In this document: one piece after another, positions 1-64,000 of the stretch
Layout of the letters: the number at the start of each line of letters is the position of its first letter
Numbering within the stretch: the stretch's first letter is position 1
NCBI RefSeq assembly: GCF_000376865.1
Contig: NZ_AQXQ01000009.1
Span: 124,001-188,000 of the forward strand
Length of the DNA stretch: 64,000 nt
Direction: 5' to 3'
DNA from: Thioalkalivibrio sp. ALJ7
GTDB taxonomy: Bacteria > Pseudomonadota > Gammaproteobacteria > Ectothiorhodospirales > Ectothiorhodospiraceae
The notes under the pieces: generated by a model
What the model was told of the DNA's origin: nothing
Databases searched by the model: none
The model's input: the letters and a program-made list of their open reading frames with translations, nothing else
Translations under genes and position numbers: made by a program

Positions 1-86
1 TCGAAAGCGAGCAGGTGATCAACGCGACCCGTGACAAGGTCGTCGAGATCTGCCGGCGCTTCCCGGTTTACGGCGTCAGCGAGTAA
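1..86 (+). CDS. glyA: Serine hydroxymethyltransferase, C-terminal end (partial)
   Basis: The window opens inside a reading frame ending at TAA 84-86. The last residues read KVVEICRRFPVYGVSE, the usual C-terminus of bacterial GlyA, which interconverts serine and glycine with tetrahydrofolate. Only about 27 codons are present. The assignment rests on this tail and on the very common glyA-nrdR-rib gene order that follows 31 bp downstream. Confidence 0.8.
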   Translation, partial: ESEQVINATRDKVVEICRRFPVYGVSE

Positions 87-117
87 GCCTGTCGAAGCGC
101 CGGGCTGACGGCTCGCG

Positions 118-699
118 ATGCGCTGTCCGTCCTGTCATGACCAGGACACCCGCGTGATCGACTCGCGGGTGGCCGGACCGGAGCAGGAACAGATCCGGCG
201 GCGGCGCCAGTGCCGCGCCTGCGGTGCGCGCTTTACCACCTTCGAGCGCGCCGAGTTCAGCCTGCCGCGGGTGGTCAAGCGTTCCGGCGAACGGGTCGCC
301 TTCGACGAGGAAAAGTTGCGCAGCGGTCTGCGCCGGGCGCTGCACAAGCGCCCGGTGAAAACCGATGATGTCGAGCGTGTGATCGACGACATCAAGCGTC
401 AGCTCTCGGCCCTCACGGCCCCCGAGGTCAAGTCGGACCGGATTGGCGAAATGGTGCTTGCGGCCTTGCATGGCCTCGACCATGTGGCCTATATCCGGTT
501 TGCCTCCATTTATCTCAGTTTCGCCAGCGTGCAGTCTTTCCGCGAGGCCATCGAACGGCTGGAAGAAGACCTAAGCCCGGAGATGCGCCGCTCGCAGATG
601 CGCCTGATCGACGAGGAGGCAACCGGACCCGTCCCGGACCCGGCGGTGAAGGGACGAGCCCTCCCGGATGCGGACGACGGCTCGCAGGAGGGGAAGTAA
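118..699 (+). CDS. nrdR: Transcriptional repressor NrdR
   Basis: NrdR represses ribonucleotide reductase genes in response to ATP/dATP. The protein (193 aa) starts MRCPSCHDQDTRVIDSR with zinc-ribbon cysteines C3, C6, C32 and C35, followed by an ATP-cone domain from about residue 49 to 140. The family is usually 150-170 aa; the acidic, Pro-rich tail after about residue 155 is an extension of no recognised function. Its TAA stop shares one base with the ATG of ribD (TAATG), so the two are probably translationally coupled. No NrdR box or nrd gene is visible nearby. Confidence 0.96.
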   Translation: MRCPSCHDQDTRVIDSRVAGPEQEQIRRRRQCRACGARFTTFERAEFSLPRVVKRSGERVAFDEEKLRSGLRRALHKRPVKTDDVERVIDDIKRQLSALTAPEVKSDRIGEMVLAALHGLDHVAYIRFASIYLSFASVQSFREAIERLEEDLSPEMRRSQMRLIDEEATGPVPDPAVKGRALPDADDGSQEGK

Positions 700-1874
700 T
701 GGAGGCGCCCACCACCCAGCAGGCGATCGCCGACCGCCGCTACATGGCACATGCCCTGGAACTGGCGGACCACGGGCGTTTCACTGCTGACCCAAACCCA
801 CGGGTGGGTTGCGTGATCGTGCGCGATGGCCACGAGGTGGGCACCGGCCTGCATTGGCAGGCGGGTGAGGCCCATGCGGAGGTCAACGCGCTGCAGGTTG
901 CAGGCGAGCAGGCGCGCGGTGCGACCGTGTACGTAACGCTAGAGCCCTGCAGTCATCACGGGCGCACCCCGCCGTGCACCGAGGCGTTGATCCGTGCGGG
1001 CGTCGCGCGGGTGGTGATCGCGATGCAGGACCCGAACCCGAAGGTCTGCGGGGGTGGTGTTCAGGCGCTGGAAGCGGCTGGTGTCCAGGTCGAGAACGGC
1101 GTTTTGGAGGCAGAAGCCCGAGCGCTGAACCCGGGGTTCGTGCACCGTATGGAACAGGGACGGCCCTGGGTGCGGGTCAAGCTCGCCGCGAGCCTGGATG
1201 GTCGAACCGCAATGGCGTCTGGCGAGTCGCAGTGGATCACCGACGAGGCCGCACGGCGTGATGTCCAGCTATGGCGGGCACGTGCCGGGGCCATCCTGAC
1301 GGGCAGTGGCACCGTAGTCAGCGACGACCCGCGTATGAATGTGCGCATGAAGCCGTTCGACCTGGCAGCCCATGCCGGTTTTCCGGATGACCCGCGCTAT
1401 CACGATCTGCCCAGTCGCCAGCCCCTGCGGGTGATCCTGGATGCCCGTCTGCGCACCCCCCCGGGTTCGCAGATCCTGCGCGAGGGGCCCGTATGGATCC
1501 TCACCGGCCACGATGTAGTGGATTCACCGACCGCCGACGCATTGCGTGGTAAGGGGGCCGAGGTACGAGCGGTGCCGCTGGCGGAGGAATTGGCGGAGGG
1601 CGGGCTCGATCTCGGCGCGGTGCTGGCGGAGTTGGCGCGTGCCGAGGTCAATGAGCTCCACGTAGAATCCGGCCCCGGCCTGGCCGGGGCGCTGGCCCGT
1701 GGCGGCTGGGTCGACGAGTGGCTGATCTACCAGGCGCCCCTGCTGATGGGTTCCAGTGCCCGTCCCCTGGTGGAGTGGCCCCTGGCCCGGATGTCCGAAC
1801 GCGCCGAACTCGAGATCATCGACTCCCGCTGGGTCGGCGAAACCCTCCGCCTCCGCGCCCACCCACGTTCCTGA
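699..1874 (+). CDS. ribD: Bifunctional pyrimidine deaminase/reductase RibD
   Basis: RibD catalyses the second and third steps of riboflavin synthesis: deamination of the pyrimidine and reduction of the ribosyl side chain. The 391-aa protein has the zinc deaminase signature H59-A-E near the N-terminus and the paired cysteines of PCSHHGRTPPC (C84, C93), then an NADPH-dependent reductase domain from about residue 150 to the end. Length is normal for the fused enzyme. The start overlaps the nrdR stop. The stop is followed almost directly by an inverted-repeat element that separates it from ribE. Confidence 0.97.
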   Translation: MEAPTTQQAIADRRYMAHALELADHGRFTADPNPRVGCVIVRDGHEVGTGLHWQAGEAHAEVNALQVAGEQARGATVYVTLEPCSHHGRTPPCTEALIRAGVARVVIAMQDPNPKVCGGGVQALEAAGVQVENGVLEAEARALNPGFVHRMEQGRPWVRVKLAASLDGRTAMASGESQWITDEAARRDVQLWRARAGAILTGSGTVVSDDPRMNVRMKPFDLAAHAGFPDDPRYHDLPSRQPLRVILDARLRTPPGSQILREGPVWILTGHDVVDSPTADALRGKGAEVRAVPLAEELAEGGLDLGAVLAELARAEVNELHVESGPGLAGALARGGWVDEWLIYQAPLLMGSSARPLVEWPLARMSERAELEIIDSRWVGETLRLRAHPRS

Positions 1875-1882
1875 AAGCCGAT

Positions 1883-2110
1883 TTCACCACGAAGCACACG
1901 AAGACACGAAGAAGGTCAAAGGCGATTCACAGGAAGATGGGAAGATAGGAAGGGTCTTTCGGTAAAGAAAATAGGGAGTGGTCATGGCCTGCCCCTGCGA
2001 GGCCGATGTGTACTCCGTTTCAAGCCCAATCATCCTTCCAGCCTTCCCATCTTCCTGTAGACCGTCCTTGACCTGTCCCTTCTTCATGCCTTCGTGTGCT
2101 TCGTGGTGAA
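1883..2110. repeat. 228-bp inverted-repeat element (TTCACCACGAAG type)
   Basis: Positions 1883-1903 and 2090-2110 are perfect 21-bp inverted repeats beginning TTCACCACGAAGCACACG. Inside, 1926-1941 and 2044-2059 also pair (ACAGGAAGATGGGAAG and its complement), so most of the element can fold on itself. It carries no convincing gene. Related TTCACCACGAAG repeats are scattered through many proteobacterial genomes. It fills most of the gap between ribD (ends 1874) and ribE (starts 2239). No FMN riboswitch is recognisable in the remainder. Confidence 0.75.
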
Positions 2111-2238
2111 TAAGGGTTTTCCGACCAAGAACCGGGCAAAAGGGCGGGGCGTGGTGCGAATTTATTAGCGTTTCCCTATAGTGGGGCGCCTGCGGCCCGG
2201 CGTTGAGCCTGCGGGTGCATCCGAACGAGTGGACATCC

Positions 2239-2922
2239 ATGTTTACCGGAATCATCGAGACCCTTGGCAGCCTGGAGCGCCTGACCCCCAGTAGTGGGGA
2301 TGTGCGCCTGCACGTGAATGCGGCGGGTATGGACCTGTCCGATACCCGCCTGGGAGACTCCATCGCCGTCAACGGTGTCTGTCTTACGGTGACGGATCTT
2401 GCCGCGGATGGCTTTGCCGCCGATGTCTCGCGTGAATCGCTGGATGTGACCACGCTGGGACATCTCGGCCCGGGAGATCGGGTGAATCTCGAACGGGCGT
2501 TGGCGTTGGGCGATCGCCTGGGCGGGCACATGGTGTCCGGGCATGTCGACGGCGTCGGCGAGGTGGTGACGATGGAGCCGGATGCCCGCTCCACGCGGGT
2601 ACGATTCCGCGCGCCAGCGGCGCTGGCACGTTACATTGCAGCCAAGGGTTCGATCACTATCGATGGCACCAGCCTGACGGTGAATCGGGTCGACGGGGCC
2701 GAGTTCGAGGTGAATATCATCCCGCACACCTGGTCGCTCACCCGCTTTGCGGTGTATACGGTCGGGAGCCCGGTCAACCTGGAGGTCGACCTGATCGCAC
2801 GCTATCTGGAACGACTGATGCTGGGCGATCGTGCGGCCGAGCCCGGTGCCAGGGCGGCCGATCTGTCCGAGGCCTGGCTGGCCGAGCAGGGCTTTCCCAA
2901 TCAATCCGGTCCGCGCGACTAG
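2239..2922 (+). CDS. ribE: Riboflavin synthase, alpha subunit
   Basis: Converts two molecules of 6,7-dimethyl-8-ribityllumazine to riboflavin and the pyrimidine. The protein (227 aa) starts with the invariant MFTGIIE motif, which sets the start at 2239 although the frame is open about 36 bases further upstream. It contains the two lumazine-binding repeats; motifs GGHMVSGHVDG and IDGTSLTVN are visible. Length is slightly above the usual 200-220 aa because of a C-terminal tail. ribBA follows after 24 bp. Confidence 0.96.
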   Translation: MFTGIIETLGSLERLTPSSGDVRLHVNAAGMDLSDTRLGDSIAVNGVCLTVTDLAADGFAADVSRESLDVTTLGHLGPGDRVNLERALALGDRLGGHMVSGHVDGVGEVVTMEPDARSTRVRFRAPAALARYIAAKGSITIDGTSLTVNRVDGAEFEVNIIPHTWSLTRFAVYTVGSPVNLEVDLIARYLERLMLGDRAAEPGARAADLSEAWLAEQGFPNQSGPRD

Positions 2923-2946
2923 CCGCGCAGCCGAAAGCAGGAATCT

Positions 2947-4056
2947 ATGGAATTCTCCAATACCGAAACCATTTTGGAAGAACTGCAGGCCGGTCGCATG
3001 GTGGTCATCGTCGACGACGAGGACCGCGAGAACGAGGGCGATCTGCTAATGCTGGCGTCCCACGCCCGGCCCGAAGATATCAACTTCATGGCCAAGTACG
3101 GCCGCGGACTGATCTGCCTGACGCTGACCCGCGAGCGTTGCAAGCAGTTGGCACTGCCGTTGATGGTGACCGACACGAATGATGTGCACGGCACCAATTT
3201 CACGCTGTCCATCGAGGCCGCCGAGGGCGTGACCACGGGTATTTCGGCGTACGACCGCGCGCATACCATCCGTACGGCCGTCGCACCGAACGCAAACCCC
3301 GAGGATATCGTTCAGCCGGGTCACGTATTTCCGCTGATGGCGCAACCAGGTGGGGTCATCGTGCGCGCCGGCCATACGGAGGCGGGCTGCGATTTGGCGC
3401 GCCTGGCCGGGGCCGAGCCGGCGGCGGTCATCGTCGAGATCCTGAACGAGGACGGCAGTATGGCGCGCCGCTCGGATCTCGAACGCTTCTGTGCCGAGCA
3501 TGACCTCAAGATGGGGACTATCGAAGACCTGATCCGCTACCGCATCGAGAACGAGAAGACCGTGCGGCGGGTCTCCGAGCGTCCGTTCCCCACCGAGTTT
3601 GGCGACTTCCGGCTGCTGGCCTTCGAGGACGAGGTCGACCACGAGCTGCATTTCGCTTTGGTGCGTGGTGAGCCGAAACCGGACAAGGACACCCTGGTGC
3701 GCGTGCATCTGGAAAGCACGCTGTACGACACCCTGGGGTATGCCGGGCCGGATCGTGGCTGGCCGCTGGATGATGCCCTGCGCCGGATCGACGAGGCGGG
3801 TGAAGGTGTGGTCGTGGTGCTGCGCAAGCACGAAAGCGCGGAGGCTCTGGCCCAGCGGCTGGAGACCATTGGTCAGCCGCCGGTGCAGGAAGAACGCACT
3901 GGGCGCGAGAACTCCGCCGAATGGCGTATGTACGGCATCGGGGCGCAGATCCTGGCCGACTGTGGCGTTGGCCGCATGAAGCTAATGTCCGCACCCAAGC
4001 GTTTCCACGGCCTCGGCGGCTTCGGCCTGGAGGTCGTGGACTACGTCCACGAATAG
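2947..4056 (+). CDS. ribBA: 3,4-dihydroxy-2-butanone-4-phosphate synthase with degenerate GTP cyclohydrolase II domain (RibBX type)
   Basis: The N-terminal half (about residues 1-200) is a complete DHBP synthase that makes the four-carbon precursor of the xylene ring; the acidic active-site loop DDEDRENEGDL (23-33) is intact. The C-terminal half aligns in outline with GTP cyclohydrolase II (DTLGYAGPDRGW, GIGAQILADCGVGRMKL) but lacks the C-X10-C-X-C zinc-binding cysteines, so it is probably not a cyclohydrolase. Such RibBX hybrids are known in proteobacteria. A separate ribA would be expected elsewhere. The total length of 369 aa matches RibBA. Copy A of a structured repeat follows. Confidence 0.93.
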   Translation: MEFSNTETILEELQAGRMVVIVDDEDRENEGDLLMLASHARPEDINFMAKYGRGLICLTLTRERCKQLALPLMVTDTNDVHGTNFTLSIEAAEGVTTGISAYDRAHTIRTAVAPNANPEDIVQPGHVFPLMAQPGGVIVRAGHTEAGCDLARLAGAEPAAVIVEILNEDGSMARRSDLERFCAEHDLKMGTIEDLIRYRIENEKTVRRVSERPFPTEFGDFRLLAFEDEVDHELHFALVRGEPKPDKDTLVRVHLESTLYDTLGYAGPDRGWPLDDALRRIDEAGEGVVVVLRKHESAEALAQRLETIGQPPVQEERTGRENSAEWRMYGIGAQILADCGVGRMKLMSAPKRFHGLGGFGLEVVDYVHE

Positions 4057-4081
4057 CCCCCGGGCGCGCATGCGCCTGGCC

Positions 4082-4850
4082 GCCTGCCATGTTGTGGCTG
4101 GTCCTGGATTGGGCTCCGTGTTTACGGTGCTTTCGGTCCGCATACTGCCTGGCGCTGACTCGCCAGCGCGCCGCGAGGTACTTCTTTGCTCGTGCAAAGA
4201 AGTACCCAAGAAACACGCCCGACTGCCGCGACCCCGGCCCGCTGCGCGGGCCGGGGTTTCCCTCGCTCCGAGGCTTTTCGCGGGCGGCGCTGAACTCGCT
4301 GCGCTGCGCTCCGCTCAGACATCCAGCGCCCCCGTTTCTATTTAGAATCGTCCCGCGAAAACCCTCTCCGCTCGGCGCGACGACAACGGGGGGTAGGTCC
4401 AAACAACGGCGATCCCGACGTTCTTGCCAATGGTTGGAGGCAGGCGGTTCCGACATCCTGGGCACGCTCGGCCTGCGGCCGTTGCGTGCCGCGCCCGCGG
4501 GCGGGCGCCGGGGGGCTTTCGGGCAGCAATGCCTGTTGTGGTGTCGTGGGGCCGGAATACCCTCTGTCTTGACCTTCCCTTCCCGTATGGAGCCCCTCGT
4601 GGAGGGCGTGATGGGCCGGGAGAAGGCGCTGGATGTCTGAGCGAAGCGCAGCGCAGCGAGTTCAGCGCCGCCGGCCCAGCGCGTCCGGAGCGAGGTTCCC
4701 GGGCGAAATCCGGGTGCCCTTCTTTGGGCACTTTCTTGGGCAAGCAAGAAAGTGCCTCGGGGCGCGCTGGCGAGTCAGCGCACGGCAGTATGCGGACCGG
4801 AGGCACGTAAACACCGGATGCAGAACCAGGACCAGCCATGAACAGGCAGG
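4082..4850 (+). repeat. Structured non-coding element, copy A (~770 bp, long inverted arms)
   Basis: Arms at about 4082-4330 and 4625-4850 are imperfect inverted repeats of each other. The outer ends carry TGGCTGGTCCTGG (4095-4107) and its complement (4826-4838); the inner ends carry the complement pair around CATCCAGCGCC. Local hairpins are strong: 4179-4204 has an 11-bp perfect stem, 4231-4255 is GC-rich, and the right arm has a TTTCTTG hairpin near 4730-4755. The same ~760-bp sequence occurs in reverse orientation at 38014-38770. Open frames on both strands are not conserved between copies, so the element is read as non-coding. It occupies most of the gap between ribBA and ribH. Confidence 0.8.
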
Positions 4851-5112
4851 TGACCCAACGAAGGGACCGTCAACCACCGAGCGATGAAGAAGGGTCCGCG
4901 ATGATCGAGCGGGACTCCGGGCCGAGGCCACTGAAAATACCGGCGCCATATGCAGGGCCAGTCAGCGCCATGGCAGGCGGCCCGCTGCGCGATTCGGGCG
5001 GGCGCGCTCTACCGCGCGGGTTCGCGGTGCTACACTAGGCGGCCTTTGCAACTCGGCCCCGCGGGTCGGCCCCGAAAGGTCGCCTCGTCTCCGTCTCAAT
5101 CGGAATAATACC

Positions 5113-5592
5113 ATGTACGACATCAAGACCCTGGAAGGCGACTTCACCGACGTTGCCAATCACCGTTATGGCCTGCTGCTGGCGCGTTTCAACAGCCTGA
5201 TCGTGGAGCGCCTGCTCGAAGGGGCTGTAGATACCTTGAAGCGCCATGGCGCGCAGGAAAAGAACATGACCATCGCCCGTGTTCCGGGCGCCTACGAGTT
5301 GCCGCTGGCGGCGCAGGCCATGGCGCGTTCAGGACAGTACGATGGCGTGATTGCGCTGGGCTGCGTGATCCGGGGCTCGACCCCGCATTTCGATTACGTC
5401 GCGGGCGAGGCGGCCAAAGGCTTGGCGCAGGTGCAGATGGCTGAGGATCTGCCGATCAGCTTTGGCGTGCTGACCACCGACTCCATCGAGCAGGCGATCG
5501 AGCGCGCGGGCACCAAGGCCGGCAACAAGGGTGCGGACGCCGCGATGGGCGCGATCGAGATGGTCAGCCTGATGCGCAAGCTGCGCGGTTGA
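5113..5592 (+). CDS. ribH: 6,7-dimethyl-8-ribityllumazine synthase
   Basis: Condenses the RibBA and RibD-pathway products to lumazine, the substrate of RibE. The protein is 159 aa, as usual. [12 protein letters not shown] and [14 protein letters not shown] (with the catalytic histidine) are family signatures. The gene is cut off from ribBA by about 1 kb of repeat sequence, so it may have its own promoter; a TACACT hexamer lies at about 5031-5036 but has no convincing -35 partner. The stop overlaps a possible TTG start of nusB. Confidence 0.96.
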
Positions 5593-5639
5593 TTCCGCAC
5601 ATCGCCCGAGTGTCATCCGCCCATCCGAACAGGTCTGCC

Positions 5640-6176
5640 GTGACTGAACCCTCCGATCCCCGCCCCGAAAGCCGGACCCCGCGCAAGGACGCCGAGCCCG
5701 GCAAGTCCGGTCGAGCCCGGCGCCCGCGTAGCACGCCCGAGCAGCGGGCGCGGCATGCGCGTTCGTTCGCACGGCGGCGGGCGATGCAGGCGCTCTACTC
5801 CTGGCAGATGACCGGCGCCCACCCCAAGGACATCCTGGCGGAGTTCCGTGATGACGAGGAACATGCCAAGGCGGATGCGGAGTATTTCCGCGAGCTCCTG
5901 ATCGGGGTGACCCGCGACCGCGAGGCCCTGGATGCCCGCATGGAACCCTACCTCGGGCGTCCTCTGGATCAGCTGGACCCGGTGGAGCATGCGCTTTTGT
6001 GGCTGGGACAGTGGGAGCTGGCCGAGCGGATCGAGGTGCCTTATCGCGTGGTCATCAACGAGGCCGTGGATCTGGCCAAGCGCTACGGGGCCGAGCAATC
6101 GCATCGTTACATCAACGGCGTACTGGATCGGCTGTCCGCGGATCTGCGCGGTCACGAGCGTTCCGCCCCGCGCTGA
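5640..6176 (+). CDS. nusB: Transcription antitermination factor NusB
   Basis: NusB binds boxA RNA with NusE (S10) to support antitermination of rRNA operons. The all-helical core begins at about RARHARSFARRRAMQALYSWQ and ends with VINEAVDLAKRYGAEQSHRYINGVLDRL, both typical. GTG 5640 is chosen (178 aa); a TTG at 5589 that overlaps the ribH stop would add 17 residues. The N-terminal 35 or so residues before the core are charged and Pro/Arg-rich, longer than in E. coli NusB (139 aa). It lies within the ribH-nusB-thiL-pgpA string. Confidence 0.93.
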   Translation: MTEPSDPRPESRTPRKDAEPGKSGRARRPRSTPEQRARHARSFARRRAMQALYSWQMTGAHPKDILAEFRDDEEHAKADAEYFRELLIGVTRDREALDARMEPYLGRPLDQLDPVEHALLWLGQWELAERIEVPYRVVINEAVDLAKRYGAEQSHRYINGVLDRLSADLRGHERSAPR

Positions 6177-6197
6177 ATCCGGCCGGCGTGCTCCCCC

Positions 6198-7190
6198 ATG
6201 TCCGGCCCTGAGTCCGAATTCGACCTGATCCAACGCTACTTTGCCGAACCAGCGGCGGCTGGCTCGGCCATGTCTTGCGTGCGGCTGGGCATTGGCGATG
6301 ACGCCGCCTTGCTGGGCGTCGAGAGTGGTCATGAGCTGGTCGTCAGTGTCGACACGCTGGTTGAGGGCACCCATTTCTTCCCTGATCACCCATCGGCAAG
6401 TCTCGGGCACAAGGCGCTAGCGGCGAATCTAAGCGACCTCGCTGCGATGGGGGCCGACCCGCTGGGAGTGGTCCTGTCCCTGACCCTGCCACAGGTGGAT
6501 CATGCCTGGCTGGCAGGATTCAGCGAGGGATTCCTCACATTGGCAGAGGCCGCCGGGGTGGCGCTGGTAGGTGGCGATACCAATCGCGGACCCCGCTCGA
6601 TCAGCGTCACCGTTCTGGGACAGGTGCCGGCCGGGCAGGCCTTGCGCCGGTCGGGCGCGCGTCCGGGTGATCGCCTGGTGGTGAGTGGCACATTGGGTGG
6701 TGCTGCCGCCGGCTTGGCGATGGAAGGCGAGCGCCGCGACCGGGGCGGACCCATACCGGATTCTGCGGACCCGGGCCTGACTCGCCTGTTCTGGCCCGAA
6801 GCGCGCTTGGGGCTGGGCCGCATGCTGCGCAATCGCGCGCGTGCGGCGATCGATGTCTCCGACGGTCTCCTGGCCGACCTTGGCCACCTGTGTGCCGCCT
6901 CGGGTTGTGGTGCGCGGGTCGACTGGCCGGTCATTCCCCGGGATCCACTCCTGGGCCGCCTTCCGGACACACAGGCCCGTCAGCTGGCGCTTGCGGGTGG
7001 GGAAGACTACGAGCTTCTATTCGCACTGCCCCCGGGTGAATCACTGGACCTGCTGGCCTTCAGCGTGGACAGCGCGCTAACCGTCATTGGTGAGTTTGTC
7101 GAGGGCAATGCGGTGGAAGTGGTGGATGAAAATGGCATGAGACTGGACGCCGAGCATGTGGGGCACGATCATTTCGCCGGGTTGAAATAA
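6198..7190 (+). CDS. thiL: Thiamine-monophosphate kinase
   Basis: Phosphorylates thiamine phosphate to the active cofactor thiamine pyrophosphate. The protein is 330 aa. Motifs of the PurM/ThiL fold are clear: EFDLIQRYF at the start, GIGDDAALL, VSVDTLVEGTHF, ALAANLSDLAAMGADP, GGDTNRGP and AIDVSDGLLADLGH. It lies 21 bp after nusB and 20 bp before pgpA, the common gammaproteobacterial order. Confidence 0.96.
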   Translation: MSGPESEFDLIQRYFAEPAAAGSAMSCVRLGIGDDAALLGVESGHELVVSVDTLVEGTHFFPDHPSASLGHKALAANLSDLAAMGADPLGVVLSLTLPQVDHAWLAGFSEGFLTLAEAAGVALVGGDTNRGPRSISVTVLGQVPAGQALRRSGARPGDRLVVSGTLGGAAAGLAMEGERRDRGGPIPDSADPGLTRLFWPEARLGLGRMLRNRARAAIDVSDGLLADLGHLCAASGCGARVDWPVIPRDPLLGRLPDTQARQLALAGGEDYELLFALPPGESLDLLAFSVDSALTVIGEFVEGNAVEVVDENGMRLDAEHVGHDHFAGLK

Positions 7191-7210
7191 CAAAAAAGCA
7201 AAGGGGAGTC

Positions 7211-7723
7211 ATGTCGCAGAAAAAGCCCAAGATGCCGTCGGCAAAGACCGTATTCGGCGATCCCATTCACCTGCTGGCCTTCGGTTTCGGGTCGGGCCTG
7301 TCGCGCTGGGCGCCCGGAACCACCGGCTCGCTGGCGGCGCTGGTGTTGTATTTCGCGATCATGAATTTCCCGGAGTGGGCCTATCTCGCGGTGACCGTCA
7401 TCGTGGTGATGGCCGGCTTTCACATCTGCGGCGAGAGTGCTCGCAAGCTGGGCGTGCACGACCACCCCGGCATTGTCTGGGACGAATGGGCGGGTCTGCT
7501 GATCACGTTGGCCTTCGCGCCCGCGGGGTTGATGTGGGTGGTCGTGGGCTTTGTGCTGTTCCGGCTGTTCGACATTCTCAAGCCCTGGCCGGCGAACTAC
7601 TTTGATGAAAAGTGGCAGGACGGTCACGGGATCATGATGGATGACGTAGTCGCGGGCCTGTATGCCGGTTTTTCCCTGGTGATTCTGGCTGCGCTGTTCC
7701 AGCAGCTGGTTGTTGCAACATAG
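7211..7723 (+). CDS. pgpA: Phosphatidylglycerophosphatase A
   Basis: Inner-membrane phosphatase that removes phosphate from phosphatidylglycerophosphate to give phosphatidylglycerol. The 170-aa protein shows FGFGSGLSRWAPGTTGSLAAL near the N-terminus, HDHPGIVWDEWAGLLIT in the middle and DDVVAGLYAGF near the end, all characteristic, with about four hydrophobic segments. The start is supported by a strong Shine-Dalgarno (AAGGGGAG) 6 bp before ATG 7211. It ends the rib-nusB-thiL string. Confidence 0.95.
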   Translation: MSQKKPKMPSAKTVFGDPIHLLAFGFGSGLSRWAPGTTGSLAALVLYFAIMNFPEWAYLAVTVIVVMAGFHICGESARKLGVHDHPGIVWDEWAGLLITLAFAPAGLMWVVVGFVLFRLFDILKPWPANYFDEKWQDGHGIMMDDVVAGLYAGFSLVILAALFQQLVVAT

Positions 7724-7824
7724 GCCTTGACCATGTGACGCGTTTGTCAGGTTGAGGTCTCGGGTGGAACACCGGTGGCCAGTCGACTGACACACGGATA
7801 GAGCCCACACAAGGAGCGCGTGAC

Positions 7825-8145
7825 ATGAAGACATCGAATGACTGGGTATTGGCCGTGTTGCTCGCGGCGCCGCTGGCGATTGGTAGTGCACAGGCGCAGC
7901 CAAGCCCCGGTGGACCCCCTTCCGGATCTCCGGGCGCCAGTGGTGATACCCCGGCCGGGAGCCAGCCCCCGCCGGGGCATGGCGGGACGCCACCGGGACA
8001 GCGCCGTGGCGGGAGCGGTGGCCCCAATCTGCCTGAACCGCCAAGTCCTTCGGATGCCCCGTCACCGGGTGATGGCCCGTTGCCGGACCCCTCCGACCTG
8101 CCGGACCCGTCGGACCTTCCCGAGCCCCCTACACCGGGGTTGTAG
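7825..8145 (+). CDS. Gly/Pro-rich exported protein
   Basis: The 106-aa protein has a Sec signal peptide (VLAVLLAAPLAIGSAQA, cleavage after about residue 26). The mature part is almost only Pro, Gly, Ser and Asp (PSPGGPPSGSPGASGD; later a repeated DLPDPSDLPEP). A good ribosome binding site, AAGGAGCG, precedes the ATG. No domain is recognised. A similar exported Gly/Pro/Gln-rich protein lies 3.6 kb away (11744-12277). It could be an envelope or extracellular disordered protein; the function is unknown. Confidence 0.65.
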   Translation: MKTSNDWVLAVLLAAPLAIGSAQAQPSPGGPPSGSPGASGDTPAGSQPPPGHGGTPPGQRRGGSGGPNLPEPPSPSDAPSPGDGPLPDPSDLPDPSDLPEPPTPGL

Positions 8146-8270
8146 TGCCCGTAGTGTCAGGAGCCCCGGTGCGGTCGTGACAGGACTGTTGCGCTCGCCG
8201 GAGATTTTCTGTGCGTCGTGCCGAGTGAACCCATGCCGAATGGATCGGCCCCGACTTCAGGTCGGGCCGG

Positions 8271-9527
8271 TCAGGGCCGGTTTCGGGTGCCGATGGGTCG
8301 TGGCCGGCCGGAATGCGTCAGGACCATGTAGGCAAGGGCGGCGGCCAGGACCCCGATGACTGGGGGGACCACGGGCGAGTAGAACGCAGCGACGGACCCG
8401 GCCCCGTACGCCAGCAGACCCGGCCAATGGAACGACGCCAGCTGCGCGTGCTCCAGGGCCGGGTAGCGGCCCCGATGGCGTAGCCAGAAGTCGGCCATGA
8501 TCACGCCCCCCAGGGGCGGGATGAAGGTGCCCAGCAGGATCAGGAACGGGACCAGGTAGTCGTACATCCCGAGGACCGCGAGGCCGGTCCCGATCACGGC
8601 TCCAAGTACCGTGACGAGGCGGCGGCGCTGGGTGCGCAGCAGGTTGCATCCGGCCACGCCAAAGTTGTAGATCGTGTTGTCCTGGGTGCTCCAGATGTTC
8701 AGCAGGAGCATGGTGACGGTCATCGCCACAAAGCCCTGTGCCAGCATCACGTGCACGATATCCACCTCATGGTAGACCAGTGCCCCAAGGGCGCCGGTCA
8801 GGACCATGAGGCCATTGCCGAGTACGAACGCCGCCAGGGTCGCGATGACCGCGATGCGCGGAGTCCGGGCGAACCGGGTCCAGTTGGTGGCCAGGGTGGC
8901 GCCCCCAACGAAGGTGCCGATCACGATAGTCAATGCGGCCCCGAAGCCCATCTCCGTGGTCGGCTCCTGATCAAGCAGCCCGCCGACGCCGCCCGCCTGG
9001 CCAAACCCGGTGTACAGCGTGAACAGGATGAACATCAGCATGACAGGCACCGCGACACGCGACAGCCAGTCCAGGCCGCGATAACCGATCATCGCGGTAA
9101 TGCAGAAGGCCAGCCCGAACACCACCATCAGACCGGTCTCCATCGGCTCCGGTAGGGCCGTGGTTTCCACCAGGATCATAGCGACCGTGGCGGTGCCCCA
9201 GGCGTACCAGCCGATCTGTGTGAAGGCCAGGATCACGTCGGACAGCTTGCTGCCCCACTCGCCGAAGCAGAACCGGCCCATCAGCACGGTGTGCAGCCCG
9301 CTCTTGCAGCCGATATAGGCCAGGGTGGCCGCGTAGGCGCCCAGCAGCAGGTTGCCGAGCGCGATCACCAGCATGAGCTCGCCAAAGCTGAAGGCCGTGC
9401 CCAGGGAGCCACCGGCCCACAGGGTCGAGGTGAAAAAGGTGAAGCCGAACAGGACGACGGTGAGCGACCAGAACCCCTTGCGGGCCTGGGCCGGGACTTC
9501 GCTGAGCGGATGGTCGTTGTGAGGCAC
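8271..9527 (-). CDS. codB: Cytosine permease-like NCS1 transporter
   Basis: The 418-aa integral membrane protein has about 12 hydrophobic segments. It begins with the NCS1/CodB pattern (KGFWSLTVVLFGFTFFTSTLW, AGGSLGTAFSF) and has the expected internal motifs FGEWGSKLSDVILAFTQIGWYAWG and LGTFIPPLGGVIMADFW. CodB-type proteins import cytosine with a cation. No cytosine deaminase (codA) is adjacent, so another nucleobase or related compound is possible. The start is a GTG at 9527. Confidence 0.8.
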   Translation of the reverse strand: MPHNDHPLSEVPAQARKGFWSLTVVLFGFTFFTSTLWAGGSLGTAFSFGELMLVIALGNLLLGAYAATLAYIGCKSGLHTVLMGRFCFGEWGSKLSDVILAFTQIGWYAWGTATVAMILVETTALPEPMETGLMVVFGLAFCITAMIGYRGLDWLSRVAVPVMLMFILFTLYTGFGQAGGVGGLLDQEPTTEMGFGAALTIVIGTFVGGATLATNWTRFARTPRIAVIATLAAFVLGNGLMVLTGALGALVYHEVDIVHVMLAQGFVAMTVTMLLLNIWSTQDNTIYNFGVAGCNLLRTQRRRLVTVLGAVIGTGLAVLGMYDYLVPFLILLGTFIPPLGGVIMADFWLRHRGRYPALEHAQLASFHWPGLLAYGAGSVAAFYSPVVPPVIGVLAAALAYMVLTHSGRPRPIGTRNRP

Positions 9528-9634
9528 GCTGGACGGCCGGTCGGGGGACCGGGCGAGTGTACCGACCGTGGGTCCGAAGGGACACCGGGTATCGGTGCGC
9601 GGGGCCCGACACTATCGCCCCAGGATGGAAGGGG

Positions 9635-10213
9635 CTAGCGGGCCTGAGCGCCCAGAGCCCGCATACGGTGCAACCAGCGTTCGCGGGAGGCGGCATCGCC
9701 TCCGTCCTGGCCGATCAGGGTGTGGCGTACAGGTCCGAACCCGCAAAAGCGCAGAACGTTGCGTTCCAGGCTCTTCAGGCTGTGTGCGCCGAACCACCAG
9801 CGGTAGACGAAAGCCGGCATGCCCATGGTGACGACGATACGGACCGAGCGACCTTTCAGGCGGGTGTGGCGCAGGCGGTTCATGTCGCCATCGGCGACGA
9901 AGGCGGGGCGCAGGGTCTGTTCCAGGAACCCTTTGACCCCGGATGGCATGTCGCCCAGCCAGAGCGGATAGATCAGTACCAGGTGATGGGACGCCTCGAT
10001 CAGTTCCTGGGCTTCGAGGATCGCGGGGGGCACGGTTTCCGACAGGAACTCGGCCTGGTTGCGCAGCAGCGGGAAATCCCGATGTGCGATGGTGTAGGCG
10101 TCCACGGCGAAGCCGGCCCCTTCCGCACCCTCGCGGTAGGCGCCGGCCAGCGCATGATCCAAGTGTCCTTCGTCGGGGTCGGGATGGCCTTGCAGTATCA
10201 GGATGCGGGTCAT
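9635..10213 (-). CDS. Flavodoxin-fold NAD(P)H:quinone oxidoreductase family protein
   Basis: The 192-aa protein fits the NQO1/KefF/MdaB-like family: MTRILILQGHPDP at the N-terminus forms the FMN phosphate loop, followed by HHLVLIYPLWLGDMPSGVKGFLEQTL. Members reduce quinones or act as redox partners of K+ efflux systems. AGGAA lies 6-8 bp before the ATG. It shares an upstream region with divergently transcribed sbtA. The physiological substrate cannot be read from the sequence. Confidence 0.8.
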   Translation of the reverse strand: MTRILILQGHPDPDEGHLDHALAGAYREGAEGAGFAVDAYTIAHRDFPLLRNQAEFLSETVPPAILEAQELIEASHHLVLIYPLWLGDMPSGVKGFLEQTLRPAFVADGDMNRLRHTRLKGRSVRIVVTMGMPAFVYRWWFGAHSLKSLERNVLRFCGFGPVRHTLIGQDGGDAASRERWLHRMRALGAQAR

Positions 10214-10358
10214 GGGACGTTCCTCGCAGTGTTTCCCTCACCCCGGAGGGTAGTTCAGTCGCCCCGCGCGGGTGTGGCGGACGGTTTTACTCCTGCGGGC
10301 TCTGGCCTAGGATTAAGGAGCGAATGATAGGGATAACGCGTCTGCCCACGGAGGCGAG

Positions 10359-11306
10359 ATGGCATTCGATCCGGTTGTACTGTTCTTTCTGCTGGGCGCG
10401 ATCGCGGGGCTCGCCAAATCGGATCTGAAGATCCCGATGGCGATCTACGAGGCGCTGTCGATCTATCTGCTGTTGGCCATCGGCCTGATGGGCGGGGTCA
10501 AGCTCGCGGAGAGTGAACTTCTTCCGTTGCTGCTGCCAGGGCTCGCGGTGTTGGCCGTGGGTTCTTTGATCCCGCTGATTGCGTTTCCGGTGCTGCGCTG
10601 GCTGGGGCGGATGCCACTGGCGGACTCGGCTTCGATCGCGGCGCATTACGGCTCGGTCTCGGTCGTGACCTTTTCGGTTGCAGTGGCGCTTCTGGCATCA
10701 CGCGGGATCGATTACGAGGGCCACATGGTGGTCTTCCTGGTATTGCTGGAGATGCCGGCGCTGATTATCGGCATCTTGCTCGCGCGCGCGGGGGCGAAGG
10801 GGCCGACCCGGTGGGGCAAGACCATGCATGAGGTCTTCTTCGGCAAGAGTATCTTTCTGTTGGTCGGGGGGTTGGTGATTGGCTTTATCGCCGGCCCTGT
10901 TCACATCGAACCCCTGGAGCCCATGTTCTTCGATCTCTTCAAGGGCGTGCTGGCGCTGTTCCTGCTGGAGATGGGGCTGGTGGCATCCAGTCGGATTGCC
11001 GATGTACGCCAGTATGGTTTCTTTCTGGTCACCTTTGCGATCGTAATGCCGATTGTCTCGGCGATCCTGGGTGTCATGCTCGGCTGGGGGCTGGGCATGA
11101 GCATGGGCGGGACGGTGTTGCTGGCCACGTTGTACGCCAGTGCGTCGTATATCGCGGCACCGGCGGCGATGCGTATCGCGGTGCCCCAGGCGAACCCCGC
11201 ATTGTCGATTGGTGCCTCGCTGGGGGTGACCTTCCCGTTCAACATTTTCGTGGGCGTTCCGCTGTATTTCTGGATGGCTCAGACCCTGTACTCGCTAGGA
11301 GGCTAG
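10359..11306 (+). CDS. sbtA: SbtA-type sodium-dependent bicarbonate transporter
   Basis: The 315-aa membrane protein has about ten hydrophobic segments in two related halves. PVVLFFLLGAIAGLAKSDLKIP, AHYGSVSVVTF and LYASASYIAAPAAMR are typical of the SbtA (formerly DUF897) family, which imports bicarbonate with Na+. GGAGGCG precedes the ATG. The adjacent PII-like gene 4 bp downstream strengthens the call, as SbtA and SbtB are usually paired. It would feed inorganic carbon to carboxylation in an autotroph. Confidence 0.9.
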   Translation: MAFDPVVLFFLLGAIAGLAKSDLKIPMAIYEALSIYLLLAIGLMGGVKLAESELLPLLLPGLAVLAVGSLIPLIAFPVLRWLGRMPLADSASIAAHYGSVSVVTFSVAVALLASRGIDYEGHMVVFLVLLEMPALIIGILLARAGAKGPTRWGKTMHEVFFGKSIFLLVGGLVIGFIAGPVHIEPLEPMFFDLFKGVLALFLLEMGLVASSRIADVRQYGFFLVTFAIVMPIVSAILGVMLGWGLGMSMGGTVLLATLYASASYIAAPAAMRIAVPQANPALSIGASLGVTFPFNIFVGVPLYFWMAQTLYSLGG

Positions 11307-11310
11307 CTCG

Positions 11311-11601
11311 ATGCAATCGGACGACATGTTTCTGTTGACGGTCATGGCCGAAGCGATCCTGGAGGAAATGCTCATCGACGAGGTACGCAGTCAGGGCGCG
11401 GCCGGTTATACGGTCACCGATGCGCGTGGCTGGGGTAAGCACGGCAAGCGCCGTGGCAATTGGCGACAGGGTGGCAACATCAAGCTCGAGGTGATCGGTA
11501 GCGCAGAACTGTGTGATCGGATCGCCGCCCGCCTGAAGGAGCAATACGAGGCGGACTATGGGCTGCTGGTGTTCACGAGTCCGGTGGTGCTGAAGAATTG
11601 A
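11311..11601 (+). CDS. sbtB: PII-like regulatory protein, SbtB type
   Basis: The 96-aa protein has a ferredoxin-like PII fold: FLLTVMAEAILEEMLIDEVRSQGAAGYTVTDARGWGKHGKR, then a T-loop-like stretch and VIGSAELCDRIAARLKEQY. SbtB proteins bind adenine nucleotides and gate SbtA. A perfect AGGAGG at 11297-11302 overlaps the end of sbtA, indicating coupled translation. GlnB/GlnK are longer (112 aa) and their uridylylation tyrosine is not apparent here. Confidence 0.88.
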   Translation: MQSDDMFLLTVMAEAILEEMLIDEVRSQGAAGYTVTDARGWGKHGKRRGNWRQGGNIKLEVIGSAELCDRIAARLKEQYEADYGLLVFTSPVVLKN

Positions 11602-11743
11602 ACCTTCGTGGCCGATTGGCCATGAAGTGAAATGGTTCGCGAAAATCTTTGGAACTCGGGTCTGGGGTTTGAGGTACAGGGCGCAGGCCTGTTACCCATT
11701 GGGTTCGAAAATCTGGCCGTACTGGCCCGAGGAGGAGCACCCA

Positions 11744-12277
11744 ATGTCGAAATTTCGCAGCACAGCCATCACCGTTGCCCTTAGCTCCCTGTTTGTAGCG
11801 GGCACGGCCTACGCTCAGGCCCCACAGGAAGGTGGACAACCGGGTGGTATGGGACAAGGTGGTATGGGGCAGGGCACTCCCCCCGCCGAGCGCGGTGCCC
11901 CTCCCGCAGGGGGCGAGCCGGCGCCGGGCCAGGGCGGTATGCCGCGCGGTCAGGGTCAGCCGGGCGGGCAAGAAATGCCGCCGGGTCAAGGTCAGCCCGG
12001 TGGGCAAGACATGCCGCCAGGCCAGGGGCCGGATGGACAACAACCTCCGGGAGGGCAGCAGCCGCCCGGCGGTCAGCAGTCACCGGGCCAGGGTGGGCCT
12101 GCGACTCCGCCCGGCGGGCAGGGGCAACCCCAGGGTCAGCCGGATGATCCGCCGCCCCTGGGCGATCAAAGGCCCACGCAGCCCGATACGGGTACCCCAC
12201 AGCCGGGCGGGCAGCCCGCGGATCCCGCCGAGCCGGCCGAGCCCTCGGGTGGGGATAACCTTCCGCCGACGGATTGA
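11744..12277 (+). CDS. Gly/Pro/Gln-rich exported protein
   Basis: The start at 11744 is chosen because GGAGGAG lies 6 bp upstream and a Sec signal peptide follows (residues about 1-24, ending VAGTAYAQA). The mature part, roughly 150 residues, is low-complexity with degenerate repeats such as GGQPGGMGQGG and GQGQPGGQ(E/D)MPP. It closely resembles in style the 7825-8145 product and is probably disordered outside the cytoplasm. No domain or function is recognised. Confidence 0.65.
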   Translation: MSKFRSTAITVALSSLFVAGTAYAQAPQEGGQPGGMGQGGMGQGTPPAERGAPPAGGEPAPGQGGMPRGQGQPGGQEMPPGQGQPGGQDMPPGQGPDGQQPPGGQQPPGGQQSPGQGGPATPPGGQGQPQGQPDDPPPLGDQRPTQPDTGTPQPGGQPADPAEPAEPSGGDNLPPTD

Positions 12278-12331
12278 ACCTGAGCCCGTCACGGGCGCAC
12301 TGCGTCGAAATCCGGTCGTGATGCGGTCCGC

Positions 12332-12895
12332 CTATGGTGGGCCGTACGAGGGGTGATCCGTGCCGCATCGGGCGAGGACGCGATAAGGCCCTGGGTGGCC
12401 GTTTTGTCCCGATTCCACGAGGACCACGGTATCGGCTGTCCACAGGATAGGCGGCCGGATCGCTTCCTGATGGGGCGGTGCCGCATGGCGGCGCAGGGAT
12501 AGGTGTGGCCGAAAGGGATGCGGCGCGCCAATCTGAATACCGCAGTCGTTGCACAGGAGCCGTGCCGCGTTCGCCAACGTCACCAACGCGGGTGGCGGGC
12601 TCGTCGGTCCGGCCCAGGTAATGCGCGGGCCGTGGAAATACCCCAAATGGTCTAGCGAGAGGTCGATCGGGGCGCAGGCCAGTGTGCCGATGCGGGCCGC
12701 GAGGCAGTCGGCCTGGTTGGTCGGCACCGTCCCGGCAAAGGCCAGGGTCAGGTGCAGGTGGTCTCGGGGCACCGGACGCCCGGGGCCGTCGAGATCGTGA
12801 GCCAGCGCGGTCAGGGCGTCACGGGTGTGTTCGTCGGGCCAAAGGGCCAGGAAGACGCGCCGAACGTCGGGTCGGACTTCGGCGGGGGTGTCCAT
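12332..12895 (-). CDS. thpR: RNA 2',3'-cyclic phosphodiesterase (2'-5' RNA ligase family)
   Basis: The two-histidine phosphodiesterase signature is present twice: HLHLTLAF and HLSLRR (HxT/S-hydrophobic). The start at 12895 (MDTPAEVRPDVRRVFLALWP) gives 187 aa, close to E. coli ThpR (176), and leaves an 11-bp gap to the regulator gene upstream. ThpR opens 2',3'-cyclic phosphates on RNA and can ligate tRNA halves in vitro. Its cellular role is not settled. Confidence 0.85.
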   Translation of the reverse strand: MDTPAEVRPDVRRVFLALWPDEHTRDALTALAHDLDGPGRPVPRDHLHLTLAFAGTVPTNQADCLAARIGTLACAPIDLSLDHLGYFHGPRITWAGPTSPPPALVTLANAARLLCNDCGIQIGAPHPFRPHLSLRRHAAPPHQEAIRPPILWTADTVVLVESGQNGHPGPYRVLARCGTDHPSYGPP

Positions 12896-12906
12896 CGGCG
12901 GCTCGA

Positions 12907-14274
12907 TCAGGAGCGTGGACGGGGAAGATTCTCGCGTTGGCGACGTTCCCACAAGGTCTTGCGGCTAATGCCGAGCGCCCGCGCCAGCTCGGTCTCGGTC
13001 ATGCGGTCCTGATTTTCTTGCACGAACTGGCGGAAGTACTCGTTGAGGCTCGAGCCTTTTCCCTTGCGCCGCGTGGGGAACGCGGGGTTGGGGATGTCGT
13101 CGTCCACGGTGGTCTCGTAATGGGTCGACAAGCCCATTTGTTCCGGTGCGATGTGACCATCCGGGCTCAGCACCCAGCCGCGCTCTAGGGCGTTGGCCAG
13201 TTCGCGCACGTTGCCGGGCCAGTCGTGGGTCCCCAGGGCCTCCTGCGCTTCTGGAGTCAGGTGTGGAGCCGGACCGGAAGTGGGCAGGTTTTCCAGAAAA
13301 TGCTGGGCCAGGGGGAGGATGTCCTCGCGGCGTTCGCGCAATGGCGGTATGGACAACTCCAGCACGCGTAATCGGTAGTAAAGGTCGGCGCGGAATGTCT
13401 GTTCCGCGATCATGGTTTCGAGATCCCGGTGCGTGGCGGCCAGTAGCCGTACATCCACCTTCAGGTTTTCGTTGGCCCCGACCGGGCGGATCTCGCCGTC
13501 CTGCAGCACACGCAGCAGGCGTGCCTGGGCAGCGGGCGCGAGTTCGCCGATCTCATCCAGAAAAAGGGTGCCACCATGGGCGCTCTGGATCAGACCCGTA
13601 CGCGCCTTGACGGCCCCGGTATAGGCGCCCTGGGCGTGACCGAACAGCTCGGCCTCGACTAGACCTTCCGGGATCGTCGCGCAGTTGACCGCCACGAACG
13701 GGCCGCTGGCCCGTGGGCTCAGCTCGTGCAGGGCACGTGCGGCGAGCTCTTTCCCGGTGCCGGACTCGCCACGTAAAAGCACCGTGGAATGGGTCGCGGC
13801 CACCCGCCGAATCTGATCGCGTAGCTGCTGCATGACCGCGCTCTCGCCCACTAGCCCCAGGCCGGGATGGGATGGCGCTTCCGCATCCTCGTCAGTCGCT
13901 TCGGTTGTTGGGCGGTCGCGTTCCGCGCGTTCTCGCAGCGCGGCCCGAAGGGTCAGCAGCAGGGCGTCGTGATCGAAGGGCTTGGCGATATAGTCGGCCG
14001 CGCCTTCTTTCATCGCGGTCACCGCCGAAGGAACCGATGCATAGCTGGTCATGATGACCGTGGGTGTGCGAGTGAATTCGGGCAGGAGCTCGATGCCCTC
14101 GCCATCCGGAAGGCGCAGGTCCACCAGTTGCAGGTCGTAGGGGTCAGCGGCCGCCAAGGCTCGCGCCTCGGCCAGGTTTTCGGCCACGCCGACCGCGAAG
14201 CCGTGATGCTCCAGGAACCGGCGCACCGCGCGGCGGATCGGGGCTTCGTCGTCAACGAGGAGAATGCGGGTCAT
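12907..14274 (-). CDS. NtrC-family sigma-54-dependent response regulator
   Basis: The 455-aa protein has a receiver domain (residues 1-120, acidic pocket DDE 8-10, phospho-acceptor D52), an AAA+ domain (Walker A GESGTGKE 169-176, GAYTGA loop 216-221, Walker B LFLDEIGEL 237-245) and a Fis-type helix-turn-helix (ELARALGISRKTLWERRQRE near the C-terminus). The sigma-54-contact loop reads GAYTGA, not the usual GAFTGA. The start overlaps by one base with the stop of the upstream kinase, so the two form a two-component pair of CbrA/CbrB-like architecture. Target genes are not evident. Confidence 0.93.
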   Translation of the reverse strand: MTRILLVDDEAPIRRAVRRFLEHHGFAVGVAENLAEARALAAADPYDLQLVDLRLPDGEGIELLPEFTRTPTVIMTSYASVPSAVTAMKEGAADYIAKPFDHDALLLTLRAALRERAERDRPTTEATDEDAEAPSHPGLGLVGESAVMQQLRDQIRRVAATHSTVLLRGESGTGKELAARALHELSPRASGPFVAVNCATIPEGLVEAELFGHAQGAYTGAVKARTGLIQSAHGGTLFLDEIGELAPAAQARLLRVLQDGEIRPVGANENLKVDVRLLAATHRDLETMIAEQTFRADLYYRLRVLELSIPPLRERREDILPLAQHFLENLPTSGPAPHLTPEAQEALGTHDWPGNVRELANALERGWVLSPDGHIAPEQMGLSTHYETTVDDDIPNPAFPTRRKGKGSSLNEYFRQFVQENQDRMTETELARALGISRKTLWERRQRENLPRPRS

Positions 14275-17198
14275 CAGCCTTGGCGCGGCAGGGTTAACAG
14301 GAAACGGGCTCCGCCTTCGGGGCGGTTGGCGGCTATTAGGGTACCACCGTGATCGCGAACAATGCTGTAGGCCACGGGCAGGCCCAGGCCAGTGCCCTGG
14401 CCCGCCGGCTTGGTTGTGAAGAATGGCTCGAAGAGGCGTTCCAGGCTGGCTTCTTCGATTCCAGGCCCGGCGTCGTCGATCGTGATCTGCACGTGGCGGC
14501 CATGGGTACGTGCGGCAATCACGACCGTGGAGGCCTCGGGCGAGGCCTGTTCGGCGTTGGTTAGCAAGTTGATGAAGACCTGCAGCAACGTCGCATGCGA
14601 GCCGCGTACGTGGAGCCCTTCGAGCCCAGTGGTCGAGAATCGCAGGTCCTTGCGTCCCGCCAGTCGGGTCAGGCGGATGGCCTCGGCGAGGAGTTCGTCC
14701 AGGGCGATGGTTTCGAAGTGACCGGCTGAGGGGCCCTCGTCAGCATGAGCGAAGGTAATCAGAGATTGCACGATGACGTTGATGCGGCGGGTCTGGGCCA
14801 GGATGTCGTCGGCGATTCCCCGGATCTCGTCGGGGTCGTCCTCCAGCGGCAGGGTCTGGGCCAGGGAGGCGATCCCTGTCAGGGGGTTCCCGATCTCGTG
14901 GGCCACCCCGGCGGCGAAGCGGCCGATGGAGGCTAGGCGGTCGCCATGAGCGATTTCGGATTCCATCTGGGCACGTTCGGTTACATCCTCGATCAGGACC
15001 ACGCGGCCATCCACCTGGCCGTGGGCATCCTGCAACTCGGAGCGGTGCAGGTTCAGGCGCCGGTTGCCGGTGGGCAGTTCCACGTTCAGCTTATACCACT
15101 GCCGGTCCGGGCTCTCGAGAAAGGCAGTCAGCAGTCCACTCCAGGGGCTGTCGAGCTGCCCGACGTTCTGGCCCACGGCGATCTCGGTGGTGACCTCGGT
15201 CAGTTGTTCCAGGGCCTGATTCCAGCCCGTAATCTCGCCGGAGTTGGTCAGGCTCGCGACCCCCAGGGGGAGTTCGTGCAGGATCTGACGGTGAAACCGG
15301 CGCAAGGCATCCAGTTCGGCGGCCAGGCCGGATAGCGGGAGCGAACGGGTTTCCAGTTGCTCCTCGATGAGGCGCAGGCTTTCGCTCAGCGTATGGCGTC
15401 CGGCGGCGTCCAGACGCAGATGCTGATCGACGATCATCCGTGCCAGTACCGGCCCTAGCAGGCCGGACAGATTGCGTTCAATACGCTCCCGCAGGTGTCG
15501 AAGGTCGCTGCGGGAGCGTGTATGGCGAGGCAGGCCCAGGTCGTCCAGGGCCCGCTGGACCTCATGGTGCGCGGCGCCCGGCCCCAGGGTTGCGGCCAGC
15601 GCGGTCTCCATCTCGGTCACGTCTCCGGCGAGGGGCAGGCCGGCCCCACCACCGGCCGATTCGTTGGGGCAGCAGGCCCGTCCGGCCTCGAGCTCCTCGC
15701 GGTTGGGCCGCGTCAATACCGAGCCAATGACGAACAAAATTGCGTTGACTCCCAGGCTCAACATCAGGGCGAAGGTCCACGGATCCAGCATCTCGGCACC
15801 CAGCAGGTGCTGTGGATCGGGCAGACCAGTGGCGATGCCGGCATCCGAGAGCAGTGGCATCACCAGGGTGAATGCCCAGCCGGCAATGCCAGCCGTCAAA
15901 CCCAGCAGGAAGCCGACCCGGGTTGCCTGTTTCCACAGCATTAAGCCGATCAGCCCTGGAAGCAGTTGGGCCACGGCGGCGAACGAGATCAGGCCCAGCT
16001 GGGCCAGACCCTCCACCACCTGCAACAGACCGTAAAAGGCATAGCCGAGCCCGATAATGAATACGATCCAGATGCGCCGTCCCCAAAGCAGGCGGGTGTA
16101 GAGATTGGCGGTGCGCTCCTCTTCGTGCAGCCGCGTCAGCGGGGAGAGGTAGTTGGTGCCCATATGGGCCAGTGCGAGGGTGGTCACGATCATCATTGCA
16201 CTGGCGGCGGACAGCCCGCCGATAAAGACCAACATGGCCAGGCTGGGAGACTCCAGAAGCCCGGCGATACCAATGGCGTAATAGTTGGGTGAAATCTCCA
16301 GGCCCGCGGCGTTGCCGGCCCAGAACAGGATGGGCATCGGCAGGTTCAGCAATAACAGGAATGCCGGAAAGGCCCAGGCGGCGGTGTTCAGGGCCCGCGG
16401 ATTGATGTTCTCGGTGAACAGCATGTGGAACTGGCGCGGCAGGAGGAACGCGGCCGCAAAGGCCAGGATCATCATCGCGAACCAGCCACCCTGACGGACC
16501 GGTTCGTACAGGGCATCGACGGCCTCGGGATGCTCGGTGAGCCAGTCGGACAGGCCGCCGAATCCGCCGAACACGGCGTACAGGGCCACACCCGCGATAC
16601 CGAGAATGGCGATCAGCTTGATAATGGATTCGAAGGCGATGGCCAGCACCAGCCCTGCATGCTTCTCGCGCGGTGCGATGTGGCGGGCGCCAAACAGGAT
16701 CGCGAACAGCGCGATGGTAGCGCTGAAGGTCAGGGCGAGCAGGTGGGGTGGGGTCTCCGCGGTCAGCACGGCGGCCGACTCGGCGACGGCCTTGATTTGC
16801 AGGGCGATATACGGGAGCACGCCGGCGAGCATGAACAGGGCCACCACAGGCCCGGTCATCCGGCTGCGGTAGCGGAAGGCGAACAGATCCGCCAGTGATG
16901 TCAGCTGCTGCTCGCGGGTCAGACGCAGGATCGGTCGCAACAGCCAGGGGGTGGCGGCAAAGGCCAGGGTCACACCGAGATAGATCGTCAGATACAGATA
17001 GCCCTGATCAGCGAGAAAGCCCAAGTTGCCGTAGAAGGTCCAGGAGGTGGCGTAGACGCCCAGCGACAGACTGAACACCCAGCCGTTGGCGGCCAGGCGA
17101 CCGATACGGGGTACGCGGTCGGCCAGAAAGGCGATGCCGAACAACAAGGCCAGGTAGGCGACGCCGACCGTGTAGAGCAGACCCAGGCTAAGGGTCAC
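14274..17198 (-). CDS. Na+/solute symporter-fused sensor histidine kinase (CbrA-like)
   Basis: The 974-aa protein has a sodium:solute symporter domain (about residues 1-500, 12-13 membrane segments, starting [21 protein letters not shown]), a linker and PAS-like domain (about 620-740), and a kinase core with the phosphorylatable H767 in [11 protein letters not shown] box NLLTNAEQ (877-884), and G boxes DAGPGI and GTGLGL. Such proteins couple solute passage to signalling; Pseudomonas CbrA is the best-known case. The start is a GTG at 17198. It overlaps the upstream small membrane gene by 11 bp and the regulator gene by 1 bp. Confidence 0.92.
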
Positions 17199-17361
17199 GC
17201 TGCACCCCGGCGAAGGCGAGGGCGATCACGCCGATGAAAGCCGCCCAGGCGACAAACGGCCACCACCATGCGGGGGCGAGATGGGCGACCCAGGGTACCA
17301 GCGGGCTCAGGAACAGCAGAGCCCCGAGCACGGCGACCAGGATGGCGCGGGAACTCAACAT
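17188..17361 (-). CDS. 57-aa two-helix membrane protein, putative symporter-kinase small subunit
   Basis: A short frame starting ATG at 17361 (MLSSRAILVAVLGALLFLSP) and ending TAG 17188-17190 encodes 57 residues with two hydrophobic segments (about 5-25 and 35-52) and a WWW turn between. Its end overlaps the kinase GTG start by 11 bp, typical of coupled translation. Small two-helix partners are common beside sodium:solute symporter genes, so it is inferred to accompany the transporter domain of the kinase. No family name can be given with certainty. Confidence 0.72.
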   Translation of the reverse strand: MLSSRAILVAVLGALLFLSPLVPWVAHLAPAWWWPFVAWAAFIGVIALAFAGVQRDP

Positions 17362-17399
17362 GGGGCCGATTGTGGTCGCGAGCGCGGCATGGCGGCAGT

Positions 17400-18338
17400 C
17401 TACCGCCTGTCAGGTCCAACGGGCAGGGTTGCCGACAGCAGCAGAAGATCGCGCAGGCCCGAGTCTCGCAAGCGGCTAAGGGCCTCGCTCAGCTGCTGTT
17501 CCGGTGTATCCGGAGTGGAGGGGTCGGAGGGGGCCAGTCCGATGCGGGTCAGGATCGCAGCCAGTTCCTGTCGCACGGCGTCCGTACGCACGCCGACGGC
17601 GCCAGTGGCCTTCGCCAGTTTGGCCCCGTCACCGGCCACCAGCACAGGATGGTGGGCATGCCGGGGTCCGGTATGCCCAAGGGCCTGGTAGAGCTGTAGC
17701 TGCCGGGGGGTGGAACCCAATAGGTCGATGCCTCGGACGACGTGGGTAATGCCCAGTTTCAGATCGTCGACCACCGTCGCCAGTTGATAGGCAAAGATCC
17801 CGTCGGCACGACGAATCACGAAATCGCTACCCAGGGCCTCAAGGTCAAAGCTCACGAGCCCCAGGAAGCCATCCTCTACCTCCCAGTAGCGCTGCCGCGC
17901 CCGGGCGCGCACGGCCCGTGCCTCGCGCCCAGCGGGGAGCCCGTTACGGCAGGTGCCGGGATAGACCGGACCCTCCCAACCCGGTTGGCCAGTCGCGGTC
18001 AGGTCGCGCCGCGAGCAGGCGCAGGCAAACGCGTGGTCACCGTTCAGAAGGGTGTCCAGTGCGGCTTCATACGCCGGGGTGCGGTCGCTTTGGTGGGTCA
18101 GGGGGCCGTCCCAGCACAGGGCCAGGGCCTCCAGTGTCTGCAGGATCAGGGACTCGGCTGCGGGCCGCACACGCGGGCCGTCGATGTCGTCGATCCGAAG
18201 ATGCCAGCGCCCGCCGTGATGGCGGGCGTCCAGCCAGGAAACCACTGCCGCTAGGAGTGAACCGGCATGGAGGGGCCCCGAGGGGGTCGGGGCGAAGCGC
18301 CCGACGTAGCCGGAGTCATTCCGGTGCGATGGGGTCAC
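17400..18338 (-). CDS. gluQ: Glutamyl-Q tRNA(Asp) synthetase
   Basis: Attaches glutamate to queuosine in the anticodon of tRNA(Asp). Motifs: YVGRFAPTPSGPLHAGSL (HIGH-like), zinc ligands in CACSRRDL and YPGTC, and KLAKATGA (KMSKS-like). It lacks the anticodon-binding domain of GltX. GTG 18338 is chosen (312 aa; E. coli 308); the frame remains open upstream into dksA but that part reads as shadow sequence. Being directly downstream of dksA, 28 bp away, is the classic arrangement. Confidence 0.93.
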   Translation of the reverse strand: MTPSHRNDSGYVGRFAPTPSGPLHAGSLLAAVVSWLDARHHGGRWHLRIDDIDGPRVRPAAESLILQTLEALALCWDGPLTHQSDRTPAYEAALDTLLNGDHAFACACSRRDLTATGQPGWEGPVYPGTCRNGLPAGREARAVRARARQRYWEVEDGFLGLVSFDLEALGSDFVIRRADGIFAYQLATVVDDLKLGITHVVRGIDLLGSTPRQLQLYQALGHTGPRHAHHPVLVAGDGAKLAKATGAVGVRTDAVRQELAAILTRIGLAPSDPSTPDTPEQQLSEALSRLRDSGLRDLLLLSATLPVGPDRR

Positions 18339-18366
18339 GGCCGAGGCCGAATGACCGTGGCGTGCT

Positions 18367-18819
18367 TTACGCCCGCTGCTTTTCCTTGATCTCGTCGAGC
18401 TGCTTGCAGTCGATGCACATGGTGGCCGTGGGGCGGGCCTCCAGGCGACGAATGCCGATCTCCACGCCGCAGGTCTCGCAGTACCCGTAGTCGTGGGTGT
18501 CGATCTTGCGCAGGGCCTCGTTGATCTTCTTCGACAGCTTGCGCTCGCGGTCGCGGGCACGCAGCTCCAGGCCGAATTCTTCTTCCTGCGTGGCCCGGTC
18601 TGCCGGATCGGCAAAGTTGGCCGCATCCTGGCGCATGTGGCCCACGGTGCGATCCACTTCCTCGGCCAATTCCTGGCGCCATGCCTGCAGCAGGCTGCGG
18701 AAATGGTCCAGCTGCTCCGAGTTCATGTACTCTTCGTCCGGCTTCGGCTGGTAGGGCGCAATACCCCCGGCGACCATGTGCTGGGTGGAGGGTTTGGCGG
18801 TCTTGTTGTCTGCAGCCAT
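18367..18819 (-). CDS. dksA: RNA polymerase-binding transcription factor DksA
   Basis: Works with ppGpp in the RNA polymerase secondary channel. The 150-aa protein has the coiled-coil tip DPADRA (71-76) and the four-cysteine zinc finger C114, C117, C135, C138 (CETCGVEIG ... CIDC). Start ATG 18819 gives the family length (E. coli 151); the frame is open for a further 670 bases upstream, but nothing there resembles DksA. gluQ follows. Confidence 0.97.
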   Translation of the reverse strand: MAADNKTAKPSTQHMVAGGIAPYQPKPDEEYMNSEQLDHFRSLLQAWRQELAEEVDRTVGHMRQDAANFADPADRATQEEEFGLELRARDRERKLSKKINEALRKIDTHDYGYCETCGVEIGIRRLEARPTATMCIDCKQLDEIKEKQRA

Positions 18820-18987
18820 GCGGCCTTTCTCCGGCTGGAAAAATGAGGCGCACTTAGTACCAGAGTCCGGCGGGTTGGGCAAGTCCCGTGCCATGACAGC
18901 TTGCGCCCGGTAGCAATTGAGGATGCCCGCGAATCCGTGCATGGCCTGGAGTTTCAGTGAGATGGATAAGGACATGGAGAATACGGG

Positions 18988-19752
18988 ATGACGCAATTGC
19001 AGGCGCTGATCTTTGACGTGGACGGCACGCTGGCGGACACCGAACGGGACGGTCATCGCATTGCCTTTAACAAGGCATTCGCGGAGGCCGGTCTGGATTG
19101 GGACTGGAATGTTGCCCGCTACGGCGAGTTGCTGAAGGTGACCGGTGGTAAGGAAAGGATTCGCCAATACCTGTCCGAGGACCATCCCGCGATCCTCGAA
19201 CAGGCAGGGATTGATGACCGAATACGCGAACTGCACGCAGCCAAGACGCGCCACTACGTCGCCCTGCTCGAGACCGGTGCGATCCCGTTGCGCCCTGGGG
19301 TGCGCCGCTTGCTGGACGAGGCGGAGGCCGAAGGCCTGCGTCTGGCGATTGCGACCACCACGACCCCCGAGAACGTCACGGCCCTGCTGGAGGCCACGCT
19401 GGGGAAGGAGGGCCCATCCCGATTCGAGGTAATCGCGGCCGGCGATGTGGTACCGGCCAAGAAGCCCGCCCCGGACATCTTTTCCCATGCGCTGGACGCG
19501 ATGGATCTGCCCGCAAAGGCCTGCCTGGCACTGGAGGATTCCGATAACGGAGTGCGCTCCGCGCGGGGTGCCGGCCTGAAGGTGGTCGTGACCACCAACG
19601 ATTACACGCGAGACCAGGATTTTGCCGGAGCAATGGCGGTTCTGGATGGCCTGGGTGAGGTAGATTCACCGGCCTGTGTGTTAGCCGGCCCGGCGCTACC
19701 GGGCGCGGTGCTCGATATTGCCACCCTGCGTGACTGGTTCGCCAGAGCGTAG
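18988..19752 (+). CDS. CbbY-like HAD-IA phosphatase
   Basis: The 254-aa protein has HAD motif I DVDGTLADTERDGH, a helical cap, motif II in IATTTTPEN, and motif III/IV VPAKKPAPDIF ... CLALEDSDNGVRSA. The DTERDGHRIAFN start is characteristic of CbbY/CbbZ-like enzymes; authentic CbbY removes the Rubisco inhibitor xylulose-1,5-bisphosphate. No cbb genes are adjacent, so the substrate is inferred only by similarity. It is divergent from dksA. Confidence 0.82.
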   Translation: MTQLQALIFDVDGTLADTERDGHRIAFNKAFAEAGLDWDWNVARYGELLKVTGGKERIRQYLSEDHPAILEQAGIDDRIRELHAAKTRHYVALLETGAIPLRPGVRRLLDEAEAEGLRLAIATTTTPENVTALLEATLGKEGPSRFEVIAAGDVVPAKKPAPDIFSHALDAMDLPAKACLALEDSDNGVRSARGAGLKVVVTTNDYTRDQDFAGAMAVLDGLGEVDSPACVLAGPALPGAVLDIATLRDWFARA

Positions 19753-19806
19753 GGTCGGGCCCGCGTGGGCTGAGCGCGTCCCAGGTGGGATGCGTACGCC
19801 ATGGGG

Positions 19807-20514
19807 TCAGTCGTTGTCGCGTGGCGGGAGGCGCGGGTCCTCGACCTCGGTTTCGTCGAGCACCTGGGTGTCCAGAAGGAAGCCGACCGCTGCATCGCTC
19901 ACACCATTGATCACGAATTGCACCGCCAGTACCGCCAGGATCAGGCCGAAGACCTTGGTCAGGATGTCCTTCCCGGTGTCGCCCAGGTACTGAACGATGT
20001 AGCGCGAATAGATCATCGCGTAGTAGCAGGCGACCATGCAGGCCAGCACGCCGAGGAACACGAGCCCCGTGTGGTAGACGGTCGGGGCCTCGCTGGTCAG
20101 GATCATCACCGTGGCGATCGCACCCGGGCCGCTCATGAACGGGATCGCCAGCGGGATCACCGAGATGTCCTCGGTCACCTGTCCCTTGTCGGCCTTCACC
20201 TCTTCGGCGGTCTCCTTCTCGGTCGCCCCCTTCTGCCGGATCATGCCGATCGCGATACCGAACAGGATGATGCCGCCGGCGATGCGAAACGCCGCCAGGG
20301 TGATCCCGAACAGCTGAAAGATCACCCCGCCCAGCAGCGCGAAGGCGAACAGCAGCGAGGTGGCCACCTTCACCGAGCGCAGTGCGATCGCCCGGCGCTT
20401 CTCCTCCGAGGCGCGCGGCAGCATCGCCGTGAAGATGAACGCCGTGGTCAGCGGGTTCACGATCACGAACACCGCCAGGAAGGTGACGACCAGGTATTCC
20501 AGCAACACAAGCAT
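19807..20514 (-). CDS. MarC family integral membrane protein
   Basis: The 235-aa protein has six hydrophobic segments and MarC/UPF0056 motifs: FLAVFVIVNPLTTAFIF, FRIAGGIILFGIAIGM, PLAIPFMSGPGAIATVMIL and FGLILAVLAVQFVINGV. The molecular function of this family is unknown; an earlier link to multiple antibiotic resistance was not borne out. A charged linker (about 95-115) lies between helices 3 and 4. It is convergent with the CbbY-like gene. Confidence 0.88.
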   Translation of the reverse strand: MLVLLEYLVVTFLAVFVIVNPLTTAFIFTAMLPRASEEKRRAIALRSVKVATSLLFAFALLGGVIFQLFGITLAAFRIAGGIILFGIAIGMIRQKGATEKETAEEVKADKGQVTEDISVIPLAIPFMSGPGAIATVMILTSEAPTVYHTGLVFLGVLACMVACYYAMIYSRYIVQYLGDTGKDILTKVFGLILAVLAVQFVINGVSDAAVGFLLDTQVLDETEVEDPRLPPRDND

Positions 20515-20581
20515 GTGTTCGAGCTTAGGCCGGAATCTGCAAGGTTGCGAGGTGGGCTCGCGCAGGTGGTCGGGTCACACC

Positions 20582-20987
20582 GATCGCCACGGCGCGGCGC
20601 GCCTCGCGATGACAGTATTCTTTTCCGACATCATTGCGAGGCCCCGCAGGGGCCGTGGCACAAAAGCGCGAAGCGCGTTGAACGGCCGCAGGCCGGCCCG
20701 AAGGGCGAGCGCAGCGAGTAACCTCCGGACGCAACCCCCAACGTCGGTCCTGGCAAGCGCCGAGGGCGCCCATAGAGATCGCCACGGCGCTGCGCGCCTC
20801 GCGATGACGGTGCCCTTTTGGTGTCATTGCGAGGAGCCAAGCGACGAAGCAATCGCCTGACGCTTGCGGGGCGCCCGAAATCCGGTTCCGGTGGTTCCGG
20901 ACGGAAGTTGCCGCGCCCCGGCGGGATCTCGCGATGACGGTGCCCCCTTCGCGTCATTGCGAGGAGCAACGCGACGAAGCAATCTCC
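20582..20987. repeat. Cluster of dispersed TCATTGCGAGGAGC-type repeats
   Basis: Within the 540-bp gap between marC and cysM, the motif CTCGCGATGAC occurs at about 20602-20613, 20798-20808 and 20928-20938, and TCATTGCGAG at 20631, 20823 and 20954. Two copies continue GGAGC-A/C-A/C-GCGACGAAGCAATC. Each GCGATGAC...GTCATTGCGAG pair can form a hairpin. This interspersed repeat type is seen in many bacteria. Open frames through the region look like repeat-derived shadow coding. Confidence 0.7.
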
Positions 20988-21044
20988 ATGGGAAGCCCCG
21001 ACGCCGGACCGTCGCGTGCATGGGCAGGGACGGGGCCCGGTCGT

Positions 21045-21050
21045 TATACT
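21045..21050 (+). promoter_or_regulatory. Putative -10 element (TATACT) of a near-leaderless cysM transcript
   Basis: TATACT at 21045-21050 is a good sigma-70 -10 hexamer. Only eight bases separate it from ATG 21059, so transcription would start at or next to the start codon. No Shine-Dalgarno is visible before the ATG, consistent with a leaderless mRNA. A -35 box is not obvious. Confidence 0.5.
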
Positions 21051-21058
21051 CTGCGCGC

Positions 21059-21970
21059 ATGAAGAAACGCCTGCATCCTGAATCCTTCCCGACCCTCGAG
21101 CACTTTGTCGGCAACACGCCGCTGGTGCGCCTGCAGCGCATGGCGGCGGACCTGCCGTCCACCGTGCTGGTGAAGCTCGAGGGCAACAATCCCGCCGGTT
21201 CGGTCAAGGACCGGCCCGCGCTGAACATGATCCAGGCGGCCGAGCGCCGCGGGGACATCCAGCCCGGCGATACCCTGATCGAGGCCACCAGCGGCAATAC
21301 CGGCATCGCGCTGGCGATGGTCGCGGCGATGAAGGGCTATCGCATGATCCTGGTGATGCCGGACAACATGTCCGCCGAGCGCCGCGCCTCGATGAAGGCG
21401 TTTGGCGCCGAGCTGGTGCTGGTCTCGCGCGAGGAGAGCATGGAGGGCGCGCGTGATCTGGCCGACCGGATGGAGGCCGAGGGTAAGGGCCGGGTGCTGA
21501 ACCAGTTCGGCAATCCGGACAACCCCGATGCCCACTACATCGGGACCGGGCCGGAGATCTGGCGCGACACCGAGGGCACGGTGACCCACTTCGTCTCGGC
21601 GATGGGGACCACCGGCACCATCATGGGGGTGTCGCGCTATCTGAAGGAGCGCGACCCCAGCGTGCAGATCGTCGGCGTGCAGCCCACCGAGGGATCGTCG
21701 ATCCCCGGTATCCGGCGCTGGCCGGAGGCGTACCTGCCGACCATCTTCGAGGCCTCGCGCGTGGACCAGACCGTGGACGTGACCCAGGAGGAGGCCGAGG
21801 ACACCATGCACCGCCTGGCCACAGAAGAAGGCATCTTCGCCGGGGTCTCCTCCGGGGGGTCGGTGGCCGCTGCGCTGAGGCTCGCGGCGCAGACCGAAGG
21901 CGGCACCTTCGTTGCGATCATCTGTGACCGCGGCGACCGCTACATCTCCACCGGCGTGTTCCCCGCATGA
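21059..21970 (+). CDS. cysM: Cysteine synthase B (O-acetylserine sulfhydrylase)
   Basis: PLP enzyme making cysteine from O-acetylserine and sulfide or thiosulfate. The 303-aa protein has the PLP lysine K50 in NPAGSVKDR, the phosphate loop EATSGNTGIALA and substrate loop GTTGTIMGVSRYLKE; LEHFVGNTPLVRLQR and the short length favour CysM over CysK. ATG 21059 is chosen from homology; the frame is open back to about 20864 through repeat sequence. The stop overlaps the next gene (ATGA). Confidence 0.93.
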   Translation: MKKRLHPESFPTLEHFVGNTPLVRLQRMAADLPSTVLVKLEGNNPAGSVKDRPALNMIQAAERRGDIQPGDTLIEATSGNTGIALAMVAAMKGYRMILVMPDNMSAERRASMKAFGAELVLVSREESMEGARDLADRMEAEGKGRVLNQFGNPDNPDAHYIGTGPEIWRDTEGTVTHFVSAMGTTGTIMGVSRYLKERDPSVQIVGVQPTEGSSIPGIRRWPEAYLPTIFEASRVDQTVDVTQEEAEDTMHRLATEEGIFAGVSSGGSVAAALRLAAQTEGGTFVAIICDRGDRYISTGVFPA

Positions 21971-22773
21971 GTGCCCCGATTCTGATCTTCGATCTCGAGA
22001 CCGTTCCCGACATCGACGGCGCCCGGCGCCTGCACGACTTCGAGGGCCTCGACGATCACGAGGTGGCCGAGGCGCTGTTCGCCCTGCGCCGCGCGCAGGC
22101 CGGCACGGAGTTCCTGAAGCACCCGCTGCACCGCATCGTCTCCATCGGCGTGCTCTACCAGGGTGGCGACGCGCTGAAGCTCTCTGCCTTCGGGCGCGAG
22201 GGCGATGACGGCCAGGCGCCGACCGAGGCCGAGCTGCTGGGCCAGTTCTTCGATGTAATCGACAAGCGCACGCCGCAGCTGGTCAGCTGGAACGGCGGCG
22301 GCTTCGACCTGCCGGTTCTGCACTACCGCGCGCTGGTCAACGGTGTGCAGGCCCCGCGCTACTGGGAGCAGGGCGACGACGATCGCGAGTTCCGCTACAA
22401 CAACTACCTGTCGCGCTTCCACTGGCGCCATGTGGACCTGATGGACGTGCTCGCCGGCTTCCAGGGCCGCGCGGTCACCAGCCTCGACATGATGGCGAGC
22501 CTGCTCGGCTTTCCCGGCAAGCTGGGCATGGACGGCTCCCAGGTCTGGCCGGCCTGGCGCGACGGCCGCGCCCGCGAGATCCACGACTACGTGGAGCACG
22601 ACGTGCTGAACACCTATCTGGTCTGGCTGCGCTTCGAGTACATGCGCGGCAATCTGACCGACGCGGCCCTGGCCAGCCGGCAGCAGCAGCTGGCCGAGTA
22701 CCTGGAGGCCAGCGGCGCGGCCCACCACCGGGAGTTCCTCGACGCCTGGCAGCCGGCCGGACGCGCGGACTGA
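21967..22773 (+). CDS. PolB-like 3'-5' exonuclease
   Basis: The 268-aa protein resembles the stand-alone exonuclease domain related to DNA polymerase B: motif I FDLETVPD with DxE near the N-terminus, motif II in SWNGGGFDLPVLHYRA, and motif III with YVEHDVLNTYLVW. These acidic residues bind two metals in DEDD-type exonucleases. It is probably cotranscribed with cysM (4-bp overlap) and rlmD (1-bp overlap). The biological role is not known. Confidence 0.86.
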   Translation: MSAPILIFDLETVPDIDGARRLHDFEGLDDHEVAEALFALRRAQAGTEFLKHPLHRIVSIGVLYQGGDALKLSAFGREGDDGQAPTEAELLGQFFDVIDKRTPQLVSWNGGGFDLPVLHYRALVNGVQAPRYWEQGDDDREFRYNNYLSRFHWRHVDLMDVLAGFQGRAVTSLDMMASLLGFPGKLGMDGSQVWPAWRDGRAREIHDYVEHDVLNTYLVWLRFEYMRGNLTDAALASRQQQLAEYLEASGAAHHREFLDAWQPAGRAD

Positions 22774-24095
22774 TGGCACGCATCGACAAGACCCCCTTCG
22801 AGGCCACCATCGAGGAGGTCACGCTGGATGGCCAGGGCGTGATCCGCCGCGATGGCAAGGCCTGCTTCATCCACGGGGCGCTGAAGGGCGAACGGGTGAT
22901 GGCCCAGCAGACCGGGCGCAAGCGCCGTTTCGATTCCGCCGAGGTGGTCGAGGTGCTGGAGCCGGCCGCGGGCCGAGTCGAGCCGCCCTGCGAGTTTTTC
23001 AGCCTGTGCGGCGGCTGCAAGCTGCAGCATGCATCGATCGAGACCCAGCGCGCGATCAAGGAACAGGCCCTGTTCGACGCCCTGGAACGCATCGGCCATG
23101 TCACCCCCGAGGCTCGTTTCGATCCGCTGACGGACACCACGCTGGGCTATCGTCGGACGGCGCGTCTGGGCGCGAAGTACGTCCCGAAGAAGGGCGGGGT
23201 GCTGGTTGGTTTTCGCGAGCGCGGGAGTCCGTACCTGGCCGAGATGACCCACTGCGAGGTATTGCACCCGGCCGTGGGCCAGCGTATCCATGCGCTGCGC
23301 GAGTTGATGGATGGTCTGCAGGCACGCGATCGTCTGCCGCAGATCGAGATCGCGGTGGACGATGACGAGCGCGTGGCGCTGATCTTCCGCAACCTGGACC
23401 CATTGTCGCCGGCCGATACCGAGCGACTGTCGGCCTGGGCCGAGTCCGAGGGTATCCAGCTCTACCTGCAGCCCGGTGGCCCGGACACGGTGGAGCCGCT
23501 GGCCGGTCCCATCGAGCCTCTGGTCTACCGGCATCCGGACTACGGCGTGTCCGTACCGTTCATGCCGACGGATTTCATCCAGGTGCATGCGGGTATCAAC
23601 CGCAAGATGGTCCCGCAGGCGCTGGCGGCGCTGGATCTGCAACCGGACCATCGGGTGCTGGACCTGTTCTGTGGCCTGGGCAACTTTACCTTGCCGCTGG
23701 CGCGCACCGCGGCCGAGGTAGTCGGGGTCGAGGTGGATGATGTGATGCTCGCGCGGGCGAGCAGCAATGCCCGCGACCAGGGCATTGCCAATACCCGTTA
23801 CGAGCGGGCGGACCTGGACGACGTGGAGGCGTTGAAGAATGCCGCGTGGCTGGGCGAGCGTTTTGACCGGGTCCTGCTGGACCCACCGCGCACCGGTGCC
23901 GCCGCGGTGATCGAGGCCCTGGCGCCGAAGCACATCGAGCGCATGGTCTATGTCTCCTGCAACCCGGCGACGTTGGCCCGTGACGCCGAGCGCCTGGTGC
24001 ATCATCATGGCTATCGCCTGGAGCGGGCTGGGATCATGGATATGTTCCCGCACACCGCGCACGTGGAATCCATGGCCGTATTCCGGCGCGCCTGA
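22773..24095 (+). CDS. rlmD: 23S rRNA (uracil-1939-C5)-methyltransferase RlmD
   Basis: The 440-aa protein has an N-terminal TRAM domain (about 1-60), iron-sulfur cysteines C73, C79 and C82 in CEFFSLCGGC, and a C-terminal SAM methyltransferase domain with VLDLFCGLGNFTLPLAR, LLDPPRTGA and the catalytic cysteine in YVSCNPATLARD. GxGG-type spacing and CGGC match RlmD (RumA) more than RlmC or TrmA. Its ATG overlaps the exonuclease stop. Confidence 0.93.
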   Translation: MARIDKTPFEATIEEVTLDGQGVIRRDGKACFIHGALKGERVMAQQTGRKRRFDSAEVVEVLEPAAGRVEPPCEFFSLCGGCKLQHASIETQRAIKEQALFDALERIGHVTPEARFDPLTDTTLGYRRTARLGAKYVPKKGGVLVGFRERGSPYLAEMTHCEVLHPAVGQRIHALRELMDGLQARDRLPQIEIAVDDDERVALIFRNLDPLSPADTERLSAWAESEGIQLYLQPGGPDTVEPLAGPIEPLVYRHPDYGVSVPFMPTDFIQVHAGINRKMVPQALAALDLQPDHRVLDLFCGLGNFTLPLARTAAEVVGVEVDDVMLARASSNARDQGIANTRYERADLDDVEALKNAAWLGERFDRVLLDPPRTGAAAVIEALAPKHIERMVYVSCNPATLARDAERLVHHHGYRLERAGIMDMFPHTAHVESMAVFRRA

Positions 24096-24124
24096 CGCGC
24101 GCACCGCTACCCGAGGGGGATTGC

Positions 24125-24763
24125 ATGCTGGAGATCGTACAAGCGGGCGGGTGGCTGATGCTGCCGATCCTGCTGTGTTCCGTACTGGCCGTGGCCATCG
24201 TGCTGGAGCGGTTGTGGACATTGCGCCGCTCGCGTGTGGTGCCACCGCGTCTGCTGACCTCGGTGTGGGAACAGATGCGCACGCAGGGGCTCAAGCTGGA
24301 CGATATCCAGCGCCTGCGGGCCGGCTCGCCCCTGGGCGCGATCCTGGCGGCGGGGCTTGCGACCCATGACCGGGCCCGACAGATCACCCAAGAGAGCATC
24401 GAGGAGGCCGGTCGGCGTGTTGCGCATGAGCTCGAGCGCTACATGAACACGCTCGGCACCATCGCGATGATCACGCCGCTTCTGGGCCTGCTGGGGACCG
24501 TGGTCGGGATGATCGAGGTGTTCACCGTAATCACGGAGATTGGCGTTGGCAGCCCGCGTGACCTGGCCGGCGGGATCTCGCAGGCCCTGATCACCACCGC
24601 CGCGGGGATCGGCGTAGCCATCCCGGCGCTGGCCTTCCATCGCTACTTCCGCGGGCATATCGACGAGTTGGTGCTGGAAATGGAGCAGGAGGCCACCAAG
24701 CTGGTCGAGGTGATCCACGGCGAGCGCGAGGCCGGTGCGGTCGAGGGTGGGGCGAAGGCGTGA
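24125..24763 (+). CDS. exbB: ExbB/TolQ-family proton channel subunit
   Basis: The 212-aa protein has three membrane helices: one at about residues 10-30, then two after the cytoplasmic loop, including GTIAMITPLLGLLGTVVGMIEVF and QALITTAAGIGVAIPALAFHRYF. ExbB-ExbD uses the proton gradient to energise TonB. A GAGGGGG site precedes the ATG. The gene overlaps exbD by 4 bp and heads a lipid A/KDO operon, an arrangement found in several gammaproteobacteria. No tonB is present. Confidence 0.9.
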   Translation: MLEIVQAGGWLMLPILLCSVLAVAIVLERLWTLRRSRVVPPRLLTSVWEQMRTQGLKLDDIQRLRAGSPLGAILAAGLATHDRARQITQESIEEAGRRVAHELERYMNTLGTIAMITPLLGLLGTVVGMIEVFTVITEIGVGSPRDLAGGISQALITTAAGIGVAIPALAFHRYFRGHIDELVLEMEQEATKLVEVIHGEREAGAVEGGAKA

Positions 24764-25188
24764 ACTTCCGTACGCCACGCCGCCAGGAAGAACCGGGCGT
24801 CAACCTGACGCCGCTGATCGATGTGGTGTTCCTGCTGCTGATCTTCTTCATGGTTTCTACCACCTTCGATCAGCACGCGGACATCGAACTGACGCTGCCT
24901 TCAGCCGATCGCGAGGCCGAGGCGGTCGAGCGTGCGTGGATCGACATCGTGGTGGACGCGAACGGCAATTACTTCATCAACGGCCAGGAGTTGATCAACC
25001 GCCGCGCCGAGACTCTGGAGCGGGTGCTCTCCGAGGCCCGCGAGGGCCGTGAGGATGACCCGGTACTGATCCGCGCCGACGCCAACGCCAGCCACCAGTC
25101 GGTCGTGCGCGCCCTGGACGTGGTCGGCCGCCTGGGTATCACCTCGGTCTCCATCGCCACCTTGGGGAGTGGTGGTGAGGACGATTGA
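24760..25188 (+). CDS. exbD: ExbD/TolR-family protein
   Basis: The 142-aa protein has one transmembrane helix with the conserved aspartate in NLTPLIDVVFLLLIFFMVST, followed by a periplasmic domain. It is the partner of ExbB. The GTG start at 24760 lies within the exbB stop (GTGA). A possible TTG start of the next gene overlaps its own stop, so the operon appears tightly coupled. Confidence 0.9.
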   Translation: MNFRTPRRQEEPGVNLTPLIDVVFLLLIFFMVSTTFDQHADIELTLPSADREAEAVERAWIDIVVDANGNYFINGQELINRRAETLERVLSEAREGREDDPVLIRADANASHQSVVRALDVVGRLGITSVSIATLGSGGEDD

Positions 25189-25208
25189 TCAAGCTCCGGG
25201 GTGCATTC

Positions 25209-26351
25209 ATGGCCGATGAGGCGGCGGGCTACGGGGACCGTCTGCTGCCGGTATGGCGTGCAATCTGGAAGGACTACAGGAAGGGCGACGGCAGCCGGGC
25301 CCGGGCCCGACGGGGGTTTCTGACGCCGCCCGGGGATCGTGGGCGGCTGATCTGGGTCAAGGCGGGGGGTACGCCGGAGGACGTGCGCCTGGGGATCGAG
25401 CTGCTCGGGGCGGTGCGTGACAAACGCCACGACGTGCGCATTGTCCTGACCTTCGAGCAGGACTACCCGGCGCTCTTCGAACGCCACATGCAGCCGTTTC
25501 GGAAGGTCGGGGTCGGTTATGGGCCCTGTGACCGGCCGCGAGTGGTGCGGCGGGTGCTGGAGCGGTTTCAGCCCCATGGCATCCTGCTCGCCGGCGGGCA
25601 GCCCCCTGCAAATCTGCTGCGCTCGACGGCCGTCCCGGTGATTGCGGTCAATACGGCACCACCCGTCGGGACCGTACCCGCGGTCGCCGGGTTCTGGCCC
25701 GTCGATGCGAAAGCGGAGCAGGGCTGGCCACCGGAGGCTCGAGGGACGACCCTGCCTCCGGCGGATCCCCAGGCGCGCTTTGTCGAGGCGCAGGCCGATG
25801 TGGTCCTGCGCTCGCTGGTTGGGGGTCGTGTGGAGCGCCTGTGGTGGTGGCATGGCACGGCAGGCGACTGGCCAGCCTGGCAGGCGGCCTGGCAGGCGTC
25901 GGGCTGGGGCGGGACCGACATCCTGCTGGCGAGTCTGCACGATGTGCCCGAAGCACCGCGGTCCGAATTGCCGGGTGCCGATCTCGCGATCTCCGGCTGG
26001 GACCGGTCGCCGCTGGCGCCAGGCACGATCCTGCATCTGGACGACCGGCGCTGGCTGGCTGCGGCGGCCAGTGCGGCTCATGCGGTGCACCTGGCCGCAC
26101 CCGACCGCCAGGCACTGTGGCAGGGCCTGGCCGGAGGTGCGGCGGTGAGCCTGGGCGAGGCGCCGGATGCCAAGGTACCCTGCCCGGTGCTGGACGCGCC
26201 CGATGCTGTGCTGGGGGCCTGGAACGACCTGCGCGACGATCCGGCGGCGCGGCGGCAGCAGGGCGATGAGGCCCGGCGGCGTTTCTGGGAAGAACGGCGC
26301 CAGGTGGATGCCAACTTTGATGCTGTATTGCAGCAGGTCTGGGACTGGTAG
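25209..26351 (+). CDS. Divergent KDO transferase (WaaA)-like protein
   Basis: The frame encodes 380 aa from ATG 25209; a TTG at 25185 overlapping the exbD stop would give 388. The pattern RLIWVKAGGTPEDVRLGIELLGAVRDKRHDVRIVLTF resembles the WaaA (KdtA) N-terminal Rossmann domain (WVH-S-V/S-GE), but the catalytic glutamate region SVGE is replaced by GGTPED. Further helices ending REARRRFWEE-like at the C-terminus fit a GT-B fold. It sits between exbD and lpxK, where KDO/lipid A genes cluster. It is probably a non-canonical or inactive relative. No close match is claimed. Confidence 0.6.
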   Translation: MADEAAGYGDRLLPVWRAIWKDYRKGDGSRARARRGFLTPPGDRGRLIWVKAGGTPEDVRLGIELLGAVRDKRHDVRIVLTFEQDYPALFERHMQPFRKVGVGYGPCDRPRVVRRVLERFQPHGILLAGGQPPANLLRSTAVPVIAVNTAPPVGTVPAVAGFWPVDAKAEQGWPPEARGTTLPPADPQARFVEAQADVVLRSLVGGRVERLWWWHGTAGDWPAWQAAWQASGWGGTDILLASLHDVPEAPRSELPGADLAISGWDRSPLAPGTILHLDDRRWLAAAASAAHAVHLAAPDRQALWQGLAGGAAVSLGEAPDAKVPCPVLDAPDAVLGAWNDLRDDPAARRQQGDEARRRFWEERRQVDANFDAVLQQVWDW

Positions 26352-26353
26352 CC

Positions 26354-27376
26354 ATGGGCTCTTTCCAGGCGTGGCTTGGGGCCCGGTTGTGGGACCAGTG
26401 GGGTCAGCGCGGACCGTTCGCGGCGGCCATGTTCCCGCTTTCGCTGGTGTATGCCGGACTCGCCGAGTGGAATCGCCAGCGTCAGGAACAGGCCCGGCGC
26501 GATATTACGATCCCGGCGAAGGCGGTGATCGTGGTCGGGAACCTGACCCTGGGCGGCAGTGGCAAGACCCCAATGGCGGTCTGGCTGGCCAAGCGCCTGC
26601 GTGCCGCTGGCTATCGTCCCGGCATCGTGAGCCGGGGGTATGGGGGTCGCGGTGATGTGGCCGGGATTGCGGTAACGCCCGAGTCCGACCCAGTGGTGGT
26701 CGGGGACGAACCGCTATTGATTGCCCGGCGCACCGGGGTGCCGGTGCAGGTGGACCGGGATCGTGTGCGCGGGGCGCGGGCGCTGACGGATCAGGGTGTG
26801 GACGTGGTGATCGCCGATGACGGCATGCAGCATCACCGGCTGCCGCGCGACATCACCATCCTGATGGTCGATGGGCGCCGTCGGTTCGGGAATGGCCTGT
26901 GTCTGCCGGCCGGGCCGTTGCGCGAGCCGAAGCGGGCGCGGGAACGGGCGGACTTCGTGATCGTCACGGGCGGCGAACCGGAACCCGGCGAGGTCCCGAT
27001 GGAGCTGGTCCCTGCCAGCCGCCTGCAGCGGGTGGACGGGGCCGAGCAGTCGCGCAAGCCCAGCCGATTTGCCCGGCGGGATGCCCATGCGGTCGCGGGA
27101 ATCGCGGACCCGGAACGCTTCTTCCGTACCCTGGAGGCGGCGAAGATCGGTATCATTCGGCATCCGTTCCCGGATCATCACCGCTTCCTGCCGCATCAGA
27201 TCCGTTTCGACGACGACCTGCCGGTTCTGATGACGGAGAAGGATGCCGTAAAATGCCGGTCGTTTGCGCAGGACAATCACTGGTACTGGCCGATTGCGGC
27301 CCGGTTGCCAACCACTTTCGAGCCGGCGCTGCTCGCGCGTCTGGAGACCGTCAGTCGGCTCAAACACCTGGGGTAA
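26354..27376 (+). CDS. lpxK: Tetraacyldisaccharide 4'-kinase LpxK
   Basis: Phosphorylates the lipid A disaccharide at the inner membrane. The 340-aa protein has an N-terminal hydrophobic helix and the P-loop GNLTLGGSGKT (62-72), then IVSRGYGG, VGDEPLLIARRTGVPVQVDRDR and VDVVIADDGMQHHRLPRD, all family hallmarks. It starts 2 bp after the preceding stop and ends 3 bp before the Trm112 gene. Confidence 0.95.
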   Translation: MGSFQAWLGARLWDQWGQRGPFAAAMFPLSLVYAGLAEWNRQRQEQARRDITIPAKAVIVVGNLTLGGSGKTPMAVWLAKRLRAAGYRPGIVSRGYGGRGDVAGIAVTPESDPVVVGDEPLLIARRTGVPVQVDRDRVRGARALTDQGVDVVIADDGMQHHRLPRDITILMVDGRRRFGNGLCLPAGPLREPKRARERADFVIVTGGEPEPGEVPMELVPASRLQRVDGAEQSRKPSRFARRDAHAVAGIADPERFFRTLEAAKIGIIRHPFPDHHRFLPHQIRFDDDLPVLMTEKDAVKCRSFAQDNHWYWPIAARLPTTFEPALLARLETVSRLKHLG

Positions 27377-27379
27377 TGC

Positions 27380-27574
27380 ATGGACAAGCGTCTGCTCGAT
27401 ATTCTGGTCTGCCCGGTCACCAAGGGCCCGCTCAAGTACGACCAAAAGAACCAGGAGCTGATCTCCGTCTCGGCGGGGCTCGCCTACCCGATCCGTGACG
27501 ACATCCCGGTCATGCTGGAGGACGAAGCGCGCACCCTTTCGGAAGACGAGAAGGAACGCTGGCGCGAGGCCTGA
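27380..27574 (+). CDS. Trm112 family protein (YcaR-like)
   Basis: The 64-aa protein reads [20 protein letters not shown] ... [13 protein letters not shown], the YcaR/Trm112 zinc-ribbon-like fold found between lpxK and kdsB in many gammaproteobacteria. Only one of the usual cysteines (C11) is kept, as is common in this branch. It may stabilise a partner enzyme; in E. coli the role is unclear. Its TGA is immediately followed by the kdsB start. Confidence 0.9.
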
Positions 27575-28351
27575 GTGCGCGGCATGACCGGTTTTGTCGT
27601 GGTGATCCCGGCCCGCATGGCCTCCAATAGGCTGCCGGGCAAGCCGCTGGCAGCGGTAGCCGGGCGGCCATTGATTGCGCATGTGATCAGCCGGGCGCGG
27701 GAGAGTGCCGCGAGCCGTGTGATCGTGGCCGGGGATGATGAACGCATCCTGGAGGTCGCCCGCCAGTGTGGTGCGGAAGCCTTCCTGACCGATCCCGAAC
27801 TGCCCTCCGGTACTGATCGGATCGCCGCGGTTGCGGCCGCCGAGGGCTGGGGCGACGAGTCGATTGTGGTGAATCTGCAGGGGGATGAGCCCCTGACACC
27901 GGGGCCACTGCTGAATGATCTGGCGGCCCTGCTGGAGCAGACCCCGCAGGCGGATATGGCGACGCTGGGGGTGCCGATCCGCTGTGCCCAGGACCTCGCT
28001 GACCCCAACCAGGTCAAGCTCGTGACCGACCACCAGGGGCGGGCCCTGTACTTCTCGCGTGCCCCCATCCCCTGGGATCGCGAAGCCCATCGTGCGGGGG
28101 CGAGCCCGTCGCTGGATCAGGCGACCCGTCATCTGGGCCTCTATGCCTACCGCGCCGGCTTTCTCCGGCGCATGAGTGCCGAGCCGCCGGCGGCACTGGA
28201 ACGGCTGGAGCAATTGGAGCAACTACGGGCGTTGGCGATGGGTGCCTGGATTCAGGTGGGACGCCGGTCCGAGGCCCATCCCCCGGGCGTGGATACGCCG
28301 GAGGACCTGGATCGCGTCGACGCCTTCCTCTCCGGCACGACCCGGGTGTAG
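27575..28351 (+). CDS. kdsB: 3-deoxy-manno-octulosonate cytidylyltransferase
   Basis: Activates KDO as CMP-KDO for lipopolysaccharide core synthesis. The 258-aa protein has VVIPARMASNRLPGKPLA (nucleotide-binding), SGTDRIAAVA and NLQGDEPL. A GTG at 27575, directly after the preceding stop, or an ATG at 27584 may be used; GAGG 5 bp upstream favours the GTG. It ends the exbB-kdsB string; a palindromic REP-like pair follows within 80-140 bp. Confidence 0.94.
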   Translation: MRGMTGFVVVIPARMASNRLPGKPLAAVAGRPLIAHVISRARESAASRVIVAGDDERILEVARQCGAEAFLTDPELPSGTDRIAAVAAAEGWGDESIVVNLQGDEPLTPGPLLNDLAALLEQTPQADMATLGVPIRCAQDLADPNQVKLVTDHQGRALYFSRAPIPWDREAHRAGASPSLDQATRHLGLYAYRAGFLRRMSAEPPAALERLEQLEQLRALAMGAWIQVGRRSEAHPPGVDTPEDLDRVDAFLSGTTRV

Positions 28352-28430
28352 TGCGCTGGCCGACTCCTGATCGGCCCTATCCTTCGCGGGCGGCGGAAAT
28401 GCCGCTGATTCGGCCGGACTCGCCGCGATG

Positions 28431-28491
28431 TTCGCCTGCAAGCAGGCTCCTGCAAGGTCTTGCCCCACGTTGGAGCCTGCTTGCAGGCGAA
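28431..28491. repeat. REP-like inverted pair downstream of kdsB
   Basis: Positions 28431-28450 and 28472-28491 are perfect 20-bp inverted repeats (TTCGCCTGCAAGCAGG core). Each arm is itself partly palindromic (CCTGCAAGCAGG). The same unit appears at 48542-48619 and, as a single copy, at 34840-34865. The location between convergent kdsB and the RIO kinase gene suits a terminator or mRNA-stabilising hairpin. No REP-associated transposase is seen in the window. Confidence 0.8.
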
Positions 28492-28552
28492 TGGACGTCA
28501 ACGAAGCTTCGATCCTAACCAGGGTCGGGCCCGGAAATCGCAGGCCCGCGGT

Positions 28553-29413
28553 TTACTGGTTATCCGGGTGGGTTGGATCGAGCGCGGCCAACTCGGCCTC
28601 GTGCTCCAGGCGCGCGTCCTCGATCTCGTCGAGCACGCCTTCGACGTCGGCGGTCTCTTCGCTGTGCTCGAAGTGGCCGGTCAACGGCGTTTCCGGCGTC
28701 AGATCGCCGTTGGCGAACAGCTCCCAAATCTCGTGGGCGTACTCCGTCTCCAGCAGCGCGGGAGCGGCCCGGCCGAAGGTCGCGCGCATGTTGTTCACAT
28801 CGCGTTGCAGCATGCGGAAGGCGTTGTTGTTGCCGGCGGCATTGACGGCCTGGGGGAGGTCGATGATGACCGGCCCCTGCGCATCCACCAGTACGTTGTA
28901 CTCGGACAGGTCGCCGTGGATCAGGCCGGCGCACAGCATGCGCTGGATCTGGCGAATCATGAAGGCGAACCATTCGCGCGCCTGATCGGCTGTCATCTCG
29001 ACTTCGTGCAGCTGGGGCGCGGTGTTGCCGTCGGCGTCCAGGACCAGTTCCATCAACAGGACGCGGTCGAATACACCGTAGGGGGCCGGTACCCGTACAC
29101 CGGCGTCGGCAAGGCGGTAGAGCGCCTCGACCTCGGCGTTCTTCCACTGGGTTTCCTCGACCTCGCGGCCATGACGTCCGCGCCGGGCCATGGCCCGCGC
29201 GTCGCGGCTGCCGCGGACCTTGCGGCCTTCCTGGTACTCGGCCAGCTTGTGGAAACCGCGATGCTTGGCTTCCTTGTACGCCTTGGCGCAGCGCGTCTCA
29301 CCGCCGCTGCTGACGATATAGATGTTGGCTTCTTTGCCGCTTTGCAACTGGGCGAGGACGTCATCAATTACGCCGTCTTCGACGAGCGGCTGGAGGATCT
29401 TGGGGGTTTTCAT
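28553..29413 (-). CDS. RIO-type serine/threonine protein kinase
   Basis: The 286-aa protein has an ATP lysine in CAKAYKEAK (K44), catalytic loop HGDLSEYNVLV (166-176) and metal-binding IIDLPQAV (183-190), the RIO1 pattern; a conventional activation loop is absent. Archaeal and eukaryotic RIO proteins act in ribosome maturation; bacterial RIO1-like kinases have unknown targets. The acidic tail (about 240-286) is typical. It lies downstream of two very small basic genes on the same strand. Confidence 0.9.
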   Translation of the reverse strand: MKTPKILQPLVEDGVIDDVLAQLQSGKEANIYIVSSGGETRCAKAYKEAKHRGFHKLAEYQEGRKVRGSRDARAMARRGRHGREVEETQWKNAEVEALYRLADAGVRVPAPYGVFDRVLLMELVLDADGNTAPQLHEVEMTADQAREWFAFMIRQIQRMLCAGLIHGDLSEYNVLVDAQGPVIIDLPQAVNAAGNNNAFRMLQRDVNNMRATFGRAAPALLETEYAHEIWELFANGDLTPETPLTGHFEHSEETADVEGVLDEIEDARLEHEAELAALDPTHPDNQ

Positions 29414-29479
29414 GAGTGCGTACTGGGTCGGCGGGACGAAAGACGCCGACCCGGGGGGCCGGCGGCGCGTGTTCCAAAA

Positions 29480-29616
29480 CTAGGGTAGAAAGACCTTGGG
29501 CTTGTGCTTCTCCGCCTTGGCGGCGCGTTTTTCCATTAAGGCAACACTGCTCAGTGTTGCCTTATGTTCTTTTCGGCCTTCTTCTTGTTGTCACGCTTAC
29601 GATCCATGGTCTTCAT
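29480..29616 (-). pseudogene. Small lysine-rich gene disrupted by a 29-bp palindrome
   Basis: From ATG 29616 the strand reads MKTMDRKRDNKKKAEKN, then hits an in-frame TGA inside a 29-bp palindromic insert (29537-29565). Removing exactly those 29 bases restores one frame of 35 codons continuing MEKRAAKAEKHKPKVFLP to TAG 29480-29482. The style resembles tiny basic proteins that often accompany the neighbouring 29597-29752 gene family. The start overlaps the end of that neighbour by 20 bp, so the two were probably coupled. The broken state is inferred from the exact frame restoration. Confidence 0.6.
29537..29565. mobile_element. 29-bp palindromic scar or minimal MITE remnant
   Basis: The sequence TAAGGCAACACTG, a 3-bp centre and its complement form an almost perfect hairpin. 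The arm matches the terminal repeat of the 288-bp MITE at 39452-39739 (TTAAGGAAACACTG) with one change. It interrupts a small reading frame and looks like an internally deleted element in which only the two ends remain. Confidence 0.55.
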
Positions 29617-29752
29617 GGGGTGGATCCTCCGGGGCGCCGGATGCGCCATCCGGCTGTTTGCGTGCCCGTTTCTGCTGGCGTTTCTCTTCCTGCTTGGCGG
29701 CTTTCTTCAGCTCGCGCTGGCGTTTTTCGTATTGGTAGTTCGGTTTGGCCAT
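29597..29752 (-). CDS. Small lysine/arginine-rich conserved hypothetical protein
   Basis: The 51-aa protein starts MAKPNYQYEKRQRELKKAAK and is strongly basic and helical up to about residue 32, with an acidic/Pro tail (GAPEDPPHEDHGS). Proteins beginning MAKPNYQYEKRQ are widespread in beta- and gammaproteobacteria and have no known function. ATG 29752 is chosen from this signature; the frame is open for 12 further codons upstream. Its stop lies within the start of the disrupted small gene. Confidence 0.7.
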   Translation of the reverse strand: MAKPNYQYEKRQRELKKAAKQEEKRQQKRARKQPDGASGAPEDPPHEDHGS

Positions 29753-29996
29753 AGGGCAGCAGGGTCTCCATTGAGGTTTCGCCAGCAAGGCGGGGGGTCA
29801 CGAATTGTGGTCTCTCCACAATAGCACCGAATCCTCGCGGCGGGGGTCAGCGCACATTGAAGGTCAAGGGCCGGTAACAGGAAGACAAGAAGCGTAAGCA
29901 GGTTCCTGATGGGATGACCGGGTGATCCTAAGCTCGACCACCATTATCTTCCTTCCAGTCTCCTTAACGCTTTTCGGGCTTCCGTCATTGCGCCAC

Positions 29997-32900
29997 TCAG
30001 GTGGGATGGAACAACGCGGTCTGGAGGGCGCGGGCCAGGGTCTGGCCTTCGGTGACGGCGGCTTCCGGTGTGGAATGGTAGGGCTTGAGGGTCGCGATCA
30101 CGCGGTGCTCGAGTTCGACATCGGTCAGGACGGGGCTTGGGTCGATGTAGCCGTTATCGTTGAGCCATTCTTCGAGGCGCTCGCGGGCGCTGGTCTGAAA
30201 GCGCTTGACCGTGCCGTTCTCAAGCTCGCGCAGGAGCGGTTCGGCTGCGCCATTCAGTTGTGTGGCCAGGTCGGCGACGGCGTCAATGAAGGTCGCACTG
30301 ACCGCCTCGGAGGCCTCCAGGGCAGCGCGATCCACCGGGCGGCCGCGACCCTGGCGCCAGGCGCGAATCCATGCGCGCACGGCGTCGCTGCGCGCCAGAA
30401 GCATCTGTTGGTCGGTGGACTCCAACAGGGAGTCGGCCGGGCTTTGTAACAGTGATTCCAGTGTGCCCAGACGATCCACGCCGAGCTCCAGCAAGTGGTG
30501 CAGCAGGTCCAGGCGGTCGCGCAGCAGGTGGAACAGGTGGATGCGAGCCGGATCCTGCCAGCAGTCGATCAGCGGGACGCCGCCGATCCGCTGAGCATAG
30601 TCTTCGGGCGTATCGCGGCCGGGGGCGGGTACGGGGTTGGATTCCGGAAAAGCCAGCTGTTTGTCGCTGGCCAATGTTTGCTGCCCCCAGCGGCGTGCGG
30701 CCAGATCGATGATCTCGACGCTGGAATCCTGCGCCTGCCAGTAACGGGCGTCTTCGGGTTGGGCGGTCAGGTAGAAGACCTGACGGCCGGCCTCGTGGGC
30801 CAGTGCCTGCAGGCTTTCCGCCACGGCCCGAAAGCGATCCGGGTCTGCCGTGCCCAATGCCTCGTCGAGAAACAGCGGGAGCGCGCTGCGCCCGCGCTCG
30901 GCCTCCAGGGCAAAGGCGATGCGCACGGCCAGGAGAAGCTGCATGCATGTGCCGCTGGAGAGCTCCGTGAGCGAGCGGGTGGACCCGCTGGCGGTCTCGC
31001 GGGCGGTGAACCGCGCCGAGGTGTGAGGCGAGAACTGCAGCTCGTACTGATGGCGGGTAAAGCGCTGGAACCACTCGCGGGCCTGGCGCAGGGCCGCGGG
31101 CTGCACCGACTGTTCGTGTTCGGCCTCGACCTGATCCAGCAAGAAGTTCCCGGCCGTGGCGAACAGGGCTTGATCCAGGCGCTCCGACAGGGCATCGCGG
31201 GCCTGTTCGCGTCGGGCGCGGGCGGTTTCCAGCTGACGCGCGTGGCCGGCATGGTCGATCGCGGCCTCGATGCGGGCGATCTCCTCGCTTAGTTGATCGC
31301 GGGCGGCCGCCTGGTCTTGCAGCGCCTGGAGCTTCGCTTCCAGAGCCTCCGCGTCGTTAGCCTCGACTTCCTCCAGCAGGTCCGGGCGGTCTTCGAGGTG
31401 GCGTCGGCGGTCGCGCTCGCGCTCGTGGACCTGACCCAACTTCGTGTTCAGTTCCCGCCAGCCGGGCCACTGGCGCAGCCGCTCGCGCAAGGTCGGTTCA
31501 TCGCCATCTTCCAGACCGGCGTCCTTGTAGAGTGTGGCGATCTGTTCGCGGGTCCGGATCGCGTTGGCTTGCGCCCGCTCGAGGTCGCGCCGGGCGGCCT
31601 CTTTTTCGTGCTGCGCGGTGTCCCGCGTTTGCAGCCGTGCCGCAAGGCGATCCAGACGCTGGGCCAGGCTGTCGGCCGAGGGGGCCGGGTCTGGAGGGGT
31701 GACGCTATAGCGGGACAGAAAGGCGATGACGGGGGTCCGGGTGGTATCCAGCTCGGTCGCCAGGTGCGCCTGCTCGGAACGGGCCGCGTTCACGGCCTGG
31801 CGGGCCCGGTCGTGGTTTGCGCTCAGGTGGACCCAGCGCTGCAGCGAGGCATCCAGGTGGCCGGGGTCGAAGCCGACCTGTTGGGCGATGGCGGTCAGCC
31901 GGTCTTCTTCCTGGTCCCGGGCCGTGCGACGCTCCTGGAGTTCGCGTTCAAGTTGGGCGCGCCGCTCCGCCGCTCGCCGCCCGGTCTCTGCGGTTTCCAA
32001 CTCCTGTTCCAGCAGGGCAAGGCGCTGGCGGACCGGGTCGGTCTCCCAGTTTGCGGGGGGTGTCAGGCCGGTATCACGGAAGCGTGCCTTTGCGGCTTCG
32101 CGCGGGATGTTGTCCGTCGTTGGGCGGCCGAGGATGTACGTACCCCAGGCGACTGGTAGCGCGAGTGCAGCGAACGCGAGGTGCACCAGCATCGCCGCCG
32201 TGCCGATCGCGGCGGCCGCGGCGACCAGAGCGACCCCGGCGGCGAGACGACGCAGGCCGCTCCAGGGTGCTGGGCTTGGAGCGCCCAACCAATGCAACAG
32301 CTCGTCGCGCCCGCGCCGCAGTGCGTCGGGTGCGGCCAGGGCGTTCTCCACCGGGGGCAGGCTCGTGAGTTCTTCCTCACGCCGCTCGATGCCGGCCCGT
32401 AGCGTACGCAGGGCCTCCAAGGCCTCTTCCACCCGGTGGAGCGTGTCCGGGTCCAGAGCGGGGGCGGCCACCGGTGTGCCGCCCAGGTCTTCGTTGGCCT
32501 GGTCCAGCGTGACCTGGGCCTCGTGCAGCTTGCTCGAGGCCTGTTCCAGCCGTCCTTCCAACTCCTGCAGCCGGCGCACCGCGGGGCGTTGGGCGTCCAC
32601 CGCATCCGTGTCCAGATCGAGGTCGGCCAGCCCGGTCTCGTCGCGGCGCTGGCCGGCCTCCTCGAGGCGCTTACAGACGAGTTGCTGTTCGTCCTCCAGA
32701 CGCCGCAACTCGTCCTGGAGCGGGGCGAGGCGTTGCAGCTCGTCGCCGCGAAGCGCGTCCAGACCGGGTGGGAAGGCCGCCATCCGGGTTTCGAGGTCCC
32801 GGTGTTCGCGGCGGGCCCCCAGCAGGTCCAGGGCCCGCGAGTACTGGTCGGCCTCGAGCGCGGCGAGCTGGGTCTGCTCGCGTTGCGCCTTCAGGTCGTC

Positions 32901-33449
32901 CAGGCGCTGCTCGTCGCGCTGCAGGCCGCGCTGCTGCTGCGCACACTCGCGCAGTTCCTTTTCCGCAGCGGTCAGCGCTTGCGACTCGCTGCGCGCGTGG
33001 GTGGTCTTCAGGTTCAGCGCAGGATCGTCGCGCAGGGCTGGCAGGTCGTAGCCACCGGCCAGTTCGCGGGCCAGGCGCTGACCGATCTCCTGTTCGGTGC
33101 CGTGGTCGGCGTTCAGCAGGTCCTCGATGCGCAGGGTGTAGCAGTCGATGAAGCGAGCATCCGGCAGCGGGGGCGCCTCGATGCGTTCGCCATTGCGGGA
33201 CCAGTACAGATCGGTCCCCAGTCGATGGGTCTGCAGCGGGCCTTCGTCTTCGACGAAGGAGGCCTCGATGTGGACGCCTGTCTGGCGTAGTTCCTGCGCA
33301 TACAGCACCGCTCGCACGGCCCGCACAAGGCTCGATTTCCCGGAGGCGTTGGGGCCGACTATCACGTTCACGCTGGGCCCCAGGGCATCCAGGCGGAAGC
33401 CTGGGTGGATGCCCGGCAGCCGGACGATGTTCAGTGAGTCCAGTTTCAT
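29997..33449 (-). CDS. SbcC/YhaN-like AAA ATPase with coiled coils and membrane-like segment
   Basis: The 1150-aa protein has Walker A GPNASGKSS (32-40), long coiled coils, a hydrophobic stretch at 401-440 long enough for one or two membrane helices, more coiled coil, and an ABC-type Walker B/D-loop LPLFLDEALGTADPDR (857-872). This matches YhaN-type relatives of SbcC/Rad50. A C-terminal domain of about 220 residues (930-1150) follows the ATPase head and is unusual. The start MKLDSLNIVRLPG at 33449 lies 7 bp after the stop of its nuclease partner. It is probably a DNA end-processing complex; direct evidence is lacking. Confidence 0.82.
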   Translation of the reverse strand: MKLDSLNIVRLPGIHPGFRLDALGPSVNVIVGPNASGKSSLVRAVRAVLYAQELRQTGVHIEASFVEDEGPLQTHRLGTDLYWSRNGERIEAPPLPDARFIDCYTLRIEDLLNADHGTEQEIGQRLARELAGGYDLPALRDDPALNLKTTHARSESQALTAAEKELRECAQQQRGLQRDEQRLDDLKAQREQTQLAALEADQYSRALDLLGARREHRDLETRMAAFPPGLDALRGDELQRLAPLQDELRRLEDEQQLVCKRLEEAGQRRDETGLADLDLDTDAVDAQRPAVRRLQELEGRLEQASSKLHEAQVTLDQANEDLGGTPVAAPALDPDTLHRVEEALEALRTLRAGIERREEELTSLPPVENALAAPDALRRGRDELLHWLGAPSPAPWSGLRRLAAGVALVAAAAAIGTAAMLVHLAFAALALPVAWGTYILGRPTTDNIPREAAKARFRDTGLTPPANWETDPVRQRLALLEQELETAETGRRAAERRAQLERELQERRTARDQEEDRLTAIAQQVGFDPGHLDASLQRWVHLSANHDRARQAVNAARSEQAHLATELDTTRTPVIAFLSRYSVTPPDPAPSADSLAQRLDRLAARLQTRDTAQHEKEAARRDLERAQANAIRTREQIATLYKDAGLEDGDEPTLRERLRQWPGWRELNTKLGQVHERERDRRRHLEDRPDLLEEVEANDAEALEAKLQALQDQAAARDQLSEEIARIEAAIDHAGHARQLETARARREQARDALSERLDQALFATAGNFLLDQVEAEHEQSVQPAALRQAREWFQRFTRHQYELQFSPHTSARFTARETASGSTRSLTELSSGTCMQLLLAVRIAFALEAERGRSALPLFLDEALGTADPDRFRAVAESLQALAHEAGRQVFYLTAQPEDARYWQAQDSSVEIIDLAARRWGQQTLASDKQLAFPESNPVPAPGRDTPEDYAQRIGGVPLIDCWQDPARIHLFHLLRDRLDLLHHLLELGVDRLGTLESLLQSPADSLLESTDQQMLLARSDAVRAWIRAWRQGRGRPVDRAALEASEAVSATFIDAVADLATQLNGAAEPLLRELENGTVKRFQTSARERLEEWLNDNGYIDPSPVLTDVELEHRVIATLKPYHSTPEAAVTEGQTLARALQTALFHPT

Positions 33450-33456
33450 GCCGCCC

Positions 33457-34737
33457 TCACGATTCGTGCTCGCGCTGGAGCAGGAGCCGGTCGAGGGCAT
33501 GCAGGGCGGCGGCCTCCAGCTGGCGGGCGATGACCTCGTCATCGGGGGTGTCGGGGGCGAGCGCGCGATAGCGCGGGTCGTGAATCACCTGGGTGAGTGG
33601 TTCGCGGGCCTGGTCCAGCAGTTCGCGGCGGGCCGCGGTGTCCGGGCCTTGCAGCAGTTGGAGCTTGCGGGCCAGCAGTGCAGCGGGGTCGCTGCCCGCG
33701 GCCAGCTCCTCGAGATCCACGGCAGGCAGGGCGTCCAGGCGCCAGTCGTGGACGAAATACAACCGGCCCCCAAAGTCCTGCGGAGTGGTGCGTGGGTCGT
33801 CGGCATGCAGGCTGCGCTCCAGGGCATGGCGTTGATCGCTGCGCCCGGTGAAGCGCAGACGGCAACCCACGGCCGCGGGCCCGTGATTCCAGGTTTCCAG
33901 CTCGGCATGCAGGGCTTCCAGGGCCTCGGTCACGCGGCGGTGGATGTCGGCCGCTTCCTGCAGGGCATCCACGGCGATCTCGAGCGTATGCCAGTACAGC
34001 GGTGCCAGTGGAATCTGCTCAATGGCCAGGTGGCCATCCGGGTTGACCTCGAGACACCAGGGTCCGTGGCGGCCGGGCTCGCCCGGGTCCATGCCGGTCA
34101 GGGAGCCCAGATAGCCCATCGGTCGCGGTGCGGCGAGTGAGTCGGGGCGGTGGATATGGCCCAGCAGCCAGGCCTCGACTGGGGCCGCCTCCAGGTCTCG
34201 GCTGCGCACCGGGGCGTGCGGGCTGCGGGACTGGTCGCGGTCGCAATGCAGCAGGCCAACGGTGGGGCAGTCGGTCGCCTTGGGGAAGTCGCCCTCCAGC
34301 GGGCTGGTGGTGACGCGTGCATCGGGGAACGACCAGCCGGCCACCCGCAGGCGCTCACCGTCCTCGCGGTGCAGGTCGCGGGTCTCCCACTGTCCGCCGG
34401 CGCCCAGCAACTCGAAGGCGGGCAGGGATTCGGCGAGCCGTGGAAGGACCTGCACATCGTGATTGCCGGCAACGCCGAGTACACGTATGCCCGCCTCGGT
34501 CAGGCGTTCGACCCCTGCTCGGAGGTCGCGGTAGGCCTCGTAGAAGTCGTCTTCCTGTTCGACCACGTCGCCGGCCAGGAGCACCGCGTCCATGTCCTGT
34601 TCCACGGCGTAGTCGACGGTGCGGCGCCAGGCAGCGGCCGGGCTGAGGTTCGCGATACCCAGCGCCTCGTCCACCGCCGGCGGGATGCGCGAGGGCTGGC
34701 GGCCGAGGTGGATATCGCCCACGCACAGGAGCTTCAT
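33457..34737 (-). CDS. SbcD/YhaO-like DNA repair metallophosphoesterase
   Basis: The 426-aa protein has the calcineurin-like motifs in order: GDIHLGRQ, GDVVEQEDDF, AGNHDVQ, then HCDRDQS and GHIHRP. Mre11/SbcD-type enzymes cut DNA ends with an ABC-ATPase partner, encoded here directly downstream. Start MKLLCVGDIHLG at 34737 is chosen; an upstream extension of 24 codons lacks similarity. Two-gene organisation and the YhaN-like partner suggest YhaO rather than canonical SbcD. Confidence 0.85.
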   Translation of the reverse strand: MKLLCVGDIHLGRQPSRIPPAVDEALGIANLSPAAAWRRTVDYAVEQDMDAVLLAGDVVEQEDDFYEAYRDLRAGVERLTEAGIRVLGVAGNHDVQVLPRLAESLPAFELLGAGGQWETRDLHREDGERLRVAGWSFPDARVTTSPLEGDFPKATDCPTVGLLHCDRDQSRSPHAPVRSRDLEAAPVEAWLLGHIHRPDSLAAPRPMGYLGSLTGMDPGEPGRHGPWCLEVNPDGHLAIEQIPLAPLYWHTLEIAVDALQEAADIHRRVTEALEALHAELETWNHGPAAVGCRLRFTGRSDQRHALERSLHADDPRTTPQDFGGRLYFVHDWRLDALPAVDLEELAAGSDPAALLARKLQLLQGPDTAARRELLDQAREPLTQVIHDPRYRALAPDTPDDEVIARQLEAAALHALDRLLLQREHES

Positions 34738-34839
34738 GGACGCGGGGAGGCAGTCGGGGTCATGGGCGCAGTTTGGGAGAATCGTGGGGTAAAGCCAATC
34801 CCGGAGCATGGGATGGGTCCCTTCATCGGTTCTGCCCTT

Positions 34840-34865
34840 GTGGGACCCTGCAAGCAGGCTCCCAC
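34840..34865. repeat. Single REP-like palindrome
   Basis: GTGGGA...CCTGCAAGCAGG...TCCCAC forms an imperfect hairpin in the 148-bp gap between the YigB-like gene and the nuclease gene. It shares the CCTGCAAGCAGG core with the pairs at 28431 and 48542. It may separate the two transcripts. Confidence 0.6.
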
Positions 34866-34885
34866 GGGTGTGGTCGTGCGCGGGG

Positions 34886-35608
34886 TCAGGTTTCGATGCC
34901 GAGTTGCCGGGGGAGCTGGCCGAGGCGGCCGAGGGTCAGGCAGGGGCGAGGGTGACCGTGCTCCCAGGGCAGGGATTGCGGGTTGAACCAGGCGGCGCGG
35001 AAGCCGGCCTGCAGGGCGCCCAGCACGTCGGCGTTGCTGTCGTCGCCGACGTGGAGGATGGCCCCGGGCGTCACGCCCGCCTGCTCGCGGGCCTGGTGGA
35101 AGATGCGCGGGTCCGGTTTGGCGGCCCCGGCCTCGCCGGCGGCGATCGCGAAATCGAAATGGTGCCCCAGAGGTGTGCGAAAGACATCGGCGTTGCCGTT
35201 GCTGATCGCACCGAGCCGGAAGTGCCGACCCAGTTGGTCGAGGACATCCTGCGCCTCGGGGTAGGGCGTGACCTCGTTGCGCGCATGCCAGAACACCTCG
35301 AAGCCCTCGCCGGAGAGATGGTCCGGGCAGCAGCCGCAGGTGTCGGCAAGCTCGCGCAGCCATTGTTTGCGCAGGCCGGTGAGGTCATGTCGCTCGTGGG
35401 CGGGCGCGGCGCGCATGAAGGCGGTGCGCGCCTGGATCAGCGCCTCGGCGTCAAACCGTTCACAAACGGCCGGGGCATGCTCGCGAAGCCAGGCATAGAA
35501 CCGCGCCTCGGCGTGATGGATCACCGGCATCACCGGCCACAGGGTGTCGTCGAGGTCGAACGTCAGGCAGCGGATGCCGGACAGGTCGGGTGGATTCTTC
35601 GGTAGCAT
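34886..35608 (-). CDS. yigB: YigB-like HAD phosphatase
   Basis: The 240-aa protein has HAD motif I LTFDLDDTLWPV (nucleophile D18, acid D20), AISNGNAD (motif II), KPDPRIF (motif III) and HVGDDSNADVLGA (motif IV). The pattern, length and C-terminal EISRL-like tail agree with E. coli YigB, which dephosphorylates 5-amino-6-(5-phosphoribitylamino)uracil, the step missing from the rib cluster, and FMN. The substrate is by similarity only. Confidence 0.78.
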   Translation of the reverse strand: MLPKNPPDLSGIRCLTFDLDDTLWPVMPVIHHAEARFYAWLREHAPAVCERFDAEALIQARTAFMRAAPAHERHDLTGLRKQWLRELADTCGCCPDHLSGEGFEVFWHARNEVTPYPEAQDVLDQLGRHFRLGAISNGNADVFRTPLGHHFDFAIAAGEAGAAKPDPRIFHQAREQAGVTPGAILHVGDDSNADVLGALQAGFRAAWFNPQSLPWEHGHPRPCLTLGRLGQLPRQLGIET

Positions 35609-35733
35609 GCCCGTAGCTTAGCGGCGCTGCGCGCCTTGAGGGGCATGCCGCTAGTGGGGTTGGGGAAACCCTTCCGGTTGCGATCAACGAACACCCCCTG
35701 CATTTTGAAGACCGGTTTGAGCGGGAGCAGGAT

Positions 35734-36315
35734 ATGGATACCGAAAATGCCCAGCGTTGGCCGCGCTACGCCCGCAGCCAAAGGGTCCTGCACTGGTTGA
35801 TCGCTGCCCTTGTGCTGGGTGCGCTGGTACTCGGCGGAACGATTGGTTGGTTTGGGTTCGAGGGGTTGCAGGAGCGATTTGGAGCGGCGGGGACGGACCG
35901 GATCTATACCTGGCACAAGTCCTTCGGCGTGCTGATCCTGTTTCTGATGGTGGCGCGGGTGGGCCTGCGCCTGCGTCATGGCAAACCGCCTTACGCCATG
36001 GCGCTGCCGCGGGCTCAACGAATCGCCGCCGAGTCCGTACACGGTCTGTTGTATGTGCTACTCATCGTGATGCCGGTCATCGGCTGGTGGGCCACCGCCG
36101 CCGGCGGCTACCCCGTGCAGTTGGGTCCGTTGTTCCTGCCCGGGTTGTTCCCGGAGAACGAGGCGTTGTCGGAGGTCCTGTTTGGCTGGCACCGGGCGTT
36201 GGGCATTGCCATTACCCTGCTGGCGCTGGGACACATCGCGGCGGCGTTACATCACGCGCTGGTGCGTCGGGACGGTGTGATGCAGCGGATGACTTTCGGC
36301 GGGGATCGGTCCTGA
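35734..36315 (+). CDS. Cytochrome b561 family protein
   Basis: The 193-aa membrane protein has four hydrophobic helices. Histidines suited to bind two b-type hemes sit in VLHWLIAAL, WHKSFGVLILF, SVHGLLYVLL and GHIAAALHHAL. Members carry electrons from quinol, or oxidise superoxide in E. coli CybB. RBS GGGAGCAGG precedes the ATG. The next gene follows 5 bp downstream. Confidence 0.88.
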   Translation: MDTENAQRWPRYARSQRVLHWLIAALVLGALVLGGTIGWFGFEGLQERFGAAGTDRIYTWHKSFGVLILFLMVARVGLRLRHGKPPYAMALPRAQRIAAESVHGLLYVLLIVMPVIGWWATAAGGYPVQLGPLFLPGLFPENEALSEVLFGWHRALGIAITLLALGHIAAALHHALVRRDGVMQRMTFGGDRS

Positions 36316-36320
36316 CCGTC

Positions 36321-37919
36321 ATGCTGCGCCTGCTACTGGTATTGGCGGCGCTGAACATCGTCCTGCTGGCGTTTGAGATCCCGCAGTACGCGGCCTTCGG
36401 CGGGCACTGGCTGGCATGGGAGGCGTTGTTCCTTACCGGGCTTTTTGCCCTGCTTCCGGCGGGCCGTTTGGCCCACTTTCTGGCCTGGGCCGCTGGTTTG
36501 GTGCTGCTCTCTCTGGTGGTGCTGACCCTGTTTGACGCCCTCACCCGGGCCAGCCTCACACGCCCCTTGAACGTCTGGCAGGACTGGATCCTGCTGGATG
36601 CGGTGTACCGTCTGGTTACCGGCAATCTCGGCCTTGTCGCCACTATGTTGCTGGGATTCGTGCTGGTGGTGGGCTTGATGGCCGTGATCTGGGGTGCCCA
36701 CCGCGGTCTGTTCGCACTTTCATCGGGCGGCTCGAGATGGCGGCGAGTGCCAGCGGCCGCTGCGGCGGGCCTGCTGGTCGCGGGATTGGTCGGGACCCTG
36801 GCGGACCTGCGTGGCGTTGCGCCCCCTGGGACGGTGGCGCCTGGCGCGGGACTGGTCGCGCAACAGGTCACCGCCGCACAGGGCGCCGCCGCCGATAATC
36901 GCCGCTTCCGTGATGAACTGCAGCGTTTGTCCCACGAGGCCAGTGCGCAACCGCTCCCGGGACTCTCGGGGGTGGACGTGACGCTGGGCCTGATCGAGTC
37001 CTATGGGGTCTCGGCGGTGTTCGACGATCGCTATGCGCCCGTCATTCGTCCCGTACTCGACGCGCTCCAGGCCGATCTGGAGGCCGCCGATCTGCATGTG
37101 GCGACGGGGGTGCTGGAGGCGCCGATTGCCGGCGGACAGTCCTGGTTGGCACAGGCCTCGCTGCTCGCCGGCCTGCAGGTGCGCTACGCCGGGCATTACG
37201 CGGCATTGCAGACACAACCGCGCGACACGCTGGTGCAGGATTTCCGGGAAACCGGGCATCACACCGCGATGCTGGCCCCGGCCATTCAGCTCGACTGGCC
37301 GGAAGGGCGTTGGTTTGGCTGGGACCGGATCGTCGATAAGCATGCCTTTGACTACGCGGGCCCGCCCTTCTTCTGGGTGACCATGCCGGATCAGTACACT
37401 TGGTCGTTCTTCGAGGAGCAGGTGCGGGCCCCGAGCGATGAGCCGATCTTCGCCATGCTGGCGCTGGTGAGTTCGCATGCGCCGTGGACGCCAATCCTCC
37501 CTGTGATCGAGAACTGGGACACGATCGGCGATGGTGAGGTGTTCCACGAATGGGCCGGGAAGGGGCCGACGCCGGAAGCCCTGTGGCGGGACTTTGATCG
37601 GGTGCGCGAGTACTACGCGGAGTCGGTGCGCTATTCGCTGGAGGTCACCGGGGGCTATGCCGCGCGCTATGCGGACGAGGACACGCTGTTTTTCCTGCTG
37701 GGGGATCACCAGCCGGCGGCGTTGATCACTGGGCAGGACGCCAGTTGGGCGGTGCCGGTGCATGTGATCTCGGGCGATCCGGAGTTGCTGGAGCCGTTCC
37801 GCGCGCGCGGCTTTGTGCCCGGGATGCAGCCGCCGTCCGAGTTTGCCGAAGACGGGTTTGATGCCCTGCGAGGCTGGCTGCACGACGCGTTCGGCGCGTC
37901 CTCCGAAGTGGATGGGTGA
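36321..37919 (+). CDS. Membrane-anchored sulfatase/alkaline-phosphatase-fold protein
   Basis: From ATG 36321 the protein has 532 aa: four or five N-terminal membrane helices (to about residue 150), then a domain with GLIESYGVSAVFDDRYAP, the nucleophile region AGGQSWLAQASLLAGL and metal-binding LLGDHQPA. This recalls lipoteichoic acid synthase and phosphoethanolamine transferase-type enzymes that modify envelope lipids or glycans. The nucleophile would be Ser/Thr; the exact residue and substrate are uncertain. It is probably cotranscribed with the cytochrome gene. Confidence 0.75.
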   Translation: MLRLLLVLAALNIVLLAFEIPQYAAFGGHWLAWEALFLTGLFALLPAGRLAHFLAWAAGLVLLSLVVLTLFDALTRASLTRPLNVWQDWILLDAVYRLVTGNLGLVATMLLGFVLVVGLMAVIWGAHRGLFALSSGGSRWRRVPAAAAAGLLVAGLVGTLADLRGVAPPGTVAPGAGLVAQQVTAAQGAAADNRRFRDELQRLSHEASAQPLPGLSGVDVTLGLIESYGVSAVFDDRYAPVIRPVLDALQADLEAADLHVATGVLEAPIAGGQSWLAQASLLAGLQVRYAGHYAALQTQPRDTLVQDFRETGHHTAMLAPAIQLDWPEGRWFGWDRIVDKHAFDYAGPPFFWVTMPDQYTWSFFEEQVRAPSDEPIFAMLALVSSHAPWTPILPVIENWDTIGDGEVFHEWAGKGPTPEALWRDFDRVREYYAESVRYSLEVTGGYAARYADEDTLFFLLGDHQPAALITGQDASWAVPVHVISGDPELLEPFRARGFVPGMQPPSEFAEDGFDALRGWLHDAFGASSEVDG

Positions 37920-38013
37920 CGCGGCTTGTCCGCCGTCGGCCGAGCGCCTCGGTTGTCCGGCCCCATCAAGACCCTGGTTCGGCATCGGGTGTATCCGGAG
38001 ACTTCGTTCAGCC

Positions 38014-38770
38014 GCATGCCTTTCTGTGGCTGGTCCTGGTTCGTCCTCCGGTGTTTACGTGCCTTCGGTCCACGTACTGCCGTGCGCTGACTCGCCAGCG
38101 CGCCCCGAGGTCCTTTCTTGCTTGCCCAAGAAAGGACCCAAAGAAGGGCACCCGGATTTCGCCCGGGAACCTTGCTCCAGGGCTCTCTGGCCGGCGGCGC
38201 TGAACTCGCTACGCTGCGCTTCGCTCAGACATCCAGCGCCTTCTTCCGGCCCGAAAACCCTTCCGCAAGGGGCTCCATACGGGAGGCGAAGGTCAAGACA
38301 GAAGGTGTTCCGCCCCCCGGACATAACAATAGGCAATGCCGTTCGAAGGCCCCGGCGCCCGCTACGCGGGCGCGGCACGCCATGGCCGCAGGCCGAGCGT
38401 GCCCGAGATGATCGAAGGCCTAGCCATCATCCATTAGCAACAACGCCGGGATGGCCGTTGTCTTGACCTGCCTCCCCGTTGTCGTCGCGCCGAGCGGAGA
38501 GGGTTTTCGCGGGAGAAGAGGCGCTGGATGTCTGAGCGGAGCCGAAGGCGCAGCGAGTTCAGCGCCGCCCGCGAAAACCCTCGGAGCGAGGGAAACCCCG
38601 GCCCGCGCAGCGGGCCGGGGTCGCGGCAGTCGGGCGTGTTTCTTGGGGACTTCTTTGCACGAGCAAAGAAGTAACTCGGGGCGCGCTGGCGAGTCAGCGC
38701 CTGGCAGGTCGCGGACCGAAGGCACCATAAACACCGGATGCCACTCCAGGACCAGCCACTACCAGGCAGG
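38014..38770 (-). repeat. Structured non-coding element, copy B (inverse of copy A)
   Basis: Read on the minus strand, this ~757-bp sequence follows copy A (4082-4850) from end to end, including the middle. Arms are about 38014-38240 and 38519-38770. TGGCTGGTCCTGG is at 38026-38038 and its complement at 38746-38758. Hairpins TCCTTTCTTG...CAAGAAAGGA (left arm) and ACTTCTTTGC...GCAAAGAAGT (right arm) keep pairing although their sequences differ from copy A. It fills most of the 929-bp gap between the sulfatase-fold gene and fabA. Confidence 0.8.
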
Positions 38771-38848
38771 AGGCGGGTAAAGGGCAGGGAAACGTGGGAG
38801 GGCGAAGAACACCGGCTCCCGCGCTCGCGATGGCGGAAGCCGGTGGGA

Positions 38849-39361
38849 CTAGAAGTTTTCGGTGGAGGTGAACAGGCCGACGCGGAGGTCGTGGGCCTCG
38901 TAGATCGGCCGCCCGTCGACCTTGACGATGCCGTCGCCGATGCCGAGCACCAGCTTGCGCGAGATCACCCGCTTCATGTCGATGTGGTAGGTGACCTTCT
39001 TGGCGGTCGGCAGGACCTGACCGGTGAACTTGACCTCGCCGACGCCCAGGGCGCGGCCGCGGCCGGGGTTGCCGAGCCATGCCAGATAGAAGCCGACGAG
39101 CTGCCACATGGCGTCCAGCCCAAGGCAGCCGGGCATCACCGGGTCGCCGGGGAAGTGACAGGCGAAGAACCACAGATCGGGATGGATATCCAGCTCGGCG
39201 ATCATTTCGCCCTTGCCGTACTGGCCACCGTCGCTGTTGATCTCCAGCACGCGGTCCATCATCAGCATGTTGGGGACCGGTAGCTGGGCATTGCCGGGGC
39301 CGAACATGTTGCCGTGGCCACAGGCCAGGAGTTCGTCGCGATCGTACTGATTCTTCTGCAT
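38849..39361 (-). CDS. fabA: 3-hydroxydecanoyl-ACP dehydratase/isomerase
   Basis: Introduces the cis double bond of unsaturated fatty acids. The 170-aa hot-dog protein has catalytic H69 ([17 protein letters not shown]) and D83 (LGLDAMWQ), matching E. coli H70/D84. ATG 39361 ([15 protein letters not shown]) gives the family length. fabB, its usual neighbour in pseudomonads, is not adjacent. A MITE lies upstream and may influence its promoter. Confidence 0.95.
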
Positions 39362-39451
39362 GGGAGCGCCGCTCGGGGAAAAGGCCGGTATTGGACCGAA
39401 ACCCGCGCACAAAAGCAATTGCGGCGGGTTTCGGTGGTGCGCTGATGGCCT

Positions 39452-39739
39452 TTAAGGAAACACTGATTACTGTGCCCGCTCGCGCTCGAGTCGCTTTTGC
39501 GTGCGAACAAGGCGCGGTGACCGCCGTGCAGTCATTCTGCACAAGGGAACCGCAACGCCGTTCCCACGTAAAAGCGGCCAAGCCCCTGGTTTCAATGGCT
39601 TGCGGGGTTGGCGCCCCAGGTTCCCCGATCCCGCGTTGCGGCCCTTGCCGGTAGAACCACTACCGGCTGCGCACCGCGCCTGGTCTCGAAAAACCTGGGG
39701 TACCAACGCGAGCGTGCACAGTAATCAGTGTTTCCTTAA
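39452..39739. mobile_element. 288-bp MITE with 24-bp perfect terminal inverted repeats
   Basis: Positions 39452-39475 and 39716-39739 are exact inverted repeats starting TTAAGGAAACACTGATTAC. Further subterminal matches (CGCTCGCG, AGGCGCGGTG) extend the symmetry inward. The 240-bp interior has no convincing gene. The size, terminal repeats and lack of coding fit a non-autonomous transposable element. It abuts the stop codon of the 39740-40054 gene and lies 91 bp upstream of fabA. The parental transposase is not in this window. Confidence 0.78.
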
Positions 39740-40054
39740 TCAGGCGTCGGAGGGATACCGTAGCAGTTCGGCGAGGGTAAAGAAGCGATCGCCGCGCAGG
39801 TAACCGGCCTGGATGTCGGCGACCAGTGCCCCTGGGCGGCCCTTATTGTCGTGTTCGGCGACCCAGTGTGAAGGGACGGTATCCAGGATGTGGGTACAGG
39901 CCAGACGGCCATCTTCCAGGTGGCTGGCGTGTACTTCGCCGGTTTGGCGGTCGCGAAAGGCCGGGAGCCAGCCGGCGGTAAAGCCGGCATCCAGCCAGGC
40001 GGGATTCTCGGTGCGGGCCGGTAGTGGGGCTGGCAGAAGGTCGAGGCTGAGCAT
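39740..40054 (-). CDS. Conserved hypothetical protein (104 aa)
   Basis: No family is recognised. The protein begins MLSLDLLPAPLPARTENPAW and ends TLAELLRYPSDA; it has mixed alpha/beta character, several His and Trp residues (HASHLEDGRLACTHILD, SHWVAEHDNKG) and no signal peptide or membrane helix. The TGA stop (39740-39742) touches the MITE end exactly, so the insertion may have trimmed or replaced the original 3' end. Coding is supported by length and amino-acid make-up only. Confidence 0.5.
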   Translation of the reverse strand: MLSLDLLPAPLPARTENPAWLDAGFTAGWLPAFRDRQTGEVHASHLEDGRLACTHILDTVPSHWVAEHDNKGRPGALVADIQAGYLRGDRFFTLAELLRYPSDA

Positions 40055-40250
40055 CGCGAAGTCTCCGGGGATTTAAATCGAGTATCGGCGTCAGCGGCAC
40101 AAACTTGAGACTAAGATCCACGGGTCTGGTCGAGAACGGGCATCTGCGGGGATGATCCGACATAATCGGCGGGCCGTATGGAGGTCGGAGTTGCGCTGGG
40201 GATGGCGGGCACGGACCATGCGGTAAAAGAACAACAAGCAAGGGGTTGCC

Positions 40251-41600
40251 GTGGCCGTCACTGTGTTGCTTTGGGTACTGGGGATTGTTGTCGCGATTGT
40301 GGTGCTGGACCTGGCACGGCGACCCTTGCGGAGGTTGTTGGTGGGGGTGACGGGTGGCGCTACACGCCTGGTATGCGCCTTGCGGCGCCAGGTCCTGCAC
40401 CTGCGCGACTCGGCCTTGCGCTGGCACCACACTCATCTGGCGCGCCTGGAGGCGGAACGTGTGCATGTGGCGGTCCATGCCCTTGAGCGGCGCTATGGGC
40501 ATCTGGTGGGGCATGACCTGGCGGAGATCCCGGACCTGCGCCAGCAGGTGCACGAGACGCTGCGGGAGCTGGAGGATGCCTATACGCGTGACGAGGGACG
40601 TCTGTCCGCCGAGCCGGCCTGGGTGAGTCGGCTGGAGGCGCTGATCAGCACGCCGGTAAGCAATAGCCCTCAGGGTCAGCGACTGGCGCATGACATGCAG
40701 GAAACCGTGTTGCGGATCGCGCGACTGGGGATGGAAGAGCACCGCCAGATGGCGAGTGGCTTGTTGTCCGCCCGGCGCCGGATGGAAGCACCGCTGCACG
40801 AGCTGACCGCGCGGCTGGAACAAGTACATCGGAGGCTGGCGGACCTGCAGCGTCAGGGGGAGCGGCTGGACAATGGGCTTGCACGGTGTGAGAGCCGTGA
40901 TCATCCAGCACAGCGGCATTTGCCAGCATATGCTCAAGCCGGTAGCCAATGGCTGCTGGGCGTCGCCGGACTCGTGCTGACCGGGGCCGCAGTGGTGGTG
41001 TATCAGCGTCTGTTCGATCCGGCCCTGGGCGCGCAGTTTCCAGCCTCGGTCGAAGCCGGAGGCGTCGCCTTCCCGGATCTTGTGGTCGCGATCTTGCTGG
41101 GGACCGCAGCGGTCAGCGGTTGGTTGTTGGCCGAGGCACGGGGGGCTTCAAGGTTGTTGCCGCAAGCCCTGATGGACGGCAGCGAGGGTGTGCGCCGGGC
41201 ACTGGTCGCCGTTGCGGTCGGGGTGTTGGCCGCAATCGTGCTGATCTCCGGTTTGGGTGGTTTTCACCTGGAGTGGGTGGCCTATCGTCAGGAGCTGATG
41301 GCGACTCTATTGGAAGGTGAGGAATCCCCACCATTGATGCTGGACCTGTTCGAGCAGTCCGTAGGGGCGCTTCTCGGGCTGGTGATTCCGTTGATTGTGG
41401 CGTTGGCGCCCGTGTGGCTGGTGGGGGTACTGCAGGCGACCCGGGTAATGCTGGGAGGGCTTTTGAGCCTGTTGCTGGCCCTGCTGGCCGGGGTGTTGTA
41501 TCTGCTGGCGGTGACCGCGGCACAGATCCGCCGCTTGTTGCCGGTGGTGTTTGATCTGATCACGTTCCCGTCGCGAGCGGTGCGCGAACGCCTTGCGTGA
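40251..41600 (+). CDS. Membrane protein with central helical/coiled-coil domain
   Basis: The 449-aa protein starts at GTG 40251. It has one N-terminal membrane helix (about 4-22), a long charged helical region (about 45-225, rich in Leu, Arg, Glu and Gln), then five or so hydrophobic segments (about 230-250, 272-293, 311-331, 365-395, 398-425) and a short basic tail. No family is recognised. The topology recalls large mechanosensitive or envelope scaffold proteins, but that is only a resemblance. It is not obviously cotranscribed with neighbours. Confidence 0.65.
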   Translation: MAVTVLLWVLGIVVAIVVLDLARRPLRRLLVGVTGGATRLVCALRRQVLHLRDSALRWHHTHLARLEAERVHVAVHALERRYGHLVGHDLAEIPDLRQQVHETLRELEDAYTRDEGRLSAEPAWVSRLEALISTPVSNSPQGQRLAHDMQETVLRIARLGMEEHRQMASGLLSARRRMEAPLHELTARLEQVHRRLADLQRQGERLDNGLARCESRDHPAQRHLPAYAQAGSQWLLGVAGLVLTGAAVVVYQRLFDPALGAQFPASVEAGGVAFPDLVVAILLGTAAVSGWLLAEARGASRLLPQALMDGSEGVRRALVAVAVGVLAAIVLISGLGGFHLEWVAYRQELMATLLEGEESPPLMLDLFEQSVGALLGLVIPLIVALAPVWLVGVLQATRVMLGGLLSLLLALLAGVLYLLAVTAAQIRRLLPVVFDLITFPSRAVRERLA

Positions 41601-41674
41601 AACATACGTTGCCGGGAATGTGAACTCGATCAACACCTGACATGCGCCGCACCCTCGGCGGTCGATTCGCGCGG

Positions 41675-41680
41675 TAGAAT
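41675..41680 (+). promoter_or_regulatory. Putative -10 element (TAGAAT)
   Basis: TAGAAT at 41675-41680, in the context GCGGTAGAATGCGGC, is a good -10 hexamer about 64 bp before the chosen start of the SH3-domain gene. No clear -35 box is seen. Confidence 0.4.
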
Positions 41681-41743
41681 GCGGCGCCGTTGATCCCGAC
41701 TAATCAAGAGATGGCAGCAGACATGACGATGAGAGGGTGGCCG

Positions 41744-42409
41744 ATGCGCGCGCTAGCGCTGGTTCTGGGTGGTTTGCTGGTGCTGGCATGGAGTGGTGCC
41801 TCCGCGCAACAGACCCGGTACGTCAGCGAAGAGCTGGAAGTGGGTGTGCGCGGTGGCCCGTCCAATCAGAACCGGATCATCAGTTCGGTGCGTGCGGGGC
41901 AGCCGCTTACGGTGATGGAGCAGTCCGGCGATGGCTGGAGTCGGGTGCGACTCCCGAGTGGAACGGAGGCCTGGATCCTGACGCGCTATCTGCAGGACGA
42001 GCCCCATTCGCGGGAGCGGTTGGAAGAAGTCGAGGCCGAGCTCGCCGAGATCCGGTCGGGATCCGATGACCAGGAAGGTCGGATTGCGGAGCTGCTGGAT
42101 CAACGCAATGCCCTGACCAGCGAGCGTGACGAGCTGCAGGGACAGATCGGGGATATGGAAACCGAGCTGGATGAGTTGCGCGAGATTGCGGCACGCCCGC
42201 AGGAGATCCAGCGCGAGAACCGTCGTCTGGAAGAGGACCTGATCGAGGCGCGCGACTCGGCCGACGAGTATCGCCGCCAGGTCGAAGTGATGCAGGCCGA
42301 CAGTCAGCGCAAATGGTTCATGACTGGGGCCCTGGTGACCGTGGGCTCGGTCATCCTCGGAATCATTCTGACCCGAATCCCCGCCCGTAGGCGCCGCAGC
42401 GACTGGTAG
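41744..42409 (+). CDS. SH3-domain and coiled-coil membrane-anchored protein (YgiM/TIGR04211-like)
   Basis: The protein has a signal peptide (MRALALVLGGLLVLAWSGASA), a bacterial SH3 domain (about 22-85: YVSEELEVGVRGGPSNQNRI ... WILTRYL), a coiled coil (about 90-190) and one C-terminal membrane helix with a basic tail (IPARRRRSDW). This order is that of YgiM-like proteins. Of several in-frame starts (TTG 41690, ATGs 41711, 41723, 41729, 41744), 41744 is preferred because GAGAGGG precedes it and the signal peptide is then of normal length. The molecular role is unknown. Confidence 0.85.
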   Translation: MRALALVLGGLLVLAWSGASAQQTRYVSEELEVGVRGGPSNQNRIISSVRAGQPLTVMEQSGDGWSRVRLPSGTEAWILTRYLQDEPHSRERLEEVEAELAEIRSGSDDQEGRIAELLDQRNALTSERDELQGQIGDMETELDELREIAARPQEIQRENRRLEEDLIEARDSADEYRRQVEVMQADSQRKWFMTGALVTVGSVILGIILTRIPARRRRSDW

Positions 42410-42620
42410 ACGCCAGAGCGACTGGGTTTGACTGGGGCGGACGTGAGGAATTTCAAGTTTCTTGCGCGGTCCCACCCGAGTCGTTAGGCTTCCGCAACCG
42501 TTTGACCTGGGCGTCGCGCCTCAAGGCGTGCTGAACGGCGTTGAGCGGTAACGCAGGACCCTTCACGCGCGGCGATCGGCCGCGTCCATGGCGCGGAATC
42601 GAAAGGACTGAGCTGGCCGG

Positions 42621-44921
42621 ATGCTGTACGCGATTCTGTCAACATTCCTGGTGGCGGCGATTGCCCCCACGGTCCATCGCGTGACCGGCCGCTCCAGCGG
42701 CTGGGTGCTGGGCCTGTTGCCGGCTGCGCTGTTCGTTTACTTCCTTAGCTTCCTGCCCGCCGTTTCCAGCGGCGAGTCGATTGTGCTGGTCTGGCCGTGG
42801 CTGCCGGGGCTGGATATCCAGCTCTCGTTCCTGGTCGACGGCCTGTCGCTGCTGTTCGCGTTGCTGATCTCAGGCATTGGCTTTTTCATCGTTACCTATG
42901 CCGGTCGCTACCTTGAGGGGCATCGCGATCTCGGGCGGTTCTACGTCATTATCCTCGCCTTCATGGGCTCCATGCTGGGCCTGGTGTTGGCGGATAATCT
43001 GGTCGCGATGTTCGTGTTCTGGGAACTGACCAGCATCACGTCCTACCTGCTGATTGGCTACAACCACGAGAACGCGGACGCCCGCAAGTACGCCCTGCAG
43101 GGCCTGTTCGTCACCGTAGGCGGCGGTCTGGCGCTGCTGGCCGGGATCATCATGCTGGCGATGGCCGGCGGGTCCTGGGAGCTGTCGGAGATCCTCAACA
43201 ACGGCGACGTGGTCCGCGAGCATGCGCTGTACCTGCCGTTGTTGTTGCTGATCCTGTTGGGGGCCTTCACCAAGTCGGCCCAGGTCCCGTTCCACTTCTG
43301 GTTGCCGCGCGCGATGGCGGCGCCGACCCCGGTTTCCGCCTACCTGCATTCGGCCACTATGGTGAAGGCCGGCGTGTACCTGATGGCGCGCCTGAATCCC
43401 TCGCTGGGCGGGACCGATATCTGGTTTACCACGCTGGCGCTGTTTGGCGCGGTGACGATGTTTACCGGTGTGTTCCTGGCCTTTCGCTCCACCGGCGTGA
43501 AGAAGGTCCTGGCGTACTCCACCGTGATGGCACTGGGTACGCTGACCATGCTGATCGGGATCGGCACCGAGACCGCGTTGATGGCGGCGATGGCCTTCCT
43601 GCTGGCGCATTCGTTGTACAAGGGCGCGCTGTTCATGGTCGCGGGCATCCTCGATCACGAGGCCGGGGCCAAGGACTTCCTGCAGACTGGGGGGCTGCGC
43701 AGTGCGCTCCCGGTGACGGCGGCGTTCGCGATCCTGGCGGCCCTGTCGCTGGGTGGGGTCATCCCTCTGTTCGGATTCGTCGCTAAGGAACTGATGCTGG
43801 AGGCAGTGCTGGAGGCCCCGAGTCTGGGCGGTATTCTGGCGCTGCTGGCCGTGCTGACTGCGATCCTGGGGGTGGCGGTGGCCGCGATCGTCGGTATCCG
43901 TCCCTGGTTCGGGGCACGGGTGGAAACGCCCAAAACCCCGCATCACGATGCCCCGGTGGCGATGCTGGCGGGTCCTGCCGTACTCGCTAGTCTCGGCCTG
44001 ATCTTCGGCCTGGGGCCGGGTCTGGCGGATCAGGGGCTGGTCAACGCCGCGGCGGCCAGCGTGCAGGGCGCGCCGGTGGACGGCTACCTGTCGTTGTGGC
44101 ACGGCATCAACTGGCCGCTGGCGATCTCGGCCTTCAGCCTGGTCGCGGGCGGGGTGCTGTACTGGCGCTGGGAGCAGGCGCGCCGCGCGTTGGCCTGGGT
44201 GGATCGCGCAGCCGAATACGGCCCCGAGAAGGGCTATTTCAAGATGATGGACGGCTTGGTCTGGATCTCCGAGTGGCAGACCCGCGTGCTGCAGAACGGC
44301 TACCTGCGCTACTACGTGATCGTGATTGTGGTCATGACTGCGGGTCTGGTTGGTTTCACCGCTCAGCTGTTCGGAGTTGGGGTGGGCTCGTTGAACCTCG
44401 AGCGCCTGGAGGTCCATGAGATGGCGATCCTCGCCATCCTGGTCGCTTCCATGCTGTATGCCGTGCTGACCCGATCCCGCTTGGGCGGTGTCGCCGCGCT
44501 GGGTTCACTGGGCTTCACCGTGGCGCTGGTCTACGTGCTCTACAGTGCGGCGGATGTCGGTATTACCCAGGTGCTGGTCGAGACCCTGACCGTGATCCTG
44601 CTGGTGCTCGTGCTGTTCCGCCTCCCGGGCTTCCTCAATCTGTCGTCCACCGCGCTGCGTATCCGCGACGCCGGCATTGCCCTGGTGATGGGCGGCATGA
44701 TCACGCTGCTGATCCTGAGCACCCTGGACGCGCGCCTGTTTCCGTCGATCTCGCAGTACTTCATTGATGAGTCGGTGCCCTCGGGCTATGGCCGGAACAT
44801 CGTGAATGTGGTGCTGGTCGACTTCCGCGCGCTGGATACGCTGGGCGAGATCTTCGTGCTGGCCCTGGCCGCGATCGGGGTGTACGCGATGATCCGGTTC
44901 CGTGCGGAGGACCGCCGATGA
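42621..44921 (+). CDS. mrpA: Na+/H+ antiporter subunit A (MrpA/MnhA)
   Basis: The large subunit (766 aa, about 20 membrane helices) is related to complex I NuoL. The conserved proton-path residues are visible: E135 in [14 protein letters not shown] and K218 in [19 protein letters not shown]. The length fits group-1 Mrp systems in which A and B are separate. It starts the seven-gene mrp operon, overlapping mrpB by 4 bp. The Mrp complex exports Na+ in exchange for H+ and supports cytoplasmic pH at alkaline external pH. Confidence 0.95.
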
Positions 44922-45343
44922 ACATGCACTCGCTAATCCTGCGCACGGCGGGGCACTTCCTGCTGCCGCTGCTGCTGCTGTTCTCCGTATTCCTGCTGTT
45001 GCGTGGGCATGACGAGCCGGGCGGTGGCTTTATCGGTGGCCTGGTCGCGGCCGCCGCGATCGTGCTGTACCTGTTCTCGATGGATATCCAGTCGGCACGC
45101 AAGGTGTTGCGAGTGGATCCGCGCGATGTGCTCGGGACCGGGATGGTGCTGGCGGTGATCAGTGCGATCCCGGGGGTTTTCCGGGGCCAGCCCTTCTTTA
45201 CTGCGCAGTGGTGGGAATTCACCGCGCCGCTGTTTGGCGAGATCAAGCTTTCGACCGTGCTGATCTTCGACATTGGGGTGTACCTCGTGGTGATCGGCTC
45301 GGTATTGACCATCATGCTGACCCTCGCGGAGGCGGAGGAGTAA
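44918..45343 (+). CDS. mrpB: Na+/H+ antiporter subunit B
   Basis: The 141-aa protein has four membrane helices; [25 protein letters not shown] is the MnhB signature. ATG 44918 overlaps the mrpA stop and its own TAA shares a base with the mrpC ATG (TAATG), so expression is probably translationally coupled. Confidence 0.94.
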
Positions 45344-45690
45344 TGGAAGTCGTCATGGCCATCGTGGTCGGCGGCCTCTACGCCGCGGCCATCTACATGA
45401 TGCTGCGCCGTTCGATCGTGAAGCTGGTGATCGGGCTGGTGCTGCTGTCGAATGCTGCGAATCTGCTGATCTTCACGGTGGCCGGCATGACCTCGGGGGC
45501 GCCACCACTGATTTCACCGGGTGACACGGTGCCCGAAGGCGTATCCGCCGATCCGCTGGCCCAGGCCGTGGTGCTGACCGCGATCGTGATCGGGTTTGGG
45601 GTGCTGGCGTTCGCCGTGGTGCTGATCCACCGCGCCTATGAGGTGGTGCAGGCCGACGACATGGACCAGATGAAGGACACCGATCGATGA
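45343..45690 (+). CDS. mrpC: Na+/H+ antiporter subunit C
   Basis: The 115-aa protein is a NuoK homologue with three helices: [39 protein letters not shown] and [25 protein letters not shown] are typical MnhC/NuoK sequence. ATG 45343 follows GAGGAG and overlaps the mrpB stop; the frame also runs open upstream in mrpB, but without similarity. Confidence 0.94.
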
Positions 45691-47186
45691 TGATTTCGGT
45701 GGCCCTTCCGGTCGTGCTGCCGCTGCTGTTTGGCGCACTGTCCGTGATGCTCTGGCGCTCGCACTTCGCGCAGCGCTCCCTCGGCGTGATCGGGACCGGC
45801 GCGATGCTGGTGGTGTCCGTCTGGCTGCTGGCCGATACCTGGGAGCACGGCCATGTGGTGATGGAGATGGGCTCGTGGCCGGCGCCGTTCGGCATCGTGC
45901 TGGTCTCCGACATGCTGGCGGCGATCATGGTGGTGTTGACCGGCATCATCGGGTTTGCCACCGCAATCTATTCGCTCTCGGGCATCGGCAAGATGTCGGA
46001 GAAGTTCGGGTACTACCCGCTGCTGCATCTGTTGCTGGCCGGCGTGAACGGCGCCTTCCTGACCGGCGACATCTTCAACCTTTACGTGTGGTTCGAGGTG
46101 ATGCTGGTCGCCTCCTTCGCGCTGCTGATCCTGGGGGGGGAGCGAGCGCAGATGGAAGGGGCGATCAAGTACGTCACCCTGAACCTGCTGTCGTCGATGA
46201 TCTTCCTGACCGCAATCGGCCTGACCTACGGGCTGACCGGTACACTGAACATGGCCGACATCGCGGACAAGCTGTCTACGGTGGAGGACACCGGGCTGGT
46301 CACCGTGATCGCGATGCTGTACCTGGTCGCGTTCGGGGTGAAGGCGGCGGCGTTCCCGTTCTTCTTCTGGCTGCCGGCGTCCTATCACACGCCCAAGGTC
46401 GCGGTCTCCGCGCTGTTCGCGGGCCTGCTGACCAAGGTGGGGGTGTACGCGCTCTATCGCGTGTTCACGCTGATCTTCAATCAAGAGGTGGACTTTACCC
46501 ACGAGATCCTGCTGTGGGTGGCGGCCGCGACCATGCTGACCGGCGTGCTCGGGGCCGCGGCGCACTACGAGTTCCGGCGCATCCTGTCATTCCACATCAT
46601 TAGCCAGATCGGTTACATGATCCTGGGTCTGGCACTGTTCACGCCGCTGGCTATCGTGGGCGGCGTGTTCTACATCATGCACCACATCATCGTGAAGGCG
46701 AATCTGTTCCTGATCAGCGGGATCACCTTCGTGATGAAGGGGACCCACGAGCTGAAGCTGATGGGCGGGATCTATCGCACCCACCCGATGCTCGGCGTGT
46801 TGTTCCTGATCCCGGCGCTGTCGCTGGCCGGTCTGCCGCCGCTGTCCGGATTCTTCGCCAAGTTCATTATCATCCGCGCCGGTATCGAGGCCGAGGCCTA
46901 CTGGGCGGTGGCGGTCGCACTGGTGGTGGGGCTGCTGACGCTGTATTCGATGATCAAGATCTGGGCCGAGGTATTCTGGAAGGCCCAGCCGGAAGGCGTG
47001 GAGACCGATGATGTGACCTCCGGTCCGATGGTCTGGATGTGGGTCCCGGTGATCATGCTCGCACTGATGACCGTGGCCATTGGCCTGTACGGCGAGCCGA
47101 TCTATCAGATGGCGGCGATGTCGGCCGAGCAACTGCTGGATCCGTCGCAATACATTGAAGCGGTCCTCGGGGAGAGCCGCCAATGA
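45687..47186 (+). CDS. mrpD: Na+/H+ antiporter subunit D
   Basis: The 499-aa protein is a NuoM/N-like antiporter subunit with about 14 helices. E137 in [17 protein letters not shown] and K219 in [22 protein letters not shown] are the conserved ionisable residues. It overlaps mrpC and mrpE by 4 bp each. Confidence 0.95.
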
Positions 47187-47656
47187 TCGCCTTGACCTGG
47201 AATATAGCGTTGGCCCTGATCTGGGTCTTCCTGACCGGTACCTTTACCGCCGGGAACCTGCTGGTGGGGTTCTTTCTCGGCTACGTGCTGCTGGCCTTTG
47301 CCCTGCGCGACATGCCGGGGTTTGCCAGTTACGCGCGGCGGGTGCCGAAGTTCATCGCGTTTATTGGTTATTTCCTGTGGGAGCTATTCCTGTCGAACCT
47401 GAAAGTGGCCTACGACGTGATCACGCCGACCCACCATATGGTGCCGGGTGTCATCGCGTTCCCACTGGAAGCGAAGACCGACGGGGAGATCACCATCGTC
47501 GCGAATCTGATCTCTTTGACACCGGGGACCCTGAGCCTGGACGTGTCCACCGACAAGAAGGTGCTCTATATCCACGTGATGTACCTGGAGGACCGGGATG
47601 AGGTCATTCGGTCCATCAAGTACCTGGAGCACCGAGCCCTGGAGGTCCTGCGGTAA
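47183..47656 (+). CDS. mrpE: Na+/H+ antiporter subunit E
   Basis: The 157-aa protein has two N-terminal membrane helices and a cytoplasmic domain with TPTHHMVPGVIAFPLEAKTDGEI and ANLISLTPGTLSLDVS, the MnhE signature (L-T-PGT). It overlaps the mrpD stop by 4 bp. Confidence 0.94.
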   Translation: MIALTWNIALALIWVFLTGTFTAGNLLVGFFLGYVLLAFALRDMPGFASYARRVPKFIAFIGYFLWELFLSNLKVAYDVITPTHHMVPGVIAFPLEAKTDGEITIVANLISLTPGTLSLDVSTDKKVLYIHVMYLEDRDEVIRSIKYLEHRALEVLR

Positions 47657-47670
47657 CGCGGGGTGTGACG

Positions 47671-47946
47671 ATGTTCGAAATTGCACTGCTGACGGCCAAT
47701 GGTCTTTTGAGTCTCGCACTGGTGCTGGGGTTCTGGCGCCTGCTGCAGGGGCCGACGCTGCCGGATCGTGTGGTCGCCCTGGAGCTGATTGCCTCGCTAA
47801 CCATCGGCTTCATTGCGGTCTATGTGATCTCCAGTGGCCGTACGCCGTTTATCGATGTGGCCATGGTGCTGGCGTTGACGGCCTTCCTGGCGGCAGTCGG
47901 CTTTGCCCGTTACCTCGAGAAAGGGGGGCATCGCGAAAATGATTGA
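47671..47946 (+). CDS. mrpF: Na+/H+ antiporter subunit F
   Basis: The 91-aa protein has three helices; RLLQGPTLPDRVVALELIA is the MnhF signature. ATG 47671 is preferred; a GTG two codons earlier (47665) is also possible. The stop overlaps mrpG by 8 bp. Confidence 0.93.
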   Translation: MFEIALLTANGLLSLALVLGFWRLLQGPTLPDRVVALELIASLTIGFIAVYVISSGRTPFIDVAMVLALTAFLAAVGFARYLEKGGHREND

Positions 47947-48334
47947 GTTCCTGACCGGATTGTTCCTGGTGGTCGGCGCGGCCTTTATGGTGGTCGCGGC
48001 CCTGGGTCTGGTTCGTATGCCGGATCTGCCGATGCGGTTGCATGCGACCACCAAGGCCGGCGTACTGGGGGCCGGCCTGATGATGGTCGGGGTCGCGGTG
48101 TACTTCGGTGACGGCGGCGTGACCACGCGCGCGGTGGCGGTGATCGGCTTCCTGCTGTTGACCGCCCCGGTGGCCGCCCATGCGATCGGGCGCGCCGGGT
48201 ATTTCGTCGGTGTTCCGCTGTGGGAAAACAGCAAGACCGACGAGCTGAAGGGGCGCTACGACGAGAAGACCCACACCCTGTCTTCGCCGCCGGAGATGCA
48301 CGAGCCCGAGGATCAGGACGACGCATCCCGCTGA
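47939..48334 (+). CDS. mrpG: Na+/H+ antiporter subunit G
   Basis: The 131-aa protein has three helices with GLVRMPDLPMRLHATTKAGVLGAGLMM and FLLLTAPVAAHAIGRAGYFVG, typical of MnhG. A charged tail of about 40 residues follows. It completes the full A-G set; a terminator-like hairpin lies 26 bp after the stop. Confidence 0.94.
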   Translation: MIEFLTGLFLVVGAAFMVVAALGLVRMPDLPMRLHATTKAGVLGAGLMMVGVAVYFGDGGVTTRAVAVIGFLLLTAPVAAHAIGRAGYFVGVPLWENSKTDELKGRYDEKTHTLSSPPEMHEPEDQDDASR

Positions 48335-48359
48335 GACCGATGCTTTTCGGCATACCCAG

Positions 48360-48388
48360 CAAGCCCCGTGGCCATGCCGCGGGACTTG
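48360..48388 (+). terminator. Possible terminator after the mrp operon
   Basis: CAAGCCCCGTGG, a short loop and a nearly complementary arm ending GGGACTTG form a hairpin followed by only TTT. The location just past mrpG suits an intrinsic terminator, but the weak T run lowers confidence. Confidence 0.4.
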
Positions 48389-48541
48389 TTTGGGGCCGGC
48401 GCGGCCGGAGCGAGAACACCCATCTGCGTTTAGAGGCCACGCGGTCTTCCCGGCCGGAGTGAAGCGTATAGCCGGAATCTCCGGCGTCAGAAAGAACCCG
48501 GATGCTCGAGATGACCACCGGTTCAGCACACCCCAAAAATC

Positions 48542-48619
48542 GTAGGAGCCTGCTTGCAGGCGAAGCCCCTGCCAAAATTAGAGGTGGTCAGGAGAATTCG
48601 CCTGCAAGCAGGCTCCTAC
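48542..48619. repeat. REP-like inverted pair
   Basis: Positions 48542-48564 and 48597-48619 are perfect 23-bp inverted repeats (GTAGGAGCCTGCTTGCAGG start). The unit matches the pair at 28431-28491, in the opposite inside-out order, and the single copy at 34840. It lies in the 390-bp gap between mrpG and the convergent 48725 gene. The rest of that gap holds the two terminators annotated here and nothing else recognised. Confidence 0.82.
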
Positions 48620-48651
48620 AGGGGGCTATGGAGGCGCGGTCGGGGGGTGAC

Positions 48652-48678
48652 AAAAAAGCCGGGGCGCAAGGCCCCGGC
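48652..48678 (-). terminator. Intrinsic terminator of the 48725-49174 gene
   Basis: On the minus strand GCCGGGGC-CTTGC-GCCCCGGC forms a perfect 8-bp GC stem followed by TTTTTTG. It is placed 47 bp after the minus-strand stop at 48725 and is the clearest rho-independent terminator in the window. Confidence 0.85.
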
Positions 48679-48724
48679 AATGGGTACAGTCGTTGGAGAG
48701 ACGACAGTTCCTGGATCGCGACCC

Positions 48725-49174
48725 TCAGGCCGCGTGTGTCTCCTTCGCCTCGCGTGCGGCCTGCGCCTGCTCCGGATCATAGGCGGCTCCGGACCACAGC
48801 ATTTCGTAGGCAATCTCTTCGTTCCCGTTCTCGCACAGCTCGAGGACCTGCTGGAATAGCGGCTGGAACGTCTCACTCTGGTGCGAGGCTTCGTGTTCCT
48901 CGAAACTGTTCCAGAAGGTGATAATCAGCGCTTCCTTGTCCTTCATCGGGCTTTCGACCGCCTGCCCAATGGTGGAGCCCTCGTTGGAGACGGACCCGGA
49001 ATTCAGGGCGACGAAGCCGCCGACGAAGCCCGTGTCCGAGTGGTAGGTCTTCACGTTCTCGCACAGCACCGCGACGCGTTCCTGCAGGTCATCGATGGTG
49101 TATTCCGGCTTGAGGATCACACGGTTGATGGTGACCACACCGTCGGCCGGGAAGTTGTTGATCAGCTGGCTCAT
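48725..49174 (-). CDS. Hypothetical protein, possible ABM-like ferredoxin fold
   Basis: The 149-aa protein begins MSQLINNFPADGVVTINRVILKP. ALIITFWNSFEEHEASHQSETFQPLFQQVLEL resembles the strand-helix pattern of antibiotic biosynthesis monooxygenase-like (dimeric alpha/beta barrel) proteins; no catalytic residues are claimed. It is divergently transcribed from the ArsR-rhodanese regulator across a 237-bp palindrome-rich, AT-richer gap, and ends at a strong terminator. Control by that regulator is likely but not shown. ATG 49174 follows AGGAGG on the minus strand. Confidence 0.65.
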   Translation of the reverse strand: MSQLINNFPADGVVTINRVILKPEYTIDDLQERVAVLCENVKTYHSDTGFVGGFVALNSGSVSNEGSTIGQAVESPMKDKEALIITFWNSFEEHEASHQSETFQPLFQQVLELCENGNEEIAYEMLWSGAAYDPEQAQAAREAKETHAA

Positions 49175-49226
49175 AACGTCCTCCTTTTCGGGGGAAGGTG
49201 CCCGAAGGCACGGGAAGCTCATTCAG

Positions 49227-49302
49227 TTAGTAAGCAACTTCTAATTGAAGTTCCTGAGTACGTTACTCGGTTATTCGGTGACGTCAAAATATCGCTTACT
49301 AA
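49227..49302. promoter_or_regulatory. Palindrome-rich control region
   Basis: Three inverted repeats are packed between the divergent genes: TTAGTAAGC (49227-49235) with GCTTACTAA (49294-49302); AACTTC-N5-GAAGTT (49236-49252); and GAGTA-CGT-TACTC (49256-49268). They lie 50-130 bp upstream of the 48725-49174 start and could be regulator-binding sites for it. Confidence 0.5.
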
Positions 49303-49382
49303 ATGGGCGGACTCGGCCTCGAAGGGGCTTTGCGCCGCCACGTCGCGCACCCTTGCTGATCTCTCATCTTTTCTCTATCGTG

Positions 49383-49396
49383 TATTCAAACGAATA
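49383..49396. promoter_or_regulatory. Putative ArsR-type operator
   Basis: TATTC-AAAC-GAATA is a perfect 5-4-5 palindrome ending 16 bp before ATG 49412 of the ArsR-rhodanese gene. Its ATTC/GAAT half-sites resemble operators of ArsR-family sulfur regulators. Autoregulation is inferred. Confidence 0.45.
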
Positions 49397-49411
49397 TTGG
49401 AATAACTGATC

Positions 49412-50098
49412 ATGTCGGGTCGTGAACTGAAAGATTTGCTGTATGACCAGGTCGCGCGCATTGCTCGGGCCGCAGCGAGCCCCAAGCGCCTCGAATTGAT
49501 CGAGCTGCTGGTGCAGGGCGAAAAGAGTGTTGAGCAATTGGCGGCCGACGCCGAGATCAGCGTGAAGCTGACCAGTGCCCACTTGAAACAGCTGCGCCAA
49601 GCCCGTCTGGTCGAGGCCCGGCGTGAGGGTCGGCGGATGTTCTATCGCCTGGTGGACCAGCATGTGGCCGATTTCTGGGTGCTGCTGCGCACGCTGGCCG
49701 AGGAGCGGCTGCTTGAACTACAGGCCGCTACCCGGCAGATGGCCGAGGGCCCTGGCGAGCTGGCCCCGATGGCCGGAGCCGAGTTGCTGGATCAGGCGCG
49801 GCGAGGGGATTTGATCGTGCTGGATGTGCGGCCGGGCATGGAATATGCGAAAGGGCATCTGCCCTATGCGCGCTCGATACCGGTCAATGAACTGCGTACT
49901 CGCCTCGGAGAGTTGCCGAAGGACCGACCCGTGGTGGCGTATTGCCGTGGGCCCTACTGCCTGATGGCCCGGGAGGCGGTGGAGATTCTGGGTGAGCACG
50001 GCATCCACGCCAGTCGATTCGACGACGGCATTGCCGAATGGCGTTATCAAGGCTTGCCATTGGAGATGGAGTCGGATCAAAAGGAGGCCACGGAATGA
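49412..50098 (+). CDS. ArsR-family regulator fused to a rhodanese domain
   Basis: The 228-aa protein has an N-terminal winged helix (about 12-90; SVEQLAADAEISVKLTSAHLKQLRQARLVEARREGRRMFYRL) and a C-terminal rhodanese domain (about 120-222) with active loop CRGPYC (C178, C183) after RPVVAY. The cysteine loop suggests sensing of persulfide, thiosulfate or a related oxidant. It overlaps the MFS gene by 4 bp (ATGA), so the transporter is probably a target or partner. No Shine-Dalgarno is strong. Confidence 0.9.
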   Translation: MSGRELKDLLYDQVARIARAAASPKRLELIELLVQGEKSVEQLAADAEISVKLTSAHLKQLRQARLVEARREGRRMFYRLVDQHVADFWVLLRTLAEERLLELQAATRQMAEGPGELAPMAGAELLDQARRGDLIVLDVRPGMEYAKGHLPYARSIPVNELRTRLGELPKDRPVVAYCRGPYCLMAREAVEILGEHGIHASRFDDGIAEWRYQGLPLEMESDQKEATE

Positions 50099-51411
50099 CC
50101 GACGATCACAAGGCCGCTGAGGCCTACGCCCATCTGACGCACGGCATTCGGGATAACCTCGGTCAGTTTGGTCAGCAGCTGATCCAGGTCTTCTTCGTGG
50201 GCCTGACCATCGGGATGATGCGCACGGTGGTGCCGGCGCTGGCGGAGAGCGAGTTCGGCGTGGCCGAGGGCTCGTTCATGCTGTTGACGGCGTTCGTGGT
50301 TGCCTTCGGGGTGGTGAAGGGGGTGCTCAATTTCGTGGCCGGGCGCCTGTCCGAACGGTTCGGACGCAAGACGGTTCTGATGCTGGGCTGGATTGCCGCC
50401 ATCCCGATCCCGTTCATGATCCTCTATGCGCCGTCCTGGAGCTGGATTGTCGCGGCTACGGTGCTGCTGGGCGTGAATCAGGGGCTGGCCTGGTCGATGA
50501 CGCAAACGTCCAAGATGGATATCACCCGCGCGGACGAACGCGGCTTCACGATGGGCATGAACGAGTTCTCCGGCTATGTCGGGGTCGCCGTGGCCGGGAT
50601 CGTGACCGGTTACATGGCCGCCGCCGTTGGCCCGCGCATGGGTCTCTTGATCTTCGGTCTGGTGGTGATTGCCGTGGCCATCGTGATGACCGCGCTCTTC
50701 GTGCGCGAGACCCTCGATTGGGCCAAAGCCGAGGGCGCTCGGCATGCGGCGGGGCAGTCCACCGGTCCGGTCGCTCGTTACCCAAAGAATATTTCCGACA
50801 CACCGACCACCTGGGAGGTGTTCACCCTGATGTCCTGGCGCGACCGACGCATGGCGGCGTTCAGCCAGGCGGGGCTGGTGGAGAAGTTCGTGGATGCCCT
50901 GGTCTGGGTGTTCTACCCCGTATTCCTGTACCAGCAGGGGCTCAGCCTGGCGGCGATCGGCTGGGTGGTAGGGATCTATGGCTTCGTTTGGGGCGGCTCG
51001 CAGTTCGTCACCGGGCGGCTGTCCGACCACATCGGGCGCCTGCAACCTATTGTCTGGGGCATGTGGATCTGCGGTGGTGGGGTGGCGCTCACATTGCTGG
51101 GCGAGGGCGTGCTGTGGTGGTCATTTGCCGCGGCGGTGACCGGCTTCGGGATGGCGCTGCTGTATCCCAACCTCAGTGCGGCGGTGGCGGATATTGCCCA
51201 TCCGAACTGGCGCGGCTCGGCGATCGGGACCTATCGGTTCTGGCGTGATCTTGGCTATGGCGTGGGTGCGCTGGGGCTGGGCATCGTCGCCCACCTGGGC
51301 GGCTCGGTGATCTGGGGCTTCTGGTTCGTGGTGATCGCGATATTCCTCTCCGGCGCCCTGGTCTGGTGGTGGGGCGAGGAGACGCATCCGCGCCTGAATC
51401 CGGAGGACTGA
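50095..51411 (+). CDS. MFS transporter in ArsR-rhodanese operon
   Basis: The 438-aa protein has 12 hydrophobic segments. MFS loop motifs are visible after helix 2 (GRLSERFGRKTVLMLG) and helix 8 (GRLSDHIGRLQP). ATG 50095 overlaps the regulator stop; the frame is open upstream but out of homology. The substrate is unknown; linkage to a rhodanese-type regulator hints at sulfur compounds or a toxic oxyanion. Confidence 0.88.
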   Translation: MTDDHKAAEAYAHLTHGIRDNLGQFGQQLIQVFFVGLTIGMMRTVVPALAESEFGVAEGSFMLLTAFVVAFGVVKGVLNFVAGRLSERFGRKTVLMLGWIAAIPIPFMILYAPSWSWIVAATVLLGVNQGLAWSMTQTSKMDITRADERGFTMGMNEFSGYVGVAVAGIVTGYMAAAVGPRMGLLIFGLVVIAVAIVMTALFVRETLDWAKAEGARHAAGQSTGPVARYPKNISDTPTTWEVFTLMSWRDRRMAAFSQAGLVEKFVDALVWVFYPVFLYQQGLSLAAIGWVVGIYGFVWGGSQFVTGRLSDHIGRLQPIVWGMWICGGGVALTLLGEGVLWWSFAAAVTGFGMALLYPNLSAAVADIAHPNWRGSAIGTYRFWRDLGYGVGALGLGIVAHLGGSVIWGFWFVVIAIFLSGALVWWWGEETHPRLNPED

Positions 51412-51412
51412 A

Positions 51413-51871
51413 TCACCAGCGCGCCCGGTCCCACATCTCCGGGTTGGCCCAAAAGCGGGCGTTCAGCCAGTCCGGGGTGAGCTTGTAGTCGTACAGGCTG
51501 GTGCGATAGACGGCGTGATCCGGCGCGGCGGCCTCCGCCTCGGGATCGCGCCGGAATCCGAGCGCAAGGAAATCGTTCAGGTCCCAACGTGGATCGTCCA
51601 GCCGGTGCAGGATCAGCACCTCGTCGGCCCAGCGGTCGCGCAGGCCTCCCAGCAGTTGTTGTCCCGTGGTGACGTCCAGTTCGCTGAGTGTGTCCGGAAG
51701 CAGCACCAGCGGTATACGCTGTTCGGGTGGCCGGTCGAGAAATGCCGCCACCGTCTCCTGCTCCACGTCCGGCGGGCGGCCCGCGGCCTCCGGGGCGGTG
51801 ACCAGCAGGACGGCGCGCCCGTCGCGCAGGCGCTGCGGCAGGTGGCGGCGCAGGACGTCGATGTCGATCAA
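51413..51871 (-). CDS. Conserved hypothetical protein (DUF6231-like)
   Basis: The 152-aa protein has an alpha/beta pattern, with VLLVTAPEAAGRPPDVEQETVAAFLDRPPEQRIPLVLLPD in the first half and LYDYKLTPDWLNARFWANPEMWDRARW at the C-terminus. The ending YDYKLTPDWLN(A/S)R(F/Y)WANPE is reminiscent of a gammaproteobacterial family of unknown function (DUF6231); I recall this only tentatively. It is convergent with the MFS gene (stops 2 bp apart). Confidence 0.65.
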   Translation of the reverse strand: MIDIDVLRRHLPQRLRDGRAVLLVTAPEAAGRPPDVEQETVAAFLDRPPEQRIPLVLLPDTLSELDVTTGQQLLGGLRDRWADEVLILHRLDDPRWDLNDFLALGFRRDPEAEAAAPDHAVYRTSLYDYKLTPDWLNARFWANPEMWDRARW

Positions 51872-51923
51872 GTGATACCTCCCCCGGTGTTCGGCGTCGG
51901 CCCCGTCCCGGGGCCGCGTTCGT

Positions 51924-51929
51924 TATACT
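51924..51929 (+). promoter_or_regulatory. Putative -10 element (TATACT)
   Basis: TATACT at 51924-51929 lies 49 bp before the start of the cyclic-nucleotide-binding gene, in the same GTTATACTC context as the cysM promoter. A -35 box is not obvious. Confidence 0.45.
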
Positions 51930-51978
51930 CTAAAGGACTCTCACTTCTACTGCGGACCCGTCAGAAGGAAGCCTCTCC

Positions 51979-52461
51979 ATGTCCAAGGAACTGCTGACCG
52001 AATTCCTCTCCAAACACCCGATCTCCGCGTCGCTGACGCCGGCCGAGGTCGAGGTTCTGCTCGAATACCTGGAGGTGCTGGAGACCCACCACAAGCAGGT
52101 GATCGCCGATATCGGCGAGGTCGGAGAGTCGCTGTTCTTCGTGGTTAGTGGGACCGCCGCGCTATACCACGATGACGGGAGCCAGGAGATCGAGGTCGGC
52201 CGCATGCAGACTGGCGAGTTGGCCGGGTCCATGTCCTTCTTTGACCGGGTGCCGCGCGGGGTCCGTATGCGCGCCCTCAGCGACAATACGCGCCTGCTGC
52301 GCCTGTCGCGCTCGATGTACGATCGCCTGCGTGTCGAGCAGCCCTACATCGCGGTGAACCTGCTGGAGTTCGCAATCATCAGTCTGGATCACCTGATTCG
52401 CCGGGTCTCCGAGGACGTGGCCACCTACGCCCACTACCTCTACTCGCCGGGCAAGAAGTAA
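51979..52461 (+). CDS. Cyclic nucleotide-binding domain protein without DNA-binding domain
   Basis: The 160-aa protein has a Crp-like beta-roll: TPAEVEVLLEYLEVLETHHKQVI, SLFFVVSGTAALYHDDGSQEIEVGRMQTGELAGSMSFFD, VPRGVRMRALSDNTRLLRLSRSMYDRL. GELAGSM and PRGVRMRA approximate the phosphate-binding cassette. There is no helix-turn-helix, so it is not a Crp-type regulator by itself. AAGGAAG precedes the ATG. The ligand could be cAMP, cGMP or c-di-GMP. Confidence 0.85.
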   Translation: MSKELLTEFLSKHPISASLTPAEVEVLLEYLEVLETHHKQVIADIGEVGESLFFVVSGTAALYHDDGSQEIEVGRMQTGELAGSMSFFDRVPRGVRMRALSDNTRLLRLSRSMYDRLRVEQPYIAVNLLEFAIISLDHLIRRVSEDVATYAHYLYSPGKK

Positions 52462-52485
52462 CGGCGGCCGCGAGCCGAGACCCGC

Positions 52486-53277
52486 GTGCTCGCCAGCCTG
52501 CAGACGGTCGCCGAACACCTGCTCCTGCCACCGGGGCTCGGCATGGTGCTGACCCTGGTTGGGATCGCCTTTTGGCGGGCGGACTGGCGCGGTGGCCGGC
52601 CGTTGCTGGCGGTTGGGTTGCTGGCCCTCGTTCTGCCCAGTCTCAATATTGTCGCTCAGCCGCTGGCTCACAGCATCGAACGCGACCTGCGCGATCAGGT
52701 CCTGGCCGTAGGGCGGGCGGATGCCATCGTGGTGTTGGGGGGCGGGCGCCTGCCCGGGCGTGGCGAGGATGGCGGCCGGGATGCGCTGAATCCCCAGACC
52801 CACGAACGTGTGCGCCACGCCGCGCGGCTGCACCGGGACACCGGGCTGCCAATCCTGGTCTCGGGTGGCAGTCCTGGTGCCCTGCCCGGTCGGCGGTCGG
52901 AGGCGGAGCTGATGGCGGCGGCATTGCAAGGTGATCTTGGGGTGCCGGTGCGTTGGCTGGAGAACACCTCGCGCAATACCTGCGAGAACGCCACACATAC
53001 CCGCCAGCGTCTGCAAAACAGCGATGTGCAACGAGTCCTGGTAGTGACCCAGGCACTCCACATGCCGAGGGCCCTGGCCTGCTTCGAACGCGCTGGCATG
53101 GCGGCCGATCCGGCCCCCGCGGGCTTTCGAGGTCCGACCGGGGATCCGCGCCAGATCACGGACTTTCTGCCGCGTTGGGAGGCACTGGAGACCTCCCAGT
53201 TTGCCCTGCGCGAATGGCTCGCCCGGCTGGCGCGGCCCCTGCGTGACCGCTTGCAAGGGCGGAGCGACCCCGCCTGA
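52486..53277 (+). CDS. YdcF/ElyC family (DUF218) membrane protein
   Basis: The 263-aa protein has two N-terminal membrane helices (about 13-30, 40-58) and a DUF218 domain with DAIVVLGGGRLPGR, GLPILVSGGSP, ENTSRNTCENA and VLVVTQALHMPRALACFERAGM, all typical. ElyC acts in envelope integrity and peptidoglycan synthesis in E. coli. The GTG start at 52486 is used; the stop overlaps the YdbH-like start (TGATG). Confidence 0.87.
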   Translation: MLASLQTVAEHLLLPPGLGMVLTLVGIAFWRADWRGGRPLLAVGLLALVLPSLNIVAQPLAHSIERDLRDQVLAVGRADAIVVLGGGRLPGRGEDGGRDALNPQTHERVRHAARLHRDTGLPILVSGGSPGALPGRRSEAELMAAALQGDLGVPVRWLENTSRNTCENATHTRQRLQNSDVQRVLVVTQALHMPRALACFERAGMAADPAPAGFRGPTGDPRQITDFLPRWEALETSQFALREWLARLARPLRDRLQGRSDPA

Positions 53278-55355
53278 TGCAGCGATGGCGCCGTCCACCG
53301 GTGTGGCGTGTCGCGGCGGTCGGTCTGCTGCTTTGCGGATGGACGGGCCTGAGTGTTGCGGCGGATTCCGAGCCTCCCCCGGAGGAGGGCATTCAACTGG
53401 ATTTGAAGATCGAATCGCTGTTGCGTGATGGTCTTGATGCCCGAGGTCTGAGTTCGCGAGTTCGGTGGTCGCAGGCGGGGTTGTCGCTGGAGGTCAGGGC
53501 CGAGCAGTTCACCTTGCCCGAGCCCGTCGGGGTGTTGAAGCGGGTGCGTGTGGAGTGTCCCGACCTGCGGGTCAGTCGGGCACAGATACGTTGCGATGCC
53601 GCGCGACTGTGGGGCGATGCCGGGGATCTGGACCTGCGCGGCGCCCCGGTGAGCCTGCGCTGGGGGCGAGAGAGCGGTGAGCTTACCCTGGCGGGCTCAT
53701 GGCCTGGCTGGTTTGGGGCGCGGGGCGAAGTGCGTGCGCATCTCGATCCAGCACGAGGCTGGGAGGTGCGCGCCGACCTGCGGGAATTCGACCTGGCAGC
53801 GCTCGCCGCTTCGCCGCGGCTACCACTGGAGCTCCCGGTCGACTTAGGACAGGGCCTCGCGGATCTGACACTGGACTGGCGCGAAGGAAGGCGCTCTCAG
53901 GCGACCCTGGTGATACGCGACCTCGCCTTTAGTGACGCCCTTGGCTTGCAGGCTGGCGAGGAGCTGGACGGCCGTCTCCAGCTCGTGGGGGATGCCCGGG
54001 GCTGGGATGTGGACGCATCACTGACGGCGGGGGTGGTCTTCGTCGATCCATGGTTTGTGGATGTCGAAACCGATGGCCCGTTGGTGCTCGCGGCGCGTGG
54101 CCTGGTAGCCGATGCGGCTACCCAGGAGGGGCGTGCCGACACGCTGGCGTTGGACTATGGCGAGGCGCTTGCGGTGCGCGGTCGGGCCCTGGAGTTCGCG
54201 CCGGAGCGGGGGCTGGATGGCGTATTCGACGCCGAGGTCCGGGCGTTGGAGGTGGTTTACGATGCGCTGTTGTCTCCCTGGCTGGTGGGCACGCCCCTGG
54301 GTGATTTGGAGACGAAGGGGCGCATGAACGTCGGGTTAGAGCTGCAGGCGTCCGCGCCGCGCAATGCCCGGGCTCAATGGTCCTCTCTGGAAGCCGAGGA
54401 TCGGCGTGGGCGTTTTGGAATCCACGGCGCGTCCGGCGATCTGGATTGGTCGGATAGCGTGCCGGGTCAGCCGGGCCGGATTGCGCTGGAAGGTGCCCAT
54501 CTGTACGGATTGCCGTTCGAGGGTTTCGTTGCCCAGGTACGAGCGCGCCCACAGGGCCTGGAGCTTCTGGAGCCGACCGAGATCCCGATCCTGGATGGTG
54601 GCTTGCGGATCGGGGCTTTCAATGTGCAGCAGACTGAGACCGGACCGGATGTGCAGTTCCAGGGCGGGATTCGCGCCATCAGTCTGGAGCCGTTGACCGA
54701 GGTCCTGGGCTGGCCTCGATTCTCGGGGCAGATCGCCGGGATGATCCCGCGCGTGCGCCTGGAGGATGGGGATCTGAACGTCGATGGTCGCTTGCTGGTC
54801 CAGGTGTTCGATGGCGAGGTCATTTTGCGCGATGTCTATATCCACGATCTGTTCGGGTATGCCCCGGAGCTTGGGTTATCGACCCAGATCCAGCGGCTGG
54901 ACCTGGAGCTGGTCACGCGGGCGTTCGATATAGGACGCGTTCAGGGACGGTTGTCAGGACATGTGAACGACTTGGTCATGATCGACTGGTCCCCGGTTCA
55001 CATGGATCTGGAGCTGATGACGCCGATGGATCATCCGGGCCGCCGGCGCATTAGCCAACGCGCAGTGGAGAACATCACCGAGTTGGGCGGTGGGATCCAG
55101 GCGGCGGCTTCGTCCATCTTCCTGCGCTTTTTCGAGAACTTCAGCTATCGCCGGTTGGGTTTTCGCTGCGAGCTGCGCGGAGAGGTATGTACGGCCTCCG
55201 GGGTCGCGGACCGGCCCGACGGTGGGTTTGTGCTGGTGCAGGGTGGTGGGCTGCCACAGATTCAGGTGATTGGTTACAACCGGCGGGTGGACTGGCCGGA
55301 GTTGATCAATCGTCTGGCGACTATCCAGGCCGGAGAGGGCCCCACGGTGCAATGA
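53277..55355 (+). CDS. ydbH: YdbH-like AsmA-family intermembrane transport protein
   Basis: The 692-aa protein has an N-terminal membrane anchor (about 8-30) followed by a long beta-rich repetitive domain (AsmA-like/DUF748 type), ending with SSIFLRFFENFSYRRLGFRCELRGEVCTASG, a signature shared with E. coli YdbH. YdbH, TamB and YhdP together move glycerophospholipids between the membranes. It is followed 88 bp downstream by a YdbL-type lipoprotein, paralleling the E. coli ydbH-ynbE-ydbL order. Confidence 0.78.
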   Translation: MQRWRRPPVWRVAAVGLLLCGWTGLSVAADSEPPPEEGIQLDLKIESLLRDGLDARGLSSRVRWSQAGLSLEVRAEQFTLPEPVGVLKRVRVECPDLRVSRAQIRCDAARLWGDAGDLDLRGAPVSLRWGRESGELTLAGSWPGWFGARGEVRAHLDPARGWEVRADLREFDLAALAASPRLPLELPVDLGQGLADLTLDWREGRRSQATLVIRDLAFSDALGLQAGEELDGRLQLVGDARGWDVDASLTAGVVFVDPWFVDVETDGPLVLAARGLVADAATQEGRADTLALDYGEALAVRGRALEFAPERGLDGVFDAEVRALEVVYDALLSPWLVGTPLGDLETKGRMNVGLELQASAPRNARAQWSSLEAEDRRGRFGIHGASGDLDWSDSVPGQPGRIALEGAHLYGLPFEGFVAQVRARPQGLELLEPTEIPILDGGLRIGAFNVQQTETGPDVQFQGGIRAISLEPLTEVLGWPRFSGQIAGMIPRVRLEDGDLNVDGRLLVQVFDGEVILRDVYIHDLFGYAPELGLSTQIQRLDLELVTRAFDIGRVQGRLSGHVNDLVMIDWSPVHMDLELMTPMDHPGRRRISQRAVENITELGGGIQAAASSIFLRFFENFSYRRLGFRCELRGEVCTASGVADRPDGGFVLVQGGGLPQIQVIGYNRRVDWPELINRLATIQAGEGPTVQ

Positions 55356-55443
55356 TCCCGCCTCGGCATTTGGTTGTGGTTCAGGTTGATGGTGTAGATT
55401 GGACACATGCGGGAGTCACCCGCCCGAACAAGGAATGACAGGC

Positions 55444-56073
55444 ATGAAGGCTTTGTGGAGTGTTCCGGGGTTGGCCCTGATGTTCGCGCTGCTCGCGGGC
55501 TGCGTGACCATCAATATCTACTTCCCCACCGCTGCGGCGGAGGAGGCGGCTCGTGCCATCGTGCGTGATGCACTGCAGGTGCCGGACGCCGAGTCCACGC
55601 CGGAGTCCGAGCCGGGTGCGCGCCTGGATGCGCCGGAGGTTCGTCAGGCGGCGGCAGCGAATGGGACCCCGGTAGTGGCTTGGGTGCTGGAGCGATTGGT
55701 GAGCCCGGCGGCGGCACAAAGCCCGAACCTGCAGATCGAGACGCCCGCGATCAATCGCATCCGCGCCTCGATCCGGGAACGGGCCCCGCAACTGTCGCCG
55801 CACTTGCGCAGTGGCGCAATCGGTTTCGGTAACAACGGTGACGTGGTGATCCGCGATCTCTCCGAGATCCCGTTGCGGGATCGCAGCACAGTGCAGCGCC
55901 TGGTGAGCGAGGAGAACTCGGACCGCGATTCCCTGTACCGCGAGATTGCCCGGGCCAATGACCGCCCGGACTGGGAGCGTCAGATTCGCGAGACCTTCGC
56001 CCGCGTCTGGGTGGAGGAGGCCCCGTCGGGTTACTGGTATCAGGATCGCAACGGTCAGTGGCAGCAGAAGTAG
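55444..56073 (+). CDS. YdbL/DUF1318-family lipoprotein with YnbE-like N-terminus
   Basis: The 209-aa protein has a lipoprotein signal (MKALWSVPGLALMFALLAGC, lipidated C20), then VTINIYFPTAAAEEAARAIV, reminiscent of YnbE's ITINMNVKIE segment. The C-terminal half (about 135-209: RLVSEENSDRDSLYREIARANDRP ... YWYQDRNGQWQQK) matches YdbL (DUF1318). E. coli YdbL is a separate periplasmic protein and YnbE a separate lipoprotein, so this may be a fusion. AAGGA lies 10 bp before ATG 55444. Confidence 0.75.
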   Translation: MKALWSVPGLALMFALLAGCVTINIYFPTAAAEEAARAIVRDALQVPDAESTPESEPGARLDAPEVRQAAAANGTPVVAWVLERLVSPAAAQSPNLQIETPAINRIRASIRERAPQLSPHLRSGAIGFGNNGDVVIRDLSEIPLRDRSTVQRLVSEENSDRDSLYREIARANDRPDWERQIRETFARVWVEEAPSGYWYQDRNGQWQQK

Positions 56074-56112
56074 CCGGGTCGTGACGCACGATCATCATCG
56101 CAAGGGGGTTGC

Positions 56113-57486
56113 GTGGCCGGTGTAGCCTGGGCCGAACGACTGGATGCACGCCGTCGGCGGATCCTTGAGCTGATCCACGACACCGACCTGTCCGCGCTCC
56201 CGCGCTGGAAGGCGGTCCCTCTCGGGATGGTGCGGGGCCTGTTTGCCCTGGCGCGGGAAGTCGGCGAAGGCCAGTTGACCCTGCGCGCGATGAGCCTGGT
56301 CTACACCACGCTGTTATCGATGGTGCCGTTGCTGGCGCTGTCGTTCTCGGTACTCAAGGCCTTTGGGGCGCACAACGCGGTCGAGCCGTTCCTGCTCGGC
56401 GTGCTGGAGCCGCTGGGCGAGCAAGGCGTCGAGATTGCGCACAATGTGCTCGATTTCGTCGACAACATGCGAGTGGGCGTACTCGGCTTTGTGGGCCTGC
56501 TGTTCCTGGTCTATACGGTGATCGCGCTGGTGCAGAAGATCGAGCTGGCGTTCAACACCATCTGGCGGGTGGAAAGTAGCCGCAGCCTGGCGCAGCGCTT
56601 CTCGAACTATCTGTCGGTGATCCTGATCGGGCCTGTGCTGGTGGTTTCGGCGTTGGGGGTCACTGCCACGGTGATGTCGTCGGCGGCGATGCAGGCGATT
56701 GCCGGGGTCGAGCCCTTTGGCATGCTGATTACCGAGATCTCGCGGCTGGTGCCGTATTTGCTGATCATCGCCGCCTTCGCCTTTATCTATGTGTTCGTGC
56801 CGAACACGCGAGTGAAGATTCTCCCGGCGCTGTTCGGAGCGGTGGTGGCCGGGTTGCTGTGGCAGAGCGTCGGCTGGGTGTTTGCCAACATGGTGGCGGG
56901 CTCCACTCGTTATGCGGCGATCTACTCCAGCTTCGCCATCATGATCATGCTGCTGATCTGGATCTACCTGGCCTGGCTGATCCTTTTGATCGGCGCAAAC
57001 GTGGCGTTCTTCGTCCAGCACCCCGAGTACATGAATGTACGCGGTCTGCGGTTGCGGCTTTCCGGTGCGGCCCGCGAGCGTATGGGGCTTCATCTGATGC
57101 AGCAGGTGGGGCAGCGTTTCCATGATGGCAAACCCGCGCCGACGCTGGATGAGGTCGCGGTGGCTCTGGCGGTGCCGGGCAATGCGCTGGGTGATGCAGC
57201 TCGGCGTCTGGAAGATGCCGGGCTCCTGCTCAAGGCAGGCGCGGAGGGGCAGCATCTGGTGCCGGCGCGCGATCTGGATGCCATCCGTGTCGAGGAGATC
57301 CTGGCGGCCCTGCGCGAGGATACCGATGATCACGCAATCCGACGGCTACGTGGTAGCCCGGCGGTGGAGACGACGTTGAAGGAAGTCGATGTGGCGCGGC
57401 AGGAGCGCCTGGACGGCCGTACTCTTCGCGATCTGCTCGCCAGCAGCCACCAGACCCGCCCAGCGGCTGCGACCGACGGCGCCTGA
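56113..57486 (+). CDS. YihY/BrkB family membrane protein with winged-helix tail
   Basis: The 457-aa protein has six membrane helices (about 55-310) with the YihY/virulence factor BrkB pattern: LTLRAMSLVYTTLLSMVPLLALSFSVLKAFG and YAAIYSSFAIMIMLLIWIYLAWLILLIGANVAFF. A C-terminal domain (about 320-455) resembles a winged helix (DEVAVALAVPGNALGDAARRLEDAGLLLKAG). The old name ribonuclease BN is incorrect for this family. The start is GTG 56113 with AAGGGGG upstream. Its function is unknown. Confidence 0.86.
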   Translation: MAGVAWAERLDARRRRILELIHDTDLSALPRWKAVPLGMVRGLFALAREVGEGQLTLRAMSLVYTTLLSMVPLLALSFSVLKAFGAHNAVEPFLLGVLEPLGEQGVEIAHNVLDFVDNMRVGVLGFVGLLFLVYTVIALVQKIELAFNTIWRVESSRSLAQRFSNYLSVILIGPVLVVSALGVTATVMSSAAMQAIAGVEPFGMLITEISRLVPYLLIIAAFAFIYVFVPNTRVKILPALFGAVVAGLLWQSVGWVFANMVAGSTRYAAIYSSFAIMIMLLIWIYLAWLILLIGANVAFFVQHPEYMNVRGLRLRLSGAARERMGLHLMQQVGQRFHDGKPAPTLDEVAVALAVPGNALGDAARRLEDAGLLLKAGAEGQHLVPARDLDAIRVEEILAALREDTDDHAIRRLRGSPAVETTLKEVDVARQERLDGRTLRDLLASSHQTRPAAATDGA

Positions 57487-57496
57487 ATCGCGTCGC

Positions 57497-57928
57497 TCAG
57501 GAACGCGCCGCCTCGGCATCGAGACGTTGTTGAGCGCGCGCCATCAGCTGGCCCGATACCCGATCTACTAGTGACTGGGCGGCGCGGCGCACCGCTGCGT
57601 CGAGCAGCGGGTTCAGTTTGTATTCCAGCTCGAACTCTACCCGCGTGTGCCCATCGCCTTCTGGCTGCAGCCGGTAGCTGCCGCGATTGTGAATCCCGCG
57701 AATGGAGCGCCAGGCGAAGTGTTCCGGGGCGATCGCGCTGCAGACCTCGACGTCGAAATCCAGGCGCATCCCGGCCGCCCGGATGGTCCAGCGGTAACGA
57801 TCGTCGCCCAGATCCTCGATGTGCTCGACGTGGTCGCACAGCTCCACGAAGTTCGGCACATGGCTGAGCAGATCGAAGACCTGCTGCGGCTCGGCGCGCA
57901 GAGATGTAGCGTGGCTGATGGTTCGCAT
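57497..57928 (-). CDS. SRPBCC/START-domain protein (RatA/Coq10-like)
   Basis: The 143-aa protein follows the polyketide cyclase/START fold: RAEPQQVFDLLSHVPNFVELCDHVEHIE at the start, WRSIRGIHNRGSYRLQPEGDGHTRVEFELEYKLNPLLDAAV later. RatA-like proteins bind ubiquinone-type lipids or the 50S subunit. No RnfH partner is adjacent. It is convergent with the YihY gene. Confidence 0.72.
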   Translation of the reverse strand: MRTISHATSLRAEPQQVFDLLSHVPNFVELCDHVEHIEDLGDDRYRWTIRAAGMRLDFDVEVCSAIAPEHFAWRSIRGIHNRGSYRLQPEGDGHTRVEFELEYKLNPLLDAAVRRAAQSLVDRVSGQLMARAQQRLDAEAARS

Positions 57929-58068
57929 GAGTGGATCGTCTTTGCGGCCAGGTTCTATCGTCTAAGAGCATCCCGTGCGTGCGGGGTTCCATGCAAGTGC
58001 TGGATGCTTGTAGGCTCGTGGACGGCAGCCTAGGATGACCCTCTCTGCCCTGGCCCCGGATTCCTAGC

Positions 58069-58521
58069 ATGTCCCTTGCGCAACCCTTGCCCGACCCCGA
58101 CTTTCTTCAGCGTTTCGAGGCGGGTTCGACCGGGATCCTCCACTGGGAGCAACTGGATCGGTTGTGGGCACAACTGCGCGAGCGGGCGGACGGTGCCTGG
58201 TATGTCTATGCCGTTGGTGAAGAGGTGCCCCGGGAACCGGCACCCGCGGAACGCTTTTTGCGTTTTATCGACGAGGTGGATGCGCTGCTGCGTCGGGACC
58301 ACGACGAGGAGTATTGCGGGATTGTCTACGTCGATGACCGCGAGAACCCGGCATTCGTAAAGATCTTTGATCCCAATAACCTTGGATCGAGTTGCGGTTC
58401 CTCGGGGCTTCGTGTGCTGCCGGGCTGGGTGATCTCGCGGGTGCGGCCGGTGGACCTGGAGGCGGCGATGCCGCCCACCGGAAGCCGCCGTCGCTGGTGG
58501 CAGCGGCTGTTCGGGGATTAG
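58069..58521 (+). CDS. Conserved hypothetical protein (150 aa)
   Basis: The soluble, acidic protein starts MSLAQPLPDPDFLQRFEAGS. EEYCGIVYVDDRENPAFVKIFDPNNLGSSCGSSGLRVLPGWVISRVRP is the most distinctive stretch, with two cysteines in the SSCGSSG turn. No domain is assigned. The C-terminus (RRRWWQRLFGD) is basic/aromatic and may be peripheral to a membrane. The stop overlaps that of the convergent lipase-like gene. Confidence 0.65.
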   Translation: MSLAQPLPDPDFLQRFEAGSTGILHWEQLDRLWAQLRERADGAWYVYAVGEEVPREPAPAERFLRFIDEVDALLRRDHDEEYCGIVYVDDRENPAFVKIFDPNNLGSSCGSSGLRVLPGWVISRVRPVDLEAAMPPTGSRRRWWQRLFGD

Positions 58522-59582
58522 TTGATTCGCTGCTCGCGCCATTTGTCGACGATCTCCAGCACGGGGTCGATCGCCGGCGGTTCGTCGGTCAGCGGTCCGG
58601 GGACCAGAAGTCCGCGGTGCGAGGCCTCCAGGATGAGTGGCTCGGGGTGACTCTGCAGGGTAAGCGACTCCACCGGCACCACGCCGTCTCCCAGTTCTTC
58701 GTCGGTCTGTTCCCACCATTCGCTGATGCGGCCGGCCACGGCCTCGAGATCGATTTGGTCGTCCAGGGCGGCCAGGCTCTCACGCATCGCTGGGGTGGGT
58801 TCGGGGAGTATGCCGCCAATGATGCGTATGGGTATGCCCTCCGGCCATGGGCGCGCATTCAGATCGGCGAGGAAGGCGCTGTCCGGACGCAGGTCGATCT
58901 TGGCCGCGCCGGTGCCGTCGCGCAGGCCCGCAAATAGCGAGAAGCGCTGTTCCTGGATGTCGGCCAGCCACTCGCGAACCTCCAGCCAGACGCGCAGGCG
59001 GGCCCACTCGGAGCCATGATTGGGGGTTGCGACCAGGATGACGCCGGCTACCGGGCGGCCCCCGATCTGCGGCGGTGCTGCCGAAGGGTGGAGGTAACGC
59101 GTTACGAAATCACGGATCACCAGCCCCCCCATACTGTGGCCAATCAGGATCAGTGGGTCGTCACCTTCGAGTTGGTCCCAATGCTGGGCCAGGAGGTCGG
59201 TGCTGTGGTCGATGGCCTGGTCGTTGGGATAGCGGAACTCCCAGGCGTTGGTTCCGGTGTCGTCCAGCGCTTCGGAGAGGGCGTCCCAGATATCGCCCGG
59301 CTCGTCGAGCCCGTGCAGCATCAGCACGTCCGGCGGTTGGTCGGCGGTGAAGGTCTCGGAGCGGGGCACGAAGCCGACCAATTCGTCGGGCAACTCCATC
59401 GCCTCAGGGAACCACTGCTGCAGGCGGTCCTGTACCTCGACGCGCAGCTCACGCTCCTGTTCCGGGTTCTGCTCGGCCCAGCCCACCCAGATGGCCAGGA
59501 CCAGCAGGGGGGCGCCTAGCAATACCAGGAAGGCGGTCAGGCGTCGGCGGCGCCGGGATGGATGTGTGTTCTTCGGCTTCAT
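58518..59582 (-). CDS. Membrane-anchored alpha/beta-hydrolase (lipase-like)
   Basis: The 354-aa protein has a basic N-terminus and one membrane helix (about 14-33), then an alpha/beta-hydrolase domain: oxyanion region VLMLHGLDEPGDIW, nucleophile elbow GHSMGG (S149), and DGVVPVESL plus EASHRGLL where the acid and histidine are expected. It is probably an inner-membrane lipase or esterase facing the periplasm. ATG 59582 is chosen over an upstream extension of 43 codons that lacks homology. Confidence 0.8.
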   Translation of the reverse strand: MKPKNTHPSRRRRRLTAFLVLLGAPLLVLAIWVGWAEQNPEQERELRVEVQDRLQQWFPEAMELPDELVGFVPRSETFTADQPPDVLMLHGLDEPGDIWDALSEALDDTGTNAWEFRYPNDQAIDHSTDLLAQHWDQLEGDDPLILIGHSMGGLVIRDFVTRYLHPSAAPPQIGGRPVAGVILVATPNHGSEWARLRVWLEVREWLADIQEQRFSLFAGLRDGTGAAKIDLRPDSAFLADLNARPWPEGIPIRIIGGILPEPTPAMRESLAALDDQIDLEAVAGRISEWWEQTDEELGDGVVPVESLTLQSHPEPLILEASHRGLLVPGPLTDEPPAIDPVLEIVDKWREQRIN

Positions 59583-59688
59583 TTCGTTCCACACGATCGG
59601 GCAATTGGGCGTGTACAGCAAGCGGTGCGATGGACCGGTAGCGGTTGATGCGCTGGCGTTTCTTTCCGGGGTTGGGTAGTGCGCTGTG

Positions 59689-59694
59689 TATGAT
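59689..59694 (+). promoter_or_regulatory. Putative -10 element (TATGAT)
   Basis: TATGAT lies 30 bp upstream of ATG 59724 of the DUF4197 lipoprotein gene, with AAAGGAG between. A -35 box cannot be chosen with confidence. Confidence 0.35.
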
Positions 59695-59723
59695 GACGGC
59701 GTTGGCCTCAAAGGAGTTCTGGC

Positions 59724-60419
59724 ATGCGCCTATCGAAGTTGGTCCCGTTTCTACTTCTACCCTTTCTGTTGACGGCCTGCGCCGGCCTGGACGTGCGTGA
59801 TCTTGGCCTTGGGAACGGCGGGGGCGACCGCGCCGAGGACGCCATCCGCGAGGCGCTGCGCGTGGGGACCGAGCGCACGGTCGACCGGACCGGACGCGAG
59901 GACGGGTACTGGGGCAATGAATTGATTCGGATCGGACTACCGCAGGAGCTGCAACAGGCGGGCGATACGTTGCGCCGGGTGGGCTTTGCCAGCGAGGTCG
60001 ACGATCTGCAACGGCGTATGAACCGGGCGGCGGAGGCCGCCGCGCAGGAGGCGGTTCCGGTGTTCGTCAGTGCCATCCGGCAGATGCGCCCGGAGGATGT
60101 ACAAGGCGTGTTAAGTGGCGAGGAGGATGCCGCCACACAGTATCTGCGGGGCGCGTCGGAATCGACCCTGCGCGAGCGTTATATGCCCATTGTGCGCGAG
60201 CAGATGGAACGGGCCGATGTCTATCGCGTATATCAACCGTTGCGTGACGCCGCGGGTCGTATCCCCGGTCTGTCCAGCCTGGACGTGGATCTGGATCGCT
60301 ACGTGACCGATCATGCCCTGGACGGGTTGTTCACCATCCTGGCCGACGAGGAACGCCGCATCCGCGAGGACCCCGCTGCCCGCACCACGCAGCTCCTGCG
60401 CGACTATTTCGGCCAGTAG
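59724..60419 (+). CDS. DUF4197 family lipoprotein
   Basis: The 231-aa protein has a lipoprotein signal (LVPFLLLPFLLTAC, lipidated C19) and a mostly helical DUF4197 domain: AIREALRVGTERTVDRTGREDGYW, DDLQRRMNRAAEAAAQEAVPVFVSAIRQM and HALDGLFTILADEERRIREDPAARTTQLLRDYFG. The usual start is 'L.DALRVGTE.AV..LG..DGY'. Its function is unknown. AAAGGAG precedes the ATG. It is convergent with the LldP-type gene. Confidence 0.87.
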   Translation: MRLSKLVPFLLLPFLLTACAGLDVRDLGLGNGGGDRAEDAIREALRVGTERTVDRTGREDGYWGNELIRIGLPQELQQAGDTLRRVGFASEVDDLQRRMNRAAEAAAQEAVPVFVSAIRQMRPEDVQGVLSGEEDAATQYLRGASESTLRERYMPIVREQMERADVYRVYQPLRDAAGRIPGLSSLDVDLDRYVTDHALDGLFTILADEERRIREDPAARTTQLLRDYFGQ

Positions 60420-60436
60420 CGGTTCGGCCGAGTCGC

Positions 60437-61975
60437 TTACCAGACCAGCGCCAGCAATCCGGCGCCCAGGCACACGACGATCACCGGGATGATGGTCTCG
60501 CGTATGACCTGGCCTTCGCGCGCCTGCAGCCCTGCCGCGGCGGCGGCCATGGCGATGTTGTGCAGCGAAATCATGTTGCCTACTCCGGCGCCAATCAGCT
60601 GCAGGGCCAGCACCGAGGGCAGGGTGATCGCCAGGGCATCCGCCGTATCCACCTGGAGCTGCGCGAACAGGAGGTTGGAGACCGTGGCACTCCCGGTCAT
60701 GAACGAGCCCAGTGCCCCCAGGAAGGCGCTGAGCAGCACAAACGTCCCACCCAGCAGTTCGGCCAGGCCCTGTCCCAGTACCTGCGGCATGGAGGGTAGG
60801 CCCGCGGCATTTTGACCGGAGACCAGGAGCAATTGGGTTAGGGCAATAATGAACGCCAGTACGATGGCCGCGACGCGCAGCTTGCTCCAGGTGGCTACGA
60901 CGGCCTCCCCTAGCGAGGCTCGACTCACCCGAAACAGGATCAGCGCCGTGATCAGGGCCAGGGCGAAGTAGAAATACGGCGTGTACAGCGGCGACAGGCT
61001 CTGGCCCAGTTCGATCCCGAGGGTGTCACCCGGTGACCAGCGCACCGATTGCAGGGCCTCGCGCAGCGGCATGATGGTGCGCGAGGCGCTGAGGGCCAGA
61101 GCCATCACGACAAACGGTACGAATGCCAGTAGTACGCGCCCGATCGGCGCCTGTTCCACGGACTCCGCCCGAGGCTGGTGGCTGGGAAGAAACAGCCCGC
61201 GGTGGGCCGCCAACGCGATCACGGCCATGGCCACCACGCCGCCGATAATCGAGGGTAGCTCCGGTCCGATCAGCCATGCGACCAGCAGATACGGGATGCC
61301 AAAAGCGAGTGCGGACAGGGTGGCGAACGGCAGGAACTCGCGGAAGCGTCCCTTGGCCTCGCCCAGTGTGGCGACCCAGGTGATGAAGATGGTGATGAAG
61401 ATCGCGAGGACTGCGTGGATCATGGCCGTCTGGCGTACGGCTTCCTCAAGTGTCGCCTCCTCCAGCCCGAGGCCGGCAAACCCGATGATCACCGGGGTGC
61501 CCGCGGCGCCAAAGGGCACCGCCGTGCTGTTCCCGATCAGCGCGATCGCGACCGCCTTGAGCGGTTTCATGCCGAAATACACCAGCAACGGGGCGGCCAG
61601 AACCGCCGGCGTGCCAAAGCCGGCGATGCCCTCGACGAATCCCACCAGACCCCAGCCCAGCAGCATCGCCAGGACGCGATGGTCGCGGGATACGCTGGCG
61701 ATCACCTGCTGGATGGCGTTCATGTGCCCGGTCACGATCATCACGTTCAGCACCAGGAGTGCGAAGACGATGATGAGCAGGACTTCGACGAACACCACGG
61801 ATGCATCCAGCAGGCTGGTCACGATGACCATCCCGCCGACTTCCCAGATGGCCACGGCCAGCACCAGCGTGGCCAGGTATGCCACGGGTGCTGCTTCGTA
61901 CGCGGGCCGGCGCAGAGGCACCAGTAGTGCGAACAACACGACGAAGGGCACCAGCGTGAGCCAGAACAGCATCAT
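60437..61975 (-). CDS. L-lactate permease (LctP/LldP) family transporter
   Basis: The 512-aa protein has about 12-14 membrane segments, with GFVEGIAGFGTPAVLAAPLLVYFGMKPL and GNSTAVPFGAAGTPVIIGF, the LctP hallmarks, and FLGALGSFMTGSATVSNLLF. E. coli LldP and GlcA carry lactate and glycolate. No lactate or glycolate oxidase gene is adjacent, so the substrate is uncertain; glycolate would be plausible in an autotroph. ATG 61975 is preferred over a TTG six codons upstream. Confidence 0.84.
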   Translation of the reverse strand: MMLFWLTLVPFVVLFALLVPLRRPAYEAAPVAYLATLVLAVAIWEVGGMVIVTSLLDASVVFVEVLLIIVFALLVLNVMIVTGHMNAIQQVIASVSRDHRVLAMLLGWGLVGFVEGIAGFGTPAVLAAPLLVYFGMKPLKAVAIALIGNSTAVPFGAAGTPVIIGFAGLGLEEATLEEAVRQTAMIHAVLAIFITIFITWVATLGEAKGRFREFLPFATLSALAFGIPYLLVAWLIGPELPSIIGGVVAMAVIALAAHRGLFLPSHQPRAESVEQAPIGRVLLAFVPFVVMALALSASRTIMPLREALQSVRWSPGDTLGIELGQSLSPLYTPYFYFALALITALILFRVSRASLGEAVVATWSKLRVAAIVLAFIIALTQLLLVSGQNAAGLPSMPQVLGQGLAELLGGTFVLLSAFLGALGSFMTGSATVSNLLFAQLQVDTADALAITLPSVLALQLIGAGVGNMISLHNIAMAAAAAGLQAREGQVIRETIIPVIVVCLGAGLLALVW

Positions 61976-62100
61976 TGGGATTTCCGCTAACAAGTGCCCC
62001 TAATGCTACCGCGCCCGGCCGTTAGTCGGTTGTACCTGACCATCATTCGCTTCAGCGCGGGGTGGGCGTATGCATCGAAATCTTGTCTCCCAAGAGGGAA

Positions 62101-63327
62101 TTACTGGACTGAATGAAGGCGGCCCTTGTGCGGTTGATCGGAGAGCAGGAGGTACGGGATCTCGTCGGCCAGGAGGGGGCGGGCGAAGTAGTAGCCCTGT
62201 ATACAGTCAAACTGCAGCTCTCGGCTGATCGACAGTTGTTCGCCGGTCTCCACCCCCTCGGCGATGGTGCGAAGCCCCAGCGATTCAGCGAGCAGGACAA
62301 TACCGCGCGAGAGGTCACGAGCGGATGCAGCCAGGCCGAGCCCGGAGATCAGGTGGCGATCGATCTTGAGGATGTCAATGGGGAAGCGATTGAGGTAGGC
62401 CAGCGATGAATAGCCAGTGCCAAAGTCGTCTATAGCGAGCTGTACGCCCAGGGACTTGAGTTGGTTCAGGGCATCGGTGGAATCGTCCAGTGCGAGCACC
62501 GTTTCAGTCAGCTCGAGGTGTAGCAGATCGGGTGGCAGGTGATGGAGTTCCACTGCACTGGCGACGTGCGCAGCCATTTCCGGACGCAACAAATCCCGGG
62601 CCGAGAGGTTGATTGCCACGTGCCAGGGCGGGCGCCCATGTTCGGCAGCCAATGCCTTCCACGCGGTTGCCTGGCGACAACCCTCGTTCAGGGCCAGATC
62701 ACTGATGTCGTGGATGAGCGCAGAATCCTCCGCTACCTCCAGGAAGTCTGCGGGCGCGAGCTCGCCCCGGATCGGGTGCTGCCAGCGGATCAAAGCCTCG
62801 GCACCCACATAACGCTCCTGCTCAAGCGAGTAGATGGGCTGGTAACGCAGGAAGAACTCGTTATGCCGCAGCCCGCGTCGGATATCGAGCTCCTGACGCA
62901 TCCGCCGCAGTTCTTCGGTGACTGGGTGCAGGGCCGGGATTACCAGCCAGGCCATCAGCTGGCCGATGCCCACGAAGAAACCCGTGCGGGTTAACCAGCG
63001 CTCGGTTTCCTGGGCGATCCCAGCGCTGACATCCACAGGGGTGAGTGGCCCGGCCAGTACGCCGGCGACCAGGGCCACCGCGAGGGCGGCACCCGCGCCG
63101 AAACGCGCGGCGGCAAACAGGATGGGCACGTAGTAGAGATGCGGGACGATGCTGTCCGCGCCCCCGGCGGTGTAGACAATCACCCAGGACAGCGTCAGGC
63201 CGCCAATAATCAGCAGGCTAGCGCTCACGAAAGACATACCCACCCAGGCGCGCAAGGTGCTGCGCGCCAGATGGTCGGAGTATCGCGTGCCATTGCCGGA
63301 AGGCAGAGCCGAATGGACTCTGGGCAT
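62101..63327 (-). CDS. Membrane-bound EAL-domain c-di-GMP phosphodiesterase
   Basis: The 408-aa protein has an N-terminal region of three or four hydrophobic segments (about 28-135) and an EAL domain (about 150-400). The catalytic motifs appear intact: GAEALIRWQHP (E177-A-L), NLSARDL, ELTETV, DDFGTGYSSLAYL, KIDRHLI, EGVETGEQL and QGYYFARPL. It should hydrolyse c-di-GMP. No GGDEF domain is fused. It is divergent from the HD-GYP gene at the window's end, across 580 bp. ATG 63327 is chosen; a GTG lies one codon upstream. Confidence 0.88.
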   Translation of the reverse strand: MPRVHSALPSGNGTRYSDHLARSTLRAWVGMSFVSASLLIIGGLTLSWVIVYTAGGADSIVPHLYYVPILFAAARFGAGAALAVALVAGVLAGPLTPVDVSAGIAQETERWLTRTGFFVGIGQLMAWLVIPALHPVTEELRRMRQELDIRRGLRHNEFFLRYQPIYSLEQERYVGAEALIRWQHPIRGELAPADFLEVAEDSALIHDISDLALNEGCRQATAWKALAAEHGRPPWHVAINLSARDLLRPEMAAHVASAVELHHLPPDLLHLELTETVLALDDSTDALNQLKSLGVQLAIDDFGTGYSSLAYLNRFPIDILKIDRHLISGLGLAASARDLSRGIVLLAESLGLRTIAEGVETGEQLSISRELQFDCIQGYYFARPLLADEIPYLLLSDQPHKGRLHSVQ

Positions 63328-63909
63328 CACACCCCCTTTGGATCACTCCATGACCCGTTGCTGCATGATGGGCCGATGCCGCAGCTGACCCCCTTGAGGC
63401 GCGCCCGACCATCCCGTCTGGTGACCTCTGGAGCGAGTGTAGTGCATTCACCTGAATTCGTTTGTTCTTGCGGCTGCTGCGACTGGATCACTAGAGGTGC
63501 CGATACACCCGCCGTGAACTGCGTGCTGACGAAGCAAAGTTATCGCGTGACGTTAGGTTTCAGGAATCCAGCTACCAGTAGGGTATGGACAGGGCCCGGG
63601 CACGAGGAAGAGCCGTCTGGCCGAGAGGTGTACGCCCTCCACGTTGACTGCGGGCCGCAAGCGGATGGCCTCGGTGACGGTCGAGAGCCCGGTCAGTAGC
63701 AGGACGATGCCCTGATCGGCCAGGCCCGCCCCGCCAGTCCCGCCACCTTGATGGCCTTGCTGCTTATGTTTCTCCTCGTGAGTCCCGCCACTGCATCGTG
63801 GACTCTCGTTAGACGCCGTTAGCCGCGATTTGTGGGGTATTGGATCCGGCCTCATAATCCATGGTCCGGAGCGAGGCCCGGGCCTGTTGTCGCAATCTCA
63901 GAGCGTTGG
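63328..63909. other. Gene-poor gap between the EAL and HD-GYP genes
   Basis: Nothing in these 582 bases is confidently coding. A 100-codon minus-strand frame (63553-63855) is low-complexity at its start (HKQQGHQGGGTGGAG) and lacks recognisable similarity; it could be a remnant. No tRNA, repeat family or terminator is recognised. The region may hold promoters of the two flanking genes. Confidence 0.4.
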
Positions 63910-64000
63910 ATGCTGAAAAAGATCAAGGTGGAGCATGTCGTCCCCGGAATGTACATCCAGGAGCTTTGTGGCTCGTGGATGGAGCACCCCTTTTGGCGCA
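63910..64000 (+). CDS. HD-GYP domain phosphodiesterase, N-terminal fragment (DUF3391)
   Basis: From ATG 63910 the first 30 codons read MLKKIKVEHVVPGMYIQELC and continue GSWMEHPFWR, the characteristic DUF3391 N-terminus that precedes HD-GYP c-di-GMP phosphodiesterase domains. The gene runs off the window, so the catalytic domain is not seen. Its neighbour is a membrane EAL phosphodiesterase. Confidence 0.75.
   Translation, partial: MLKKIKVEHVVPGMYIQELCGSWMEHPFWR

Follow-up and report, generated by a model that had tools for sequence, protein, structure and literature searches.

A 22-bp palindrome interrupting a small lysine-rich gene of Thioalkalivibrio sp. ALJ7 is probably the remnant of a MITE

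A small lysine-rich gene that is interrupted by a palindrome was analysed in a 64-kb stretch of the 2.7-Mb genome of Thioalkalivibrio sp. ALJ7 (genome G000), and this whole stretch is referred to as the window. The following features were considered:

28553..29413, minus strand: PA4780-family RIO1-like protein kinase, the downstream gene (NF041645, 453 bits at a cut-off of 350; RIO1 PF01163)
29480..29616, minus strand: small lysine-rich gene interrupted by the putative scar, recognised from the sequence, from intact orthologues in G011, G009 and G002 and from homologues in G027, G018 and G014
29536..29539: right copy (in gene orientation) of the putative 4-bp target duplication, TTAA, from the comparison with G022 (CTAA..TTAA) and with the uninterrupted allele CTGA
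29540..29561, minus strand: 22-bp palindromic scar GGCAACACTGAGCAGTGTTGCC, interpreted as a hybrid of the left and right MITE ends, with one mismatch to the hybrid of the same-site element in G022
29562..29565: left copy (in gene orientation) of the putative target duplication, ATAA on the minus strand, from the same comparison
29597..29752, minus strand: small basic ORF beginning MAKPNYQYEKRQ, 51 residues, located upstream and overlapping the start of the interrupted gene
39456..39735: full-length 280-bp MITE with GGAAAC-type ends, recognised from the sequence, with flanks TTAA at 39452-39455 and 39736-39739

In its intact form the small gene (29480-29616, minus strand) encodes 36 residues. 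The minus-strand frame from 29616 to 29480 today reads MKTMDRKRDNKKKAEKNIRQH and then stops at an in-frame TGA contributed by the palindrome, and directly past the palindrome lies an in-frame ATG, from which MEKRAAKAEKHKPKVFLP and a stop codon can be read. The interrupted gene is without a Pfam or NCBIfam match, and no family of these two collections was found above the cut-off for the upstream small ORF. A joint query of 81 aa was matched in 39 of 371 genomes, and among the matches listed most were obtained via the upstream small ORF.

The kinase gene was used as locus marker in the relatives and as the basis of a tree. It was found in 19 of the 96 genomes searched, the genome of the window included. 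Both small genes, or their remains, are located ahead of the kinase in six genomes, namely that of the window and those of five close relatives, which were read as the Thioalkalivibrio strains T. versutus AL 2 (G009), ALMg11 (G002), ALJ16 (G023), AKL19 (G011) and ALE14 (G022). The two small genes of G018, G014 and G027 sit on contigs other than that of the kinase, and in G027 the kinase contig stops within the kinase. There is no space for the second small gene in G030, where about 40 bases separate the first small ORF from the kinase.

The site of the palindrome was found in three states in the six genomes: it is uninterrupted in G011, G009 and G002, occupied by a full MITE in G022 and occupied by a 22-bp palindrome in G000 and G023. 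The uninterrupted alleles encode K-T-L-M-E-K, with a net difference of 26 bp from the scar allele, and the homologues of G027, G018 and G014 carry K-S-L-L-E-K at the corresponding motif. The continuous frame that the sequence-only reading had foreseen in genomes lacking the palindrome was thus present, at the locus in G011, G009 and G002 and elsewhere in the homologues of G027, G018 and G014. The palindrome is not conserved at the site either, as two of the six genomes have it, one has the full MITE and three have neither. In G022 the MITE has a length of 267 bp and is flanked by CTAA and TTAA; in G000 GGCAACACTGAGCAGTGTTGCC is located between ATAA and TTAA; in G023 the site reads GGAAACACTGAGCCGTGTTTCC and the rest of the gene is decayed. 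Three of the six genomes with the locus carry the small gene in broken or decayed form. The codon AAC just ahead of the insertion and the right-hand TTAA are common to G000 and G022, and the uninterrupted alleles are without both. A derivation of the uninterrupted allele itself as a MITE footprint, proposed from the resemblance of its ACACTGA to a MITE end, was ruled out by the matching K-S-L-L-E-K codons of G027, G018 and G014, which are without an element.

The arms of the inverted repeat inside the small gene extend from 29536 to 29549 and from 29552 to 29565, and the two copies of the putative target duplication, which differ from each other in one base, read TTAA and TTAT on the plus strand. 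Judged by the alignment of the alleles, the net insertion is best read as 26 bp, consisting of a 22-bp element and a 4-bp target duplication. An insert of 29 bp had been proposed initially. The palindrome, the in-frame stop and the 35 codons plus stop obtained by removal of 29 bp were all confirmed, and excision of either 26 or 29 bp preserves the frame; the size itself had to be corrected, with 26 bp giving the 36 residues of the intact orthologues in G011, G009 and G002 and 29 bp giving 35, with one residue lost.

With up to two mismatches, the arm was matched five times in the window at an expectation of 0.13: two of the matches are the arms of the palindrome, two are the ends of the MITE (39452-39739) and one is at 10227. 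When AGGMAACACTGNNCAGTGTTKCCT was searched with up to three mismatches, the window scar was the sole place in the 2.7-Mb genome, and a looser pattern gave two more places at two mismatches. The match of the arm to the ends of the element at 39452, from which the palindrome had been derived in the sequence-only reading, was confirmed. That copy is disfavoured as the direct parent; the arm is nearer to GGCAAC-type copies, which are found at the same site in G022 and at C11:432937 of the genome itself, than to the GGAAAC-type copy at 39452.

The element at 39456-39735 shows the features of a MITE, namely terminal inverted repeats, short length, no evident coding capacity, many matches and a target duplication. 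The family was matched in 16 of 30 genomes of the genus, with 11 to 40 matches each and 36 in G000; these figures are matches and not copies because the two arms of the element resemble each other. The end consensus of 27 full elements is GGAAACACTGAT(T/C)AATGTACAC, and many of these elements have CTAG- or TTAA-like flanks of 4 bp. YTAR is presumably the target of the IS5 group. The element is predicted to fold end to end as one hairpin (DNA fold, z = -11.5). In G000 the nearest-partner MITE ends are about 160-320 bp apart; no IS-sized pair that could represent an autonomous IS partner was recognised among its end pairs, several ends being unpaired at two mismatches. In a plasmid collection no match to the MITE was found at E 1e-5. 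The lengths of 266, 280 and 295 bp observed for the MITE are due to two optional modules of about 15 bp (window 39456-39735; L054, L056, L061, L067). At G000:C11:148751-149037 (L097, L098) two MITE ends abut and have two bases of their outer ends in common; the element on the right is completed at 149037, and the one on the left is without a second end at two mismatches.

The palindrome in the window is probably the remnant of a MITE from which the interior was deleted between terminal inverted repeats that acted as direct repeats. The sequence-only reading had regarded the interruption of the small gene as a minimal remnant of such an element, and this is supported by the full MITE that G022 has at the site. 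The history would begin with a MITE that entered the small gene at a CTAA-like 4-bp target, in an ancestor from which some of the Thioalkalivibrio species studied descend. In G022 the full element persists at the insertion site, and the comparison of the alleles suggests that in the lineage of the window the interior was lost and one 22-bp hybrid of both ends was left. Most likely the deletion took place between the terminal inverted repeats serving as mutual direct repeats; the long hairpin predicted for the whole element could bring the ends together during replication, and slippage of replication across this hairpin may have removed the interior.

Each MITE end is quasi-palindromic around TGATCA, and the left and right ends align head-to-tail over 22 positions. 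The inverted ends are therefore also imperfect direct repeats, and a deletion between them would leave one hybrid end, a 'solo TIR'. Because such a deletion runs between the ends as direct repeats, its product would measure 22 bp, as one end does, at whichever position the switch from left to right falls. When remnant lengths of 8-72 were evaluated for the 27 full elements, 22 bp gave the best mean local score (5.07; the next was 4.31 at 36), and the identity of the ends read as direct repeats was highest (0.55) at a remnant of 22 bp.

The scars were compared with the hybrids expected from individual elements. The L027 scar of G022 is identical to positions 1-14 of the left end joined to positions 15-22 of the right end of the asymmetric element located at the same site in G011 (0 mismatches in 22), and none of 26 unrelated elements gave an exact match. 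The L039 scar has 2-3 mismatches to the hybrids of the orthologous elements and is no closer to them than to most unrelated elements. The window scar is one base off the G022 hybrid, equally close to one unrelated copy (L062). The G023 scar may have its origin in another copy or in an independent insertion, because it has four mismatches to the G022 hybrid and one to each of three unrelated copies. At positions 8/15 of 23 scars, C/G was found 9 times, T/G 8 times, C/A 6 times and T/A not once, as expected of single crossovers; the pattern restricts position 8 to C/T and position 15 to A/G, T/G and C/A are equivalent when the strand is reversed, and with about two T/A expected by chance the zero is not significant.

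Scars of this kind recur across the genus. A 22-bp palindrome pattern with up to two mismatches was matched in 18 of 30 genomes, some of the matches being ends of full elements, and the reversed control gave 0. With a stricter pattern and free lengths of 16-46, 39 places were found in the 16 MITE-bearing genomes (reversed control 6 over all lengths). Out of 31 possible lengths, 22 bp accounted for 23 of these 39 end-to-end pairs, followed by 24 bp with six, 20, 23 and 32 bp with two each and 25, 31, 34 and 38 bp with one each; the 22-bp places are partly redundant, as some are one site in two species. An alternative pattern applied to all 30 genomes gave 21 of 42 matches at 22 bp (control 2), and its sole 36-bp match overlaps a 22-bp scar. 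Scars of other lengths may escape, as the 26-bp palindrome of L178 falls outside both patterns. This perfect GGAAACG-type palindrome of L178 (G001:C2:135262-136020), GGAAACGCCGATAAATCGGCGTTTCC, is part of about 170 bp that are inserted as compared with the L032 site. In addition, a 32-bp palindrome with MITE-like outer arms occupies one orthologous site in G029, G001, G021 and G005 (L317, L357, L358, L359), and its inner bases vary, unlike those of the usual 22-bp scars.

The flanks of scar and scar-like sites were searched in 15 genomes and selected orthologous stretches were compared for 27 sites (15, 11 and that of the window). From the 23 loci L023-L045, 16 entered the flank searches; L024, L025, L037 and L038 were omitted, L028 is the window site, L030 is its counterpart in G023 and L026 is the same site as L045. 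From the second set, 14 of 18 stretches were used, with P14 being the same site as P5. L023, P1 and P11 had no usable orthologous flank. The compared sites include 24-bp units (P9, P10), a 32-bp unit (P12) and weak 22-mers; only selected matches were taken per site, for example 7 of the 12 usable ones for L044, and diverged flanks made comparisons uninformative, for example at L029, L032, L036, L040, L042, L043, P3, P6 and P10.

A relative with the full element at the place of the scar was found for four of the 27 sites (window, L039, L027 and P8), and at the other 23 no full element was present within the relatives' stretches compared. At L039 the scar is in G021 and the full element in G001, G025 and G005; at L027 the scar is in G022 and the full element in G011; at P8 the scar is in G001 and G025, and in G021 the left part of an element runs to the contig end. 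A gap of exactly -4 with aligned flanks, corresponding to an empty site with a single copy of the 4-bp target, was observed at L034, L044, P2, P4 and P8. At P8 the empty G029 and the scar-bearing G001 have identical flanks over a minimum of 126 bp, ending 9 bp short of the site, the substitutions are clustered in the 9 bp on either side of it, and agreement then resumes for at least 20 bp. Such a cluster between identical flanks favours a local exchange of alleles between species as its probable origin. Scar, full and empty alleles coexist at one site among close relatives (L313, L343, L344, L346).

At the window locus, the tree of the kinase, a single gene, was (G000,(G023,(G022,(G011,(G009,G002))))), with support of 99/98 for the G000 split and 89/89 for the G023 split. 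In this single-gene tree the intact genomes form a clade within the interrupted ones and the allele states do not track the tree, which implies multiple insertions or the transfer of alleles between species by recombination. Interspecies recombination or repeated events must therefore be added to the deletion between the ends proposed above.

Slippage determined by the longest exact direct repeat was tried as a full account of the scar length. It predicts remnants of 36 (13 hits), 26 (8), 22 (6) and 58 bp (6), and was rejected because scars of 36, 26 and 58 bp are predicted at least as often as those of 22 bp yet are nearly absent, 58 bp lying beyond the length range of both patterns. Pairs of 26 and 36 bp were not found under the stricter pattern, and one of 36 bp was found under the alternative pattern. 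Ungapped scores of at least 6 are equally frequent at 36 and 22 bp (11 of 27 elements each), and the imperfect direct repetition of the whole ends, adopted in place of the longest exact repeat, does not alone account for the missing 36-bp scars.

The poor fit of slippage at the longest exact repeat and the constant modal length would both agree with a scar produced by transposase-assisted aberrant excision, that is, by cutting and rejoining near the ends instead of replication slippage. We consider this unlikely: the switch between left and right seems to fall at different points of the 22 bp, which is not expected of a single fixed cut, and no IS-sized partner was recognised among the end pairs of the genome, in which several ends stay unpaired at two mismatches. 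Less likely again is a direct insertion here of the 22-bp palindrome, moving by itself as a minimal unit with two ends under the action of the same transposase. The constant modal length would suit such a unit as well, most scar sites show only empty, scar-bearing or uninformative relatives, and some of the empty relatives, in comparisons of close genomes, have a clean 4-bp target (P2: G009 vs G002). Against it stand the four sites, that of the window included, with the full element in a relative, and the L027 scar, which reproduces the left/right differences of its element exactly. Moreover, the ends of such a unit would be 11 bp, and transposase binding sites are usually longer.

The deletion between the terminal repeats of a MITE can be compared with several known systems. 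Tn10 undergoes nearly precise excision (Foster et al. 1981, as cited in PMC5991714). This deletion is reportedly independent of RecA and of transposase. The likeness is that the interior is lost between short repeats in the inverted ends and a short palindromic remnant stays. In the present case the repeats are the MITE ends themselves, because each end is quasi-palindromic, and the remnant has 22 bp, occurs at many loci and was deduced from comparison, not from genetics. In the formation of a solo LTR, recombination between the end repeats likewise drops the interior and one hybrid end stays; LTRs are direct repeats by design, whereas here inverted ends double as imperfect direct repeats. The arms of the window palindrome match the family ends, the full element is present in a relative, and the uninterrupted relatives are shorter by element plus duplication; the case would accordingly be classed with nearly precise excision, as a variant of it, and not as a class of its own.

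Bacterial MITEs are described, in the part of a review available to us (PMC10969869), as short and non-coding, with terminal inverted repeats, a target duplication and many matches per genome, and some copies are said there to have lost their ends; the remnant found here is made solely of the two ends. In that part of the text 'excision' occurs once, and 'deletion', 'remnant', 'footprint' and 'scar' are absent. A scar consisting of the two ends alone was not encountered in the literature searched, most subscription papers lying outside it. REP/GTAG palindromes have been reported in two Thioalkalivibrio isolates and, according to the available part of the report, have 20-40 bp and are in some cases located within ORFs (PMC3733652). 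As compared with these, the window unit has the MITE end sequence and a 4-bp duplication, and its feet, ATAAGG and CCTTAA on the strand of the gene, are without GTAG or CGTC.

It is conceivable, and we propose it tentatively, that quasi-palindromic ends make every MITE copy self-erasing and that collapse to 22-bp 'solo TIR' scars is appreciably frequent. If so, collapsing MITEs would quite generally give rise to orphan palindromes in bacteria, and the loss of small genes would follow, since 22+4 = 26 shifts the frame. Orphan palindromes of this small size, readily catalogued as REP-like elements or as terminators of obscure source, would gain an origin, and a palindrome inside the terminal repeat would serve as a sequence rule to predict which mobile elements leave scars of fixed length.

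That the palindrome acts as a stem in the form of a terminator or a reinitiation or recoding signal, as the sequence-only reading had offered as an alternative, is very improbable. The strong RNA fold (137 nt, z = -3.65) and the ATG in the frame of the gene directly after the palindrome would agree with it, as would a terminator-like site with the tail TGTTCTTTTC that was listed by a consensus scan on the plus strand, antisense to the gene; the scan gave 5 such sites in 551 bases at an expectation of 1.4. On the gene's own strand, however, no terminator was listed by the scan, TGGAAAAACG following the stem there, and the T-rich tail belongs to the gene's own sequence. The stem is missing from the intact orthologues, the 267-bp element takes its place in G022, near-identical 22-mers are found at unrelated sites, and no Rfam match was obtained across 28400-40200.

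Homologues of the small gene in G027, G018 and G014 were compared for silent and replacement changes. The counts were 7 and 0 for G018 vs G014, 8 and 1 for G027 vs G014 and 5 and 1 for G027 vs G018 (pairwise pS 0.27-0.44, pN 0-0.013), the sequence in both G018 and G014 being MSKGMDQKRDSKKKPAKSLLEKRAAKAEKKKK. Over 25 codons of G011 vs G018, pS was 0.78 and pN 0.09. Most differences between the homologues of these three other Thioalkalivibrio genomes are thus silent, and on this substitution pattern the small gene is a genuine gene under purifying selection. Its copy in the window is a pseudogene by insertion. That the frame is not a gene and was interrupted by coincidence in non-coding DNA, which the broken or decayed copies in three of six genomes, the missing Pfam and NCBIfam matches and the low counts for G011 vs G002 and G009 (1 silent and 2 replacement changes, too small a number to reveal constraint) might suggest, is scarcely credible against the 5-8 silent and 0-1 replacement changes of the G018/G014/G027 pairs and the recognisable homologue in the distant genome G159. 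In this distant member of the class the homologue is that of the second small gene, and the first small ORF has no match there. Within Thioalkalivibrio the two genes, an unnamed lysine-rich pair of about 50 and 32-36 residues, adjoin each other (window 29480-29752; L274, L275, L276, L301).
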